Shown here: positions 1-64,000 of the stretch, one piece after another
How the letters are laid out: every line of letters begins with the position of its first letter
Numbering within the stretch: position 1 is the stretch's first letter
Source: Candidatus Bathyarchaeota archaeon
GTDB taxonomy: Archaea; Thermoproteota; Bathyarchaeia; Bathyarchaeales; DTEX01
Assembly (NCBI GenBank): GCA_018396635.1
Contig: JAGTQE010000001.1
Span: 1-64,000, forward strand
Reading direction: 5' to 3'
DNA: 64,000 bases
The notes under the pieces: model-generated
Database searches by the model: none
The model's input: only the letters and a program-made list of their open reading frames with translations
What the model was told of the DNA's origin: nothing
Made by a program: the position numbers and the translations under genes

Positions 1-2
1 CT

Positions 3-1304
3 TTAGGCTACTCTGAAGAGCAGGCGCTTGCTGAGGCCTCTAGGTGCCTTCAATGCTATAACCCGCTTTGCATGGAAATGTGTCCTCTACATATCGATAT
101 ACCCGGCTTCATAAAACTCATCAGGATGGGTAAGTACGAGGAGGCTGATAGAAAGATTCGTGAGACGAACTGCTTACCATCAGTATGTGGGAGGGTATGC
201 CCACAAGAAGTCTTATGCGCTATGGGCTGCAAGCTAACAATAGGTGACCCAGTCAATATAGGGGCTCTTGAAAGATTTGTTGCTGACTGGAATCTGGAGA
301 GGGGCTCGTCCTATATTCCAAGCGCATCAGCATCGACTGGGAAAAATATAGCGGTCGTTGGCAGCGGCCCAGCGGGCCTAAGCGTGGCAGCTGAGCTAGC
401 AAAAATAGGTCATCATGTAACCATCTTTGAGGCTCTTCACGAGGCTGGCGGAGTACTAATTTATGGTATACCGGAGTTCCGTTTACCGAAGCGTGTTGTT
501 AGGCAGGAGATTGATCTCATCAAAAAGATTGGTGTCGAAATAAAGACGAACGTTATCGTGGGGAAAACGCTGACAATAGATGACTTATTCAATGAAGGGT
601 ATGACTCTGTTTTCCTAGGCACCGGAGCAGGCTTACCTAAGCTTCTGGGCATACCGGGTGAAAATTTATGCGGCGTCTACTCTCTAAATGAATTCCTAAT
701 TAGAATAAATCTTATGAAAGCCTATGCTTTCCCATATAAGAGTAAAACTCCAGTCAAAGTTGGAAGTAAAGTTGCTATTTTAGGCGCTAGGGGGATGGAT
801 GCTGCTAGGTGCGCTATAAGGTTAGGCGCTGAAGAGGTCTGCATTTTTTATCAGAGGAAGATTGTGGGGCGTGCAGATGATATTAGGCGTGGTATAGAGG
901 AGGGTGTAAAGCCAGTACCAGCAACCAAACCATTAAGATTGGTTGGTGATGAGAAGCGATGGGTTAGGCAGGTTGAGCTCGTAAGATTAAGGCAGGAGAT
1001 TGACGTCAAGACCGGTAAGTTAAAGATGACCCCAATTGAGGGATCGAATTTCCTCTATAATACTGACCTAGTTGTTATAGCAACTGAGCATATACCGAAC
1101 ACCATAGCTATAACAGGCTCTTCTAGGAAAATTAGAATATCGAAGGATAAGACGATAGTCGCTAATCCAGAGACGCTGGAGGTTGCTCCCGGGATATTCG
1201 CCGGCGGAGATGTTGTTAGCGGGGCAGCATCGGTTATAAAGGCTATAGAGGCGGGGAAGAAAGCAGCTAAATCAATCAACTCTTATTTAATGAGGAAGCA
1301 TTAG
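3..1304 (+). CDS. NAD(P)-dependent glutamate synthase small-subunit-like oxidoreductase (GltD family), 5' truncated by window edge
   Basis: Frame is open from base 3 (LGYSEEQALAEASRCLQCYNPLC...). N-terminal Cys-rich Fe-S region, GSGPAGLSVAAELA dinucleotide motif, C-terminal GIFAGGDVVSGAASVIKAIEAGKKAA. Confidence 0.9.
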   Translation, partial: LGYSEEQALAEASRCLQCYNPLCMEMCPLHIDIPGFIKLIRMGKYEEADRKIRETNCLPSVCGRVCPQEVLCAMGCKLTIGDPVNIGALERFVADWNLERGSSYIPSASASTGKNIAVVGSGPAGLSVAAELAKIGHHVTIFEALHEAGGVLIYGIPEFRLPKRVVRQEIDLIKKIGVEIKTNVIVGKTLTIDDLFNEGYDSVFLGTGAGLPKLLGIPGENLCGVYSLNEFLIRINLMKAYAFPYKSKTPVKVGSKVAILGARGMDAARCAIRLGAEEVCIFYQRKIVGRADDIRRGIEEGVKPVPATKPLRLVGDEKRWVRQVELVRLRQEIDVKTGKLKMTPIEGSNFLYNTDLVVIATEHIPNTIAITGSSRKIRISKDKTIVANPETLEVAPGIFAGGDVVSGAASVIKAIEAGKKAAKSINSYLMRKH

Positions 1305-1478
1305 CGTAGATATCGATTTTTCTAATCATATTCTTTTCATTTCTTTTATTGGAATTAGACAGCGCACACCTTAATATTTATACGAAATCGGCTTTTCTAC
1401 AGAATAAAAGGTTTAAGTTCCTTGCAGGGTATACCCTAACCACAAATCTCCGTCCCCCTAACAGAGCCTGTTTTAATC

Positions 1479-1496
1479 CTGTTTTTGGAAAAACAG
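1479..1496. terminator. Inverted repeat CTGTTTTT-GG-AAAAACAG just 3' of the tRNA; possible processing or termination element
   Basis: Perfect 8-bp arms with a 2-nt spacer, 10 nt past the tRNA CCA end. Confidence 0.35.
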
Positions 1497-1508
1497 CAAG
1501 ATTTTTGG

Positions 1509-1583
1509 TGCGGCCGCCGGGATTTGAACCCGGGATCGCAGGCTTGGAAGGCCTGTGTCCTAACCAGGCTAGACGACGGCCGC
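1509..1583 (-). tRNA. tRNA-Gly (anticodon TCC), CCA encoded at 1506-1508
   Basis: Reverse complement folds as a cloverleaf: acceptor GCGGCCG/CGGCCGC, anticodon stem CAGGC-CTTCCAA-GCCTG, T arm CCGGG-TTCAAAT-CCCGG, followed by ACCA. Confidence 0.95.
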
Positions 1584-1645
1584 ATTATTATTTTCTGTTT
1601 GTTTTTCTGTTTGAGGTTACTAATTAATTTTTTGCGCTTTTCATT

Positions 1646-2554
1646 TTATAGGCGGGATATCTTAAACCTTGGGTGGTGTGGTTGTGGCCGCTTCCCCTCC
1701 TCCATTAATACTTGCGCGTATGCGGCGTTTATTAGGCTTATTGCTGGGAAAATATATTCCGCGTCGCTTATCGGCCCATATAGTATGAAGTCTGCTCCGA
1801 TAGCTACTGGTAATCCGTTAGCGATCGATGAGCATGCCATGCTTAAAATTTTATCCTTCTTATCCTTCAGAGCTTTCCATGATGCTATTGCGTTATGGGC
1901 TCCGCATCCCGTCGGATAACCATACCACTCCTTAATTTCAAATATTGCTTTACAGGCTAGTCCAAGTGTTGCAATATCCATGACGACTGTATCTACAAGT
2001 ATGTTTGTTATTCCAGCGCTCTCAATCTTCGGTATTAATGTTTCCATGAGCCTTATCCTCTCTTTATAGGATATTATGGCCCTCGTAGAATATGTGAGCG
2101 CTATAGCTGACCGCACACCAAATTCCTTAGCTTTCTCATATATTATAGGTTTGGTTTCAGGGTTTATGGAGTTTAAGATCACTCTGTCGAGTATGCCTAT
2201 CTCCTTAGCGGCTTCTATACCGCCTATGGCGGCATCCTCTGAAACATAGTCTATTAGCAGGGGCATTTTTGTGGCATCTGCAGCAAACTCAAGGTATTTT
2301 CTGGCATTCTCCTTAGTCGAGCATACAATGTCGAGCATGGCTGGGAGTCCGGTTTTATCCGATACTTCTTCAAGCTTAGAGATTAGGGTTATGGCAGCCT
2401 CCCTGTTGAATGCTCCGGTCTTCTCGTCTTGAACGGTCTTATCCCCCTTATAGAAGATGCTACCTATCATAACTGTTGGGTTTTCTCCCGGCTGCCCTCC
2501 AATTTTAACGCCCGATATTTCAAGAACGATCTGCTCCCTGCTAAACCTAAACAT
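1646..2554 (-). CDS. mtrH: MtrH-like methyltetrahydro(methano)pterin methyltransferase
   Basis: Full-length MtrH-like sequence (KIGGQPGENPTVMIGSIFYKGDK..., YPTGCGAHNAI, GADFILYGPISDAEYIFPA). Confidence 0.88.
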   Translation of the reverse strand: MFRFSREQIVLEISGVKIGGQPGENPTVMIGSIFYKGDKTVQDEKTGAFNREAAITLISKLEEVSDKTGLPAMLDIVCSTKENARKYLEFAADATKMPLLIDYVSEDAAIGGIEAAKEIGILDRVILNSINPETKPIIYEKAKEFGVRSAIALTYSTRAIISYKERIRLMETLIPKIESAGITNILVDTVVMDIATLGLACKAIFEIKEWYGYPTGCGAHNAIASWKALKDKKDKILSMACSSIANGLPVAIGADFILYGPISDAEYIFPAISLINAAYAQVLMEEGKRPQPHHPRFKISRL

Positions 2555-2696
2555 TCAAACAGCCTCCAGCAGAGGTACATGATTTAACAGTTCACAAATA
2601 TTATTCATTATTATTAAGCCTTATCTGATGGGTTGATTAGATACGCTTTTAACTTTTCCCACTTATCTCTTAGATTGTGCCAAGGGAGTTTTAAGG

Positions 2697-3302
2697 ATGG
2701 AGAGGGGCTGGCTAATCTGTATAGAGGGGCTTGATAAGAGCGGCAAGACGACGCAATCCCGTCTTCTTGTAGAAGCCCTTAAAAGTAGGGGTTTAGATGC
2801 TGTTTACACAAGTGAGCCGAGTAACGGTGAGATTGGAAAATTTATTGAAAGATATATTTTGAAGAGGCGTGAACGTTTACCGGTCTCAATAGAAGCGCTT
2901 CTATTCGCCGCAGATAGAATCGACCATTTTGAGAGGGAGATAAAACCAATGCTCAGCGAGGGGAAAATAGTTGTCTCCGATAGATACGTTTACTCATCAT
3001 TAGCCTATCAGGGCGCCGCTGGACTCGACATCAATTGGATAATTGAGGTAAACAGGATGGTTCCAAGGCCTGATTTGGCTATCTACCTTGATGTCCCCTT
3101 GGAGGTTATTATGGAGAGGATTATGAAGAAGCGTTGGAGGTCGGTTATGGAGACTTTGGAAACGCAGAGTAAAGTTAGAGAGATTTACATGAGGCTTGTT
3201 AGGGACGGCTACCTAACACCAGTCAATGGAAACCGCCCAATAAACGAGGTCTCACAAGATATTCAGAGAATAGTTTTTGAAAGGCTTAAATTAAAGGTTT
3301 AG
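2697..3302 (+). CDS. tmk: Thymidylate kinase
   Basis: P-loop ICIEGLDKSGKTTQ; DRYVYSSLAYQGA motif. Confidence 0.95.
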   Translation: MERGWLICIEGLDKSGKTTQSRLLVEALKSRGLDAVYTSEPSNGEIGKFIERYILKRRERLPVSIEALLFAADRIDHFEREIKPMLSEGKIVVSDRYVYSSLAYQGAAGLDINWIIEVNRMVPRPDLAIYLDVPLEVIMERIMKKRWRSVMETLETQSKVREIYMRLVRDGYLTPVNGNRPINEVSQDIQRIVFERLKLKV

Positions 3303-3305
3303 TAG

Positions 3306-3845
3306 CTATTTATCCGACTCGAGGATATCTAAATTTTTCTTATTAAGGCGCGCATTTATACAATTTGCCAAAAACTCTGCAACCTCATCTATTAATATTC
3401 TTTGAGGACCCTTTACGTGAAAAACCCTTACCTCAAGTTTTCCATCATTAAAGATAAACCTCAGAAGATAGTAGTCGAATCGTAGAGGTTTACGCCCCCT
3501 CCCTTTCAATGCACGGTCCTCTTTCACATAATACCTTACTATACAGATAATGTCGAGTATGCGTATTTTCCCCTCCCTAATAGCCTTTAAAAGAGTATTA
3601 AGCGTATCTGAGTCAATGTAGTGGAATGTTAGATTGTCGGCAACCCCAAACTCAAAGATAACATCTATATCCACTCCAACATTTCTAGTCCAGTAGCTCT
3701 TTATGCTACGTCCATTCAGCTCATACAATGCATTTACTAAAGCCCTCTGTACGTCAGCTGGCGGGGCATAAATTTTTATAGAGAATCTTCGGTGCCATTT
3801 TTCAGGGAAGCCGCTATATACGCCAAAAGATTCCTCTCGCATCAT
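3306..3845 (-). CDS. Archaeal conserved hypothetical protein
   Basis: 179-aa intact ORF overlapping the stop of the next minus-strand gene; no motif recognised. Confidence 0.6.
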   Translation of the reverse strand: MMREESFGVYSGFPEKWHRRFSIKIYAPPADVQRALVNALYELNGRSIKSYWTRNVGVDIDVIFEFGVADNLTFHYIDSDTLNTLLKAIREGKIRILDIICIVRYYVKEDRALKGRGRKPLRFDYYLLRFIFNDGKLEVRVFHVKGPQRILIDEVAEFLANCINARLNKKNLDILESDK

Positions 3846-4237
3846 TTCCTCATTTTCCCAATTTTTCTTATTCTTTCGAGGTTCTCTAGCAGCGTAGACA
3901 TAACTTGACTTAGTCTCTGAACCTCCTCAATATCATCTTCAACCTTAAGCCTCTCATTGATCTCCCATATCTTGGTTAATAGGACTGATTCCGTTTGACT
4001 TAAAGTTGATGAAATCTCAATCTCTCTAACCTCTTCATCCTCCTTAACAACAATAACCTTCTTTTGGCATTGAGCACACCATAACTCACCGCTCTTAAGC
4101 CTAAATATTGGTGATGCGCAAACCGGGCATGAAAGGTCCGTCAAGGTTGCACCGCTCCTCAATAGGTCAGCCATTAAACGCACCTTATCGCTCTTACCGC
4201 CCTCACTCCCAGTCATTTTGGAAACCTCACAACTCAA
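3842..4237 (-). CDS. Sjogren's syndrome/scleroderma autoantigen 1 family zinc-ribbon protein
   Basis: LMADLLRSGATLTDLSCPVCASPIFRLKSGELWCAQCQKKV. The start may be the internal ATG (MTGSEGG). Confidence 0.8.
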   Translation of the reverse strand: MSCEVSKMTGSEGGKSDKVRLMADLLRSGATLTDLSCPVCASPIFRLKSGELWCAQCQKKVIVVKEDEEVREIEISSTLSQTESVLLTKIWEINERLKVEDDIEEVQRLSQVMSTLLENLERIRKIGKMRK

Positions 4238-4253
4238 TTTATCGTAGCTTATC

Positions 4254-4454
4254 CTAGCTTTTTAACCTTGCTTTATACGCTTTAACAATCTCAATGGCAT
4301 CCCTAACATCTCTAACCTTCACCAACACCCTTATCTTTTCTGGATCAATCCGAATTTGATAATTACACCCCGGGCATCTAGCGGTCTTCTGCCCCTCCCT
4401 GGCATATCTGACTAGGCCGCATTTTGGACAATTGAATATTATGTAATCAGCCAA
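4254..4454 (-). CDS. Small zinc-ribbon protein (DUF1922-like)
   Basis: CPKCG...CPGC ribbon in a 66-aa ORF. Confidence 0.65.
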   Translation of the reverse strand: MADYIIFNCPKCGLVRYAREGQKTARCPGCNYQIRIDPEKIRVLVKVRDVRDAIEIVKAYKARLKS

Positions 4455-4498
4455 GGGTCAACGCCCCAATTATAAATTTGTTAGATAGGGGATTTAAA

Positions 4499-5485
4499 TT
4501 AGATTCCATGAGTTAATCTGTATAGAGTAAAGGTTAATACGCCATTCCTATAGGATAGATCCACAACTTTGGGTATGACTGGCACGGGTAATACTATATG
4601 CCTATAGAATCTCACATCTCCATGCTCAGCTTTAATTATCACATCCCACTCGGAGACCAGCACTTCTATATCGCTCTCCTCCACTCCAGGCATGTGGGCC
4701 ATAATAAACACCCTATCCAACTCCACATATACGTCAACCAAAGGGGATCTAACCCATGGAGCGACAATGGGCCTATATACCCTTTTCTCTTCGGCCGGAG
4801 GGGTTATTCTAGGCTTAATGTTAAAGGCTTTAATTGTGAGTAGACCGAAGATGAAGCCGCCTACATGCGCCCAGAAGGCTACGCCTGATGTTAAGCCGCC
4901 TAAAGATATTATGGCCATAAGCATCTGGTAAATGAACCAGAATCCAAGGTAATAGAATGCCGGTATGCTAACCACCATTATGAAGATGTAAAAGACCAGC
5001 GTCCTTATTTTAGCGTTTGGATATAGGAGCATGTATGCCCCTAGGACCGCTGAGATGGCTCCAGAGGCCCCAACTGCCGGGGTTCTAAGCTCAATTATAA
5101 CATATGGGATTGGGCTTACATATATAGATAAGACTGTTGATGCTACGTGAATGAGGCTTGCAAATAGACCGCCAAGCAAGTAGAATAGTAAGTATTTAAC
5201 GTGGCCTAAAGCATCCTCAACATTATCTCCAAAGATCCAAAGATATAACATGTTGCCTAAAAGGTGTGCAACGTTTGCGTGCATAAACATGCTTGTGACA
5301 AGGGTCCATAACCTATCTCCCATTAAGATTCTCGCTGGAATAGCCCCGTAGTTGCGGATCGCTGAATAAAATACGCTTAAATCCTGTAGGTAAAAGTAAA
5401 GGAATATGACTGTGTTTATGAGTATCAGCATATAATTCACATACGGTCTTCTAGACGGCTTATTTTCGTCACCTATAGGTATCAT
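4499..5485 (-). CDS. Rhomboid intramembrane serine protease with C-terminal Hsp20/alpha-crystallin-like domain
   Basis: Rhomboid motifs HANVAHLLGN, GASGAISAV and AHVGGFIFG, followed by an Hsp20-like tail DVYVELDRVFIMAHMPGVEESDIEVLV...FYRHIVLPVPVIPKVVDLSYRNGVLTFTL. Confidence 0.88.
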   Translation of the reverse strand: MIPIGDENKPSRRPYVNYMLILINTVIFLYFYLQDLSVFYSAIRNYGAIPARILMGDRLWTLVTSMFMHANVAHLLGNMLYLWIFGDNVEDALGHVKYLLFYLLGGLFASLIHVASTVLSIYVSPIPYVIIELRTPAVGASGAISAVLGAYMLLYPNAKIRTLVFYIFIMVVSIPAFYYLGFWFIYQMLMAIISLGGLTSGVAFWAHVGGFIFGLLTIKAFNIKPRITPPAEEKRVYRPIVAPWVRSPLVDVYVELDRVFIMAHMPGVEESDIEVLVSEWDVIIKAEHGDVRFYRHIVLPVPVIPKVVDLSYRNGVLTFTLYRLTHGI

Positions 5486-6609
5486 TTGTAGCTCTTCCCT
5501 GTAAGCATATACAAGATTTTTTCAACCGCCCTCTTATAGATTCTTATGCTTAATAAATATTCCTTAATGCTTATGCTCTCATTCAATGTGTGGCTTAGGG
5601 ATGAATCCCCAGGGCCATATGTTGCAGCCGGCACTTTAAAGTGGGACCCGAAGATGTTCATGTCGCCTGTCCCAGTTTTCCGTACTAGCCTCGCTTCCTC
5701 ACCAGTCTCCTCAAAAATAGCCTCTCTTAATGCCTTAATCACAGGCGTCTCTCTATCAGCCACGTAGGGTTCAACCATATCTATGGCCCGGAATTCTAAG
5801 GTTAATCCAGGATTCTCTTCCTTAAACCTCTGGATCATATCGCCAATTAAGCTCATGGCTTTATCGCAGTTAATTGTTGGCGGTAAGCGTAGATCTATGT
5901 TCATTACACATAGATCCGGTATACTTCTGGTCGTCCCCCGACCAAATATTCTGGTTATAGATGGCGTTAGGGAGTAGAATATGCCGTGGGGGGATGTGTA
6001 CTCACGATTACACGCATCTTTAATCCTATTCCAGAGATCAAGACACTTCTCAATGGCGTTGGGTATGAGATGCTGGGCCCCAATATGCCCCGTAGCCGTC
6101 TTACATGTGACCCTAAATCTAATGTGTCCCTTATATGCGAATGTTATGTTTTTCACACCGCTCGGCTCACCAAAGATCGCACAATCGACTCTAATCGGCT
6201 CGCGGATAAGCCGCTTAATCCCTTTTCCCCGTCCCTCCTCATCAACGACACCCGCAACGATAACCCTCCCACCAGTAGGCTCTAACTTAAGGTTTGCGGC
6301 GGCAATAATCATAGCTGCTAAGGAGGCTTTTGCATCAACGGCGCCTCTTCCATAGAGTCTACCATTTTCAAGTTTAACATCTATCCAGCCTGGGACGGTA
6401 TCCATGTGCCCACATAGGAGGACTGTCGGCTCACCGAACCCAATTTCCCCGTAAATGTTGCCAGCCTTATCCCTCCAAACTCTATTGAAGCCTAACTCAA
6501 GCATCATATTCTCTAGGAAAAGTGAGATTTCTTCTTCGTTACCGCTTGGGCTGTAAATCTCCAGCATCCTTCTTAATAGCTCTATTGGATTCGCTTTAAC
6601 TTGGCTCAT
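5482..6609 (-). CDS. lysK: [LysW]-lysine/ornithine hydrolase (M20 family)
   Basis: M20 motifs LLCGHMDTVPG and VDEEGRGKG; position in the lysW cluster. Confidence 0.9.
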   Translation of the reverse strand: MSQVKANPIELLRRMLEIYSPSGNEEEISLFLENMMLELGFNRVWRDKAGNIYGEIGFGEPTVLLCGHMDTVPGWIDVKLENGRLYGRGAVDAKASLAAMIIAAANLKLEPTGGRVIVAGVVDEEGRGKGIKRLIREPIRVDCAIFGEPSGVKNITFAYKGHIRFRVTCKTATGHIGAQHLIPNAIEKCLDLWNRIKDACNREYTSPHGIFYSLTPSITRIFGRGTTRSIPDLCVMNIDLRLPPTINCDKAMSLIGDMIQRFKEENPGLTLEFRAIDMVEPYVADRETPVIKALREAIFEETGEEARLVRKTGTGDMNIFGSHFKVPAATYGPGDSSLSHTLNESISIKEYLLSIRIYKRAVEKILYMLTGKSYK

Positions 6610-7840
6610 TTAAGGCACCATTAGCTAATGGTGTTTTGAAAGAACCCCTAAACCTCTTCTCCTCCTCTGAGAATACATCCCTCAAAACCTCAACAACCCT
6701 CTCTATTTGCTCTAAGCTTATCGTGAGCGGCGGGAGGAAGCGGATAACATTTCTACCGGAATACAGCAATATCACACCCCTCTCTAAAGCCCCCATCAGC
6801 ACGTTGTATATATCTATCCTCGCTTCAAGCCCAAGCATCAGGCCTAAGCCGCGGGCCTCCCTCAAAATGCTAAACTCCCTCACAAGATCCTGTAATCTGC
6901 TCTTAAATTTATTTCCGAGATCCCGCGCTCTCTCAACAAGCCTCTCCTCAAGTATGACATCTATTGTTGCGCAGGCTGCTGCGCATGCAAGCGGATTCCC
7001 ACCGAATGTGCTTGTATGCTCGCCAACTCTAAATGAGCCCATTATGTCTTCTCTAGCTATTGTTGCGCCTATAGGCATGCCTCCACCCATAGCCTTAGCA
7101 ACACACATTATATCAGGTGTAACGCCCCAGTGCTCTGAGGCCCACATCCGGCCAGTCCTCCCAAAACCAGTTTGAACTTCATCAAAGATCAGCAAAATAT
7201 TATTTTCATCACAGATTCTCCTTAAGCCCTCTAGGAAGCCTTGGGGTGCAACGTGAACTCCACCTTCGCCCTGGATCGGCTCAACAATTATGGCGGCAGT
7301 ATTCTTTGTAATAGCCTCTCTGACCTTATCGAGCCTCCCGAATGGCGCGAACTTAAAGCTTTGTATTAAAATGTGTTTAAAGGGTTCACGGTACTTGGGG
7401 TTCCATGTCGCTGATAATGCTCCAAGGGTCTTACCATGGTAACCTCTAACCATACTTATAATCTCATGCTTGCCAGTGTACTTTACAGCTAGTTTTATGG
7501 CGCATTCAACAGCTTCGGCCCCGCTGTTACATAAAAAGACCTTGCTCAACCCTTTAGGAGATATCTTCGCAAGCTTCTCTAGGAGCTCAGCCCTCTTATC
7601 ATTGTATAGTGAGCCGTGGCAGGCTATTAGCCTCTCACACTGCTCCTTTATGGCTTTAACAACTTTTGGGTGGCAGTGTCCCACAAGGCTTACGCCGTAC
7701 CCGCCCATACAGTCAATATATGATCTACCCTTAGCATCATATAGGGTTGCGCCTTCACCCCTAATAATACATACTGGAAACTTTTGATAGACGTTTGCGA
7801 GGAAAAGGCTCTCGATACCTATTATCTTTTCCTCATTCAG
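6596..7840 (-). CDS. lysJ: [LysW]-aminoadipate/glutamate semialdehyde aminotransferase; start unresolved (ORF track starts at internal ATG 7708)
   Basis: Class III aminotransferase motifs (IFDEVQTGFGRTG, HTSTFGGNP). Conserved N-terminus IIGIESLFLANVYQKFPVCIIRGEGATLYDAKGRSYIDC lies upstream of the track's ATG. Confidence 0.85.
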   Translation of the reverse strand: MNEEKIIGIESLFLANVYQKFPVCIIRGEGATLYDAKGRSYIDCMGGYGVSLVGHCHPKVVKAIKEQCERLIACHGSLYNDKRAELLEKLAKISPKGLSKVFLCNSGAEAVECAIKLAVKYTGKHEIISMVRGYHGKTLGALSATWNPKYREPFKHILIQSFKFAPFGRLDKVREAITKNTAAIIVEPIQGEGGVHVAPQGFLEGLRRICDENNILLIFDEVQTGFGRTGRMWASEHWGVTPDIMCVAKAMGGGMPIGATIAREDIMGSFRVGEHTSTFGGNPLACAAACATIDVILEERLVERARDLGNKFKSRLQDLVREFSILREARGLGLMLGLEARIDIYNVLMGALERGVILLYSGRNVIRFLPPLTISLEQIERVVEVLRDVFSEEEKRFRGSFKTPLANGALNEPS

Positions 7841-8639
7841 CTGTGATCACCGTGCCATTCAAGCCACTCAGGGCGCTGGTTACAGGGTTCTCTACGAATC
7901 CACACGCGATAATAGCCTCTTTAACCCCGGCCTCCAGCGCCTCAATTGAAGCGATGACCTTCTTATCCATGCCCGAACCTATCCTTGGAAGAATCTCCTT
8001 AGCCTCACTTAAACTAACACGTTTAATATATTCCTCGCCCAGTAATACGCCTGGAACATCTGTTAGAAAGATTATTTTATTGGCCCTTAATGCCCCAGAT
8101 ATCTGCCCAGCTGCCCTATCGCTGTCAACGTTTAGATACTCGTTTTCTTCACCTATGGCTATAGGTGAAACAACGGGTAGGAAGCCATTGTTTATGAGGA
8201 CCTCAAGGAGCTTTGTGTTAACCCTAGATATCTTTCCAGTGAAGCCCCCATCTATTATGCGCTTCCTTCCGCGCTCATCAACAATTAAAAGTTTCTTCTT
8301 CCTATTTGCAACTATTAGCGCCCCATCTATGCCCGAGACCCCAACGGCTGGTATATTATTTCCAATAAGCCATTTAACGATAGCCTTATTGACTCTGCCA
8401 GCCATAACCATTGCATATATTTCCACAGTCTCCTCGTCTGTATATCTGCTCCTGATGCCCTCCGGGGAAGTTATGAAGATCTGCTTCTTACCAAGCTTCT
8501 CGGCTACCTCAGTGACTTCATCTCCGCCTCCATGAACTATAACCAGTCTATCCTCCTCAAACACCCTTCTTATATCACTGGCAAGGTTCTCGCTTAATCC
8601 CCTCTTAAATATATCTCCACCGATTTTCAAAACAATCAT
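7833..8639 (-). CDS. lysZ: [LysW]-aminoadipate/glutamate kinase
   Basis: Amino-acid kinase fold: MIVLKIGGDIF, VIVHGGGDEV, SDRAAGQISGALRANKIIFLTDVPGV. Confidence 0.93.
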   Translation of the reverse strand: MIVLKIGGDIFKRGLSENLASDIRRVFEEDRLVIVHGGGDEVTEVAEKLGKKQIFITSPEGIRSRYTDEETVEIYAMVMAGRVNKAIVKWLIGNNIPAVGVSGIDGALIVANRKKKLLIVDERGRKRIIDGGFTGKISRVNTKLLEVLINNGFLPVVSPIAIGEENEYLNVDSDRAAGQISGALRANKIIFLTDVPGVLLGEEYIKRVSLSEAKEILPRIGSGMDKKVIASIEALEAGVKEAIIACGFVENPVTSALSGLNGTVITAE

Positions 8640-8672
8640 GCCTAATCCCCCAAACCCAATTATTATGAAATG

Positions 8673-9725
8673 TTAGACTGGATGTAGCGCCAAATATCTT
8701 AAGCCCTCACTCTCATCCCAGCCACACATAATATTCATGTCTTGAACAGCTGTTCCGGCAGCCCCCTTCATTAGGTTATCTATGGCTGATAGAATGACAA
8801 GCCTATCCGTGTGGTCATCTATCTCGAAGCCTATATCGCAGTAATTCGAGCCTACAACTATTTTTGGGTCGGGATACCTATAAATGCCCTTAACATCACG
8901 TATGAAACGGATGAAAGGCTCATTTGAGTAGAATTCTCTGTATATGCGCCAGACCTCAACTGGCGTTATAGGCTCTTTAAGGAATGTATGGCATGTTGAG
9001 AGTATTCCCCTAACAACGTTTACGGCGTGGGCGGACATTGAGACCTTAACCTTCTCCCCACAGAGTAGGCTGAGCTCCTGCTCGATCTCAGCTGTATGCC
9101 TGTGTCCAACAGGCTTATATGGCCTAATTACGCCGAAGTGCTCGGAGTGATGCGTCGAGAGGGAGGGTTTAGCTCCAGCCCCAGAGGATCCTACCTTAAA
9201 GTCCAGAATAATCCTGTTAATGTCAATCTTACCTGATTTAACTATTGGTGCAAGGGCCAAAATTCCAGCGGTAGCCATACATCCCGGAACGGCAACCAGC
9301 TGGGCTCTTCTAATCTCCTCCCTATGTAGCTCCGGTAGACCGTAAACAGCCTTCTTAAGCAGCTCTGGGCTCTTATGATGCCAACCATACCATTTCACGT
9401 AATCCTCGGGGTTTTTAAGCCTGAAGTCTGCGCTCACATCAATAACTCTTAAGCCGACCTCCATTAGATGTGGCATGAATGTGGATGAGACGCCGTGAGG
9501 CGTTGCGATGAATAGGACATCACATAAGTCAGCAACCTTTGACGGATTGGATTTAATGAACTTTAGGGTCGTTCGCCCCTTAAGATTTGGATGAACCCTA
9601 AAAACATACTCATTGGCATAAGTATTTGAGGTTGCGGCTGAAACCTCGACTTTTGGATGGGCTAAGAGCAAGCGTAAGAGTTCGCCTCCAACATATCCGG
9701 ATGCGCCAAATATTCCAACTCTCAT
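8673..9725 (-). CDS. lysY: [LysW]-aminoadipyl/glutamyl phosphate reductase (ArgC/LysY)
   Basis: GIFGASGYVGGELLRLL; VPGCMATAGILALAP; cluster context. Confidence 0.93.
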   Translation of the reverse strand: MRVGIFGASGYVGGELLRLLLAHPKVEVSAATSNTYANEYVFRVHPNLKGRTTLKFIKSNPSKVADLCDVLFIATPHGVSSTFMPHLMEVGLRVIDVSADFRLKNPEDYVKWYGWHHKSPELLKKAVYGLPELHREEIRRAQLVAVPGCMATAGILALAPIVKSGKIDINRIILDFKVGSSGAGAKPSLSTHHSEHFGVIRPYKPVGHRHTAEIEQELSLLCGEKVKVSMSAHAVNVVRGILSTCHTFLKEPITPVEVWRIYREFYSNEPFIRFIRDVKGIYRYPDPKIVVGSNYCDIGFEIDDHTDRLVILSAIDNLMKGAAGTAVQDMNIMCGWDESEGLRYLALHPV

Positions 9726-10585
9726 CTCTTCACCGTCCTAACAGCATACTCAACAATCTTTCTAGGAATATCAATTCTAGTCGCAGAGTAGAGACCCTTA
9801 AACTCCGGCGTACTATTAACCTCGTGAACAACTATTCCGTTAGGTGACTCCATGCAGTCAACCGCTAAGACCCCACCACCCACGGCTTCAGATGCCTTCA
9901 AAGCAACCTCGATAAGCTCGTCTGTAAGCGGGCAAGGTTCCATTCTCCCACCTCGGGCAACATTAGTTCTCCAGTCGCCTTCAGCCGAATAGCGGTATGC
10001 TGCCGCAACAACCTCGCCTCCGACAGTTAATATGCGTATGTCTCTTGGAGGCCTCTTAACGTATTCCTGAAGATAATAGATTTGCATGAGAGAATTCTGC
10101 ATTTCTTCCCGTGCTTCTATGAGGGCTTGGGCAGACTCCCTATCTTTAATGAGAGCCACAAGGCGGCCCCAACTTCCTATAACAGGCTTCATAACTGCTG
10201 GATAACCCAAATTCTCCAGCGCTTTGACAGCTCCGTCATTTGAAAAGGCTACCAGCGTTCGGGGGGTTGGAATGCCAGCTTTAGATAGGACAATAGATGT
10301 GAAGAGCTTATTTCCACAGGTCAATGAGACGTGAAAGGGGTTGATTACTTGGAGGCCTGCCCCCTCAAGTATAGCAGTTATATGTAGGCCTCTGAAGTAG
10401 CTTATGCATCGCTGGAGGACCACGTCGCCGAAGGCTTCTCTGACGGCTTCAAGTTTTTCAGCAGCATCTAAGTAAATCTCCTTCGAATCGGTTAATTTCA
10501 AGCTTAGGCTAAGCTTCTCTGAAGCGTCTATTAGTGATTTCTCCTCCCACCTAATTCTGTCATACACTAGACCTATTCTAACCAT
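9722..10585 (-). CDS. lysX: Alpha-aminoadipate/glutamate-LysW ligase (RimK-like ATP-grasp)
   Basis: ATP-grasp fold; VNSTPEFKGL; adjacent to lysW; ATGA-type overlap with lysY. Confidence 0.92.
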   Translation of the reverse strand: MVRIGLVYDRIRWEEKSLIDASEKLSLSLKLTDSKEIYLDAAEKLEAVREAFGDVVLQRCISYFRGLHITAILEGAGLQVINPFHVSLTCGNKLFTSIVLSKAGIPTPRTLVAFSNDGAVKALENLGYPAVMKPVIGSWGRLVALIKDRESAQALIEAREEMQNSLMQIYYLQEYVKRPPRDIRILTVGGEVVAAAYRYSAEGDWRTNVARGGRMEPCPLTDELIEVALKASEAVGGGVLAVDCMESPNGIVVHEVNSTPEFKGLYSATRIDIPRKIVEYAVRTVKR

Positions 10586-10591
10586 TTGTTT

Positions 10592-10771
10592 TTATTCGCC
10601 CCAATCTTCCCCTTCAATCTCAGCTGGCTTAAGACTAATAGCACCTTTCTCGTCGAGTATAACCTCTAAATCTAAGCCACAGTCTGGACAGCTAACTATC
10701 TCCCCCGATATTACATCACTCGGGATATCTATCTCCGCATCACATTCAGGACATTTTGTCTTAAAGGCTAC
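10592..10771 (-). CDS. lysW: Amino-group carrier protein LysW; start codon uncertain
   Basis: Two CxxC pairs (CPEC, CPDC) and the canonical EDWGE C-terminus. The upstream TTG used by the ORF track (10843) lies upstream of a strong TATA box. Confidence 0.88.
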   Translation of the reverse strand, partial: VAFKTKCPECDAEIDIPSDVISGEIVSCPDCGLDLEVILDEKGAISLKPAEIEGEDWGE

Positions 10772-10807
10772 CGCCCCCTTTACGCTTAATAGGAAAAAGC
10801 ATATTTC

Positions 10808-10815
10808 TTTATAAA
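10808..10815 (-). promoter_or_regulatory. TATA box of the lysW operon (TTTATAAA, preceded by BRE-like CGAAAGA)
   Basis: Minus-strand CCGAAAGATTTATAAAG about 25 bp upstream of the likely TSS near 10785. Confidence 0.65.
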
Positions 10816-10827
10816 TCTTTCGGAAAC

Positions 10828-10844
10828 ATTGAGGATTCCTCAAT
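10828..10844. promoter_or_regulatory. Perfect palindrome ATTGAGGA-T-TCCTCAAT, candidate Lrp/LysM-type operator
   Basis: 8-bp perfect arms in the lysW/lrp divergent intergenic region, just upstream of the lysW BRE/TATA. Confidence 0.6.
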
Positions 10845-10878
10845 ACTTTTCACTTTAAACATTTTTTTCTTCAATCAA

Positions 10879-10886
10879 TTTATATA
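10879..10886 (+). promoter_or_regulatory. TATA box of the divergent Lrp/AsnC gene
   Basis: TTTATATA about 40 bp upstream of the TTG start at 10924. Confidence 0.5.
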
Positions 10887-10923
10887 CTTGATTTTTCAAA
10901 TTTTATTTTCGGGGAAGAATTGG

Positions 10924-11376
10924 TTGGGTTCAGACATAGATGAGGTTGATAAAGAAATAATTAGAATGCTTCAGGAGGATGCACGGGTATCCTTTAGAAA
11001 GATAGCAGAAAAGTTGAATGTTAGTGAAGCAACAATATTTACTAGAGTTAAGAAACTCCTTAAAAAGAATGTTATAAAAGGTTTCGCTGCAATAGTTTCT
11101 CCAGAGAAGGTTGGGAAAAACATAACAGCGTTTGTATTAATAAATGCGGATCCAAAGAAACTGCAGAGCGTTCTTGAGGCGTTAAGTAAAATGGAGGATG
11201 TCTATGAGGTTTATGATGTGACGGGTTCCTACTATGCAGTAGTTAAAATTAGAACTGAAGATCAACGTAGGCTTGCAAAGATAATTGATGATATAGGAAT
11301 GATAGATGGTGTGACAAGCACGGAGACGGCGCTTGTCTTAAGGAGCATAAAGGAGGATTTTCGAATAAAAGTCTAA
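10924..11376 (+). CDS. Lrp/AsnC family transcriptional regulator (LysM-like)
   Basis: LDEVDKEIIRMLQEDARVSFRKIAEKLNVSEATIFTRVKKL HTH plus RAM domain. The ORF track begins at 10888; TTG 10924 fits the promoter. Confidence 0.9.
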   Translation: MGSDIDEVDKEIIRMLQEDARVSFRKIAEKLNVSEATIFTRVKKLLKKNVIKGFAAIVSPEKVGKNITAFVLINADPKKLQSVLEALSKMEDVYEVYDVTGSYYAVVKIRTEDQRRLAKIIDDIGMIDGVTSTETALVLRSIKEDFRIKV

Positions 11377-11442
11377 ATTTAACTTTGAACTTGGTATGCT
11401 AAAGAAATACGTTTATGGTTAAGGTGATGGCAAATATCAGGT

Positions 11443-12024
11443 GTGCGTGTAATAGTTATAACCGGGACGCCGGGGGTTGGAAAGACTTCGGTCTCGGCAG
11501 CTTTAGCATCTAGGATAGATGCACACTTAGTATCTTTAGGGGAGCTTATTAAGAGGGAGAGGCTCTATAGAGGTTTTGATAGGAGAAGGGGTACATTAAT
11601 TGCGGATATAGAGAAGGTTTCTAGGAGAGTTAAGGAGATTATTTCGAGCTCTCGAAAGGACGTGATTATAGAGGGACATTTAGCAGCAGACGTTGTCCCA
11701 GCAGAGGAAGCCAGTATAGTCTTCGTCTTGAGGAGAGACCCAGAGGAGCTTAAGAGGATTCTTGAAGAGAGAGCTTATGGAGAGAAGAAAATTTTCGAGA
11801 ATCTTGCCGCTGAGATACTTGATGTCTGCCTCTTTGATGCTGTGAAAAAGTTTGGTATTGAAAAGGTTTGTGAAATAGATGTAACGTCTAGAAGTGTGGA
11901 TGAGGTGGTTCAGGAAATTTTGGATGTTCTTAGGGGCTTGAAAGAGCATAGGGCTGGAATCGTAGACTGGCTAGGTAAGCTTGAAGCAGAAGGAAAGCTT
12001 GATGAGTATCTAAAGAAGTTTTAG
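11443..12024 (+). CDS. Adenylate kinase family protein (Fap7/hCINAP-like)
   Basis: VITGTPGVGKTSVSAALA P-loop; GHLAADVVP; AYGEKKIFENLAAEILDVC. Confidence 0.88.
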   Translation: MRVIVITGTPGVGKTSVSAALASRIDAHLVSLGELIKRERLYRGFDRRRGTLIADIEKVSRRVKEIISSSRKDVIIEGHLAADVVPAEEASIVFVLRRDPEELKRILEERAYGEKKIFENLAAEILDVCLFDAVKKFGIEKVCEIDVTSRSVDEVVQEILDVLRGLKEHRAGIVDWLGKLEAEGKLDEYLKKF

Positions 12025-12371
12025 AGGTATTTAAGCCCCCTCAAAATATCTGATTTAGTAATCAACCGTATTCCCCTACGGTTTGCATATGCTTTGGCAT
12101 GCTCACTAAACTTTCTGGCAACTAAGATTGGGCTTGATAGCCCCAAGCTCTGCGCAACCTTATCTATATTTATAACTATATTCACGCCAACAGTCCTATT
12201 CCAGTCTTTAATCCAAACAGGATGGGCTTCACTCCCCCTTATCACTATTAGGTCGAATCTCTTGTTAAGGGGCCCATCCCCTTGAGGTGAATTCTCCTCA
12301 ACAGTATAGCCTCGCCTAGCGAAGTATCGCACCACGAGATTGACAAGAGTTCTCTGATTTGACTCTTCCAC
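12021..12371 (-). CDS. Possible PD-(D/E)XK restriction-endonuclease-like protein with degenerate site
   Basis: 116 aa; RFDLIVIRG...PVWIKDW resembles the D...(E/Q)xK region without the acidic residue. Confidence 0.45.
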   Translation of the reverse strand: MEESNQRTLVNLVVRYFARRGYTVEENSPQGDGPLNKRFDLIVIRGSEAHPVWIKDWNRTVGVNIVINIDKVAQSLGLSSPILVARKFSEHAKAYANRRGIRLITKSDILRGLKYL

Positions 12372-12406
12372 AAGGAAAATTGGTGATTCAAGCTAGAAAA
12401 ACCTTT

Positions 12407-13549
12407 TTAACAAGTTGATGTCTTTTTAGATCCACGCTCAATTATCTCTTTTACACCTATCAATTGAGCTAAAGCATAGCCGACAGCTACCTGAAGCCAG
12501 AATGTTACGGTTCTTATGAGAAGCGTGGCAGTCCCTCCAATCGCTGCCGGAATATTAAATAGCTTATAGAGGTCGGTCATAACTATCTCTACAAGACCTA
12601 ACGGGAGAGATATGGGTGCCGATTGAACTGTAACGCTTATTGTGTAAACTACAATTGACTCGATTATTTTCGTTGAGACTTCACTAAAGCCCAATGCATA
12701 GAATACTAGAAGATATACGCTTAAATGAAGCGCCCACGCGATAAAGCTGAATGCTACAGATTTTATCAAGATCCTACGCTTTCTACCGAATGATTTAAAT
12801 CCGCCATGAAGTTGAATCAAGCCTCGGTACATTTTCTCTCTAACTTTTGAGGGGTCTAGGCGACTTCTCCCCAATATTGAAGATGCGATTCTAGTAAGTG
12901 CATTAGATATTATTTCGGCTGCCCCCTCACTTAAAGAGACATATAGCAGTAGAATAATTAGGGCAATAGACCCAGCTATTGTTGCCACTAGTAGACACAA
13001 TGTTCCGACGCTAACCTTATACTTAAAGATGAGGATGATGGAGGCTATCAGCATACTACTTGCTGTCACAAATATAGTTATTATGCGATGAGAAATTATT
13101 GCCGCCGCAATCCTGCCCGCATCCTTATAGTCCCTATGGATGAGATATGCTCTGACAATCTCGCCTGAAACAGTCTCTATCGGGACTATCAAATCAACAA
13201 AGTTCCCTAGCCAGCAATAAATAAAGGCCTTTTTCAGGCCAGTATCTATTGATAGAGCCCTTAGGAGAGTGTTCCAACTCATCGCATAGAAAAGCATGCT
13301 TAACACCATTGCGATTATAGTTATGGAGTAAAATAGGGAGTAATTATATGGGTTAACCCTACTAAAAACTTCAATAATATCGCTTATGCCAACAAAAAAG
13401 TATAAGTAGAAGATGAAAGCCAACAGTCCAGCGACCATGAGTGCGATTGATAGTGCAAGCGGATATTTCTTCATCCGAGAACCAGCCTGAATACGTTCAC
13501 CCTCTCGCTTATCTCTGCAGTTCACTAAATATCTAGCTCTATTGCTCAA
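12407..13549 (-). CDS. Lysylphosphatidylglycerol synthase TM-region/UPF0104-like membrane protein
   Basis: Multiple TM segments; SAPISLPLGLVEI motif. Start possibly at internal ATG (MKKYP). Confidence 0.75.
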   Translation of the reverse strand: MSNRARYLVNCRDKREGERIQAGSRMKKYPLALSIALMVAGLLAFIFYLYFFVGISDIIEVFSRVNPYNYSLFYSITIIAMVLSMLFYAMSWNTLLRALSIDTGLKKAFIYCWLGNFVDLIVPIETVSGEIVRAYLIHRDYKDAGRIAAAIISHRIITIFVTASSMLIASIILIFKYKVSVGTLCLLVATIAGSIALIILLLYVSLSEGAAEIISNALTRIASSILGRSRLDPSKVREKMYRGLIQLHGGFKSFGRKRRILIKSVAFSFIAWALHLSVYLLVFYALGFSEVSTKIIESIVVYTISVTVQSAPISLPLGLVEIVMTDLYKLFNIPAAIGGTATLLIRTVTFWLQVAVGYALAQLIGVKEIIERGSKKTSTC

Positions 13550-13689
13550 ATATTTTTTGAGAAGAAAATCAGTTAATTCCCTATCACATTAAATAATTTA
13601 AATCACAACACTATATTCTAGGATCTGTACTCGTATCTTCAGGAACATGATCGGCTAAACCTAGGGAATCTCTGAGGTGATGCCGGAAA

Positions 13690-14352
13690 GTGAGTAAAAT
13701 AAGGGCAATAATATTTGATTTAGACGATACATTAATACATTCTAGGATAGATTATGTAGGAGTTAAGAGGTCGCTGATAAGGTTCCTTGTTGATTATGGT
13801 GTTGAGCCTCACCTCTTAAACGAGAACATGCCCAACCTTGAGATTTTTAGGGTTGCTGGTGAAAGCCTACGTAATAAGAATCTGCCTGAGGAGTTTATTA
13901 GGAGGGTCTTTGAGGGAGCTAAGGCGATATTGGACAGCTATGAGTTGAAAGCTTTGGAGGGCGTTAGGTTGATGGAGGGGGCTTTAGAAACGCTTGATGC
14001 TCTCAAAAGAATGGGGTTGAAGATCGGCATTGTAACTAATAGCTGTAGGGAGTATACCATTAGGGTTATTGAGATGTTCTCGCTGAATAAATATGTCGAT
14101 GCATTCATCACCAGAGATGATGTCAACAATTTAAAGCCTGCCCCCGAGCATTTGCTCAAGGCTCTTGAGGCTTTAGGCGTATCCGCACATGAAACTGTCT
14201 TTGTTGGGGATCACTGGATAGATGCTATTTGCGCTGAGAGGGCTAATGTGAAGTTCATCCTCCTTAGAAATGAGAGATGGAAGTTTAAGGAAACTGGTAC
14301 CGTAATTGATGATTTAATGAGCCTGCCAGCAGTGATTCAAAGCATTTCATAA
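13690..14352 (+). CDS. HAD-superfamily hydrolase
   Basis: IIFDLDDTLIHS; GIVTNS; KPAPEHLLKALEALGV; FVGDHWIDA. Confidence 0.92.
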   Translation: MSKIRAIIFDLDDTLIHSRIDYVGVKRSLIRFLVDYGVEPHLLNENMPNLEIFRVAGESLRNKNLPEEFIRRVFEGAKAILDSYELKALEGVRLMEGALETLDALKRMGLKIGIVTNSCREYTIRVIEMFSLNKYVDAFITRDDVNNLKPAPEHLLKALEALGVSAHETVFVGDHWIDAICAERANVKFILLRNERWKFKETGTVIDDLMSLPAVIQSIS

Positions 14353-14453
14353 AGCGTCTGGAGTAGATGCCAGCTGTTACGCTTATTAGGGTGAGGATAT
14401 ATTATTTTCTTTCACTATACGTGTTGAAATCTAGTCTTAAACGGTAATGAGCG

Positions 14454-15446
14454 ATGGAGGCAGCTGTTGAGACATTCGATTTAACGAAGGTTTTTGAGAG
14501 TAAGGAGGATGATGTTAAGCGTTACGTTAAGGCAGTTGATCACGTAAATATCAGGGTTAAGCGTGGCGAGTTTTTCGGGCTGCTTGGTCCCAATGGCGCT
14601 GGGAAGACCACGCTCATAAAGATGCTCTGCACAATAATACTTCCAACGGAGGGAACAGCTAAAGTTAACGGCTATGATATAATTAAGGAGCCTGATAAGG
14701 TTAGGAGCTGCATAGGCTGGTTCCACGGGGAGACTGGCGGTAGGTCGCTTTATTGGAGGCTCAGCGCTGAAGATAATTTAAAATTCTATGCATATCTCCA
14801 GAATGTTCCAAAGGATGTGGCGGAGAAGAGGATTAACGCCCTACTAGAATTTTTCGATCTGAGTAAGGAGAGGAAGAAGCTCGTCAAGGACTATTCTACG
14901 GGCATGAAGGTTAGGGTTATGCTAGCCAGGGCCCTACTACACAACCCGCCTATACTGTTTATGGATGAGCCGACAATAGGACTGGATACGATAAGCGCAG
15001 TTGAAACCAGAAGACTTTTAAAGGCTTTGAACACAGAGCTCGGGAAAACTATTATCTTCACGAGCCATAACATGTTTGAGGTTGAACAGCTCTGCGAGCG
15101 AATAGCTATAATGCGGAGCGGGCGGATAATAGTGGATGCCCCACCCTCAGTTTTAAGGGAGATGCTCAGAGACGTACACGCCATAGAAGTCGACATTAGA
15201 GAAACTAATGATCTACACAAGATTGTCGAGAGCTTATCTAAGCTTTCAGTAGTTAGAAGTGTAGTTGAGGCGAAGAATAGCCCATTTAACGCGACAATAC
15301 GCCTGCAAGTTGACGACGAGTATGAGGCTATACCCGCCGTGGTTAGCAAGCTGCATTCTCTAGGCGTGAAGATCTCCTCCGTCCGCAGGTCTGAGCCTAC
15401 GCTTGAGGATATATTTGTCAAGTTGGCTAAGGAGGGGTCTGCTTGA
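14454..15446 (+). CDS. ABC transporter ATP-binding protein
   Basis: GLLGPNGAGKTTLIK; DYSTGMKVRVMLARALL; LFMDEPTIGLD. Confidence 0.95.
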   Translation: MEAAVETFDLTKVFESKEDDVKRYVKAVDHVNIRVKRGEFFGLLGPNGAGKTTLIKMLCTIILPTEGTAKVNGYDIIKEPDKVRSCIGWFHGETGGRSLYWRLSAEDNLKFYAYLQNVPKDVAEKRINALLEFFDLSKERKKLVKDYSTGMKVRVMLARALLHNPPILFMDEPTIGLDTISAVETRRLLKALNTELGKTIIFTSHNMFEVEQLCERIAIMRSGRIIVDAPPSVLREMLRDVHAIEVDIRETNDLHKIVESLSKLSVVRSVVEAKNSPFNATIRLQVDDEYEAIPAVVSKLHSLGVKISSVRRSEPTLEDIFVKLAKEGSA

Positions 15447-16324
15447 GGGTTGAGGATCTGATTGATCTCTTCAGGGAAGATTGTCAACGCATCCCCTCTG
15501 AGGTTAGGCATGTTTGGGCTATCTTTTGGGCCAACTTTAAAATATTCCTCTCATATAGGACTTGGGTTATATTGGAGACCATAAGCACCGTAGCCTCGGT
15601 CGCCATGTACTCTTTCATGGGCTTACAGGTAGACTCTAGGAGGATAGCCTTAGCTGGGTATGGGGAGGTTGACTGGTTATCCTTTGCCCTAGTTGGGGTT
15701 GCGACAGCAAATTACTTATGGATGTGCATTAGTAGGCTTAGCCATGCCTTACAGCATGAAGTGCATGAAGGGACATTAGAGCCCATAATCGCCTCGCCCA
15801 TAAGCATGAGGTCCTATATTATTGGGCAGTCGATTAGAGGGTTTCTGGTTAGTGGATACTTCATGCTTGGCGCACTAATAGTTGGAGTATGTGTCCTGAA
15901 GGCCCCGCTAGTAATAAGCTTGGAGACAGTATTATCATTTGTGGCAGTGATCCTATTAATGGTATTAAGCTACTCCGGCATAGGCATAATGGCGGCTGGC
16001 TTAATCCTAGTATACAAGAAGGGGGATCCGCTCACATTCCTCTTCGCAAGCGTGACAGAGTTTCTGGGAGGAGTTCTATTCCCGCTGAAGTACTTTGAAG
16101 CCTTTCCCGGGCTCTATTTAGTAGCTATGCTTATGCCATACACTCACGCTCTAGACGCTGCCCGTAGAATCCTGCTGAATGGGGCGACGATTCTTTCACC
16201 GGCAGTATTGCAGGATGTTGCTATTCTATTAGCATATAGCGCTGTGTTTATACCAATAGGTTTGAGAGTCTTTAGGTGGGGCGTTGACAGAATAAGGTAT
16301 GAGGGAACCGTAGCGACATATTAG
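15443..16324 (+). CDS. ABC-2 type permease
   Basis: Overlaps the ATPase gene; six-TM-like sequence with FLGGVLFPLKYFEAFPGLYLVAMLMPYTHALDA. Confidence 0.88.
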   Translation: MRVEDLIDLFREDCQRIPSEVRHVWAIFWANFKIFLSYRTWVILETISTVASVAMYSFMGLQVDSRRIALAGYGEVDWLSFALVGVATANYLWMCISRLSHALQHEVHEGTLEPIIASPISMRSYIIGQSIRGFLVSGYFMLGALIVGVCVLKAPLVISLETVLSFVAVILLMVLSYSGIGIMAAGLILVYKKGDPLTFLFASVTEFLGGVLFPLKYFEAFPGLYLVAMLMPYTHALDAARRILLNGATILSPAVLQDVAILLAYSAVFIPIGLRVFRWGVDRIRYEGTVATY

Positions 16325-16335
16325 GCTGGAGGTTT

Positions 16336-17217
16336 ATGGGCGTGGATGTAAAGAGGCTTATTGAAATAATCTCTGAGGATGTTCCAAGAAGGAGGACACC
16401 GATACATCAAATTGTCCTCTCATTTGTGCTCAGGGACTTTAAGATTTGGTGGACGTATAAATTTTGGCTTCTCCTAGAGCTGTCGGGCATAGTTCTATTT
16501 GTCGTAACATACTATCTCTTCTCCTTAATCACGACGCCACAGCAGGTTCAGGAGGCGGGCTATGTAGTCGGCGGCTACTTTACCTTTGCGCTTATAGGTA
16601 TAGCCTTCCAGCAATACGTGCATTTTGCTGTTCAGAGCATAAATGAGAGCATACGTGAGGAGCAGTGGAATGGCACTATAGAGACAATATTATCGACTGC
16701 AACAGACTTTAAGATCTTTCTACTAGGGGAAGTCTGCTTCTCATTCATAGTATCATCAACGCTACTACTGATCTCATTGTTAGTTGGCATACTTCTGGGC
16801 GCAGAATTCTATACGACCCCGCTCTCAATCCTAACCACAATAATATTAACTATACTGTTGATTGCAAGCCACATGTGCATTGGCATACTTAGCGCCGGCG
16901 TAATAATGAAGGTTAAGCAGGGTAGTCCCGTAACATGGGCTTTCTCATGGCTTAGTCAGCTGGTTTCAGGGGTATTCTATCCGCTTAAACTCCTGCCATG
17001 GTACCTCGAATGGGTTGGTAAGGCTTTCCCATTAACCTACTCTCTAGACGGGATAAGGCTGTGCCTCCAGTCAGGGAAGGATTTAACGTCACCCGCAATT
17101 CTCTCCAACGTAATAAGCCTAATAATCTTTATAGCTGTGATGGCGCCCATATCGCTATACGTCTTCAAAATTGGATATGACGCCGCTAGGAGAGATGGTT
17201 CTCTAGGTCAGTATTAG
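16336..17217 (+). CDS. ABC-2 type permease (paralogue of preceding gene)
   Basis: LVSGVFYPLKLLPWYLEWVGKAFPLTYSLDGIR, parallel to the preceding permease. Confidence 0.88.
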   Translation: MGVDVKRLIEIISEDVPRRRTPIHQIVLSFVLRDFKIWWTYKFWLLLELSGIVLFVVTYYLFSLITTPQQVQEAGYVVGGYFTFALIGIAFQQYVHFAVQSINESIREEQWNGTIETILSTATDFKIFLLGEVCFSFIVSSTLLLISLLVGILLGAEFYTTPLSILTTIILTILLIASHMCIGILSAGVIMKVKQGSPVTWAFSWLSQLVSGVFYPLKLLPWYLEWVGKAFPLTYSLDGIRLCLQSGKDLTSPAILSNVISLIIFIAVMAPISLYVFKIGYDAARRDGSLGQY

Positions 17218-17241
17218 GTACCACATTTAGCAATTTCCTTT

Positions 17242-18180
17242 TTATGGAAACTTTGGTTTTATGGCTTTGACTGGACATGCTGCAATGCATCTGAGACAAT
17301 ATATGCATTCTGGATCAGTTATCTTCTCCGCAGACAGCTTTAATATTGGCACATTCATCGGACACTTCTCCTCACACATGCGGCAGCCAACCTTCCTACA
17401 TCGTACAATATCTCTTCTTAGGCCAAGCAGGCTAAATCGGCTTATAAGCGCTGAGAAAGCTCCTTGAGGGCACACATATCTGCACCAAGCTCTTGGGATC
17501 CGCACCGCCAAAAATAGTATAGCGATTAGTATCACTAATCTAATGATTAGCAGCGGCGTTATAGTTAGATATTCGAATCCGAGACTTATAGAGATCAATA
17601 TTGCGGAGAGCAATCTGGGAAGGGCTGCAAAAAGCGTGTCCGAGGGGCTTAGAACATTAAATGGTGCTTGCGCAAATAAGCCCAGCATCTCCCTATAGAC
17701 CCTTCCGGCTACGCTGAGCTGCGCCAGAGACAGTGAGACACTTATCAGCAAGATTAAACCTAAAATGAAGTACTTTAGTCCTATGAGACTTTTATGCGTC
17801 TTGGGTGATATCACAAATTTTCTAGTCTCGCCGGCTGCAAGAATGTCTTGGATTAAGCCCATTGGACATACCCATCCACATAAAGCTCTGCCAGTTAAGA
17901 CGCTGAATAAGATTATTGATGCTAAGGGTAACAGTGGAAATACGGAGTCATATATCATCTTCTGAATGGCGCTTAAGGCTTCGCCAGCTATCCTGTAAGG
18001 TAAACCGGAGGGTAGCAGTATTGGCAGCACTAGCGGGATAGCTGACAAGCCAAATATGGCTGAATTAAGGAATATCAAAAAGAAGAATTGCATAATTCTC
18101 CTGACAACCTCAAATATTATAAACCTAGACCTTAAAGTTACGGACATGACGCTTTTAAGACTCTTCATAAATGGCGTCAT
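17242..18180 (-). CDS. NapH-type 4Fe-4S polyferredoxin membrane protein
   Basis: CGWVCPMGLIQD; CRYVCPQGAF; CxxCxxxCP clusters (CRMCEEKCPMNVP, CIYCLRCIAACP). Confidence 0.9.
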   Translation of the reverse strand: MTPFMKSLKSVMSVTLRSRFIIFEVVRRIMQFFFLIFLNSAIFGLSAIPLVLPILLPSGLPYRIAGEALSAIQKMIYDSVFPLLPLASIILFSVLTGRALCGWVCPMGLIQDILAAGETRKFVISPKTHKSLIGLKYFILGLILLISVSLSLAQLSVAGRVYREMLGLFAQAPFNVLSPSDTLFAALPRLLSAILISISLGFEYLTITPLLIIRLVILIAILFLAVRIPRAWCRYVCPQGAFSALISRFSLLGLRRDIVRCRKVGCRMCEEKCPMNVPILKLSAEKITDPECIYCLRCIAACPVKAIKPKFP

Positions 18181-18320
18181 CTCAACACTTATCTAAGTTA
18201 AATATTATTATGGTGGGAGGGCATTAATTAATTTTAAGAAGTTTAGTTCTTGACGAGTAACGCAAATAAGAAGGCGTCTTTTATGTAAGAACTGTGAAGG
18301 CTCTTAAGTGAGGGTGTTAA

Positions 18321-19637
18321 ATGGTTAAAATTACTATTATTGGCGCCGGGAGCCATGTGTTTTCTAGGAGGCTCATAACCGACATATTATCCTATCCGGA
18401 GCTTAGGGAGAGCACTATAGCATTGATGGATATAGACAAGGATAGGCTCGACCTCATAACCGCTTTCACCAAGAGACTTATTGAACAATATAATTTTAAG
18501 ACTAAAGTTGAGTCTACAACTGACAGGAGAGCTGCGCTCGAGGGCGCCGATTATGTAATAGTCTCCATTAGAGTTGGAGGCTTTGAGGCATATAGGCTTG
18601 ATCTTGAGATCCCAGCAAAGTATGGCGTCATCCAAGGAATTGGAGACACTATTGGCCCTGGAGGAGTTTTTTATGGTTTACGGCATGTTCCAGTGATCTT
18701 AGATATATGCTATGACATGGAAAACTTATGTCCAGACGCCCTACTCATAAACTACACAAATCCGATGGCTATAATATGTTGGGCTATAAACGATTACACA
18801 CGTATAAAGAGCGTTGGTCTATGCCATAGCGTTCAGGGAACTGCTGCTGAGCTGGCACGCTATCTTGGCGTTCCAGTTGAGGAGCTCTCCTATTGGGTTG
18901 CTGGCATAAATCATATGGCGTGGTTTCTAGAGCTTAAATGGCGTGGAATAGATGCGTATCCTATGCTTAGAGAGAAATTTAAGGATCCAAGTGTCTATAT
19001 GAGGGATGACGCTCATTGGGCTGGAGCTGACATTGTTAGGGTTGAGATCTTTAGGGCATTTGGATACTTTAACACCGAGTCCAGTCAACATATGTCAGAG
19101 TACGTTCCCTACTTCAGGAAGAGGCCCGAACTCTTCAAAAGATTCAAGCTAGCTAATCCCTTAGAAAGATTAGATGCCATGGAGAAGAGGAGGGCATTGC
19201 AAGATGAGGAGCTGAGAAGGCTTCTTGCGGAGGGATATAAGTTCCCCTTAAACAGGAGTCAAGAATACTGCTCATACATAATTCACTCCATTGAAACAGG
19301 GATTCCGAGGAGGATAAATGGCAACGTTAGAAACAATTGGCTTATAACAAACTTGCCCCATGGATGTTGCGTTGAGGTTCCATGCCTGGTTGACAAAAAT
19401 GGCATACATCCATGTTATGTGGGTAATCTTCCACCCCAATGCGCAGCACTAAATAGAACGAATATCAACGTTCAGGAGCTGGCTGTTAAAGCGGCGGTTG
19501 AGAAGGATAAGACCTTGGCTTTTCAAGCTATTCTCCTTGACCCGCTGACGAGCGCGATACTAACGATAGATGAGATCGAGCGGATGGTTGATGAGATGTT
19601 TAGGGCTGAGGCTAAATACCTGCCCGGCTTTAAATAA
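18321..19637 (+). CDS. Glycoside hydrolase family 4 (alpha-galactosidase/6-phospho-glycosidase type)
   Basis: KITIIGAGSHVFSRRL; LINYTNPMAIICWA; GLCHSVQGT; AGINHMAWFL. Confidence 0.92.
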   Translation: MVKITIIGAGSHVFSRRLITDILSYPELRESTIALMDIDKDRLDLITAFTKRLIEQYNFKTKVESTTDRRAALEGADYVIVSIRVGGFEAYRLDLEIPAKYGVIQGIGDTIGPGGVFYGLRHVPVILDICYDMENLCPDALLINYTNPMAIICWAINDYTRIKSVGLCHSVQGTAAELARYLGVPVEELSYWVAGINHMAWFLELKWRGIDAYPMLREKFKDPSVYMRDDAHWAGADIVRVEIFRAFGYFNTESSQHMSEYVPYFRKRPELFKRFKLANPLERLDAMEKRRALQDEELRRLLAEGYKFPLNRSQEYCSYIIHSIETGIPRRINGNVRNNWLITNLPHGCCVEVPCLVDKNGIHPCYVGNLPPQCAALNRTNINVQELAVKAAVEKDKTLAFQAILLDPLTSAILTIDEIERMVDEMFRAEAKYLPGFK

Positions 19638-19681
19638 CCTTTGAGAGGAAAGAGATGGGGCTTGGGAAGGTTTGATGAATA

Positions 19682-20488
19682 ATGTGCGTCAATATTATTG
19701 AGGTGCCTAAAATAGACTTTGAGAAAACAATTTGTGAAATAGTTGGCTTTATAAGGGGTGAGGTTGAGAAGGCGGGGGCAGCAGGCGTTGTTTTAGGCTT
19801 AAGCGGCGGCATAGATAGCAGTTTAGCCGCAGCCCTCTGTGTCCGAGCCTTGGGTAATAGTAGGGTTCTGGGCATAATAATGCCTACGAGCTTTACTCCC
19901 AGAGAGGATCTTGAGGATGCATTAGAATTATCTAGGATACTTGGCATAAGGTCGATTTTAATTAATATTGACGATATATGTGAGGCTATTGTGAAAACAT
20001 TAGGCGTAAATCCTAATGATCCGAAGAACAAACTTCCGCTGGCTAATGTGCGCGCTAGAGTTAGAATGGTAATATTGTACTTCTATGCAAACCTTTACAA
20101 TTATCTTGTGGTTGGGACAAGCGATAGGAGTGAATATTTAATAGGTTACTTCACTAAGTATGGTGATGGCGCAGCCGACTTCTTTCCCATACGGCACCTC
20201 TATAAGACGCAGGTCAGGGAGCTGGCAGCATATATAGGTTTGCCGGAGAGAATTGTGAAGAAGCCTAGCAGCCCACAGCTGTACCCAGGACATAAGCTAT
20301 TGGATGAGGTCCCTGTAGATTACTCGATAATAGATCCAATACTAGTCGGATTATTTGAGAAGAATCTCCCAGTGGATGCAATCAGCAAGATACTTAACAT
20401 TCAACCTGAAATTGTCAGCGATATACAGCGTAGATTTTTGAGGAGCATGCATAAGAGGCTGCCTCCACCGGTGATCGAAAAAGGATAA
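19682..20488 (+). CDS. nadE: NH3-dependent NAD+ synthetase
   Basis: VLGLSGGIDSSLAAALCVRALG; GTSDRSEYLIGYFTKYGDGAADFFPIRHLYKTQV. Confidence 0.96.
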   Translation: MCVNIIEVPKIDFEKTICEIVGFIRGEVEKAGAAGVVLGLSGGIDSSLAAALCVRALGNSRVLGIIMPTSFTPREDLEDALELSRILGIRSILINIDDICEAIVKTLGVNPNDPKNKLPLANVRARVRMVILYFYANLYNYLVVGTSDRSEYLIGYFTKYGDGAADFFPIRHLYKTQVRELAAYIGLPERIVKKPSSPQLYPGHKLLDEVPVDYSIIDPILVGLFEKNLPVDAISKILNIQPEIVSDIQRRFLRSMHKRLPPPVIEKG

Positions 20489-20538
20489 ATTTTCCGTAGT
20501 GAATTAGACTTTAGGTCCCATTTTATGGGGAATGAATC

Positions 20539-21711
20539 ATGAAGCTGGCGGATAGGATGAATATTATCAAGCCGTCCGGCACTATAGCTATGGCTGAGAA
20601 GGCTAGGGAGCTGGCGAGAAGCGGGAGGAAACTGTATAATCTAGATGTCGGCGAACCAGACTTCGATACGCCGGAACACATAAAGAGGGCTGCGATAGAT
20701 GCTCTAATGAGCGGCTTCACCCACTATACTTCAAGCCTTGGCATAATTGAGCTTAGAAGAGCCATCGCGGAGTATTTGAAGGATAGAAAAGGGGTTGACG
20801 TTAACCCAGAGAAGGAAATTATCGTAACTCCGGGAGCTAAGCATGCAATATACTGCGCATGCATGGCTACCCTAGATCCGGGCGACGAGGTTCTTGTCTT
20901 AACGCCAACTTGGCCTACCCATTTCACATGCGTTGAGGCTGCAGGTGCAAAGGTTATTGAAGTTCCATGCGGGGATTCGTACAGTCTAGATGAGGAGGCT
21001 CTTAAACGGAGCATAAGTGATAAGACAAAGATGATTATTGTTAACTCTCCAAATAACCCGACGGGCGGAGCCCTGAGCATAGATGAGCTTAAAGTCATAG
21101 CGGATATGGCGTCGGATCACAATCTGCTTATTCTTTCGGATGAAGTCTACGATGAGATAATTTACAACGGATTTAAGACTAAGAGTATGGCGAGCTTTGA
21201 TGAGGTTAAGGAGAATGTGATCCTCATAAATGGCTTTAGCAAAACCTATGCTATGACTGGCTGGAGGCTCGGCTATGCTGTCGCAAACGAAATTATAATA
21301 GATGCAATGAATAGAATTCAGCAGGCGACAACAACATGCCCAGCAAGTTTCATACAGAAGGCTGGGATAGCCGCCCTTAAAGGGCCGCAAGAATGCGTCA
21401 AGAGGATGATTGAAGAATTCGATCGGAGGAGGAAATATATTGTGAAGGCCCTTAACGAAATACCCGGCGTGAAGTGCCCCATGCCGAAGGGCGCCTTTTA
21501 CGTCTTCCCCAGGCTCCTAAACCTTAATATGCCGAGCTTTGAGATTAGCATGAGACTTCTTGAGGAGGAGGGTGTATCCACCACGCCTGGAAGCGCCTTT
21601 GGATCATGTGGTGAGGGCCATATCAGGATATCTTATGCTACGAGCTTCGAAACGATCGTGGAGGCTATGGAAAGGATTAAGAACTTCATTGATAAATATT
21701 CAAAGGTGTAG
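20539..21711 (+). CDS. Class I/II pyridoxal-phosphate aminotransferase
   Basis: VNSPNNPTGG; LSDEVYDEI; GFSKTYAMTGWRLGY. Confidence 0.94.
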   Translation: MKLADRMNIIKPSGTIAMAEKARELARSGRKLYNLDVGEPDFDTPEHIKRAAIDALMSGFTHYTSSLGIIELRRAIAEYLKDRKGVDVNPEKEIIVTPGAKHAIYCACMATLDPGDEVLVLTPTWPTHFTCVEAAGAKVIEVPCGDSYSLDEEALKRSISDKTKMIIVNSPNNPTGGALSIDELKVIADMASDHNLLILSDEVYDEIIYNGFKTKSMASFDEVKENVILINGFSKTYAMTGWRLGYAVANEIIIDAMNRIQQATTTCPASFIQKAGIAALKGPQECVKRMIEEFDRRRKYIVKALNEIPGVKCPMPKGAFYVFPRLLNLNMPSFEISMRLLEEEGVSTTPGSAFGSCGEGHIRISYATSFETIVEAMERIKNFIDKYSKV

Positions 21712-21733
21712 ATCACTTTGGTGGTGCGGTAAA

Positions 21734-22825
21734 TTGTTTGATGAAAAGTCCATAGAAGTCTTAAAGAGAATGGTTGAATCATTTGGTCCATCAGGGTTTG
21801 AGAGGGAAACTGCTAGAATAATAAAGGAATATATGAAGTCATTCTCAGACGAAATATTAACTGATAAGCTTGGCTCAGTAGTGTTTGTCTGTAGAGGGGA
21901 ATGTGAGCGGCCGCATGTCCTTCTGGCTGCACATATCGATGAAGTTGGATTTGTCGTCTCAGGTATAGATGAGAGTACTGGCTTCCTATCATTCAACCCA
22001 CTCGGAGGGTGGTGGGATCAGGTACTTCTATCACAGAGGGTTGTGGTTAGAACTGAGAAGGGAGATTTATATGGCGTTATAGCGGCTAAGCCCCCACATC
22101 TATTAACCGATGAGGAGAGGCAGAAACCGGTTGACAGAAGAAACATGTATATTGATATAGGTGTAACCTCTGGCAAAGAAGCCGTTGAGGCTGGGGTAAA
22201 GATCGGCGACCCAGTTGTTCCATGGTCACCATTCATGTTAATCAATAACGGTAAGGTTGCGATGGGAAAGGCATTCGATGATAGGATAGGCGCATTTGTT
22301 ATGATGGAGGCCATCCGAAGGATAAGGGAAAATAAGATAAGCCATCCAAATACTATTTATGGCGCGGCAACGGTTCAGGAGGAGGTTGGAGCTAGGGGTG
22401 CACAGACAGTAGCCCACATAGTAGACCCCGACGTTGCATTGGTCATAGAAGTTGATATTGCTGGAGATGTTCCGGGGATAAAGCCTAACGAGGCTCCAAC
22501 AAAGATGGGTAAGGGTCCAACGCTATGCACATATGATAGCAGTATGATTCCAAATCAACCCCTAAAGGAATTTGTTATTAAAGTGGCTAAGGAAGCTGGA
22601 ATACCATTACAATTATCTCAGATAGCTAGGGGTGGAACCGATGCTGGCAGAATTCACATCAGTAGAGCCGGATGCCCAAGCGTAGTTATAGGTGTGCCAA
22701 CGAGGCACATACACAGCCATGTGGGCCTGGTGAACATGGAGGACGTTGAGAACGCTGTTAAGCTGGTGATCGAGATCGTGAAAAGGCTTAATAAAGAGAG
22801 AGTTGAGAGCTTTACGGCTATATGA
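21734..22825 (+). CDS. M42 family metallopeptidase
   Basis: LLAAHIDEVGFVV; GKAFDDRIGAFVM; ATVQEEVGARGAQT; RGGTDAGRIH. TTG start chosen because the longer ORF overlaps the aminotransferase. Confidence 0.92.
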   Translation: MFDEKSIEVLKRMVESFGPSGFERETARIIKEYMKSFSDEILTDKLGSVVFVCRGECERPHVLLAAHIDEVGFVVSGIDESTGFLSFNPLGGWWDQVLLSQRVVVRTEKGDLYGVIAAKPPHLLTDEERQKPVDRRNMYIDIGVTSGKEAVEAGVKIGDPVVPWSPFMLINNGKVAMGKAFDDRIGAFVMMEAIRRIRENKISHPNTIYGAATVQEEVGARGAQTVAHIVDPDVALVIEVDIAGDVPGIKPNEAPTKMGKGPTLCTYDSSMIPNQPLKEFVIKVAKEAGIPLQLSQIARGGTDAGRIHISRAGCPSVVIGVPTRHIHSHVGLVNMEDVENAVKLVIEIVKRLNKERVESFTAI

Positions 22826-22837
22826 GTCTAGGAGTAG

Positions 22838-23749
22838 ATGGCATTGATAGTTGAAGAGAAAATTATTGATGGCTTTAAAGTTAAGATAGCATCGATAGGC
22901 GATGTGCTTATTGGAGCTGCCTGCGACATAGGTCCAAGAATACTTTATCTTGCAAGCGCTAAGAAGCCAGAATTAAATCTCTTCGGCATCCTTCCGGATG
23001 CGGGTGTGGAGACGCCTGAAGGGTTCTGGAGAATCTATGGCGGCCACAGGTTATGGGCTGCCCCAGAAGCTAAGCCACGCTCATACTCACTAGACAATCA
23101 ACCAGTGAAAATAGAGACCGACGCAGACACCCTAACAATCTATGGGAACCCTGAAGAGAAAAACTCCATACAGAAAGAGATAATAGTGAAGGCGAGCTCG
23201 GACGGGGGCATTCAACTCACTCATAGGATTAGAAATATTGGCCGGTGGCCGATTAAGCTAGCGTGCTGGGCCCTCTCAGTGATGCGGAAGAACGGTTTCG
23301 CAATAATACCAATTAGGCCCATGAAGATTGATGCTGAAGGACTATTGCCAGATAGACGAATCTCAATATGGCCATACACAGACATGGCTGATAAGAGGCT
23401 TAAGATGACAAGCGAGTACATCTTTGTCAAGCAAGATCCTAAAGCTGGTGGGCCACTTAAGATCGGCGCAAATGCCAATCCAAGCTGGGCCGCCTACTGG
23501 GTTGAAGGGTTCCTGTTCCTTAAGCAATTCCGATATTGCAGTGAAGCTGAATATCCGGACTTTGGCTGCAGCGTTGAAGTCTACACAAACCCAAATATGC
23601 TTGAGCTCGAAACGCTCGGCCCACTTGAAACTGTTAAACCATCATGTGCAACTGAGCACGTAGAGATCTGGAGAATATTTAACGTCGGAAAGATTAAGAT
23701 GAAACCGGAGAGCATTAAAGAGAAGATTGAACCACTAATAAAAGTTTAA
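22838..23749 (+). CDS. DUF4380-like protein, probably carbohydrate related
   Basis: GPRILYLASAKKPELNLFGI; YGGHRLWAAPEAKPRSYSLDN. Confidence 0.75.
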   Translation: MALIVEEKIIDGFKVKIASIGDVLIGAACDIGPRILYLASAKKPELNLFGILPDAGVETPEGFWRIYGGHRLWAAPEAKPRSYSLDNQPVKIETDADTLTIYGNPEEKNSIQKEIIVKASSDGGIQLTHRIRNIGRWPIKLACWALSVMRKNGFAIIPIRPMKIDAEGLLPDRRISIWPYTDMADKRLKMTSEYIFVKQDPKAGGPLKIGANANPSWAAYWVEGFLFLKQFRYCSEAEYPDFGCSVEVYTNPNMLELETLGPLETVKPSCATEHVEIWRIFNVGKIKMKPESIKEKIEPLIKV

Positions 23750-23864
23750 GACGTCAGATCTATGAATGCGGCTCCAGGAAACTATCGGCTAAGGGAGGGC
23801 TAGACCAGTATAAATCGCCTAAAAGGAAAAAATAAAAATTAACAATATTAAATTGGTGTTTCCA

Positions 23865-24893
23865 ATGTCTGCACCCATTAAAGTTGGCATAGTTGGCTGC
23901 GGTAGCATTAGCTGGGAGCATGTTAGGCGGCTTAGCCTGCTAGGTAAGGATGAAGCCCATATATCCGCACTATGCGATATAGATCGGCAGAGGGCTGAAA
24001 AGCTAGCCGAATATGTGAACATCTACAGGAACATCGCTCCTAAGCCATTAGGCCCAGACAACATCTTCGAAGACTACGACGATATGCTTGAAGAATCGGA
24101 CCTCAACGCAGTAATTATATGTACGCCACACGCCCTACATTATGAGCAAACAATTAAGGCCTTTAGACGAAACCTACATGTTCTTGTTGAGAAGCCCATG
24201 GCCGTCTCAGTTAAAGAGGCTGAGGAGATGGTGAAGGAAGCGGCAAGTCGAAAACTTGTCCTCACTGTTGGATATCAGAGACACTGCCAACCCGAATACT
24301 ATTATGCCAGAAAAAAGATTTTAAGTGGAGAGCTAGGCGAACCACACATTATAGTCGGCTGGCTAGTACAGAATCTCGTAGCAGCTGGCAGATTTTACCT
24401 AGACCCAAAAATGTCTGGCGGAGGTCAGATTAAAGCATCCGGAACCCACCTTATAGATGCAATCCTATGGATTACAGATCTAGAGCCCGTAAGGGTCAAG
24501 GCGCTTATGGATAGGGCTGGACTGCCAGCTGATATATACGCTGTCCTGGCGGTTGAATTATCAAATGGCGCGTTGGCATCAATAGCTATATCTGGAGGAC
24601 ATACAAGACCGCATACCGGCGTAACCGATGAAGTCAGAGTCTGGTGCTCTAAGGGGGCAATACATATAGTTGATGGATCGGTCTATGTTGAGGACTCGCA
24701 ATCAAACATAACAAAGATTGACAGAGGAATGCTCCCAAGGCCCAGCCCAAATCCAGATGTAAACTTCATAAGGACAATATTAGGTAAGGAGGAGAACTTA
24801 ATACCGGGCATATGCGGATTAAGAGCGACAAAGCTTGAGGAGATGGCTTACATGGATGTGGGGCAGCCGATACCGAGCAAACTTAAAAGATAA
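23865..24893 (+). CDS. Gfo/Idh/MocA family oxidoreductase
   Basis: VGIVGCGSISWEHVRRL; VLVEKPMAVSVKEAEEM. Confidence 0.92.
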   Translation: MSAPIKVGIVGCGSISWEHVRRLSLLGKDEAHISALCDIDRQRAEKLAEYVNIYRNIAPKPLGPDNIFEDYDDMLEESDLNAVIICTPHALHYEQTIKAFRRNLHVLVEKPMAVSVKEAEEMVKEAASRKLVLTVGYQRHCQPEYYYARKKILSGELGEPHIIVGWLVQNLVAAGRFYLDPKMSGGGQIKASGTHLIDAILWITDLEPVRVKALMDRAGLPADIYAVLAVELSNGALASIAISGGHTRPHTGVTDEVRVWCSKGAIHIVDGSVYVEDSQSNITKIDRGMLPRPSPNPDVNFIRTILGKEENLIPGICGLRATKLEEMAYMDVGQPIPSKLKR

Positions 24894-24906
24894 TTAACAA
24901 TAATTC

Positions 24907-25956
24907 CTATGGGATCTGGCTTAACCCAAGCTTTTTTGCAAGATTCACTATCTCCTCCCAGGTCTTCTCAGGCACATAAATGCCATCTCTAAGCCTAACC
25001 TTCTCAGTCAAATACTCCGGCTCCCCAGGTATGAGTATCTCTTTGAAGCCAGGCCTAGTCTTAGAGCCTTTAATGACCTTTACTAAGTCGCCAACTCTCC
25101 TCTTAAACTCCTCAACCGGCATAAACCTTTCAACATTTATGACCTCGATGAAGACCCCATTTCCCCTCTTGGTCTCCTCATATGCGCATCCAGCGCCAGT
25201 CAATATGCCGCTTAGAATTTCAATAGCTAATCCTAATCCAAATCCCTTATGCCCATGCTCGTCTCCGCCTAGAGGCAATATTGCTCCACCATCATAGAGA
25301 TCTTTTGGATTACTGCTTGGATTGCCATCCTTATCAATTATCCACCCAAGAGGTATCTTTTCACCCTTATGAAGGGCAACTCTAACCTTTCCCTCAGCAA
25401 CGACGCTTGTGGCTATATCTATGACAAGTGGAAACTCCAAATATGATGGGAAGGCGAAGCATATAGGCCCTGTTGAAAGCATCCTTTCCCTACCGCCAAA
25501 TGGCGCAACTATCTTAGTTGAGTTAGCCATAACCACGCCTATCATGTCATTCTCAGAGGCCATTACCGCATAGTCGGCTAGCCTACCAATATGGTTGCAG
25601 TTGTAGACGCAAACAACGCTTATGGCATTCCCCTTAGCTTTCTCTATCGCCAGATCCATAGCTCTCTTCGCAACAACTTGCCCGAAGCCCCAATTACCAT
25701 TTAAGATAGCTGTAGAGGGCGTTTCATTAACGATCTCAATATTAGCCCCCGGCTTTATAATTCCCTTCTCAATATCATTCACGTACTGTATTACCCGTAT
25801 AATGCCGTGGGAGTCGTGGCCAGCCAAATTAGCTTTAACGAGAAACTCTGAGACTAAACGTGCCTCCTCCAAGGGTGCTCCTGCGGCCAAAAATATTTTC
25901 GTTCCGACATCTATTAGCTGACTAGCGCTAAATATTGGCATAGGAGACACCTCCAT
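24907..25956 (-). CDS. Malate/L-lactate dehydrogenase family (Ldh2-like)
   Basis: NLAGHDSHGIIRV; NCNHIGRLADYA; GHKGFGLGLAIEILSG. Confidence 0.92.
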   Translation of the reverse strand: MEVSPMPIFSASQLIDVGTKIFLAAGAPLEEARLVSEFLVKANLAGHDSHGIIRVIQYVNDIEKGIIKPGANIEIVNETPSTAILNGNWGFGQVVAKRAMDLAIEKAKGNAISVVCVYNCNHIGRLADYAVMASENDMIGVVMANSTKIVAPFGGRERMLSTGPICFAFPSYLEFPLVIDIATSVVAEGKVRVALHKGEKIPLGWIIDKDGNPSSNPKDLYDGGAILPLGGDEHGHKGFGLGLAIEILSGILTGAGCAYEETKRGNGVFIEVINVERFMPVEEFKRRVGDLVKVIKGSKTRPGFKEILIPGEPEYLTEKVRLRDGIYVPEKTWEEIVNLAKKLGLSQIP

Positions 25957-25995
25957 CTGCAGGATGAGATGCTAATAGTTCTTAATACTACTATT

Positions 25996-26454
25996 TTATG
26001 GTTTTTGCTTTTCAGCCTCTAGATACTTTTTTACTTCTTCGGGAACCATAAAGCCTACTAACCCTCTACTTGCGAGCTGATTGAAGTACGTGGTTAATGA
26101 GAGCTCGGCCTCCTCTGGAAGAACCTTATATTTTTCAACTAAGTAGCCAGCTATGTCACCTATAGTTCTTTCCCCATCACATAACTCCCAGACAATCGAC
26201 CCAATTTTATCAAGGCGGATTATTCTTTCTCTAGGCTCAGGCGGAAAGAGTCTATCTAATAATCCTTTCTTTGATTCGTTCCGATCTTGAGGAGGCGGTC
26301 TCAGAGGAACAATTATTTTTATTTCCTTCGTCTTCTTATCCTTCTCCCACTTTAAAGCAGGGTTTCTGACTGGTTTAACTTTAAGATAATAGCTTCTGGG
26401 TATTTGCAGCCCCTCTCTCTTCTTTTTCCTCCTAAAGAGCCTTCCAAATACCAT
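25996..26454 (-). CDS. PqqD-domain protein
   Basis: GSIVWELCDGERTIGDIAGYLVEKYKVLPEEAELSLTTYFNQLASRGLV. Confidence 0.8.
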   Translation of the reverse strand: MVFGRLFRRKKKREGLQIPRSYYLKVKPVRNPALKWEKDKKTKEIKIIVPLRPPPQDRNESKKGLLDRLFPPEPRERIIRLDKIGSIVWELCDGERTIGDIAGYLVEKYKVLPEEAELSLTTYFNQLASRGLVGFMVPEEVKKYLEAEKQKP

Positions 26455-26567
26455 AGATTTTCATCTCTAAAAATAAAAAACATTCTCTGCTTAAATTATT
26501 ATTCCTTTTAAGAATGTGGATGCTTAGGATATTATGTTGAGGTTGCGCTCCTCAGGAGCGTAAATAT

Positions 26568-27224
26568 ATGGATATTGCACAGCTTAAAGAGATCCTTAAC
26601 AGCATAAGGGATGACTGCCTAAAGAAGGATGAGGTGCGTCAAGAGATTCAAACGATTGCAAGAAAGGTAACCAGGTTGTCTAAGCAAGCGATCTTCCTGG
26701 CGCATAAAGGTATGACTAATGAGGCGGAATACTTCCTAAAAGAGGCAAACTTAAATCTTAATAGAATAAGGGAACTCTTAACAGGGTATCCGGATCTCCT
26801 TTATGGCGGGCTTATAGATCCGGCGCTCGAAGAATATTCCGAGGCGCAAATATTCCTGAAGATCATCAGGGATGGATCATTCATTCAACCTAAAGAGATA
26901 GGGGTTCCAGGAGAACTTTATATATTGGGATTAGCGGATGTTATAGGTGAACTTAGGCGTAGATCACTAGACTCAATAAGGCGAGGAGACATTAAAGAAG
27001 CTGAGAAATGCCTAGACATTATGGAGACGATATATAGTGAGCTGATAGGCTGCGATGATCTAATGGTCTTAATTTCAGGTCTCAGAAGGAAATGCGACGT
27101 CGCTAGGAGAATTATTGAGGTAACGAGAGGCGATGTCACAGTAGAGGTTAGGAGAATGGCACTTAATAGTACAATGAAAGAGTTCCAGAAATTTTTGGAG
27201 AGAATGATGAACCGTGAAGGATGA
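26568..27224 (+). CDS. Archaeal translin family protein
   Basis: RLSKQAIFLAHKGMTNEAEYFLKEA; EYSEAQIFLKIIRDG; LGLADVIGELRR. Confidence 0.88.
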   Translation: MDIAQLKEILNSIRDDCLKKDEVRQEIQTIARKVTRLSKQAIFLAHKGMTNEAEYFLKEANLNLNRIRELLTGYPDLLYGGLIDPALEEYSEAQIFLKIIRDGSFIQPKEIGVPGELYILGLADVIGELRRRSLDSIRRGDIKEAEKCLDIMETIYSELIGCDDLMVLISGLRRKCDVARRIIEVTRGDVTVEVRRMALNSTMKEFQKFLERMMNREG

Positions 27225-27906
27225 TATTTCAATAGCCTATCAAGACCGCCTGAGAGAATTAGGCTTCTCAGTGGAGAAAGCTAGAAGATTACAGATGCTT
27301 CTCTCAAGAAAAGTCATTGCCCGGGATTATTTCAATACGCCGATTAAGTACGTTGCTGGGGTTGACGTCGCATACTCAAATAGACTATCCATTGGAGCCG
27401 TGGCTGTTTTTGATTACACTTCACTAGAGCCCGTGGAGATAAAGACTGCCATAACGGAAACTCGGTTCCCCTATATACCGACACTATTATCCTTCAGAGA
27501 AATTCCAGCAGCTGTCCTGGCAATAAGGAAGCTAACTATTAAACCTGACATATTTTTAGTTGATGGGCAGGGATTCGCCCACCCATACCACTTTGGATTC
27601 GCAAGCCACCTGGGGGTTATATTAGATATTTGTACTATAGGTGTCGCAAAAAATCTTCTCTGTGGGAAGATCATGGAGACTGAAGGATCCTTCTGGAAAC
27701 CTATAGTTTACGAGGGGGAGGTTATAGGCGGAGCCGTATTTACAAAACCAGGAGCGAAACCGATCTACGTTAATGTTGGGCATAAAATTTCCTTAGAGAC
27801 GGCAATAAAGGTTGTCTTAGAGTGCACAAGAAATTATAGGGTTCCTGAACCGCTCCGTGAGGCGCATATGGCAGCTCAGAGGGTTAAAAGGAATATAATA
27901 AGATGA
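27214..27906 (+). CDS. nfi: Endonuclease V
   Basis: YVAGVDVAYS; DIFLVDGQGFAHPYHFGFASHLGV; GTG start overlapping translin. Confidence 0.93.
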   Translation: MKDDISIAYQDRLRELGFSVEKARRLQMLLSRKVIARDYFNTPIKYVAGVDVAYSNRLSIGAVAVFDYTSLEPVEIKTAITETRFPYIPTLLSFREIPAAVLAIRKLTIKPDIFLVDGQGFAHPYHFGFASHLGVILDICTIGVAKNLLCGKIMETEGSFWKPIVYEGEVIGGAVFTKPGAKPIYVNVGHKISLETAIKVVLECTRNYRVPEPLREAHMAAQRVKRNIIR

Positions 27907-27939
27907 TCATAATGTAAGTAATTTTCTGGGGGCTGCGAG

Positions 27940-28653
27940 GTGAAAAGTAAGTTAGATCCTAGGATAAGGAGGATTATAAATAGGATTAGAGATGAGTCTT
28001 TAAGAAAGAAGATACTGGCTTTCTTAAGCGACCTATCAGTTGAGATTAACGGCGAACGATATTCTGGGCTACCGCTAGCTGAGGCTCCAGCAAGCAGATC
28101 GCATCACCACAGTTATCCAGGAGGATTAATAGAGCATATACTTTCAACCATAAATATTGCGCTGGCACTCTGCGATTCAGTTGAGAGGATCTATGGAGGG
28201 AGAGTTGACAGAGACCTGGTCATAGGGGGAGTTGTACTACACGATATATTAAAGCCCCTTACATATTATGAAAAGGATGGCGGATCATATAGAAATTCGC
28301 CCCTAGGCGAGCGCCTAGACCACTTAACCCTACTGGTTTCGGAAATGCTAAAGAGAAATTTCCCGCTCAGCTTAATTCATATTGTAGCAGCTAGCCATGG
28401 GCAGGCGGGTCCAATATCGCCTAAAACAATTGAGGCATTAATATGCCACATTGCCGATGATGCCGACTCTAAAATGAACTGGGAGGTTTTAAACGCCGCT
28501 AAATACCTAGTTAGGGAGGTCACCGGGGAGCCTTGGGATAGAATGGATTCAAAAATGGCTTTTATGATTCTAGCATGGAAGGCTGAGGGTGGATGGGAGG
28601 GCCTAAAGTCACAAATTGAGGAGTTTAAGCGGAAAAGTAGTATTTGTAAGTAA
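27940..28653 (+). CDS. HD-domain phosphohydrolase
   Basis: SHHHSYPGGLIEHILST; GVVLHDILK. Confidence 0.88.
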   Translation: MKSKLDPRIRRIINRIRDESLRKKILAFLSDLSVEINGERYSGLPLAEAPASRSHHHSYPGGLIEHILSTINIALALCDSVERIYGGRVDRDLVIGGVVLHDILKPLTYYEKDGGSYRNSPLGERLDHLTLLVSEMLKRNFPLSLIHIVAASHGQAGPISPKTIEALICHIADDADSKMNWEVLNAAKYLVREVTGEPWDRMDSKMAFMILAWKAEGGWEGLKSQIEEFKRKSSICK

Positions 28654-28679
28654 AAATGTTTGTTTTCAGGCTATCTGGC

Positions 28680-29198
28680 TTAACAACAAGATACCTTGAG
28701 ATCCACGATCTCAGCTTTCATTATCTCCACGTCTAATATGGCTATTGTTGCATGCCCGGAAAGATAGCCGCAAGCCTCTCCTGGATTAATAGTAAGGGTT
28801 TTTCCAACATTAGCTATCTCAGCCTTATGCGTATGCCCATAAATGACAACATCATAGTAGTTTGAGTTTATTAGAGCCTTAAGTAGCCTTTCATCTTCTC
28901 CATGGATTAGCGCTATCTTTTTATTGCCCGCATTTACCTCGGCAAATCTTCCATGAATCTCCGCACCTATCTCCTCAAATCTTCTCCTTAAAAGATTCTG
29001 ATCACCATCATTATTGCCAAAGACCCCAACAAGCTTAGCCTTTAAAGGCTTAAAGCGTAGTATGGAGAATGGTGAGACATAGTCCCCCGCATGAAGCACC
29101 AGGTCTACCCCCTCATTATTCAGCACACTTACAGCCTCGTCTATTAGATGAAGTCTATCGTGAGTATCCGCAACGACCCCAATCTTTCTAAGGGACAG
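28680..29198 (-). CDS. YfcE/MJ0936-type metallophosphoesterase; start unresolved (ORF track starts at 29126)
   Basis: Upstream in-frame RKIGVVADTHDRLHLIDEAVSV precedes VLHAGDYVSPFS, GVFGNNDGD, IHGEDE, YGHTHKAEI. Confidence 0.88.
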   Translation of the reverse strand: MSLRKIGVVADTHDRLHLIDEAVSVLNNEGVDLVLHAGDYVSPFSILRFKPLKAKLVGVFGNNDGDQNLLRRRFEEIGAEIHGRFAEVNAGNKKIALIHGEDERLLKALINSNYYDVVIYGHTHKAEIANVGKTLTINPGEACGYLSGHATIAILDVEIMKAEIVDLKVSCC

Positions 29199-29316
29199 GA
29201 TAGTAGACCCCCCAATTCAACCATATCGGAATAAGTCATAGAGAATGATAATTTTTTCGGAAAAATCAAACAATTAAATAGCATAAGTTAAATTAAAGAT
29301 ATTTGAGGAGAAAAAC

Positions 29317-29532
29317 ATGGCTGGTAGAAAGATAAATATATTCTACTTAATTTCTTTGATCTGCATTCTAATTTTAATAGCATATATTTGGCTAGTGATA
29401 ACTCCACAAATATACGGATGTGCTGGACAAGAATCCATCTTTGCGGTAATCCTTCTTATAACAGTCCTTTTATCGGTCGCCGCCGGTATACAGCTATTTC
29501 TTTTAATCAGCTCAGTTCGTCAGGAGGAGTAG
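29317..29532 (+). CDS. Small two-TM membrane protein
   Basis: 71 aa with hydrophobic segments, ATG start, convergent with eS27. Confidence 0.45.
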   Translation: MAGRKINIFYLISLICILILIAYIWLVITPQIYGCAGQESIFAVILLITVLLSVAAGIQLFLLISSVRQEE

Positions 29533-29737
29533 CCTTCCTATTATTTGTCCTGCTAGATGCTCTAGAAGCCTTATACTTCGTGAAGCCGCAATGGCCACAG
29601 GCATAGCGGTTTCCGTGATCGGCCATAAAGAAGCCTGGACCACATCTATCACAGAATGGAAGCACTCTTTTAATCTTTCCATTCTCAATCTTATAGTATG
29701 AGGAGATGAACTTTCCCTTTTTCTCCTTCTTAGACAT
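29507..29737 (-). CDS. rps27ae: 30S ribosomal protein S27ae
   Basis: PFCDRCGPGFFMADHGNRYACGHCGFTKY zinc ribbon. Confidence 0.95.
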   Translation of the reverse strand: MSKKEKKGKFISSYYKIENGKIKRVLPFCDRCGPGFFMADHGNRYACGHCGFTKYKASRASSRTNNRKATPPDELS

Positions 29738-29743
29738 TTAATC

Positions 29744-30055
29744 TCACTCCTTCTCTTTACTTAAGGGTGAGTGTCTAAGTATTATGTGTTTTGGTTCTAT
29801 TGCCTTAGCATACTCGGGGGAGTCGTAGATATGGGCCTCGCCAATGGTCATATTTGTCCCTGTTACCCCCTCCATCCTCCTGATATAAACTCTCTCAATA
29901 TCAACTTTAAACATGCTAGCTATCTCTCTCCTAACCTCCACACGTGAGGGTGTGGGCGAATTATCATGGTGCACAGTAAAGATTATCTCATTTCTTTTAA
30001 GTATCTCGTCGCGCCGATTCTTCAAAACCTTAATCTTCAAATGGCTCCGCTCCAT
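29744..30055 (-). CDS. rps24e: 30S ribosomal protein S24e
   Basis: PSRVEVRREIASMFKVDIERVYIRRMEGVTGTNMTIGEAHIYDSPEYA. Confidence 0.95.
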   Translation of the reverse strand: MERSHLKIKVLKNRRDEILKRNEIIFTVHHDNSPTPSRVEVRREIASMFKVDIERVYIRRMEGVTGTNMTIGEAHIYDSPEYAKAIEPKHIILRHSPLSKEKE

Positions 30056-30084
30056 GAGCCTTACTTTAAATTAAAACTCCTAAT

Positions 30085-30618
30085 TTAGTTTTCTGGTTTC
30101 CGCCTCATCCTATTCAATATCTCAAGCATTTTTCTCTTCGACCCTTCATCAACTTTGATCACAACTATCCCTTCTTCTGGCTGACCATAAATGACAAGCG
30201 AATTCTCCGGTGCTAAGAGAACGGCAACAATTGTTAGGAGATCCTCTTCCCCATCAACTAAAATTTCAACTAATCCATCGCTATTCATGGCATCGCCAAT
30301 AACCCGCCAAGCATCCCTAGCTATTGTGCCAGCGGGATTGATGAGGGGGAGAACTTTATCTGCTTTAGAGTATAGAGGCTCTATTGGTTTGCGCATGGAC
30401 TTGTTGTCCACTATAAAAATATCTATTTTAAGCCCGTTTTCAAGCATATTCCTTGAAACTATGTCTCCAACAGAAATAACCTTCTTCGGTTTAACCGAGC
30501 TTATAATATTCCTTAATCTGCTCATGGTGACATCTGCTGGACCACGAATCAGAAGCCCGAGGGGACTTTTCAATTCAATTCTAAGTTCCTGCGGAAGGAG
30601 TAATGTGTCCATTTTCAC
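30085..30618 (-). CDS. DUF359 GTP-dependent dephospho-CoA kinase
   Basis: VISVGDIVSRNMLENGLKIDIFIVDNKSMRKP; NPAGTI; VDGEEDLLTIVAVLLAP. Confidence 0.9.
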   Translation of the reverse strand: MKMDTLLLPQELRIELKSPLGLLIRGPADVTMSRLRNIISSVKPKKVISVGDIVSRNMLENGLKIDIFIVDNKSMRKPIEPLYSKADKVLPLINPAGTIARDAWRVIGDAMNSDGLVEILVDGEEDLLTIVAVLLAPENSLVIYGQPEEGIVVIKVDEGSKRKMLEILNRMRRKPEN

Positions 30619-30806
30619 CTCACTTTAATAGCATAGTAACCTTTCTTCTCAATTTTCATTAATTTAGCTACAGCGGATCTCTCCGGGTCAAATATTATTA
30701 CTATTCCACTAAAATCTTCGCTTAGGTCCGTTGACCTGCAATTCGGACAAATCTTCTCTTCAGTTATATAATGGCATCTTCTACATGCCCTCTCAACCAT
30801 TTCCAA
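30615..30806 (-). CDS. spt4: Transcription elongation factor Spt4 (RpoE'')
   Basis: ACRRCHYIT...CPNCRSTDLSEDFSGIVIIFDPERSAVA. Confidence 0.94.
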   Translation of the reverse strand: MEMVERACRRCHYITEEKICPNCRSTDLSEDFSGIVIIFDPERSAVAKLMKIEKKGYYAIKVR

Positions 30807-30812
30807 ACACCA

Positions 30813-31409
30813 CTAAGATTTTGCTTCCTTCTCCTTGCCCCTTTCCTCGCTCTTCATCTTCTCTAAATCTTCGTTAATCCACTCAATCTTGCCTAGAAAC
30901 GGCTGCCGAGCCGTAACACCAATCTTGCCGAACCCGGCTCCCTTACCTATTGACACGGCCGTTATCCTTACCCTAACCCTGTCGCCAACGGTTATCTTTC
31001 GCTTAGTCTCCTTACCCATTAAAACTCCCTGCTTCTCATCATAAGTTATGAAGTCATCCATAATTTGGGAAATATGAAGTAGAGCGTCAACAGGACCAAT
31101 TCTTACAAATGCTCCAAAGTCCGCAACCTCAACGACTTCTCCCTCCACTATTTCTTGGACTTTAGGTAGGAAGGTTAGGAGTGAAAATGTCACCTTATGA
31201 TGGGTTGCAGCGTCACCGGGAATTATTTTTCCAATTGGTGAAACCTTAACATCTATAACCGCTATAAGGTATCCTAGCTCTTCGTCAATTGTGCCAACAT
31301 ACTTCATTTTAAGCTGCTCTAACGCAACCTTCTCAAGTGGTTCATTAAACTTTTCAGGTGGTATGCGGACAGTATCCTCAGCAACGACCAGATTAAACGT
31401 AGTGCTCAC
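30813..31409 (-). CDS. rpo7: DNA-directed RNA polymerase subunit Rpo7/E'
   Basis: VRIPPEKFNEPLEKVALEQLKMKYVG; S1 domain GEVVEVADFGAFVRIGPVDALLHISQ. Confidence 0.95.
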   Translation of the reverse strand: MSTTFNLVVAEDTVRIPPEKFNEPLEKVALEQLKMKYVGTIDEELGYLIAVIDVKVSPIGKIIPGDAATHHKVTFSLLTFLPKVQEIVEGEVVEVADFGAFVRIGPVDALLHISQIMDDFITYDEKQGVLMGKETKRKITVGDRVRVRITAVSIGKGAGFGKIGVTARQPFLGKIEWINEDLEKMKSEERGKEKEAKS

Positions 31410-31557
31410 TTCCTTTCTCGCTAATGAATCAAATTATATTCAAGCATGCTATATAGAGGAAGTTTAAAAACTTTTTGAGAGAACTTTATGCTTGTCATGA
31501 GTGGGTGCATTAAGCTCCTAAAAAGATAAATAGGGGATGTGGCCATGAAAGAACCTT

Positions 31558-32562
31558 CTACTCGAATCTTCTGTCCACGACATCTAATGCCTCTGGTCCA
31601 GTTCCTATGAGCGTTACGGGAACTTTTATCTCATGCTCTATTCTTCTAATAAACTCCTTTGCCTCGGCTGATAGGTCGCTAAAGGATCTCGCACCTTTAC
31701 ACTCTGGAAATAACACATCAATCTTTGTCACCGCAGCTTGCGTAGCACTATTAAGCATGACAGCCCTCTTAGCAAGGTCGAAATTGAATGGTGCCGCCCT
31801 TCTCCTTCTGCCGGTCACCGTTGCAACCTCAGCCCAACCTCTCCTCTCAGCCTCCTCCCAAGGTATCTCGCCAGGTAAGGGTCCGGCTCCAACCCTTGTA
31901 ACAAATGCTTTAAAGACGACTATAACCTCATTAACCTTCTTAGGTCCAACCCCAACATCTGAGCATGCAGCCGAAGCAGTTACATCTTTAGATGTCACAT
32001 AGGGGTATGTTCCATGCCACAGAGATAAAAATGTTCCTTGGGTACCTTCTATCAAAACATTCTCCCCACTATCGATTGCCGTGTTAACCTCAAGGGGCAC
32101 ATCCACTAAGAATCTTTGTAGTTCAGGTATGTCCCTAGCGATCTTAGCTCTCCTTAGCACTCTGTCAGCGTTACAGGGGCCCGTTCCAGTTCCAGTGGTT
32201 CCTATCTCAGATGCCAGATGCCCGCCTCTATCAGCCTCTATATGTTTAGGCTCAATTATTGCGCACTGTGGGTCGAGACCCACCCTGCCCTCAACATTAG
32301 TTTGCTTAACCTCCTCTAGGAAAATGTTTGGGTCAATTAGTACACCCGGCCCTATCAGCAAACGGCACTTCTCATATACGAAGGCGCTTGGAAGCATGCG
32401 GAGCCTATAAACCTTTCCGCCATAAACTACAGTATGTCCAGCATTTGGGCCAACCCCAGCCCTAGCGGCGACACTTATCTTATCCTTAAGCGCTAAATAC
32501 GATATAATTTTGCCCTTTCCAGTATCGCCAAAAAAGCCGCAAACAACAACAGTACATGGCAT
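31558..32562 (-). CDS. purA: Adenylosuccinate synthetase
   Basis: GFFGDTGKGKI; GVGPNAGHTV; EGTQGTFLSLWHGTYPYVTSKD. Confidence 0.95.
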   Translation of the reverse strand: MPCTVVVCGFFGDTGKGKIISYLALKDKISVAARAGVGPNAGHTVVYGGKVYRLRMLPSAFVYEKCRLLIGPGVLIDPNIFLEEVKQTNVEGRVGLDPQCAIIEPKHIEADRGGHLASEIGTTGTGTGPCNADRVLRRAKIARDIPELQRFLVDVPLEVNTAIDSGENVLIEGTQGTFLSLWHGTYPYVTSKDVTASAACSDVGVGPKKVNEVIVVFKAFVTRVGAGPLPGEIPWEEAERRGWAEVATVTGRRRRAAPFNFDLAKRAVMLNSATQAAVTKIDVLFPECKGARSFSDLSAEAKEFIRRIEHEIKVPVTLIGTGPEALDVVDRRFE

Positions 32563-32663
32563 AATATTAGGCCTCCAAGATTACCACAGAGATAAAGCGA
32601 TTTGGAGAATTTAACTCTTTTCAATCGTAATCCTTTATATACTTATAGACACGATATTATCTT

Positions 32664-33422
32664 ATGCGCATAATCCAAATAATTCCAGTAACAGGGTTAC
32701 CTATAATTAAGAGCGGAGACGATTTAGGCCTGCTGATATGTGAAGCTGCTGCTAGGCAGGGAACACCTATCGAAGATGGCGACATAGTTGTTGTAACCCA
32801 TGTAGTCGTCTCAAGGGCCGAGGGCAGAGTTGTGTGCCTCGATGATATCATCCCCTCAGAGTTTGCTAAAACAATAGCTAAGGAATTCAATAGGGATCCG
32901 GCTTTAGTTGAAGTCGTCTTAAGAGAATCTAAATCTATTGTCCGAATGGGTGACGGGCACATAATTTCTGAAACAAAGCACGGTTTTATATGCGCAAACG
33001 CCGGCGTAGATAAATCTAATGTTCCGGGAGAAAGGAATGTGGCATTACTGCCGGAAGATCCAGATCTATCTGCCAGAAGAATTAGGCAGAGGATTAGGGA
33101 GGTCTCAGGGAAAGATGTCGCAGTTCTGATATCCGATACTCATGGTAGGCCGCTACGTAATGGCGAAATAAATGTAGCGATCGGTGTGTCTGGAATTAAG
33201 CCAATCAGAGATAGAAGGGGTGAAAAGGATTTATTCGGGTATACTCTTAAGGTTAAACAGACGGCCATAGCGGATGAACTATCTTCCGCAGCCGAGCTTG
33301 TAATAGGGCAGGCTGATGAGGGCATACCCGTAGCCATAATTAGGGGCTATCCATATGAAAAGTCTGAAGATGCAACTGCGCGAGAGCTGATAAGATTGAG
33401 AGAAAAGGATCTATTCATCTGA
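32664..33422 (+). CDS. cofE: Coenzyme F420-0:L-glutamate ligase
   Basis: GDIVVVTHVVVSRAEGR; ICANAGVDKSNVPGE; LISDTHGRPLRNGEINVAIGVSGIKPI. Confidence 0.92.
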   Translation: MRIIQIIPVTGLPIIKSGDDLGLLICEAAARQGTPIEDGDIVVVTHVVVSRAEGRVVCLDDIIPSEFAKTIAKEFNRDPALVEVVLRESKSIVRMGDGHIISETKHGFICANAGVDKSNVPGERNVALLPEDPDLSARRIRQRIREVSGKDVAVLISDTHGRPLRNGEINVAIGVSGIKPIRDRRGEKDLFGYTLKVKQTAIADELSSAAELVIGQADEGIPVAIIRGYPYEKSEDATARELIRLREKDLFI

Positions 33423-34049
33423 AAGGAAACTTCTATTCCTAATTATAGCTTCAGCCTTCCTTAAATCCAAGGGCGTATTAATGTTGAAGAAGGTCAGCAT
33501 TTTTGGATCTATCTCTTGAATAACTATTGTCGATAGATAGCGGACACTTTTAAGCATAGATATCATTGACAGCATCCTTTTTTCGCCTCTTTCAAGAGCT
33601 TTTCTCGAAGCTTCAAATGCGGTTCTCGTCCTATAGACTGCGTGCAGCGGCTCTATATAGTCATTTGGCCATCTTGGGATGGCTGCATCAACATTAATCG
33701 CCACGTCGAACAAAAGGTCTATAACCTCCCTTGAGATAAATGGTGTGTCGCATGGCAGCACGACAGAGTACTCGCTGTGGGCGTTCATGAATCCCGTCAT
33801 AGCTCCAGTAAGCGGGCATTCTGGAAGATTTTCAGGATCGATAAATATTTTAGATTTATTGGAGATTACCTGCGAGTACAAAGATAACTGATTTTCTGAT
33901 CTCACGCAAACAATAGTCTCATCCACAATATCCTGAATCCTTTCGAGAACATGAAGTACTAATGGCTTATTAGCTAACTTAACCAGCCCCTTATCAGACC
34001 CAAATCTACGAGAACCCCCACCAGCAAGTATTATTGCTGCCCTATCCAA
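33411..34049 (-). CDS. mobA: Molybdenum cofactor guanylyltransferase-like (MobA)
   Basis: IILAGGGSRRFGSDKGLVKLANKPLVLHV; VVLPCDTPFIS. Confidence 0.85.
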   Translation of the reverse strand: MDRAAIILAGGGSRRFGSDKGLVKLANKPLVLHVLERIQDIVDETIVCVRSENQLSLYSQVISNKSKIFIDPENLPECPLTGAMTGFMNAHSEYSVVLPCDTPFISREVIDLLFDVAINVDAAIPRWPNDYIEPLHAVYRTRTAFEASRKALERGEKRMLSMISMLKSVRYLSTIVIQEIDPKMLTFFNINTPLDLRKAEAIIRNRSFLSDE

Positions 34050-34059
34050 TGATATTCCT

Positions 34060-34938
34060 CTATTTCACTCTTGAAATAACATACTTAATAATCTCCTCTG
34101 CTATATTAACACTTGTCACTTCTTGTAGTCCCCTCCAACCGGGCTGGCTATTAACCTCAACTATGAGCGGCCCCCTTTCGCTTTCCAATATGTCGACGCC
34201 GCTAAGTTCGCAGCCAACTGCCTTCGCAGCCTTTATCGCTAGATCCTCAATCTCTCTTGTTGGCTTATAGGGTGCGGGTTTAGCTCCCAAACTTATATTA
34301 GTTTTCCATAGATCTGATATGCGGAGCATGGCGGATAGAACCCTTTCACCTAAAACAAGCACTCTTAAATCATAGTTCTTGTGGGGAACATACTCCTGAA
34401 CATATATGACTTGGTGATGGAACTCAAGCGCCCTGAATATTCTATCCGCAACATCAGGATCCGATACCCTCGTCGACCCTATTCCACGTGAGCCAAATAT
34501 CGGCTTAATAACAACATCCCCTCCAAGATCATGAAAAGCCTTAAGAGCCTCTCTAGCGTTCTCCGCGATGACCGTTTTAGGCACAGGAAGACCAGCCTCC
34601 TCAAGAAGGGATAGAGCATAATATTTGTCAACTGAGCGTTCGATTGCATGTGGAGGGTTCAGTATGTAAAGACCCAGCCTCTTAAGCCTATGTAAGAGAT
34701 CCATTCGAAATATTATTTCTTCGAGTGAGCCGCGTCCAATGGGACGGACTATTATGGCTTTAAGATCCCTCAAAACGTCAATATCGCCGACAGATATCTC
34801 TGGCTTAAACCCAACCCTCGCCACCAGCCTAGAAAAGCTGAAACAGACTGGTTGAAATCCACACTTAATCGCAGCGCTCTTTAGCTGCATTGAGCACCAG
34901 GAACTTTCATTTCTAGTTAAAATCCCTATCTTCCTCAT
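34060..34938 (-). CDS. RimK-like ATP-grasp ligase (possible cofactor:glutamate ligase, MptN/CofF type)
   Basis: ATP-grasp core DVVIKPIFGSRGIGSTRV; VEVNSQPGWRGLQ; proximity to cofE. Confidence 0.8.
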   Translation of the reverse strand: MRKIGILTRNESSWCSMQLKSAAIKCGFQPVCFSFSRLVARVGFKPEISVGDIDVLRDLKAIIVRPIGRGSLEEIIFRMDLLHRLKRLGLYILNPPHAIERSVDKYYALSLLEEAGLPVPKTVIAENAREALKAFHDLGGDVVIKPIFGSRGIGSTRVSDPDVADRIFRALEFHHQVIYVQEYVPHKNYDLRVLVLGERVLSAMLRISDLWKTNISLGAKPAPYKPTREIEDLAIKAAKAVGCELSGVDILESERGPLIVEVNSQPGWRGLQEVTSVNIAEEIIKYVISRVK

Positions 34939-35039
34939 AGTCTCTCTTAAACTATTTTATGGTTTTTATCCTTAATTTGCCTAGCTCCAATTTCATCGGA
35001 CTAAAATTATTTAAGATAGCCAACTCGTTATTGTGTTTT

Positions 35040-36149
35040 ATGATGGCATTGAGAAAACCATCTTTATCGTTTAGAGAGAATTATTTGAGGAGCGTTGAAT
35101 TTAAGAACCCGGAGTATGTGCCATGCCGAATATTTGTCACACCACTCGTTTGGCTTATGTATGAGAAGGAGCTTGAAAAGCTACGTAAGAGATATGAGCT
35201 TATTCTTTGTCCTCCCACAATCTCTTCCTACTTGATGGAGGCAATGAAGCGTAGAAAACCCTACGATGCTGCAAAGATCTTTATTCCAAGGGCGAATCGC
35301 ACTCTCATAGACCCCTTCGGATGCATATGGAGTTTTAATATAGAGAGTTATCAGGGTCAGGTTATAGGACATCCGCTTGAAAAATGGGAAAATTTAAAGG
35401 ACTATAGTTTCCCAGATCCTGACGAAGGTTTACCTGCCGAGGGTTCGGATAAAGTTATTCCTTGGAGCAGAATCTCTGAGGATATTGAGAAGATGAGGGC
35501 GGAGGGCAGTTTAGTAAGAGTATCGTTGATGCACGGTCTATTCTTTCAAAGACTATACTATCTACGTGGCTTCACAAATTTAATGAGGGATTTTATACAA
35601 CGCCCACCACAGCTATATGATTTAATTGAGAGTTTAACCGAGTACATTCTGGAACTAGTTAATAGGCTGTTAAAATGCGGCCGAATAGATGTGGTATATA
35701 TTGGGGATGATTTGGGAACGCAAACAAGGATGCCCATAAGCCCAAGCATATTTAGAGAATTCATTTACCCAAGCTACCGCAAAATCTTTGGGCGAATAAG
35801 GGAAAGCGGGGTTCATGTCTATTTCCACTCGGACGGTCATATAATTGAAGTTGTAGACCAAATAATTGATGCAGGGGTCAGCATATTAAATCTTCAGGAT
35901 AAAGTAAACGGCTTAGAGAACATAAAATCTTTATGCAAAGGTAAAGTATGCATCGATGTAGATGTTGACAGACAGCATCTCGTGCCATTTGGGAAGCCTG
36001 AGGAGATTAAACTTCACATTAAGAGGATTATCGAGGAGCTATCCCTAAAGAAGGGGGGATTAATGATCGAAGCTGAGGTCCATCCGCCAACACCGCCAGC
36101 CAACATAAAGGCTCTCGCCGAATCAATGGAGGAAAATATGTGGTTATAA
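35040..36149 (+). CDS. Uroporphyrinogen decarboxylase/corrinoid methyltransferase superfamily protein
   Basis: MtaA/UroD-like fold; motif VYFHSDGHIIEVVDQII replaces HxC. Confidence 0.82.
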   Translation: MMALRKPSLSFRENYLRSVEFKNPEYVPCRIFVTPLVWLMYEKELEKLRKRYELILCPPTISSYLMEAMKRRKPYDAAKIFIPRANRTLIDPFGCIWSFNIESYQGQVIGHPLEKWENLKDYSFPDPDEGLPAEGSDKVIPWSRISEDIEKMRAEGSLVRVSLMHGLFFQRLYYLRGFTNLMRDFIQRPPQLYDLIESLTEYILELVNRLLKCGRIDVVYIGDDLGTQTRMPISPSIFREFIYPSYRKIFGRIRESGVHVYFHSDGHIIEVVDQIIDAGVSILNLQDKVNGLENIKSLCKGKVCIDVDVDRQHLVPFGKPEEIKLHIKRIIEELSLKKGGLMIEAEVHPPTPPANIKALAESMEENMWL

Positions 36150-36175
36150 TTTTGCGGTCCGAGCTTAACATTCTC

Positions 36176-37126
36176 TTAGCTAAAAACTAGAACTCCCTTA
36201 ATGTAGTCTAGTGGCTTTCTCGAAGCTAATTCAAAGGCTTCCTGAGCCTTCGTATATGGAAAGATGTGGGTTATTAGAGGTCTCTGGTCAACAACTCCCC
36301 TCTTAAGAAGGTTCACAGCATCAAAGAAGTCCTTGTTGAAGTTATTTGAGAATGATGGGGAAGTATTCAGAATTGTTAACCCTTTTACATGCCATTCTTC
36401 GGTTGGAACTTTCTCATCGACCACATGCCTCCCGAAAATTACAAGCCTCCCGCCTCTCCGGACAATTTCTGTCGCTAAATAGATTGTTCCGGGAGCGCCT
36501 GATGCCTCAATGACTATGTCAGCTTCTCCACCCAATATCTCGCGTGTCTCCTTTGCTACATCACTCTTCAACGGGTTAAGTGTGTATCTAGCCCCAAATC
36601 TCCTAGCTAAATCTAGACATTTATCCCTGATATCAATTGCAATAAGCTCGCCCACAATATCTTTTGGAATAAGCTGAATTAATAACAGACCCATGTAACC
36701 GCAGCCTATAATACAGACTTTATCTCCTATTTGAATGTTAGATCCCTTTATTCCTGTTACGGCGCATGCCAGTGGCTCAGAGATCCAATAGATGAGATCT
36801 CTTTCGGGAACTTCTTCAGGTATTTTTGCAACATTCCATTTATTCGTCTTATAGTATTCTGCGAATGCTGGCCCGCCAAGCGTTGTAACCCTATCTCCAG
36901 GCCCGACTTCTTTAACTCCATCACCCACTTGGACGACGATTCCTACGCCCTCATGCCCCATAATCTTTCCTCCAGGAAGCTTCCCTTGAAAGACGTAAAC
37001 TTCACCCATGCAAATGCCGCAGGCTTTAGTCTTGACTAAAACTTCATCTCTCCCAGGTTTAGGTACGTCTGTCTCAACTATTCTGGCATTATTCTCCTCT
37101 AAAAGTATACCTCTCATCTTCACCAT
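36176..37126 (-). CDS. Zinc-dependent MDR alcohol dehydrogenase-like protein
   Basis: GHEGVGIVVQVGDGVKEVGPGDRV; VCIIGCGYMGLLLIQL. Confidence 0.9.
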   Translation of the reverse strand: MVKMRGILLEENNARIVETDVPKPGRDEVLVKTKACGICMGEVYVFQGKLPGGKIMGHEGVGIVVQVGDGVKEVGPGDRVTTLGGPAFAEYYKTNKWNVAKIPEEVPERDLIYWISEPLACAVTGIKGSNIQIGDKVCIIGCGYMGLLLIQLIPKDIVGELIAIDIRDKCLDLARRFGARYTLNPLKSDVAKETREILGGEADIVIEASGAPGTIYLATEIVRRGGRLVIFGRHVVDEKVPTEEWHVKGLTILNTSPSFSNNFNKDFFDAVNLLKRGVVDQRPLITHIFPYTKAQEAFELASRKPLDYIKGVLVFS

Positions 37127-37195
37127 AATATTCCCACAGGAAATTCTTAAAGGATATGTGGCTTTAATTTTTTGTTTATTTATAGGTGATTTTAG

Positions 37196-37894
37196 TTGGA
37201 GGTCTACGTTGGAACTTCGGGATGGATGTATGACTGGAATACTGGAGGAAGCTTAGACTGGTATGTTAGGAATTCTGGCTTAAATGCTATTGAGCTAAAT
37301 GCCAGCTTTTACAGGTTCCCTATGCCAAGCGCTATAAAGTCTTGGAGAGTCAAAGGCGAAAGTTTGAGATGGACTGTTAAAGTCAATAGATTGGTAACAC
37401 ATGTATTCAAGTTTAATGAGAGAGGATTTGAAGCATGGCAAAGGTTTAGAGAATTATTTAAGCCAATGGAGCATCTAATAGATTTTTATCTCTTCCAGCT
37501 TCCACCTTCAATTAAAGCATCATACTCCCAGAAAATAGAGAACTTTTTCATTAAAGCAGAAATTGGGCAGAAGTTTGCCTTAGAAGCAAGAAACCTTTCA
37601 TGGTTCAATGAGGATGTTGTTAAATGGGCTTCAAGGTTAGGCATAACTTTAGTTAGCGTTGATTCTCCAGAGCTTCCACGCGATATCTTTAATGTAAATG
37701 GCATAGTGTATTTGAGGATGCATGGAAGATTGGCATGGTATTCTCATAATTATGCAGATGAGGAGCTTGAGGATGTTAAAGAAAAGGTGCTAAGCGCCAG
37801 TCCTAAAAAGGTTTACATATTCTTTAATAATGACACAAACATGCTGAATAACGCCCAAAGGATGCTTAGAAAATTTATGTTTCTGGATGCTTAA
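37196..37894 (+). CDS. DUF72 family protein
   Basis: YVGTSGWMYDW; NAIELNASFYRFP; YIFFNNDTNM. Confidence 0.88.
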   Translation: MEVYVGTSGWMYDWNTGGSLDWYVRNSGLNAIELNASFYRFPMPSAIKSWRVKGESLRWTVKVNRLVTHVFKFNERGFEAWQRFRELFKPMEHLIDFYLFQLPPSIKASYSQKIENFFIKAEIGQKFALEARNLSWFNEDVVKWASRLGITLVSVDSPELPRDIFNVNGIVYLRMHGRLAWYSHNYADEELEDVKEKVLSASPKKVYIFFNNDTNMLNNAQRMLRKFMFLDA

Positions 37895-37899
37895 GGCTT

Positions 37900-39252
37900 C
37901 TACTCAACCCTCTTTATTTCAGCCTCTAAATAATTTGTGTGTGCTTCGATTATTCTAACATTTACAAACCTTCCAAGTAGGTTCATCCGAGTTTTAATGA
38001 CTATCGGCTTATATGCGTAATTTCTTCCAATCCATGAATCGCCAAAACCTCTCTCATCCACAAGCACCTCGCCCTCCCACCCCAGCCACATTCTATTTCG
38101 CTTTAGGGAAATATTGTTTGCCACTTCAGTCATCACACGGCTTCTATAAGCTATTTCCTTACTATCGACTTGCTTCATTGAAGCAGCCGGCGTCCTCGGT
38201 CTCGGAAAGAACTTAGATATGTTGATAACGTCCGGCTCAACTTCCCTTACTAAGTTTAAAGTCTTTTCAAATGCTTCTCTACTCTCTCCAGGAAAACCAC
38301 ATATTACATCTGTTGCAACAGTGATCTCTGGGATCTCGTCCCTGAAAGTTTTAACTATAGCCTTAAATTCTTCAACCGTATATTTTCGGTTCATCATCTT
38401 TAAGACTCCATCATCTCCGCTCTGAACTGGTATATGAAGAAACTTGAATATCCGCCCGTCTTTATATACGGCTATTAGGTCGGGTAGCATTTTTATAGCA
38501 TGATTTGGATTCATCATACCAACCCTTATGAAGAATTTACCGCTAATGGAGCAGCAATCCTTAAGCAGCTCCACGAGATTCGTACCAATATCTAATCCAT
38601 AGGCTCCATTATCCTGAGATGTCAGCCATATCTCTCTAACGCCCTCAGAGATAGCTTTCCTAAACCTTTCAATTATAAGATCCTTTGGATATGAGAAGAG
38701 CGATCCACGTGCAAACCTTACACAACAGAATGAACATGCTCCCAGACATCCTTCAGCTATTGGGATTATTTCAATTGCCCGGTTAACTCTCATCTTCGGA
38801 TGCTTAAGCTTGATGGGCGGCTTCTCTGAGAAAAAAATTTTCTTCCGCTCATTCCTCTCCGCTGCCTCTAGCGCCAAACCAATCTTATCGACGCTGTATG
38901 GATCTAGTATTGCTGAAATATTTGGAGAAGCCCTCATTACAGCGTCAAGGTTTATTTTAGGTAGACAACCAGCTACTATGATAGGCTTATTTAATCTGCT
39001 TAGCGCTCGTAACCTATTTAGTATGCGGTCTTCAGTGGGCTTCTTGACTCCGCATGTATTCACTAAAATTATGTTAGCTTCTTCAGGTTTACTGATCACG
39101 CCATAGCCTAAGCGAAGAATGTCCGCAAGCATTATTTCAAGATCAGCCTTATTAGCTGCACAACCATAATTCTCGACATAAACGGTCTTCCCTAAACTAA
39201 AACCACTATCCTCAATACTCAATATATTAAATGTCTCCACCTCGCCATACAT
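37900..39252 (-). CDS. tRNA (N6-threonylcarbamoyladenosine37-C2) methylthiotransferase
   Basis: ENYGCAANKADLE; EGCLGACSFCCVRFARG radical SAM CxxxCxxC; VATDVICGFPGE. Confidence 0.92.
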   Translation of the reverse strand: MYGEVETFNILSIEDSGFSLGKTVYVENYGCAANKADLEIMLADILRLGYGVISKPEEANIILVNTCGVKKPTEDRILNRLRALSRLNKPIIVAGCLPKINLDAVMRASPNISAILDPYSVDKIGLALEAAERNERKKIFFSEKPPIKLKHPKMRVNRAIEIIPIAEGCLGACSFCCVRFARGSLFSYPKDLIIERFRKAISEGVREIWLTSQDNGAYGLDIGTNLVELLKDCCSISGKFFIRVGMMNPNHAIKMLPDLIAVYKDGRIFKFLHIPVQSGDDGVLKMMNRKYTVEEFKAIVKTFRDEIPEITVATDVICGFPGESREAFEKTLNLVREVEPDVINISKFFPRPRTPAASMKQVDSKEIAYRSRVMTEVANNISLKRNRMWLGWEGEVLVDERGFGDSWIGRNYAYKPIVIKTRMNLLGRFVNVRIIEAHTNYLEAEIKRVE

Positions 39253-39358
39253 GGGTAGATCAAGTTAAAAACTAAAATCATCCTAAATAAATTTGCATCT
39301 CATTGAAGGTTCTTTATGGAGGAATCTAAATATTAATTTCTGGTACAACTAATTATTT

Positions 39359-41770
39359 ATGGTGAAGCCCGTGACCAAGTGCCGCTTCTGGCTATTAGAT
39401 GTAAATTATGAAGTGAAAGATCATCAGCCTGAGATCTGGCTTTGGGGTATTGACGAGCAAGGAAGAAGGATCTTAGTAATAGATAGAGGGTTTCCAGCAT
39501 ATTTTTACGTTTTGCCTGAATCTGGCGAAGATGTTGTAAGAGTAGCTGAGCGAATAAAGGCGGCTAAGACAATTCTACCATTTTTCCTCAACCTCGAAGT
39601 TGTTGATCGCCGGTTTTTCGGGAAGCCTATCAAAGCCATAAGAGTTTATTTTCAAGATCCAGAATTGATTCCAGAATATGTAAAAAATATTTCCAAGATT
39701 AAGGGTGTTGAGAGCTGCCTAGAGGATGATATAAGGTATTCAATGCGCTACCTTATAGACAATGAGATTGTTCCCTGCGGCTGGCATGAAGTTGAGGCAG
39801 AGGAGATCCCTAATACTATGGGCATTCAGGCTGAGAAAATCTTTTTAGCAGCGTCCAGACCCAAGCATCTTCCAGAGATAATAAAGACGCCTGATTTAAG
39901 GATAATGAGTTTCTCAATAGTATCCTATAGTAAGAAGGGTTCTCCGAAGCCTGAAAAGAACCCAGTAATAATAATTTCTATAGCGACGAATACTGGTGAA
40001 GAGAAGCAGTTTGTTGCCGAATCATCAAATGATGATAGTGGGATAATTGGCGATTTCATTAAATATGTGAGGGATTTTGACCCAGACATAATTGTTGGTT
40101 TTGAAAGCAATCGGAAGGATATACCATATCTAATAGCTAGGGCGAAAAAGAACGGTTTAACCCTAAAGATAGATAGGGCTAATACCGAGCCGCATACGAG
40201 CACTTATGGTCACATGTCTATAACCGGTAGAGCAAATGTAGATATATTTGATTATGTAGACGAGTTCCCGGAGGTTAAGGTGAAGACTTTAGAAAATATA
40301 TCTGATTATCTAGGCGTCATGAGGATTAGCGAAAGAACTGTGATCGAGGATTTCGAAGTCGCCCAATACTGGGAAGATGAGAATAAAAGGCCGCTACTCT
40401 TAAAGTTTTCGATGGAAAATGCCAAATGCCTAATGGGGATAATGGAACGCATAATTGACTTCGCCATTCAGCTCTCAAGTCTCGTTGGCCTACCCCTAGA
40501 TCACGTTGGCACTGCAGCGGTAGGCTTTAGGGTGGAATGGTTCTTGATACGTCACGCTTATCATATAGGCGAATTGATTCCGAAGAGGGTTGAAAGACCA
40601 TATATTCCCTATGCTGGCGCAATAGTTCTAGAGCCTAAACCCGGAATCCATGAGAATATTGCAGTCTTAGATTTTAAGTCTATGTATCCTAGTATAATGA
40701 TAGCTTTTAACGTTTCGCCCGACACTTACGTGTCTCCCGGAGAACCCGAACCACCCGCAGGGGTTTATGTGGCACCGGAAGTTAACCATAAATTTAGAAA
40801 AGAGCCACATGGCTTCTATCGCGAAGTTCTATTGAAACTTATTGAGGCTAGGGATCAGATTAGAGAAGACCTTAAGAAAATCAATCCGAAGAGTCCTGAG
40901 TATAAGATACTTGATGCAAGACAAAAGGCAATTAAAGTGATCGCAAACGCAACCTATGGTTATGCTGGCTGGATAGGTGCAAGATGGTATCTTAAGCCAG
41001 TTGCCGAGGCGGTCACAGCCTGGGGCAGACACACCATTATGAGTACAATAAAGATGGCAAAGAGCCTTGGACTGGATGTAGTCTATGGCGACACTGATAG
41101 CATATTTGTGAAAAATGATCTTGAGAAGATTGATAAATTATCTAAGATGGTTCAGGAGAATCTAGGCTTAGAAATTAAGCCCGATAAAATATATGTACGC
41201 ATACTCTTTACTGAGGCAAAGAAACGCTACTGTGGACTAATGCCAGACGGTAGGCTCGATATGGTTGGTTTGGAGGTTGTTAGAGGGGATTGGGCTAATG
41301 TTGCCAAAGAGATACAAGAGAAGGTTCTGGAAATAATATTGAAGGAGCAGTCAATCAAGAGGGCTACGGAATATGTGCGCAACTACATAACGAGTTTGAG
41401 GGAGAAGAAGATTCCATTTAAAGATTTGATAATATGGAAGACTTTAACAAAGCCTATTGATGAGTATGAAGTCAAAACCCCGCATGTTGAGGCAGCTAAA
41501 CTGCTCCTGAAAGAGGGCTGGACGCTGGATGTCGGTGATAAAGTTGGCTTCGTTATAACGCTAGGCTCGGGTAAACTTTATGAGCGGGCCAAGCCATATA
41601 TCTTGGCTTCATACGACGACATCGACATCGAATACTATGTAACCAACCAAGTTATTCCGGCGGCGCTAAGAATATTGGCGCTCTTTAACGTTAAGGAAAG
41701 CGATTTATTGCCATCGAAAGCATTTAAATCACAGACTCTCTTCGATTTTCTGGGAAAAAGTAGAGCATAG
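39359..41770 (+). CDS. polB: Family-B DNA polymerase; polymerase motifs intact, exonuclease motifs substituted
   Basis: DFKSMYPSIM, KVIANATYGYAG, YGDTDSIFV present; expected exo motifs read FSIV and FSMEN. Confidence 0.93.
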   Translation: MVKPVTKCRFWLLDVNYEVKDHQPEIWLWGIDEQGRRILVIDRGFPAYFYVLPESGEDVVRVAERIKAAKTILPFFLNLEVVDRRFFGKPIKAIRVYFQDPELIPEYVKNISKIKGVESCLEDDIRYSMRYLIDNEIVPCGWHEVEAEEIPNTMGIQAEKIFLAASRPKHLPEIIKTPDLRIMSFSIVSYSKKGSPKPEKNPVIIISIATNTGEEKQFVAESSNDDSGIIGDFIKYVRDFDPDIIVGFESNRKDIPYLIARAKKNGLTLKIDRANTEPHTSTYGHMSITGRANVDIFDYVDEFPEVKVKTLENISDYLGVMRISERTVIEDFEVAQYWEDENKRPLLLKFSMENAKCLMGIMERIIDFAIQLSSLVGLPLDHVGTAAVGFRVEWFLIRHAYHIGELIPKRVERPYIPYAGAIVLEPKPGIHENIAVLDFKSMYPSIMIAFNVSPDTYVSPGEPEPPAGVYVAPEVNHKFRKEPHGFYREVLLKLIEARDQIREDLKKINPKSPEYKILDARQKAIKVIANATYGYAGWIGARWYLKPVAEAVTAWGRHTIMSTIKMAKSLGLDVVYGDTDSIFVKNDLEKIDKLSKMVQENLGLEIKPDKIYVRILFTEAKKRYCGLMPDGRLDMVGLEVVRGDWANVAKEIQEKVLEIILKEQSIKRATEYVRNYITSLREKKIPFKDLIIWKTLTKPIDEYEVKTPHVEAAKLLLKEGWTLDVGDKVGFVITLGSGKLYERAKPYILASYDDIDIEYYVTNQVIPAALRILALFNVKESDLLPSKAFKSQTLFDFLGKSRA

Positions 41771-41784
41771 AAAACGCAACATTA

Positions 41785-42939
41785 TCAGTCAAGTATATCG
41801 TCAAAGGTAAGTAGATTTACGCCCAGAGGCTGCTTAACGATCTCAGAGATACGCGCTGCTATGAGATATTTAATATTCTTGTCGCTTGCTATGTCAACAA
41901 GTCTTTGAGTTATTATCCCATCGAAAACTACCGTATTAACTCCCTCAATCTCCTTTAGTTTATCGGCGAGCTCGCTTACTGGGAGCCGCCCTATCTGCTC
42001 CATTTTCTCATTAAATAGCACGGCCTCAAAAGTTCCTCTTAAACTCTCAGCGACTTCAACAATCTCTTTAGGTACTAGCACCTTTTTTCTCTTCTTCCTC
42101 CGCTCAATTATCTCCCCAACAGGAACTTTATTCTGTAGGGCTACCTCAATCTCCCTTGCAGTTAAATCCTCAACCTCCTTACCCTTAGGAGCCCTGGCCA
42201 CATACTTTATATTTGCAACCTGCAGCAATTCTTTGAGGATTAAGTCGCCACCATGATCTCCATCGAGAAAGGCTGTTGCTTCCTTCTCCCTAGTTAACTT
42301 AATGATTGTTTCCGGTATCTTCACACCCTCTAAGGCTATAACGTTGTATATTCCATGCTTCACAAGATTTATTACATCAGCTCTCCCCTCAACAATTATT
42401 ATTTCCTTAGCTGAGTCGACTTCCGGGCCAGCTGGAAGCTTTTCAGGCCCATATTCTCTTATCTTCGGAGCCCTTAGTATTTCCGCAACCTCTCGAAATA
42501 TTTCTTCTGTCTCAGGCACCATCTCCAGACTCCATTTATGCAGTATCTCTTTTGCTCTCTCAATTATTGCTTTACGCTTAGTTTCTCTAACATCTTCAAT
42601 TCTTTCTAATAAGATATGGGCCGCGAATGGCCCAACCCTATCTATGCTCTCGATGCTCGCAGCGATGATAGCCGTTGAAACCTTATCTAGGCTTGTGGGT
42701 ATGATTATTGTTCCCATTGTTTTATTATCCTTTTGAGACGTGATTTCCACCTCTATCCTACCGATCCTTCCACTCTTCTGAAGTTCTCTTAAGTCGAGTT
42801 CAGCTCCAAAAAGCCCCTCGGTCTGCCCGAAGACTGCGCCGATAACATCAGGTTTCTCAACTAACCCATCAACCTCAAATTTAGCACGAATCACATATTT
42901 TATTGCAGGTAATGAGGAAGTCATAACATTCAACCTCAA
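41785..42939 (-). CDS. dnaG: Archaeal DnaG (Toprim primase-like)
   Basis: IIIVEGRADVINL; ATAFLDGDHGGDLILKEL. Confidence 0.94.
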   Translation of the reverse strand: MRLNVMTSSLPAIKYVIRAKFEVDGLVEKPDVIGAVFGQTEGLFGAELDLRELQKSGRIGRIEVEITSQKDNKTMGTIIIPTSLDKVSTAIIAASIESIDRVGPFAAHILLERIEDVRETKRKAIIERAKEILHKWSLEMVPETEEIFREVAEILRAPKIREYGPEKLPAGPEVDSAKEIIIVEGRADVINLVKHGIYNVIALEGVKIPETIIKLTREKEATAFLDGDHGGDLILKELLQVANIKYVARAPKGKEVEDLTAREIEVALQNKVPVGEIIERRKKRKKVLVPKEIVEVAESLRGTFEAVLFNEKMEQIGRLPVSELADKLKEIEGVNTVVFDGIITQRLVDIASDKNIKYLIAARISEIVKQPLGVNLLTFDDILD

Positions 42940-43006
42940 ATCTACACAAATATTTTAGAGTCAAGTTGCTTAATTTAGCTTTGGCTCACCACTTAACAGT
43001 CAATTA

Positions 43007-43041
43007 CTAAGAATATTATTGTTTCAAACATATATTCTTAG
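43007..43041. repeat. Inverted repeat CTAAGAATAT-N15-ATATTCTTAG
   Basis: Perfect 10-bp arms in the intergenic region upstream of dnaG. Confidence 0.6.
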
Positions 43042-43069
43042 CTTTGCTTTAATCTTAAAAATTTTAAGC

Positions 43070-43501
43070 TTAATTCAAGAGGTTAATAGTCTCATTGCCT
43101 TCAACTTTCCTCTTCAATGTCCTAATATATGCGGCTAAACCCTCAATGTCTTTAACATCATTGTTGAGTATGCTATAAATTTCCTTCCAAAAACTTATAT
43201 CCACCTTGATTCTCGCCGCCTCAAGGGATTCTACTAGACGTTTGGTGAGCTCCTTACCCCGCCTATCAAAATCCATAAGTAGTATGATCTCTTTGCTTCC
43301 AGTGGAAATTATCTCATCTATAATGTCTGGAACGCTCTTACCAGACGATTTTACGGCTACGATATTACACGCAATTCCCATATCTCTGAGGGCCTTTATA
43401 TCCTTTTCACCCTCAACGACAAGCAGCGCATCTACGGAGATCTCGCTCTTCAGCCTCTCAATCACGTAGCTAATTTTCTCAAGCTTTCGCTCAAGACCCA
43501 A
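43070..43501 (-). CDS. Small stand-alone Toprim-domain protein
   Basis: LLVVEGEKDIKALRDMGI; LLMDFDRRGKELTKRL. Confidence 0.85.
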   Translation of the reverse strand: MGLERKLEKISYVIERLKSEISVDALLVVEGEKDIKALRDMGIACNIVAVKSSGKSVPDIIDEIISTGSKEIILLMDFDRRGKELTKRLVESLEAARIKVDISFWKEIYSILNNDVKDIEGLAAYIRTLKRKVEGNETINLLN

Positions 43502-43533
43502 TCTTCATCTCTCCTTTAAGAGGCGGTGTAGGG

Positions 43534-44436
43534 CTAATTAACATCTGCCTTAATTATCCTAACTATAACTATTGGTTTATGCTTGATGCTTTTAAGCATA
43601 TCCCAAGTAACTCCAGTCAACTCAACGTTAAACTTTTCAACCATGTCCCATACGGTGCGGCCAGCTCCAAATTTCCTTTTACCCTCAGCAACCCTAGCTA
43701 TCTCTAATGCTAAATTTACATCCATCTTAGCACCAGCCAAAGCTATCGGGGTTGGTCTCCGCTTAAGCCTTAAAGATCTACCAATAATATAAGATATGAA
43801 GCCAAGGAAACTATAGATTCCCCCCATAGGTCTTAATCTATGGGTAAAGTGAAAGTTTCCTAGGGAATATGTTTTATCACTATCAATTATCATAACAACT
43901 AGCTTTTTTCCTAGCTTTTTTCTCAGGTATTCTCGAATTTCCTCCGCTATCTTCTGCGGATTAGGCAGAGGTAGACTGACGTAGGCGTAGGGAAGGTTGC
44001 TGCCATCGATCCCACCTTCAGATCCCCACATTAAGGCATGTAGGAAGCCAGCGTATCTCAATGCGGTCTCCTTATGGGCAGCTCCCTCCCTCAATGGATA
44101 ATTTCTCAGTCGCTTTATATTCGCCTCCCTCATATGGCATAACGTCCCGAGAAAGTAGCCCCAGACAATCCTCATCCAAAAGCGGGCTAAAAAACACGCA
44201 AGAAGACTGGGTTTAACTTTACTTTCGTCAATTATAAGGCTCTTAGCTATCGAGATCGCCTTTTCAGAAACTACAATTATATCGCCGTCCTTAACCTTTC
44301 CTTTAATAGCAGCCGCTATCTTCTCCAGATAATCATCCCCCGGCATCCAGTAATCCGTCTCGATAGCTTCGGCAGCAAACTTTGCTACTTTTCTTATGGC
44401 TCTGCGGCATCCCTCCCCTCTCATTACAGAGACCAC
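43534..44436 (-). CDS. F420-0:L-glutamate ligase-like (CofE superfamily) protein of unknown function
   Basis: VKDGDIIVVSEKAISIAKS; EGGIDGSNLPYAYVSLPLPNP; VMIIDSDKTYSLGNFHFTHR. Confidence 0.75.
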   Translation of the reverse strand: MVSVMRGEGCRRAIRKVAKFAAEAIETDYWMPGDDYLEKIAAAIKGKVKDGDIIVVSEKAISIAKSLIIDESKVKPSLLACFLARFWMRIVWGYFLGTLCHMREANIKRLRNYPLREGAAHKETALRYAGFLHALMWGSEGGIDGSNLPYAYVSLPLPNPQKIAEEIREYLRKKLGKKLVVMIIDSDKTYSLGNFHFTHRLRPMGGIYSFLGFISYIIGRSLRLKRRPTPIALAGAKMDVNLALEIARVAEGKRKFGAGRTVWDMVEKFNVELTGVTWDMLKSIKHKPIVIVRIIKADVN

Positions 44437-44514
44437 AAAAATTAAGATTAAGTTGCGACATAAATAACTTTGAAAGAAATCATAATTTAATATTATTTCC
44501 GGAAAAAGATAGAG

Positions 44515-46221
44515 ATGATCATTGGGTTAGAGAAGAGTCATATAAGAGCCTCTATTGAATCTTATCTAAGGAAGGAGATTCTTAACCCCTTCGCTATCCT
44601 ACTCTATGGTCCACATGCGGGCGGGTATGCTGATGAAGAAGTGGCAATTAATGCTCTTTCAATAGTAGAGTCAAGTAAACCTATCCTAAAATATTATGTT
44701 AAGCGCTTCAATTCCATTAGAGTTCGCCTTCTAATAGCTGATAAGCAAACATTCGAAGGAGACGTAGAAAAAGAGCAGTTGGGCGGCATGCTCGCTGAGA
44801 TTTTAGTAACACCCTATGAGCCGCTCTTAAATGGGAGCTACTTATGGGAGAAGGAGGTTGAGGTTAAAAAGAGAATCATTAATAATATTCTGAGAAACCT
44901 TATTCTAAGTTTTCCAGAGATGTCAAGAGTCTTTATTATTAAACCCGAATACTTTATGTTTGAGGCAATAAAAGAAAGGGCATTACTATTTCCATTAATA
45001 GTTTATAAGTTCCTTAATATATGTGGAAGAGAAGCGAGGGAAAGGAATTACTCTTTAATGATGCGCGGGTTTACAGAGGCTCTGAAAAGGCTCTTACATG
45101 AAGGAAAAATTAATGTTTTTGACGGCTTTTTTAGAATCTCCGAGGAGTACATTAATTCCGTACTGAAAGAGAGGATTGACTGGCATCTTAAGAAATTATT
45201 TAAAAGTGCACGGATAAGGATTATTCGCCATCTTATAAAAGTTCTTCCAGCAATTATAAATCCGCTTTTAGATGAATACAGAATCTACAGAAAGCATATA
45301 ACTAGATATGAGGGAGAAAGAAGGGCAGTGTTAAAGCTTGAGAACCCAAGAAAATACATTTTTATACCAACATCCCTTGGAATGATTCCTTTCACGGAAA
45401 AAACGTCAATAGATGAATTCCTCAAAAAATACATGTCTCAAAAATATATTTTAAAGCACGAGGTTAAAAGGTTAGGAGGGGTTCTTAATAGCGTATATCT
45501 CCTGAAGATTTTTGATGGTGAGAGGGAAGAAAAAATCGTTGTCAAAATATTTAAGGATTGGTATGGATGGAAATGGTTTCCGCTAGCATTATGGACTCTA
45601 GGGACAAAAGACTTCACCATCCTGGGAAGGAGCCGGCTTGAGAAAGAATACGCCATAAATACATTTTTGATGGAAAATGGGATAAATGTTCCGAGAATAA
45701 TTTACGTAGCCCCAGAAGAGAAGATACTTTTTCAAGAGTTTATAGAGGGGAACAGCTTATCTAGAATAATTAGGGCTCTGCTTAAGGATGAAGAAGATTC
45801 TGAAAGAAGATCCAAGCTAATCAAAATCGTTAAACAGGTTGGTGAAGAAATAGCAAAGGTCCATGGTCTAGGCGTATCAATAGGCGACTGTAAACCAGAG
45901 AACATGATATTATCTCCTGATGGAAGAATATTCTTTGTCGATCTTGAGCAAGCTGAGAGGGGCGGCGATCAATCTTGGGATATAGCCGAATTCCTGTACT
46001 ATCTTGGGCATTACGCTTCATTTTCAGGCTCTCAATGCGTTAAGGAAGCAGTAGGAGAATTTATACGTGGATATCTTGAAGCTAACGGAAGAATAGAGAC
46101 TATAAGGAGGGCGCTTTCGCCCCGCTACTTAAAAGTTTTTGGAATACTTTTACCCCCACATTTAATCCTCACGATTTCTAATGCTTGTAAAAGGATAATA
46201 GAATCCAGGGGAGTCACCTAA
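44515..46221 (+). CDS. Protein kinase-like (Bud32/RIO-like) protein with long N-terminal domain, possibly a degenerate nucleotidyltransferase
   Basis: C-terminus: HGLGVSIGDCKPENMILSPDGRIFFVDLEQAERGGDQSWDIAEFLYYLGHY; N-terminus: PFAILLYGPHAGGYADEEV. Confidence 0.75.
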   Translation: MIIGLEKSHIRASIESYLRKEILNPFAILLYGPHAGGYADEEVAINALSIVESSKPILKYYVKRFNSIRVRLLIADKQTFEGDVEKEQLGGMLAEILVTPYEPLLNGSYLWEKEVEVKKRIINNILRNLILSFPEMSRVFIIKPEYFMFEAIKERALLFPLIVYKFLNICGREARERNYSLMMRGFTEALKRLLHEGKINVFDGFFRISEEYINSVLKERIDWHLKKLFKSARIRIIRHLIKVLPAIINPLLDEYRIYRKHITRYEGERRAVLKLENPRKYIFIPTSLGMIPFTEKTSIDEFLKKYMSQKYILKHEVKRLGGVLNSVYLLKIFDGEREEKIVVKIFKDWYGWKWFPLALWTLGTKDFTILGRSRLEKEYAINTFLMENGINVPRIIYVAPEEKILFQEFIEGNSLSRIIRALLKDEEDSERRSKLIKIVKQVGEEIAKVHGLGVSIGDCKPENMILSPDGRIFFVDLEQAERGGDQSWDIAEFLYYLGHYASFSGSQCVKEAVGEFIRGYLEANGRIETIRRALSPRYLKVFGILLPPHLILTISNACKRIIESRGVT

Positions 46222-46271
46222 ACTAAACCAATAAATGTAAGACTATTAAAATCTATGTAGGTGAGTTATAG

Positions 46272-47594
46272 GTTGGGGTAACTATAACTTTCTATGGCGG
46301 AGTAAATGAGGTTGGCGGAAATAAGATTCTTATATCTGATGGAGACACAAAAGTTTTATTTGACTTTGGGGCTTCGTTCACATTAAGAGAAAAATTTTAC
46401 TCAACACCTTTCCTTATGCCTAAAAGTGGCATGGATCTGGTCAAGCTCGGCATACTGCCGAATTTAAAAGGAGTGTATTCCTTTGATGAATCGGATACAA
46501 GTATAGACGCCGTATTTCTTTCACACTCACATATGGATCACGCTGCCCATATATCTTTTCTAAAGAGGAATATACCAGTATACTGCGGCGAGACGACGGC
46601 TACAATACTCAACGCGCTAAACGATGTGCGCCCAACCAGCGTAGAATTTAACCTTAATGGTATCAAATTCAGAACTTTCCGTACCAATAATAGAATTAGA
46701 GTTAGTTCAATGGAAGTTATTCCGATTCATGTCGACCACTCAGTTCCCGGTTCTTACGGCTTCATAATCCACACATCCTCAGGAACAATAGTTTATACCG
46801 GAGATTTTAGGTGGCATGGTTCAAAGCCTGAGCTTACCGAAGATTTTGTGCTAGCTTCAGCAAATGAGGAAGCTGATGCTCTCATATGCGAGAGCACAAA
46901 TATGACTGAGGTTGAGGTCTCCTCAGAGAGTGAGGTCATGTCTAAGATTAATAGCTTGGTTAGCAATACTTCTAGCCTTGTCCTAACGGAGTTCGCATGT
47001 GCAGACATCGATAGGTTAAGATCCTTCCATGAAGTCTCCTTAAAGAATAATAGATTGCTTGTGATATCGCCGAGACAGGCTTACCTACTATATAAGCTTG
47101 AAGCCGATGCACATTTAAATGTTCCAAAAATTACAGATGGATCTATTCTAATATTTCAGAAGGAGAAGAAGAGGTACTTCCGTTGGGAGCAAGAAGTTAT
47201 GGATTTAGGTGAGCCAATAGGTCCGAATGAAATTTCCAGGATTCAGAATAAAATTATATTATATTTATCGTTTTTTGATCTAAGCTGGCTGGTCGATATA
47301 GATCCCTCACCTGGGAGCTGTTATATCTTGTCGGCATCCGAGCCATTCAATGAGGAGATGGAGATAGACTTTGATAGGCTGTTAAATTGGCTCGAATACT
47401 ATGGTTTACCCCAGTATCACATACATGTCTCCGGGCACATAATACCAGTCCATCTCAGAAGGGTTCTGGAAATAATCAAGCCAAAGAAAGTCTTTCCAAT
47501 TCATGGAACGCACGTGAGGCTCCTCAAAAGATATGTGGGAGACCTGCACAGTAAGATAATCGAGCCTGAAATAGGAAGAGAGTACAACATTTAG
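46272..47594 (+). CDS. Metallo-beta-lactamase fold hydrolase, RNase J-like; start unresolved (ORF track starts at 46416)
   Basis: In-frame VTITFYGGVNEVGGNKILI upstream of the track's ATG; SHSHMDHAAH; HVDHSVPGSYGF; YTGDFRWHG; HVSGHI; PIHGTH. Confidence 0.88.
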   Translation, partial: VGVTITFYGGVNEVGGNKILISDGDTKVLFDFGASFTLREKFYSTPFLMPKSGMDLVKLGILPNLKGVYSFDESDTSIDAVFLSHSHMDHAAHISFLKRNIPVYCGETTATILNALNDVRPTSVEFNLNGIKFRTFRTNNRIRVSSMEVIPIHVDHSVPGSYGFIIHTSSGTIVYTGDFRWHGSKPELTEDFVLASANEEADALICESTNMTEVEVSSESEVMSKINSLVSNTSSLVLTEFACADIDRLRSFHEVSLKNNRLLVISPRQAYLLYKLEADAHLNVPKITDGSILIFQKEKKRYFRWEQEVMDLGEPIGPNEISRIQNKIILYLSFFDLSWLVDIDPSPGSCYILSASEPFNEEMEIDFDRLLNWLEYYGLPQYHIHVSGHIIPVHLRRVLEIIKPKKVFPIHGTHVRLLKRYVGDLHSKIIEPEIGREYNI

Positions 47595-47680
47595 GTTCCC
47601 CAAATCCTCTACGAGAGATTATTTATTAAAACTAAGGTTAACAAAGATTTTTAAGCAAGTTTACCTTTCTTTCTTTTAAG

Positions 47681-48337
47681 GTGCTGGATATGAGTAGCGA
47701 AGAGATACTAAATAAAATTAGGGATGCTATTGTAAACTTGGACATTGATAATATTCAGAGGCTCTGTATGGAGGCTATTGAGGCAGGTATACCTGCATAT
47801 GATGTTGTAATGAATGGCATGGCCAAGGGCATGGAGATCGTTGGCGAGAAATATGAGAGAAACGAGTATTTTCTAGCCGAGCTCATAATGGCTGGTGAGG
47901 TTATGAAGGAAGGCATGAAAGTCTTAGAACCGCATCTGAAGAGCGGTGAAATAAGGAAAATTGGCAAGGTAGTTATTGGGACCGTTAGAGGAGATTTACA
48001 CGACATTGGTAAGAACATCGTTGCCACACTATTAACTGCTGCTGGCTTCGAGGTCGTGGACTTAGGGGTCGATGTTCCACCCGAAAAGTTTGTTGAAGCC
48101 GTTAAAGAACATAATCCAGACATAGTTGGAATGTCAGCTTTATTAACAACAACAATGATTGAGATGGAAAATGTAATTAAGGCGCTTAGAGATGCTGGGT
48201 TAAGGGATAAAGTGCGGATAATTATTGGGGGAGCACCAATAACAAGGGAATTTGCGGAGAGAATTGGTGCTGATGCTGCAGCAAGGGATGCTGTTGAAGG
48301 CGTAAATATATGTAAATCATGGGTTTCAGCAAAGTGA
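47681..48337 (+). CDS. Corrinoid (cobalamin-binding) methyltransferase protein, MtaC/MttC-like
   Basis: Helical cap plus B12-binding GTVRGDLHDIGKNIVATLL (DxHxxG), GMSALLTTT, IIGGAPI. Confidence 0.94.
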   Translation: MLDMSSEEILNKIRDAIVNLDIDNIQRLCMEAIEAGIPAYDVVMNGMAKGMEIVGEKYERNEYFLAELIMAGEVMKEGMKVLEPHLKSGEIRKIGKVVIGTVRGDLHDIGKNIVATLLTAAGFEVVDLGVDVPPEKFVEAVKEHNPDIVGMSALLTTTMIEMENVIKALRDAGLRDKVRIIIGGAPITREFAERIGADAAARDAVEGVNICKSWVSAK

Positions 48338-48343
48338 TTCCAT

Positions 48344-49417
48344 ATGGGGGATGAGTTGAAGCCAAGGGACAGAATTAAACTGATTTTACAGCATCGAGAG
48401 GCGGACCGCATTCCCATCCATGATAGCCCTTGGGGGGCAACTATAGATCGTTGGAGGGCTGAGGGATTACCTTCTGGAGTTTCACCCGCTGACTATTTTG
48501 GTTATGAGATCGCAGTTTTTAGCGCTGATACCAGTCCACGCTTTCCTCCCGAAGTCCTATATGAGAATGAAGAGTATATAGTGGAGAGAAATTCTTTTGG
48601 CGGAATTAGGAAGAACCACAGAGACTACTCTACAACGCCAATGATTATAGATTATCCATGCAAAAGTAGAGAGGATTGGGAGAAGATTAAGCCTAGACTT
48701 AAGGCTGACGACTATAGAGTCGACTGGGTGACTGGATTATTATCTTTCCACCGCGAGTATAGTCGCGGGCGCTTCATAATGTATGGGGCTGCCGTAGGCT
48801 ACGATAAAATACAGAATTATGTTGCCTCAGAGAGGTTATTGAAGGCTATTATTAGAGAGCCGGATTGGGTTATTGACATGTATTGGACTGATGCAAAACT
48901 AGTGATGGAGATGTGCGAGCGAATGATGAGGGGAGGCTTCAAGTTTGATGGAGCTTTTCTCTACTGTGACCTAGGGTACAGAGCGGGTCTTTTCTTTTCG
49001 CCTAAACACTTTGAGGAGCAGCTTCACCCAGTCTTCAAAGAACTATGCCGATTCTTTCATAGTTATGGCATGTACGTATTCTTGCATTGTTGTGGGCGGG
49101 TGAAAGATCTCATTCCATACTTCATTGAGGAAGGAATAGATTGTTTACAGCCCCTTGAGGTAAAGGCTGGAATGGATTTAGTAGAGCTAAAGGAGAAGTA
49201 TGGCGACAAGATAACGCTAATGGGAGGCATAGATGTAAGGCTTATGGCCCTTGACGATCCAAGACCCATTGAAGAAGAGATAAAAAGAAAAATTCCAGTT
49301 GCAAAGGAGAATGGAGGATACATTTACCACTCAGACCACTCTATTCCAAAGAACGTCAGCTTCCAGAATTATAAGAGAGTTATAGAGCTTGTCAAAAAAT
49401 ACGGAAGATACGAGTAA
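48344..49417 (+). CDS. UroD/MtaA-type corrinoid methyltransferase with HxC zinc-site motif
   Basis: VFLHCCGRVKDLIPYFIEEGID; immediately downstream of the corrinoid gene. Confidence 0.87.
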   Translation: MGDELKPRDRIKLILQHREADRIPIHDSPWGATIDRWRAEGLPSGVSPADYFGYEIAVFSADTSPRFPPEVLYENEEYIVERNSFGGIRKNHRDYSTTPMIIDYPCKSREDWEKIKPRLKADDYRVDWVTGLLSFHREYSRGRFIMYGAAVGYDKIQNYVASERLLKAIIREPDWVIDMYWTDAKLVMEMCERMMRGGFKFDGAFLYCDLGYRAGLFFSPKHFEEQLHPVFKELCRFFHSYGMYVFLHCCGRVKDLIPYFIEEGIDCLQPLEVKAGMDLVELKEKYGDKITLMGGIDVRLMALDDPRPIEEEIKRKIPVAKENGGYIYHSDHSIPKNVSFQNYKRVIELVKKYGRYE

Positions 49418-49440
49418 AGCAATCCACCTACCCTTTAACC

Positions 49441-50583
49441 TTATAACACCGTTCTCCTAACGCAGCTTCTTCTATATTTTCTACTAACCTTTAACAATAC
49501 ATCAAAGTTCTCTACGCTCATCTCTAAAGGTATTCCGCCCTCAGAACCTAAAACAAATCCACCCCCAGGCGCTCCAATTCTTATCCTATCCATCAAGTGC
49601 TCCCTTAAGGCTTCGGTGCTCATAAAACCAATGTTTTTTGCTAAGCCTCCCAAGAAGCATATTTCGTCGCCATACTTCTCCTTCAAGTATTTAAGATCCA
49701 TGTTATCGGTGGGCCCAACCGGGTTAAGCATATCCAATTTTGCTCTTATAAACAATGGGATCAGAGAATCTATTTTGCCATGGCTGTGCATATTAATAAA
49801 AGCGCCGTATTTATGGGCCAGATCTATGGCTTTTGCATGCCATGGAAATACTAGTTCCTCGTATAGTTTTGGGCTCATAAATGTTCCATGAGTATGACCT
49901 AGGTCATCAGGCCACTCTATCATTAAAGCACCTCTCTCAAGCAGATTCTTCTCTGCCTTTAAATTAAATTCGCCTATTTTAGCGATAAGCTTTCGGTAAA
50001 ACTCTCTTTTAGTGTACATGTCCTTCAAGATTACGTCTAATGGTCCCCTTAGAAAATACCATACTCCTGAAAAGAAACCATTAATGCTGCATGAGGGGAA
50101 GAAACCCTTCTCAATCACATACTTTATAGATTTCTCGACGCCCTCATACCTTGATGGGTCTTCAGGGTCTGGTAGCTCTAGCTTATCCACATCATCTTCA
50201 TTTTTTACAGGATAATCTATATACTGTCTAGCCCAAACGTTTCCAGCAGTTCCAATCCGCCATTTAGCTCCAGTTTCCCACTCAACGATTTCCCATTTAT
50301 CTTCTGCTTTAATAACTTTCTTAACTCTAAATCCTGCGTTCGCTACTCCAACAATGAAGTTATCCATGTAATTGGCTATTTTTAATATTCTGTCAAGTCT
50401 CCCTACATCTGAGCTAGCAAGCCTCGCCTCCACTAATGGAATAAACTTGGCCCTAGACGCCTCGTTAGTGAAATCTAGGATTTGAGGCACAACTGGCGGC
50501 TCCTCATGAAGCAACGTTGATAAAACGCATTCAAATCTATTAATACCCATGATTTTCGCCCTCATAATAATGAGCTCATACAT
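49441..50583 (-). CDS. UroD/methyltransferase superfamily protein
   Basis: MIEWPDDLGHTHGTFMSPKLYEELVFPWHAKAIDLAHKYGAFINMHSHGKIDSLIP. Confidence 0.83.
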   Translation of the reverse strand: MYELIIMRAKIMGINRFECVLSTLLHEEPPVVPQILDFTNEASRAKFIPLVEARLASSDVGRLDRILKIANYMDNFIVGVANAGFRVKKVIKAEDKWEIVEWETGAKWRIGTAGNVWARQYIDYPVKNEDDVDKLELPDPEDPSRYEGVEKSIKYVIEKGFFPSCSINGFFSGVWYFLRGPLDVILKDMYTKREFYRKLIAKIGEFNLKAEKNLLERGALMIEWPDDLGHTHGTFMSPKLYEELVFPWHAKAIDLAHKYGAFINMHSHGKIDSLIPLFIRAKLDMLNPVGPTDNMDLKYLKEKYGDEICFLGGLAKNIGFMSTEALREHLMDRIRIGAPGGGFVLGSEGGIPLEMSVENFDVLLKVSRKYRRSCVRRTVL

Positions 50584-50645
50584 AATCTCAATTGATTTAG
50601 CATAAATCTTTAACTAATTTACACTTAAGTATGGTTAGGATAGGC

Positions 50646-50687
50646 TTATATATTGTTGATATCAATATTGATACGATACAATATCGT
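50646..50687 (+). promoter_or_regulatory. TATA box (50646-50653) followed by overlapping palindromes spanning the predicted TSS of the ABC exporter operon
   Basis: TTGATATCAA (50656-50665), TATCAATATTGATA (50660-50673), ACGATA-CAA-TATCGT (50673-50687). Confidence 0.6.
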
Positions 50688-50700
50688 TGGGTTGAAATCA

Positions 50701-52449
50701 ATGGCTGCGTCACCGATACTTAGAGTCTTCAGATACGTTATTAGAGAATGGAAAATACTCGTGCCCGCCATAGGCACCTCTTTTCTATCAACAATTTTAG
50801 CGATGATGATACCTTGGTATGTTAGGGAACTGTTGAACTCCGTAGTTTTGGGCGATGCTAGCAAGCTGCTTCCCTTATCTTTGGCTGTGATCATGCTGAC
50901 TTTTTTGGAGGGTCTTTCAAGCTTCCTTGTTAGATATCTTTTTGAGACTGCGGCTCAGAAAACAACGTATAGGCTTAGACTGGACTTATACAATCACCTA
51001 TATGAGCTTTCCTATGGTTTTTACGATAAAGTAGACATCGGCGAGATAATTGTTAGAGTGACAAATGACATGGATAATTTAAATCGGTTCATAAGCTTTG
51101 CATCCATGCCATTGATAAACGCTGTCTTCTCGTGTTCAATAGCCCTTTATATACTGCTGTCTCTCAATGTTGAACTAACGCTTACAGCGGTATCCCTGTT
51201 GCCGTTCATAGCACTAATAACGATATTATTCAATAAGAAAGTTTATCCAATACTTGAGGGTAGCTGGAAGGCAATGAGCCAATTTAACAGCGTTGTACAA
51301 GAATATGTGTCAACAGTGAAGGTTCTGAAGGCTCTCGGGGTAGAAGATGTTTTCGGCATGACCTACAAGTCTAAGTTAGACAATTTGTACGATTTGAATA
51401 TGAGATTTCAAAGGTACGCTTCAATCTCATGGCCATCGATAGGGCTCGTGTGGGCCGCCATACAGCTTATAGTCTATCTTTACGGTGGATTTAAAGCTGT
51501 AACCGGAATACTGAATATAGGGGATATTGCGGCATTCATATTATATCTCTCTATGCTTAATTGGCCGTTAATTGGGCTTGGATTCTTCATCTTAGATTAT
51601 CAAAGGGCATCCGTTTCAGCATCCAGAATATTTGAGGTAATTGACAAAGAACCTGAAGTTAAAGATCTCCCTGGAGCCATAGATCTGAGGGAGGTTAGGG
51701 GACACATTAAGTTCGAGAATGTAACATTTGGTTACAGCCCAGATAAACCTATAATTAAAAACGTTAGCTTTGAAGTTAAACCCGGAGAGAAAGTTGCCAT
51801 AGTTGGGCCGACAGGCTCGGGAAAATCCACATTAATTAAGCTGATACCAAGGTTTTATGACCCTACGAGTGGACGCATACTTATAGATGGTGTAGACATA
51901 AGGAATATAAAAGTTAAGTCTCTCAGGAGACATATTGGAATAGTTCATCAAGACATTATTCTCTTTTCTGGGACAATAAAGGATAATATAGCGTATGGTA
52001 AGCCCGATGCCTCCATGAGGGAGGTTATTGAGGCTGCCAAAGCCGCTGGAATACATGACTTCATAATTAGCTTGCCTAAGAAATATGAGACTAACGTTGC
52101 GGAGAGAGGAGTTACGCTTTCCGGCGGCCAAAGACAGAGAATAGCCATAGCTAGAACGCTCATACTTAATCCAAAAATACTTATTCTTGACGATCCAACA
52201 TCGAATCTTGACGCAGAAACAGAAAGCCTTGTCGTTAATGCCCTTAGAAGGCTTATCGAAGGTAGAACGGTAATTATAGTTACGCAGAGACTTTCGCTGC
52301 TTAAAATGGCCGATAGAATAATTGTTCTAGAAGATGGCAAGATTGTTGAGGAAGGGACTCATGAAGAGTTGATAAAGATTAACGGTGCGTATGCAAGGCT
52401 CTATAAGGCACAGTTTGCTCATCAGGAGAGAATCTCTGGAGGTTTATAG
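50701..52449 (+). CDS. ABC exporter half-transporter (TM plus ATPase)
   Basis: VAIVGPTGSGKSTLIKLIPRFYDP; LSGGQRQRIAIARTLILNPKILILDDPTS. Confidence 0.95.
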   Translation: MAASPILRVFRYVIREWKILVPAIGTSFLSTILAMMIPWYVRELLNSVVLGDASKLLPLSLAVIMLTFLEGLSSFLVRYLFETAAQKTTYRLRLDLYNHLYELSYGFYDKVDIGEIIVRVTNDMDNLNRFISFASMPLINAVFSCSIALYILLSLNVELTLTAVSLLPFIALITILFNKKVYPILEGSWKAMSQFNSVVQEYVSTVKVLKALGVEDVFGMTYKSKLDNLYDLNMRFQRYASISWPSIGLVWAAIQLIVYLYGGFKAVTGILNIGDIAAFILYLSMLNWPLIGLGFFILDYQRASVSASRIFEVIDKEPEVKDLPGAIDLREVRGHIKFENVTFGYSPDKPIIKNVSFEVKPGEKVAIVGPTGSGKSTLIKLIPRFYDPTSGRILIDGVDIRNIKVKSLRRHIGIVHQDIILFSGTIKDNIAYGKPDASMREVIEAAKAAGIHDFIISLPKKYETNVAERGVTLSGGQRQRIAIARTLILNPKILILDDPTSNLDAETESLVVNALRRLIEGRTVIIVTQRLSLLKMADRIIVLEDGKIVEEGTHEELIKINGAYARLYKAQFAHQERISGGL

Positions 52450-52451
52450 GG

Positions 52452-54269
52452 ATGGGATGGGTAATAGTTAGATATGCTAGGGAAGGCGCGGAGGGCAAAC
52501 CTAGAAGCCCTCCACATAAGATAATAATTAGGCTTATGCGGCTAATATGGAGATACAAAGTTAGAGTATTGATCTTTATAGCAGCCGCTTCGACAGTGCT
52601 CTTACTGAATGTTATAGGACCCTATATTGGAAGGAGGATCATCGATGAGGGGATAATTGCTAGAAACTTAGGCGCATTAACTTTTTACGCATCTATGCTC
52701 GCAATCATAATGGTATGCAATTGGATATTAGGTGTGATCAGATCTTATAGCATCGCTTGGTTGACGCAGAAGCTTCTCTACGATTTGCGCACATTACTCT
52801 TCAACCACTCAAAAGAGTTAGACTATGCTTTCTTCTCTTCTGTGCCAGCTGGTCAAATTATATCTAGGTTCACTAGTGATGTTGAGGCTGTCGGGCAGAC
52901 GGCGACAACAGGCTTCATAGACGCCGTATTTAATGCACTCACAATTATAGGAGCATTAATTGCCATGCTAAGCCTGAATATTAGTTTAACGCTAGTGACG
53001 TTGTCTTTAGTACCATTGATAGTAGTTTCAGTAATATTTCTGGCTAGGAGGAGCTATAGAGCTTATAGAGAGGTTAGGGCTAAGGTTGGAGAACTCACCT
53101 CAAATATTGAGCAGACGGTTTCAGGGATTAGGGTTTCGCAGTCCTTCTCTGAGAGGGATAGGGTTGATGTAAGAAGGTTTGAGAGAATAAGCTATGAAAC
53201 TATGCGAGCAAACATTAGAGCAACATTAGTTATGGCGCTGACGCGCCCTGTTCTAAGCATTATAAGAGCTGCAACTATAGCCCTACTAGTCTTTTACGGA
53301 GGGCATCTAATTATAAGAGGCGAAACAACAATAGGTACCTTAATAGCATTCTACAGCTATGTTGAAATGTTCTTCAATCCGATAATAACCCTAACAGTAT
53401 ACTATAATATGCTGCAGTCAGCTTTGGCAGCCGCGGAGAGAGTGTTCGAATATCTGGAAACAAAGCCTTCAGTTAAAGATGCGGAAGATGCTATTGACTT
53501 CGAAATTAAGAATGGTGAAATAATTTTTGAGAAGGTCAGCTTCGGGTATGGTGAAACAAAAGTTTTTGAGAACTTTAACCTTAGGATTAATCCGGGTGAG
53601 ATACTGGCAGTTGTTGGGCCGACTGGTGCTGGAAAAACGACCTTAGCAAACCTGATATTGAGGCTATATGATCCGCAAAGTGGGCGCATACTTATAGATG
53701 GAATAGATATAAGGAAAATTAAATTGGATTCCCTGAGAAGACAGATAGCTTTAGTCCCGCAGGAACCGACGTTATTTAAGGATACTGTCTTAGAGAATAT
53801 TCGCTATGGTAAGCCCGATGCAAAAGATGATGAGATAATGGAGGTTATACGGGACCTCGGCTTAGAACCCATTATGGAGACTCTTCCAAATGGGCTTAAT
53901 ACTATGGTGCTTGAAGGCGGCGCAAATCTTTCTGTTGGACAAAGACAGCTGATAAATATTGCCAGAACCCTTCTACGAAGGCCAAAAATAGTGATACTTG
54001 ATGAGGCAACTAGCAGCGTCGATCCATATACTGAAAGCTTACTGCAAGAAGCCTTAAAGAGGCTTTTGAGCGGTAGGACATGCATTATAATTGCGCATAG
54101 GCTCTCAACAACATTCTTAGCTGACAGAATTATAGTTCTTGATAAGGGGAAGATTATTGAGGAGGGGACCCATGGCGAGCTGATTGAGAAAGGAGGTCTA
54201 TATGCAAGGCTCTATGAACTCCAAATAGGTGAATTAATTAAGGCGGAGGCTGCTAGTAGAGCCAAATAA
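52452..54269 (+). CDS. ABC exporter half-transporter (TM plus ATPase), probable heterodimer partner
   Basis: LAVVGPTGAGKTTLANLILRLYDP; LSVGQRQLINIARTLLRRPKIVILDEATSSVD. Confidence 0.95.
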   Translation: MGWVIVRYAREGAEGKPRSPPHKIIIRLMRLIWRYKVRVLIFIAAASTVLLLNVIGPYIGRRIIDEGIIARNLGALTFYASMLAIIMVCNWILGVIRSYSIAWLTQKLLYDLRTLLFNHSKELDYAFFSSVPAGQIISRFTSDVEAVGQTATTGFIDAVFNALTIIGALIAMLSLNISLTLVTLSLVPLIVVSVIFLARRSYRAYREVRAKVGELTSNIEQTVSGIRVSQSFSERDRVDVRRFERISYETMRANIRATLVMALTRPVLSIIRAATIALLVFYGGHLIIRGETTIGTLIAFYSYVEMFFNPIITLTVYYNMLQSALAAAERVFEYLETKPSVKDAEDAIDFEIKNGEIIFEKVSFGYGETKVFENFNLRINPGEILAVVGPTGAGKTTLANLILRLYDPQSGRILIDGIDIRKIKLDSLRRQIALVPQEPTLFKDTVLENIRYGKPDAKDDEIMEVIRDLGLEPIMETLPNGLNTMVLEGGANLSVGQRQLINIARTLLRRPKIVILDEATSSVDPYTESLLQEALKRLLSGRTCIIIAHRLSTTFLADRIIVLDKGKIIEEGTHGELIEKGGLYARLYELQIGELIKAEAASRAK

Positions 54270-54351
54270 ATTGCATCATGTTTCTCTCATACAATATTGC
54301 TGTCGAAACTAAAATGTTGGAGGTCTTAAGTGAAATAATTTTTTCTTGAAT

Positions 54352-55377
54352 TTACGTCCTCCAGTCCAAGATTATTCCTAACGTTGATTCCTTCGAATCA
54401 ATAAGCTTCCTGTACGCGCTCGCCGCCTCTTCAAACCTCACCTTCATAGTGATTAAATCTCGAACCTTTAGGAGACCTCTACTTATCAACTTTAGGCTTA
54501 ACTTAGCATCGTCTTTACGCGTCCAAAATCTTCGACTCGACTCATAGGCTGGCCTAATGCTGTCATGCGCCCCTATAATGATAACTCCCTTCCTATGAAC
54601 AAGGCTGTAAAAGTTTACTGTCGAAACTCCTCTCGTACTGCCTAATAGAATAACTCGCCCACGCGTCCTAGCGAGGTCGAGCGCTAGGGGGATTGCTTCT
54701 GGGCTGCCCGTAGCCTCAATTACAACGTCCGGGCCTCTACCGTCTGTGGCTTTTGCCACAGCATCCTTTAAGTCAACTTTGCTTGGGTTTATCACTTCAT
54801 CTGCACCGCATTTCTTTGCAACGTCTAGCCTATAGTCGTAGAAATCAACTCCTATTACAGGGATCCCCCCGCTAAGCTTAGCCAGCTGAAGGGCTAAGTT
54901 GCCGACTAGCCCTTGACCAAGGACTAGAACGGATTCGCCTAGTTCTATATCCGCCTTCCTAACTCCCTGCATAGCTATGGATGCTAGGGCAAAGAAAGAC
55001 GCCTCATCAAAGGATAGGTTTTCAGGTATCTTTTCAACCTCCCTTTCTTCGGCGAGCACATGGCTTGCATGAGGCTTATGTGAGACAACCCTATCCCCTA
55101 TATTGAGCGATGTTACTGCCTCGCCTTTAGCACACACTATTCCAGCATTCGAATAACCTGGATAAATGGGGAATTTTGCGGGGGTATTCGGCAGCGCCAT
55201 GAGAAAAGCCGTTTCTGTTCCAGGACTGATCAACGTTGAGATACTTTCTATCAATACTTGATTTAAATCAGGTTTCTTTGGGACAAAATCTTCGATCTCA
55301 ACTAAACCCTTATCTTTAAAGACAACCCGCTTTCCCTTTAATGTGGAAGGGTTTAAAACAGACAATTCTCCTCTCAC
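54352..55377 (-). CDS. MDR family zinc-type dehydrogenase
   Basis: TEEAVLVLGQGLVGNLALQLAKLSGG region; GRGPDVVIEATGSPEAI. GTG 55377 chosen because the longer ORF overlaps AOR. Confidence 0.87.
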   Translation of the reverse strand: MRGELSVLNPSTLKGKRVVFKDKGLVEIEDFVPKKPDLNQVLIESISTLISPGTETAFLMALPNTPAKFPIYPGYSNAGIVCAKGEAVTSLNIGDRVVSHKPHASHVLAEEREVEKIPENLSFDEASFFALASIAMQGVRKADIELGESVLVLGQGLVGNLALQLAKLSGGIPVIGVDFYDYRLDVAKKCGADEVINPSKVDLKDAVAKATDGRGPDVVIEATGSPEAIPLALDLARTRGRVILLGSTRGVSTVNFYSLVHRKGVIIIGAHDSIRPAYESSRRFWTRKDDAKLSLKLISRGLLKVRDLITMKVRFEEAASAYRKLIDSKESTLGIILDWRT

Positions 55378-55471
55378 CTGGAAGGCGTGCCTTAGTTTAT
55401 TCTGGTGACGATAAATATTTTTAATGGTGGCACAATAAGAAGATTTTGTTTGACGGTTCGGGGATGATTTA

Positions 55472-57331
55472 ATGACTGGAGGCTTCTCCGGAAAAATTCT
55501 AGAAGTTGACCTTTCTAGCGGGCGCATTAAAGAGGAGCCTTTGGACTTCTCGTTAGCTAGAAATATTCTTGGATGCTTGGGAATAGCCTCGAAGATTATG
55601 CTTGAAAGGGTGGATATCAGGGTTGATCCCTTAAGCCCTGCAAATAAGCTAATATTCGCTACAGGGATTTTAACTGGCTCCACGGCTCCGGCCGCAAATA
55701 AATCTATTGTAATCTCAAAGTCTCCTTTGACAAATATTTGGGGTGAATCTATTTTCTCAGCCAATAGCGGCATCGAGCTTAAGCGTGCTGGATATGATAT
55801 GGTTCTAGTAGATGGAAGGGCGGAGAATCCTGTATACATATGGATTCATGAAGGAGGCGTTGAGATTAGGGATGCTGGCGGGATTTGGGGATTAGATACT
55901 TTCACCGCATGTGAAGCCATAAAGAAGGATCTTGGAGAGAAAAAGGCTGCCGTAGTATCCATTGGGCCAGCTGGGGAGAGGCTTGTTAAGCTAGCTGCGA
56001 TCATAAGCGATAACGGCAGGGCTGCTGGAAGGTGCGGTTTGGGCGCAGTTATGGGTTCAAAGAACCTTAAAGCTATAGCCGTAGCGGGTTCTGGGGAGAT
56101 AAATGTTGCTGATCCCAGAGGGCTTGAGGAGTTAAGGGAGGAGATAATTGGGGTTGTGAAGGAGAGCATGAAGGCTTTCACAGATTATGGAACTGCGAGA
56201 GGTGTAGTTGCATTTGAAGAGATGGGTAATCTGCCAATAAAGAACTGGACAAAAGGAAGGTTCCCAGGAGCCGAGAAGATATCAGGCATGAGGATGGCGG
56301 AAACTATCTTAGTGGGCAGAAAATCCTGTTTTGCATGTCCTGTTGCTTGCGGGAGATATGTCAGGATAAGTGATGGGCCATATGCTCCACTAGAGGGTTA
56401 TGGTCCAGAATATGAGACTATTGCGGCATTAGGCTCCTTGTGCATGAATGATAACTTAGAGGCGATAGCTAAGGCTAATGATCTGTGCAATAGATATGGC
56501 TTAGATACGATATCCGTCGGAGCCACAATAGCTTTTGCAATGGAGTGTTATGAGAAGGGTTTGATAACTAAAGAGGATACTGGAGGGATCGAGCTAAACT
56601 GGGGCGATCCAAGCGCTATAATTAGAACCGTTGAATTAATCGGTAGACAGGAGGGTTTCGGAAAAATATTAGGTGAGGGCTCTATGAGAGCTGCCAGGAT
56701 TATTGGGAGAGGCGCTGAGAAATATGCTATGCATGTTAAGGGACTAGAAATACCAATGCATAACCCGTATCGATTTAAGGAGATGGGGCTACAATACGCG
56801 GTGTCCGAGAGGGGAGCCTGTCACTTAAGAGGCCTCTCAATGCTCCCAGCTAGGGGGATTCTTCTCCCAGAGATCGGTCTCAATGAGAAGCTTGACGGCT
56901 TCAGAATCGAGGGGAAGGCTCATGTGGTTAAGGTTATGCAGGACGTTTGCCGGGTGGTCGATGCTCTAGGAGTCTGCAAATTTGTCTACCTCTTTGGCAG
57001 GGTCTCATTAAACATACTTGCAAAATTATATGCTGCTGTAACTGGCTGGGAGGCGAGCCTACAGGATCTTATTAGAGCTGGAGAGAGAATATGGATGCTG
57101 CAGAGGCTGTTTAATGTTAGGATGGGAATTAGCCGTAAAGATGATGTTCTGCCAAGTAGGTTCATAGAGGAGCCTATGGCTGATGGCGCAGCTAAGGGGC
57201 AAACAGTTAACTTGGAGCCCATGCTTAAAGAATATTATGTTGAACGCGGATTAGATGAGGAGGGAAGGCCGAAAAAGGAGAAGATGCTTGAACTTGGGTT
57301 AGATTTCGCCATTAAATACGTTAATTGGTGA
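55472..57331 (+). CDS. Tungsten-containing aldehyde:ferredoxin oxidoreductase family
   Basis: GFSGKILEVDLSSGRI; SCFACPVACGRYV (CxxCxxxC); DALGVCKF. Confidence 0.94.
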   Translation: MTGGFSGKILEVDLSSGRIKEEPLDFSLARNILGCLGIASKIMLERVDIRVDPLSPANKLIFATGILTGSTAPAANKSIVISKSPLTNIWGESIFSANSGIELKRAGYDMVLVDGRAENPVYIWIHEGGVEIRDAGGIWGLDTFTACEAIKKDLGEKKAAVVSIGPAGERLVKLAAIISDNGRAAGRCGLGAVMGSKNLKAIAVAGSGEINVADPRGLEELREEIIGVVKESMKAFTDYGTARGVVAFEEMGNLPIKNWTKGRFPGAEKISGMRMAETILVGRKSCFACPVACGRYVRISDGPYAPLEGYGPEYETIAALGSLCMNDNLEAIAKANDLCNRYGLDTISVGATIAFAMECYEKGLITKEDTGGIELNWGDPSAIIRTVELIGRQEGFGKILGEGSMRAARIIGRGAEKYAMHVKGLEIPMHNPYRFKEMGLQYAVSERGACHLRGLSMLPARGILLPEIGLNEKLDGFRIEGKAHVVKVMQDVCRVVDALGVCKFVYLFGRVSLNILAKLYAAVTGWEASLQDLIRAGERIWMLQRLFNVRMGISRKDDVLPSRFIEEPMADGAAKGQTVNLEPMLKEYYVERGLDEEGRPKKEKMLELGLDFAIKYVNW

Positions 57332-57340
57332 GCAAGCATC

Positions 57341-57613
57341 GTGATAAGAGTTAAACTTATACTGTTGGATGAAAATCTAAGGAGACATTTTGGCAAAAGA
57401 GAGGAAACTTTTGAGCTCTCAGAAAAGTCCACAGTTAAGGATTTATTAAATATTATTGCTGAACAGTGTGGTGGCGAAATACTCAATAGATTTGTTAAAT
57501 CTGGAGCGTCAATTATGCTAAATGGACAAAACATAGAGTTTCTAGGAGGAATTGAGGCTAGACTCAACGATGGAGATAGGGTTGCAATAGTACCTAACGT
57601 AGCTGGCGGATAA
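57341..57613 (+). CDS. MoaD/ThiS-like ubiquitin-fold protein
   Basis: 90 aa, LNDGDRVAIVPNVAGG with C-terminal Gly-Gly. Confidence 0.9.
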   Translation: MIRVKLILLDENLRRHFGKREETFELSEKSTVKDLLNIIAEQCGGEILNRFVKSGASIMLNGQNIEFLGGIEARLNDGDRVAIVPNVAGG

Positions 57614-57666
57614 GAGGAGAAAGAATTTTATATCTCTTAAGTAAGGTAGTTTAATGGTGATATTTA

Positions 57667-58656
57667 ATGCCCCTCGTTAATGAGAGAGACCTGCTTTTGC
57701 CAGCATTAAGAGAAGGAAGGGCTGTAGGGGCATTCAACGCCAATAATATGGAGATGGTTCAGGCATTTATATGGGCTGCTGAGGAAGTAAGCAGAGAGCT
57801 GGGTGAGCCAGTAGACCTGATAATTCAAGTTAGCCCAGGAGCCGCCAAATATGCTGGATGGTCCCTTGCCGCTGGAATGGTTAAGATAGCTGCCGCTGAA
57901 ACAGATATCCGTGTTGCATTAAACCTTGACCATGCAACAGAGATAAGCCAGATCAAAAAGGCTCTGGAGACCGGATTCACAGCAGTCTTATTTGACGGAT
58001 CCTCGCTACCATTAGAGGAGAATATACGTTTAACGCGCCAGGTCGTCGAAATGTGTCACGCTAAAAACGTGCCAGTTGAGGCTGAGCTGGGTAAAATCCC
58101 TAGGATCGAAGACTACTTCTCTAAGGAGGAGATCGCCTACCTAAGAAGCCTTCCCCCAGCTGAAGCTGTGAGGATTATACGTGAAAGAGCTGGCAAGTCC
58201 GTTGAGGAGCTAATGGCTAAGCCTGAGGATGTTGAATACTTTGTTAAGAAGACGGGATGCGACTTCCTAGCAGCAGCCTTTGGCTCAATACATGGAATAT
58301 GGGATGATATATGGCCTGTAAGGATTGACCGGCTAATAGAGATACAGGAGAGAATGCGCATACCATTAGTCTCTCATGGCTCCTCCGGGATCTTAATGAC
58401 TCCTAAGGACGCTGAAAGAAAAGGAATAAAACTGCTTAAGGGTGAAGGAACCCTATTAGATGCGATTAAGACTGGTGGCGTAACGAAGGTTAATGTTGCA
58501 ACCGCACTATCAATAGCCTTCATAGAAGGTTTCATAGAGGCTTACAAAGCGAATCCAGGTGAGAAAGACTTCCGAAGGTTCGGTGAGGCTGCAAGAAATA
58601 GGGTTAAGGAGAAGGTTAAGGAGTATATGCGGCTTTTTGCAGGAAAGGTAGAGTAG
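57667..58656 (+). CDS. Class II fructose/tagatose-bisphosphate aldolase family
   Basis: VGAFNANNMEMVQA; ALNLDHATEISQIKKALETGFTAVLFDGSSLPLEENI; VPVEAELG. Confidence 0.92.
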   Translation: MPLVNERDLLLPALREGRAVGAFNANNMEMVQAFIWAAEEVSRELGEPVDLIIQVSPGAAKYAGWSLAAGMVKIAAAETDIRVALNLDHATEISQIKKALETGFTAVLFDGSSLPLEENIRLTRQVVEMCHAKNVPVEAELGKIPRIEDYFSKEEIAYLRSLPPAEAVRIIRERAGKSVEELMAKPEDVEYFVKKTGCDFLAAAFGSIHGIWDDIWPVRIDRLIEIQERMRIPLVSHGSSGILMTPKDAERKGIKLLKGEGTLLDAIKTGGVTKVNVATALSIAFIEGFIEAYKANPGEKDFRRFGEAARNRVKEKVKEYMRLFAGKVE

Positions 58657-58674
58657 TGGTTGGAGCAACGGCTT

Positions 58675-59538
58675 ATGTTTAAACTATCTGTTATAACGGA
58701 TGAGGTGTCTCAGGATCTTAAGCGTGCAGCCATCTTCGCCAAAAAATTTAACCTTGATGGAGTTGAAATTAGAAGCGTTTGGGGTAAGGGGCCACACCTC
58801 CTCCTTAATGAGGCAAATGAGATCAAAAGGATTTTATCGGAATATGGGCTAAAAGTTAGCGCTATAGCTTCGCCGTTCTTTAAGGCAAACATCGACAGCG
58901 AAAGCGAGTACAAAGAGCACTTAAACATTCTGAGGAGCTGCATTGACCTAGCATTGAAACTGGATTCCAAGATAATAAGGGGATTCACGTTCTGGCGTAA
59001 AGGTAGGCTGGAGGATCACCTTGACATAATACTTGAGAAGTATCGGAAACCGTTAGAGATCATAGAGGGTGAAGACATAATTCTTGGCATCGAGAACGAG
59101 CCATCAACATTTGTGGGAAATGGGAGGGAGCTATCGCTATTCCTCTCAAAAATAAACTCTAAGAAGGTTAAGGCTGTTTGGGATCCTGGGAACGATATAT
59201 TTGACCCATTAGGCGAGATTCCCTATCCAGATGGCTATAGCTATGTTAAACATTGGGTTGTACATGTGCATGTTAAGGATGGTGTTAGAAGAGGAAGCGA
59301 GGGAAAGCCGGAGGTTACGGTCTTCGGTGAAGGTGAAGTGGATTATAGAGAGCAATTCAAAGCCCTTAAAAACGACGGATATAATGGATACATTTCCTTA
59401 GAGACACATTGGAGACCTAAAAGAAAGATTCCGGAAGATCTTCTAATTAAGCCGAGCGGTGAGGAGTTCTCCCATGCTGGTGAGGAAGCCTCAGAAATAT
59501 GTATGCGAAACCTACTTAAAATACTGAGTAGTATATAA
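58675..59538 (+). CDS. Sugar-phosphate isomerase/epimerase (AP endonuclease 2-like TIM barrel)
   Basis: LSVITDEVSQDLKRAAIFAKKFNLDGVEIRSVWG; GIENEPSTFVG; VHVHVKDG. Confidence 0.9.
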   Translation: MFKLSVITDEVSQDLKRAAIFAKKFNLDGVEIRSVWGKGPHLLLNEANEIKRILSEYGLKVSAIASPFFKANIDSESEYKEHLNILRSCIDLALKLDSKIIRGFTFWRKGRLEDHLDIILEKYRKPLEIIEGEDIILGIENEPSTFVGNGRELSLFLSKINSKKVKAVWDPGNDIFDPLGEIPYPDGYSYVKHWVVHVHVKDGVRRGSEGKPEVTVFGEGEVDYREQFKALKNDGYNGYISLETHWRPKRKIPEDLLIKPSGEEFSHAGEEASEICMRNLLKILSSI

Positions 59539-59579
59539 CAACGGGCGTGGCATAGACTGCTGCGAAAAGCGAATGTGCT

Positions 59580-60923
59580 CTAACCTGACCCAAATATTTC
59601 CCTCACTTTTATGCGCCACTCTTGCATTTCATTCGGTGACTGCGGATAATTTTCATACATCTTCTTTATAGCTTTAGATTTCCTAGCCATATTATACAGT
59701 TTCCTTAGGAAGGAGATTCTCCCCAAACCTATAAATATCCTCCTTGTCGCATCAGTTATGTTTAAGCGTACGTCGCCCTCCATACCAGCCTTTAAGACGT
59801 CTTCCTCCATTATCAACTTATACTTCATACCATAATTGATATCCTCATTAGTTAAGCTCTGTAGGAAGATGCGGAAAACATCGAGACTAGCTTGCTTTGC
59901 ACCATAAGTCTTCATATAGCGCACATTTATTGGCCATAGATTCTCCACGCTTGGCTCACTTTTTTCCAGCACACTAGATATAACCTCGCCAGCTATCTTA
60001 CCAGCCATCATCGATGGTCCTATGCCGCCTCCATGAATCGGGTTCACATGACATGCGGCATCGCCTATTACAACAATGCCATTACCAACAAAGGAGTCTA
60101 ATGGCCGCCTAGTCGGCACAACGCCACCGCCACCATGAATAAGCCTTGAATCCTCGAAGATCCGTTTACTCAAAACAAACTTATATAACTGTTCTCTCGG
60201 ATTTGGAAAGCCGCCTACAGCTGCAACTCCTAACCCAACGTTGACGCAATTATCCCTTTTTGGAAATATCCAATAATATCCACCCGGCGCAGCTTCAAGG
60301 TCTAGATATATTTGGCAAAACTCGGGCTCATCTACTTCAGATTTTAGGATGCGGATCTCTCTGTAACATAGAACTTCATCCCTCTTATTTATTGAGGTCT
60401 CTATCTCCATCTCAGGCGGAAGCCTTCTCCTTAACACAGCCGCATAGCCGCTCGCATCTACTGTAACCCTCCCTCTAATCTCTACCCTAGATCCAGTCCT
60501 CCTATCTCTAGCAATTACGCCCCTAACGAATCCACCCTCCACTATTGGCTCAAGAGCTTGCGTCAAATCTAAAAGTGAAGCTCCCGCGTCTAAAGCCTCT
60601 CTAAGCAATCTCTGGCCGAAGACCCATCTATTCACTATAAAGCCGTGAAGCTCCTCACTAGACAGCTTGAAAACAGTTTCCATATCTGGCGAGTAAACCT
60701 TTATGCCCATGATGATTCTTTCAAGCTCCTCCCCCCTCGGGTAGCTTAAACCCAGGTTGTCAAAGTGATGTTTCCCTATAGCGTCGCCGCAAACCTTATC
60801 GCCAATAGATTTAGCATCTTTATAATCGATTAAGCAGACCGATAGCCCAGCTTTAGCAGCAGTCCTAGCCGCCATGCATCCCGCAGTTCCAGCACCAACA
60901 ACAACTAAGTCAAGATTCACCAT
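59580..60923 (-). CDS. Geranylgeranyl reductase family (digeranylgeranylglycerophospholipid reductase-like)
   Basis: LDLVVVGAGTAGCMAARTAAKAG; VIGDAACHVNPIHGGGIGPSMMAGKIAGEV. Confidence 0.9.
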   Translation of the reverse strand: MVNLDLVVVGAGTAGCMAARTAAKAGLSVCLIDYKDAKSIGDKVCGDAIGKHHFDNLGLSYPRGEELERIIMGIKVYSPDMETVFKLSSEELHGFIVNRWVFGQRLLREALDAGASLLDLTQALEPIVEGGFVRGVIARDRRTGSRVEIRGRVTVDASGYAAVLRRRLPPEMEIETSINKRDEVLCYREIRILKSEVDEPEFCQIYLDLEAAPGGYYWIFPKRDNCVNVGLGVAAVGGFPNPREQLYKFVLSKRIFEDSRLIHGGGGVVPTRRPLDSFVGNGIVVIGDAACHVNPIHGGGIGPSMMAGKIAGEVISSVLEKSEPSVENLWPINVRYMKTYGAKQASLDVFRIFLQSLTNEDINYGMKYKLIMEEDVLKAGMEGDVRLNITDATRRIFIGLGRISFLRKLYNMARKSKAIKKMYENYPQSPNEMQEWRIKVREIFGSG

Positions 60924-60992
60924 AGCCGATCACTTCCACTATACTTCTAAGATTTGCGTTAAAGAATTAAATTTTTTAAATGAAGAGCTTTC

Positions 60993-61469
60993 TCACAATG
61001 ACTCGATTTCTTCCTTAACTATTTTCAGCAACTCTTCTCTTCCAACCCCAAGCTTATCTATGAGCTCTCTGATCCACCTTATATACGACCTAAAGACGTT
61101 ACATGCAATCTTAATTTTATCCTCCACTGAGAGGTTCTCCTCCTCAACGAGGAGGAGGGCAAACCATTTTCCTAGATCTGTGAGCGTATATGCCTTAAGC
61201 CAGACTCTCCGTCCAGAAAACTCAGACTTCTCCATCTGCTCGCTTAATATGCCGAGATCTACAAGAGCCTTCAGATGCTCTATGACCGTCTTATTGGAGT
61301 AGCCTAAATTTTCAATTAGATCCTTCTGATAAATCTTCTCTGAAACCCCTCTCCTTAATGCAAACCTTAAGATATCAGCTGGAACAGATGAGCCAAAAAC
61401 GGCCCTTAAAACCTCATATTTGCTCCCCTTAGGTAGAAAAATTACGTATGGATATAAGCGCCCCCTCAT
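60993..61469 (-). CDS. Winged-helix transcriptional regulator (ORF track start 61556; ATG 61469 fits the shared TATA)
   Basis: QKDLIENLGYSNKTVIEHLKALVDLGILSEQ HTH. Confidence 0.8.
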   Translation of the reverse strand: MRGRLYPYVIFLPKGSKYEVLRAVFGSSVPADILRFALRRGVSEKIYQKDLIENLGYSNKTVIEHLKALVDLGILSEQMEKSEFSGRRVWLKAYTLTDLGKWFALLLVEEENLSVEDKIKIACNVFRSYIRWIRELIDKLGVGREELLKIVKEEIESL

Positions 61470-61507
61470 TTTCACTGCCGCCAGATAAATTTTACTTGCT
61501 CTCTCAA

Positions 61508-61513
61508 TATATA
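61508..61513. promoter_or_regulatory. TATATA element positioned for divergent transcription of the regulator and ECF gene
   Basis: CAATATATAAG lies about 42 bp from ATG 61469 (-) and about 57 bp from ATG 61568 (+). Confidence 0.45.
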
Positions 61514-61567
61514 AGTTAAGGAAAGGTTTATCAACATGCTGTGTAAAAAAATACATTGGTGTTTACT

Positions 61568-62758
61568 ATGAAACACTTAAACTCAAAGAACGTAGCGCTC
61601 ACGGCAATTTTCGCAGCCCTATATTACGTTATGTCATATCTCCCGGGCATACCAGCAATAGGAGTCCCTGGCGTAAAAATACAGCTGGAAGCTTGCATGG
61701 CATCAGTCTTTGGCATAATCCTTGGACCATGCTTAGGGGCATTAGCTGCCCTCCTAGGAGTGTCTGTGGCGTGGGCTCTCCCGCCTGGAGGTATGAGCCC
61801 TCAAGGCCTACTATTTCTGCCATCCCCAGTCATTAATGCGCTTATATCCGGTCTAATATATAATGGTCGGTGGAAGACAGCATCAATAATGTTGGCGGTA
61901 TTGGTAGCTGCTTTTTGGCTCTTACCCCCCACCCAGCCTTTAGAAGAGAATTTTATTGTTGGTGTTGCAGCGATGTGGGATAAAATTTTGGCACTGCTCC
62001 TAATAGTGCCGGCAGCAATACTAACACAAAGATTAAAAACGCCAATAGAGGCTGGAGCATCGACGTTAAGTGAGAGAAGTGGAGGGGCCTCTCATAGAGA
62101 GGTCAATTGGATCCAAATCCTAGCTTTAATTTCCGCTATATTAATTCTGGTTAACGCCCATATGATTGCTGCTAACAGAGACGTTTTAAGATTCCAGTAT
62201 AGCTTTCAAGGAGAGACTTACAAGATCACACTGGGCTATAGGAGTATCGTAAGGCCTATGGCTCCATATGGATACTTATGGTATCTTATTGGCGCCGGCA
62301 TACTTGCTGGCGCAATAATGCTCATAGTTAAGCCTGAAAAAAGCCTACTATGGGGGGCAATAATTACCATCCTATCCGGAACATCAACTATTATAGGCGG
62401 TGGCTTCATAGTGGGCTTTATTCTGGGAGTTATCAGCGGCCTGCTCAGCGTATCTAAAGTGTGGATTGCAAAGCTCCAGATACCTAAAATGCTGAGTGCT
62501 AATTTCCTTATGTACTTCCTAATAGCCTTCATAGGCAATGAAGCCGATAATGCTTGGGGGAACAATATATTTGCGGTTCCACAAGTATATGAGGGGTTAT
62601 ATGGAATGAGCTTGCAATCTGTTAGATTGGCCTTCCTAGTAAGTCCATATGCTTACTTCATTATAAGGCTGATACAAGGAGTTATAGCTGCCCTAATCAC
62701 CTTGCCACTCATCAACAATCTTAAAGCGGCTGGCTTAGGTTGGCTTCAAAAAGACTAA
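61568..62758 (+). CDS. ECF transporter S component-like membrane protein with inserted central membrane segment
   Basis: NVALTAIFAALYYVMSYLPGIPAIGVPGVKIQLE at N-terminus; FIGNEADNAWGNNIFAVPQVYEGLYGMSLQSVRLAFLVSPYAY at C-terminus. Confidence 0.8.
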   Translation: MKHLNSKNVALTAIFAALYYVMSYLPGIPAIGVPGVKIQLEACMASVFGIILGPCLGALAALLGVSVAWALPPGGMSPQGLLFLPSPVINALISGLIYNGRWKTASIMLAVLVAAFWLLPPTQPLEENFIVGVAAMWDKILALLLIVPAAILTQRLKTPIEAGASTLSERSGGASHREVNWIQILALISAILILVNAHMIAANRDVLRFQYSFQGETYKITLGYRSIVRPMAPYGYLWYLIGAGILAGAIMLIVKPEKSLLWGAIITILSGTSTIIGGGFIVGFILGVISGLLSVSKVWIAKLQIPKMLSANFLMYFLIAFIGNEADNAWGNNIFAVPQVYEGLYGMSLQSVRLAFLVSPYAYFIIRLIQGVIAALITLPLINNLKAAGLGWLQKD

Positions 62759-62782
62759 AACTTTGAGAGAATAATATTTTAT

Positions 62783-63643
62783 GTGGCGGTGGTATATTTG
62801 GAGCAACGTAAGTATGGCAAAACTAACGTTAAGCTCTCAGTTATAGGCTTTGGTGGAATACTCGTTATGAATGATAGTCAAGAGTCAGCTAACAATATCG
62901 TTTCCGAGGCCATTGAGAGGGGGATAAACTACTTTGATGTGGCGCCAAGCTACGGTAACGCTGAAGAGCGTTTAGGCCCAGCTCTCAAGCCCTATAGAAG
63001 CTCCGTTTTCTTGGCATGTAAAACTCTAAAAAGGACTAAAAGAGAAGCTTGGGAAGAGCTCCAGCAGTCGCTTAAGCGGCTGCAAACGGATTACTTCGAC
63101 CTATATCAGCTGCATGCTGTTACAACCATTGAGGAGGTTAACCAAATATTTAACGAGGGTGGGGCAATAGAGGCTTTAGTGGAGGCTAGGGAGCAGGGAT
63201 TAGTTAAGTACCTCGGCTTTTCAGCTCACAGTGAGGAGGCAGCCCTAGCCCTCTTAAATCGATTTGACTTCGATAGCATCCTGTTCCCAATAAACTGGGT
63301 CTGCTGGCATCAGGGTAATTTCGGACCTAGAGTTGTTAAGAAAGCTACTGAAAAGGGTGTTGCGATCTTAGCGATAAAGACCCTTGCGAAAAGAAGGTTA
63401 AGGGAGGGTGAAGATAGGAGGTGGCCTAAATGTTGGTACGCTCCAGTCGAGAACTTCCAAGAGGCCTTAATGGCTGTTAGGTTTACGCTCTCCTTACCCG
63501 TTACATCAGCTGTCAGCCCAGGACATGTCGAGCTGTTAAGATGGATGTGTGAGGCTGCTGAGATATTTAAGCCGCTATCTATAGATGAGGAAAGGGAGAT
63601 AGCTGAGAAAAGCAAAGGCTTAGAGCCAATATTCCCCCGATGA
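62783..63643 (+). CDS. Aldo/keto reductase
   Basis: SVIGFGGILV; NYFDVAPSYGNAEERLG; DLYQLHAV. Confidence 0.92.
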   Translation: MAVVYLEQRKYGKTNVKLSVIGFGGILVMNDSQESANNIVSEAIERGINYFDVAPSYGNAEERLGPALKPYRSSVFLACKTLKRTKREAWEELQQSLKRLQTDYFDLYQLHAVTTIEEVNQIFNEGGAIEALVEAREQGLVKYLGFSAHSEEAALALLNRFDFDSILFPINWVCWHQGNFGPRVVKKATEKGVAILAIKTLAKRRLREGEDRRWPKCWYAPVENFQEALMAVRFTLSLPVTSAVSPGHVELLRWMCEAAEIFKPLSIDEEREIAEKSKGLEPIFPR

Positions 63644-63654
63644 ATGCAAGATTG

Positions 63655-64000
63655 TTACCAGTATAGGTTTAAGGCCTTAAGCTTCTCCTTAAGCACATCT
63701 ACCTCATTTGACTTCATCGGTCTTAGAGGCTTCTTCGGCAGACCAGCTCTAACACCCCTAAGCTCTAGAGCCGCTTTTATCGTCGCAATATTCGATGGCC
63801 CCAATCCATAAAGTACCCTTCTTAAGGCATTCACCTTTCTCTGAAGCTCAAGAGCCTTTTTGTAATCGTTATTTTTGAAAGATTCGTAGAGTTCAACCAT
63901 TAATTCAGGGGCTGCGTTAGCTATTCCAGATATCTCAGCGCTTACGCCGACTAAAAGGGCCGCTAGGAAAATGTCATCGGCACCGTTTATAACGGTTACC
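63655..64000 (-). CDS. Dihydrodipicolinate synthase/N-acetylneuraminate lyase family, 5' truncated by window edge
   Basis: Frame open to the window edge (VTVINGADDIFLAALLVGVSAEISGIANAAPELMVELYESF); C-terminus GVRAGLPKKPLRPM. Confidence 0.88.
   Translation of the reverse strand, partial: VTVINGADDIFLAALLVGVSAEISGIANAAPELMVELYESFKNNDYKKALELQRKVNALRRVLYGLGPSNIATIKAALELRGVRAGLPKKPLRPMKSNEVDVLKEKLKALNLYW

Follow-up and report, generated by a model that had tools for sequence, protein, structure and literature searches.

A family-B3 DNA polymerase of Bathyarchaeia with an ancient loss of exonuclease signature residues

The polB3 gene of a bathyarchaeal genome encodes a family-B DNA polymerase in which four of the five exonuclease signature residues are gone and the polymerase motifs are intact. 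The loss is ancient and maintained, rather than a one-off oddity, since it is common to all relatives examined in the class Bathyarchaeia and to several neighbouring archaeal lineages. Judged from its sequence, the enzyme is probably an accessory polymerase without proofreading, in cells whose genome would be replicated by PolD and PolB1. The stretch of DNA analysed here, referred to as the window, is 64,000 nucleotides long (contig JAGTQE010000001.1, positions 1 to 64,000, of assembly GCA_018396635.1, Candidatus Bathyarchaeota archaeon).

Gene, Fold and Motifs

The features of the locus, in coordinates of the window, are as follows.

39359..41770, + strand: polB3, 803 aa, ATG start, exonuclease-inactivated family-B DNA polymerase; nearest solved relative 5mdn
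39722..40279, + strand: 3′-5′ exonuclease domain (Pfam PF03104, residues 122–307); fold predicted to be kept, catalytic residues lost
39911..39922, + strand: degraded Exo I, FSIV in place of FDIE, residues 185–188
40100..40132, + strand: degraded Exo II, FESNRKDIPYL, residues 248–258, catalytic Asp D254 kept
40406..40423, + strand: degraded Exo III, FSMENA, residues 350–355, Tyr to Phe and Asp to Asn
40670..40699, + strand: polymerase motif A, DFKSMYPSIM, residues 438–447, intact
40934..40969, + strand: polymerase motif B, KVIANATYGYAG, residues 526–537, intact
41084..41110, + strand: polymerase motif C, YGDTDSIFV, residues 576–584, intact
41732..41755, + strand: putative PCNA-binding-like tail, QTLFDFLG, residues 792–799, recognized from sequence; relatives within and beyond the genus have comparable tails
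41785..42939, − strand: gene for a dnaG-type primase in convergent orientation to polB3, an ancestral neighbour unconnected with the exonuclease loss

Pfam recognizes both domains in the 803-aa open reading frame, with a full polymerase domain (DNA_pol_B, 233.8 bits) and an exonuclease domain that is still identifiable (DNA_pol_B_exo1, 85 bits). The best solved relative is an orthologous crenarchaeal PolB3, the PolB of Pyrobaculum calidifontis (5mdn), with 47% identity over the full length (phmmer, E 3e-243, query residues 9–799). An AlphaFold2 model of the polB3 product, built on a 58-sequence alignment, has a mean pLDDT of 91.1, and comparison of the model with the PDB once more ranks 5mdn first (TM 0.87/0.91). 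On the strength of these two results, the exonuclease domain, a region modelled with confidence, is predicted to be still folded. The QTLFDFLG tail is disordered in the model.

Alignment with 5mdn shows the extent of the damage. Exo I changes from LAFDIEVYN to MSFSIVSYS, placing S186 and V188 at the Asp and Glu of DxE, and Exo III changes from RYVLDDV to KFSMENA, with Tyr replaced by F350 and Asp by N354. Exo II reads GYNSNGFDWPYL in 5mdn and GFESNRKDIPYL in the bathyarchaeal protein, in which the catalytic Asp is retained as D254. These replacements leave only one of the five signature residues in place, just as the original prediction had read from the letters: Exo I without both acidic residues, Exo III without its Tyr and Asp, and Exo II retaining only its Asp. 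The alignment is gap-free around all three motifs, which rules out misalignment and leaves no alternative placement elsewhere for the DxE or the Tyr and Asp of Exo III. Engineered exonuclease-minus archaeal polymerases (D141A/E143A type), in which removal of the Exo I DxE abolishes proofreading, share this feature. Unlike these, the bathyarchaeal form is natural and ancient, and is altered in Exo II and Exo III as well.

Both sequence and fold place the protein nearer to PolB3 enzymes than to PolB1 or PolB2, and in the tree a branch with support 100 lies between PolB3 and PolB1. With crenarchaeal PolB3 it shares intact polymerase motifs A, B and C and the convergent dnaG neighbour typical of TACK archaea. 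The crenarchaeal enzyme keeps DxE, the Exo II Asp and the Exo III Tyr and Asp, whereas the bathyarchaeal one keeps just the Exo II Asp. Because its exonuclease motifs, which are usual in PolB3 though not clade-defining, are not intact, the bathyarchaeal protein is a variant within the B3 group. NCBIfam returned general PolB models only for the PolB proteins tested. Named relatives, among them JZ_bin_23 with 74% identity, assign the window to Candidatus Bathyarchaeota. Rather than a divergent, inactivated paralogue, the gene is the PolB3 orthologue normally present in an entire lineage.

Archaeal PolB2 (Dpo2) is likewise a family-B polymerase without exonuclease residues that occurs beside exonuclease-proficient polymerases (PMC8764526). 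A PolB2-type paralogue is nevertheless ruled out by the sequence match, motif C and the PolB2 search: PolB2 enzymes form their own clade and have an altered motif C with one Asp (IVDS in loci L235, L238 and L239), in contrast to the canonical DTD and PolB3 placement of the bathyarchaeal protein. Partners reported for PolB2 are RadA-like/arCOG07300 (PMC4104785), whereas bathyarchaeal PolB3 lies beside dnaG and unrelated genes.

Distribution of the Exonuclease Loss

A sample of 257 class genomes, together with 398 genomes representing the phylum and loci of named relatives, yielded 227 sequences of at least 450 aa, two of which are PolB1. None of the 104 readable Bathyarchaeia PolB3s keeps DxE or the Exo III Asp, and the Exo II Asp is kept in 77 of them. 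Counted over the five signature residues, 17 class sequences keep none, 80 keep one and seven keep two. No other acidic residue takes the place of the DxE or of the Exo III Asp, and the substitutes differ between families. With 104 class sequences and public metagenome-assembled genomes (MAGs) at hand, an assembly or single-genome artefact is ruled out. The polymerase residues K526, N530, Y533, D578 and D580 are conserved in every exonuclease-less (exo-less) sequence (132/132), as is D438 in all 131 that are readable at this position, which upholds the original assignment of intact motifs A, B and C.

Beyond Bathyarchaeia, exo-less PolB3s are found in Brockarchaeota, Geothermarchaeota, Wolframiiraptor, one Nitrososphaeria MAG, Methanodesulfokora and several more families. 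All five residues are kept in the sampled Crenarchaeota, Nezhaarchaeota, Baldrarchaeota, Sifarchaeota and Euryarchaeota, except that a single archaeoglobal sequence has His in place of the Exo III Tyr.

The same collection contains some unusual family members. One PolB3 (L026, G036:C157:21305-25156) has an intein-like, in-frame insertion of ~500 aa immediately after motif B (KVITNATYGYC). Two relatives of the window's genome encode PolB1-like proteins of ~640 aa (L236 in G011 and L240 in G024) with intact polymerase motifs DFESLYPS and YGDTDS and no recognizable exonuclease motifs, so that Bathyarchaeia have a second, distinct type of PolB without exonuclease motifs.

Origin and Selection

A quick tree of 119 sequences was built from alignment columns outside the exonuclease domain. 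Even without these columns, one clade (SH-aLRT 100) holds 62 of the 64 exo-less sequences, with members from Bathyarchaeia, Brockarchaeota, Geothermarchaeota, Wolframiiraptor and Methanodesulfokora, and it adjoins an exo-intact clade containing the Crenarchaeota. Two exo-less sequences, L136 (genome G464) and L141 (G439, labelled Candidatus Methanomethylicota B10_G16; the same sequence as L183), fall inside the exo-intact clade, so that the unconstrained tree implies two losses. A topology that unites all exo-less sequences is not rejected, however (AU test, p 0.52). The distribution is best explained by loss of the exonuclease active site in a deep ancestor, in one or two events. The two stray sequences are a possible second, independent loss, and L136 has an intermediate-looking state in which the DxE of Exo I is kept and Exo II and Exo III are lost.

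Over eight exo-less pairs, dN/dS was 0.065–0.149 for the whole gene and 0.06–0.20 for the exonuclease domain. These low values indicate that polB3 is functional and, together with the invariant polymerase residues, rule out a pseudogene; the polymerase active site appears to be under strong purifying selection. For pairs whose polymerase distance is 0.25–0.55, the ratio of exonuclease to polymerase divergence is ~1.5 if they are exo-less versus 1.1–1.3 if they are exo-intact. Selection on the exonuclease domain is thus relaxed, yet the domain is far from neutral, and for this reason it has probably retained some function in structure or in DNA binding.

DNA Polymerases of the Genome and Its Relatives

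Polymerase content was judged by profile searches. The genome that contains the window (1.45 Mb, 99% complete) has two PolB genes, the second of which (L002, on contig C6) encodes a PolB1 whose exonuclease motifs are all intact (LDIEVYS, FNGDDFDLNYL and YCLNDAEL). PolD is also present, with DCDGDED in DP2 and an intact nuclease signature (DLH, GDVVDG, GNHD and GHVH) in DP1. The genome therefore has two polymerases whose proofreading motifs are intact plus one family-B polymerase without such motifs. This complement, along with the sequence itself and the class-wide loss, lends good support to the initial expectation that the PolB3 enzyme would synthesize DNA without intrinsic proofreading. The searches gave no match to Y-family or X-family polymerases in this genome, and the PolB2 query produced weak cross-matches only, none at PolB2 level. 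No PolY was detected in any searched genome of the window's genus, two of which (G002 and G003) have a PolB2-like gene.

Across the class, PolB3 is missing from 48 of 119 near-complete genomes and is therefore dispensable. PolY or PolB2 is present in 42 of the 48 genomes that lack PolB3 versus 42 of the 71 that bear it (all being draft genomes), with neither found in the other 29 PolB3-bearing genomes. Presence of PolB3 and presence of PolY are negatively associated (Fisher p 0.0006, from a manually compiled table and uncorrected for phylogeny). Six near-complete genomes are without PolB3, PolY and PolB2 alike, and a bypass polymerase is thus not strictly required. Genomes G025 and G102, from the same order as the window's genome and 98–99% complete, gave no PolB3, PolY or PolB2-level match.

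Beyond the class, all near-complete families without a PolD match that were examined have an exo-intact PolB3. Two exo-less families (f47 and f62) also gave no PolD match, in genomes only 76–77% complete in which PolD was possibly missed. PolD and exo-intact PolB3 coexist in three families (f55, f60 and f64). The presence of PolD thus neither compels the loss nor suffices for it, and is at most permissive. One large family of the phylum sample, f29, gave no PolB3-level match.

Probable Role

The most economical reading is a non-proofreading accessory polymerase. Following loss of the exonuclease site in a deep ancestor and maintenance of the polymerase site, PolB3 would polymerize DNA and be unable to proofread, while PolD (with its DP1 nuclease) and PolB1 would carry bulk replication and proofreading. 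Recruited via PCNA, PolB3 could then work where an exonuclease would be a hindrance. By analogy with known enzymes, its task is probably lesion bypass, the filling of gaps or extension from primer ends that are mismatched or damaged. The absence of proofreading residues is as expected from the sequence of a translesion or extender polymerase. In the window's genus, with no detectable Y-family polymerase and mostly no PolB2, PolB3 may be the main bypass enzyme.

Eukaryotic Pol ζ and archaeal PolB2 are known for extension of mismatched or damaged ends, lesion bypass and gap filling. In Sulfolobus, the exo-less PolB2 is an efficient mismatch extender (PMC8764526), and deletion of polB2 plus polB3 gave the strongest damage sensitivity in S. 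acidocaldarius, indicating overlapping damage-tolerance roles (PMC7785828). Since PolB2 has high fidelity, a missing exonuclease need not mean an error-prone enzyme. Eukaryotic Pol α and Pol ζ are also reported to combine an intact family-B polymerase with an inactivated exonuclease domain (PMC7544198). This likeness is one of analogy only: they belong to a different clade and, unlike them, bathyarchaeal PolB3 has no C-terminal metal-binding module. The PolB3 loss parallels that in Pol α and Pol ζ and is presumably independent of it. A broader proposal, which we hold tentatively and at somewhat less than even odds, is that Bathyarchaeia and their Korarchaeia-, Brockarchaeota- and Nitrososphaeria-type relatives converted their PolB3 to a specialized polymerase without proofreading, an independent counterpart of Pol ζ or Pol α, in lineages in which PolD and PolB1 jointly took over proofread replication, and that it is the sole bypass-type polymerase in the window's genome.

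Views differ on the function of archaeal PolB3, which is regarded as a replicase in some archaea and as a repair enzyme in others. The lineage-wide loss of proofreading serves as a natural experiment on how PolB1, PolB3 and PolD share their work; among the near-complete genomes of the sample it is confined to lineages that also have PolD, and it predicts testable biochemistry, namely no exonuclease activity and extension of mismatches. B3 is described as a replicative or repair group in PMC4104785 and PMC7544198, the available portions of which mention no exo-less B3 branches. No description of an exo-less PolB3 was found in the main texts of open papers on Bathyarchaeota, Korarchaeota and Aigarchaeota, and the branch is apparently undescribed, although an earlier mention may exist in supplements or closed papers.

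Alternative Roles and the dnaG Neighbourhood

The conserved neighbour of polB3 is a primase-type gene, dnaG, and no damage-response neighbour or operon partner of polB3 was found. The convergent pair, with a short gap, occurs in Bathyarchaeia and exo-intact Crenarchaeota alike, and is reported for crenarchaea in PMC4104785. Its presence in both clades supports vertical inheritance of the same locus, an old shared arrangement. The original prediction had singled out the dnaG adjacency as deserving attention in connection with the exonuclease loss; the pair is equally present beside exo-intact genes, so it is no evidence for a special role, and a functional tie to dnaG through the loss is rejected.

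This bears on an unlikely alternative, a Pol α-like role in which exo-less PolB3 would extend the product of primase by an initial stretch of DNA before PolD or PolB1 takes over. Missing proofreading would be tolerated in such a stretch if it were short or later replaced. The inactivated exonuclease domain reported for Pol α (PMC7544198), the primase-type neighbour and the putative PCNA-binding-like tail would all fit such a role. However, exo-intact PolB3 genes are linked to dnaG just as strongly, the two genes are convergent and form no operon, and the absence of PolB3 from 48 near-complete class genomes is unexpected for a core replication step. To our knowledge, moreover, archaeal DnaG has not been established as a replicative primase.

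Somewhat less probable still is proofreading in trans, whereby PolB3 would be a high-fidelity replicative or repair polymerase and have its errors removed by DP1 of PolD or by a free 3′-5′ exonuclease. The fully conserved polymerase domain, the intact DP1 motifs and the retention of the exonuclease domain as a constrained unit, predicted to be folded, are consistent with it, but a partner nuclease is without support and many relatives with PolD and PolB1 do without PolB3.

An exonuclease that is still active with non-canonical residues is highly improbable: its domain is under purifying selection and the Exo II Asp persists in 77 of 104 sequences, but the DxE and the Exo III Asp are absent with no acidic substitutes and with family-specific replacements, and removal of DxE alone is the standard route to exonuclease-minus archaeal polymerases. 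Just as remote is a decaying polB3 without present function, a view in line with its repeated absence from near-complete class genomes, the missing match in f29 and its reported absence from Thaumarchaeota (PMC4104785), but at odds with the catalytic residues conserved in every exo-less sequence, dN/dS far below 1 and an ancient clade.

Two other genes lie near the pair. One, in window 44515–46221 (+ strand), encodes a protein whose N-terminal half is without assignment and whose C-terminal domain is RIO/Kdo-kinase-like. The other, next to dnaG in window 43070–43501 (− strand), encodes a small stand-alone Toprim protein and is conserved in position in many Bathyarchaeia.
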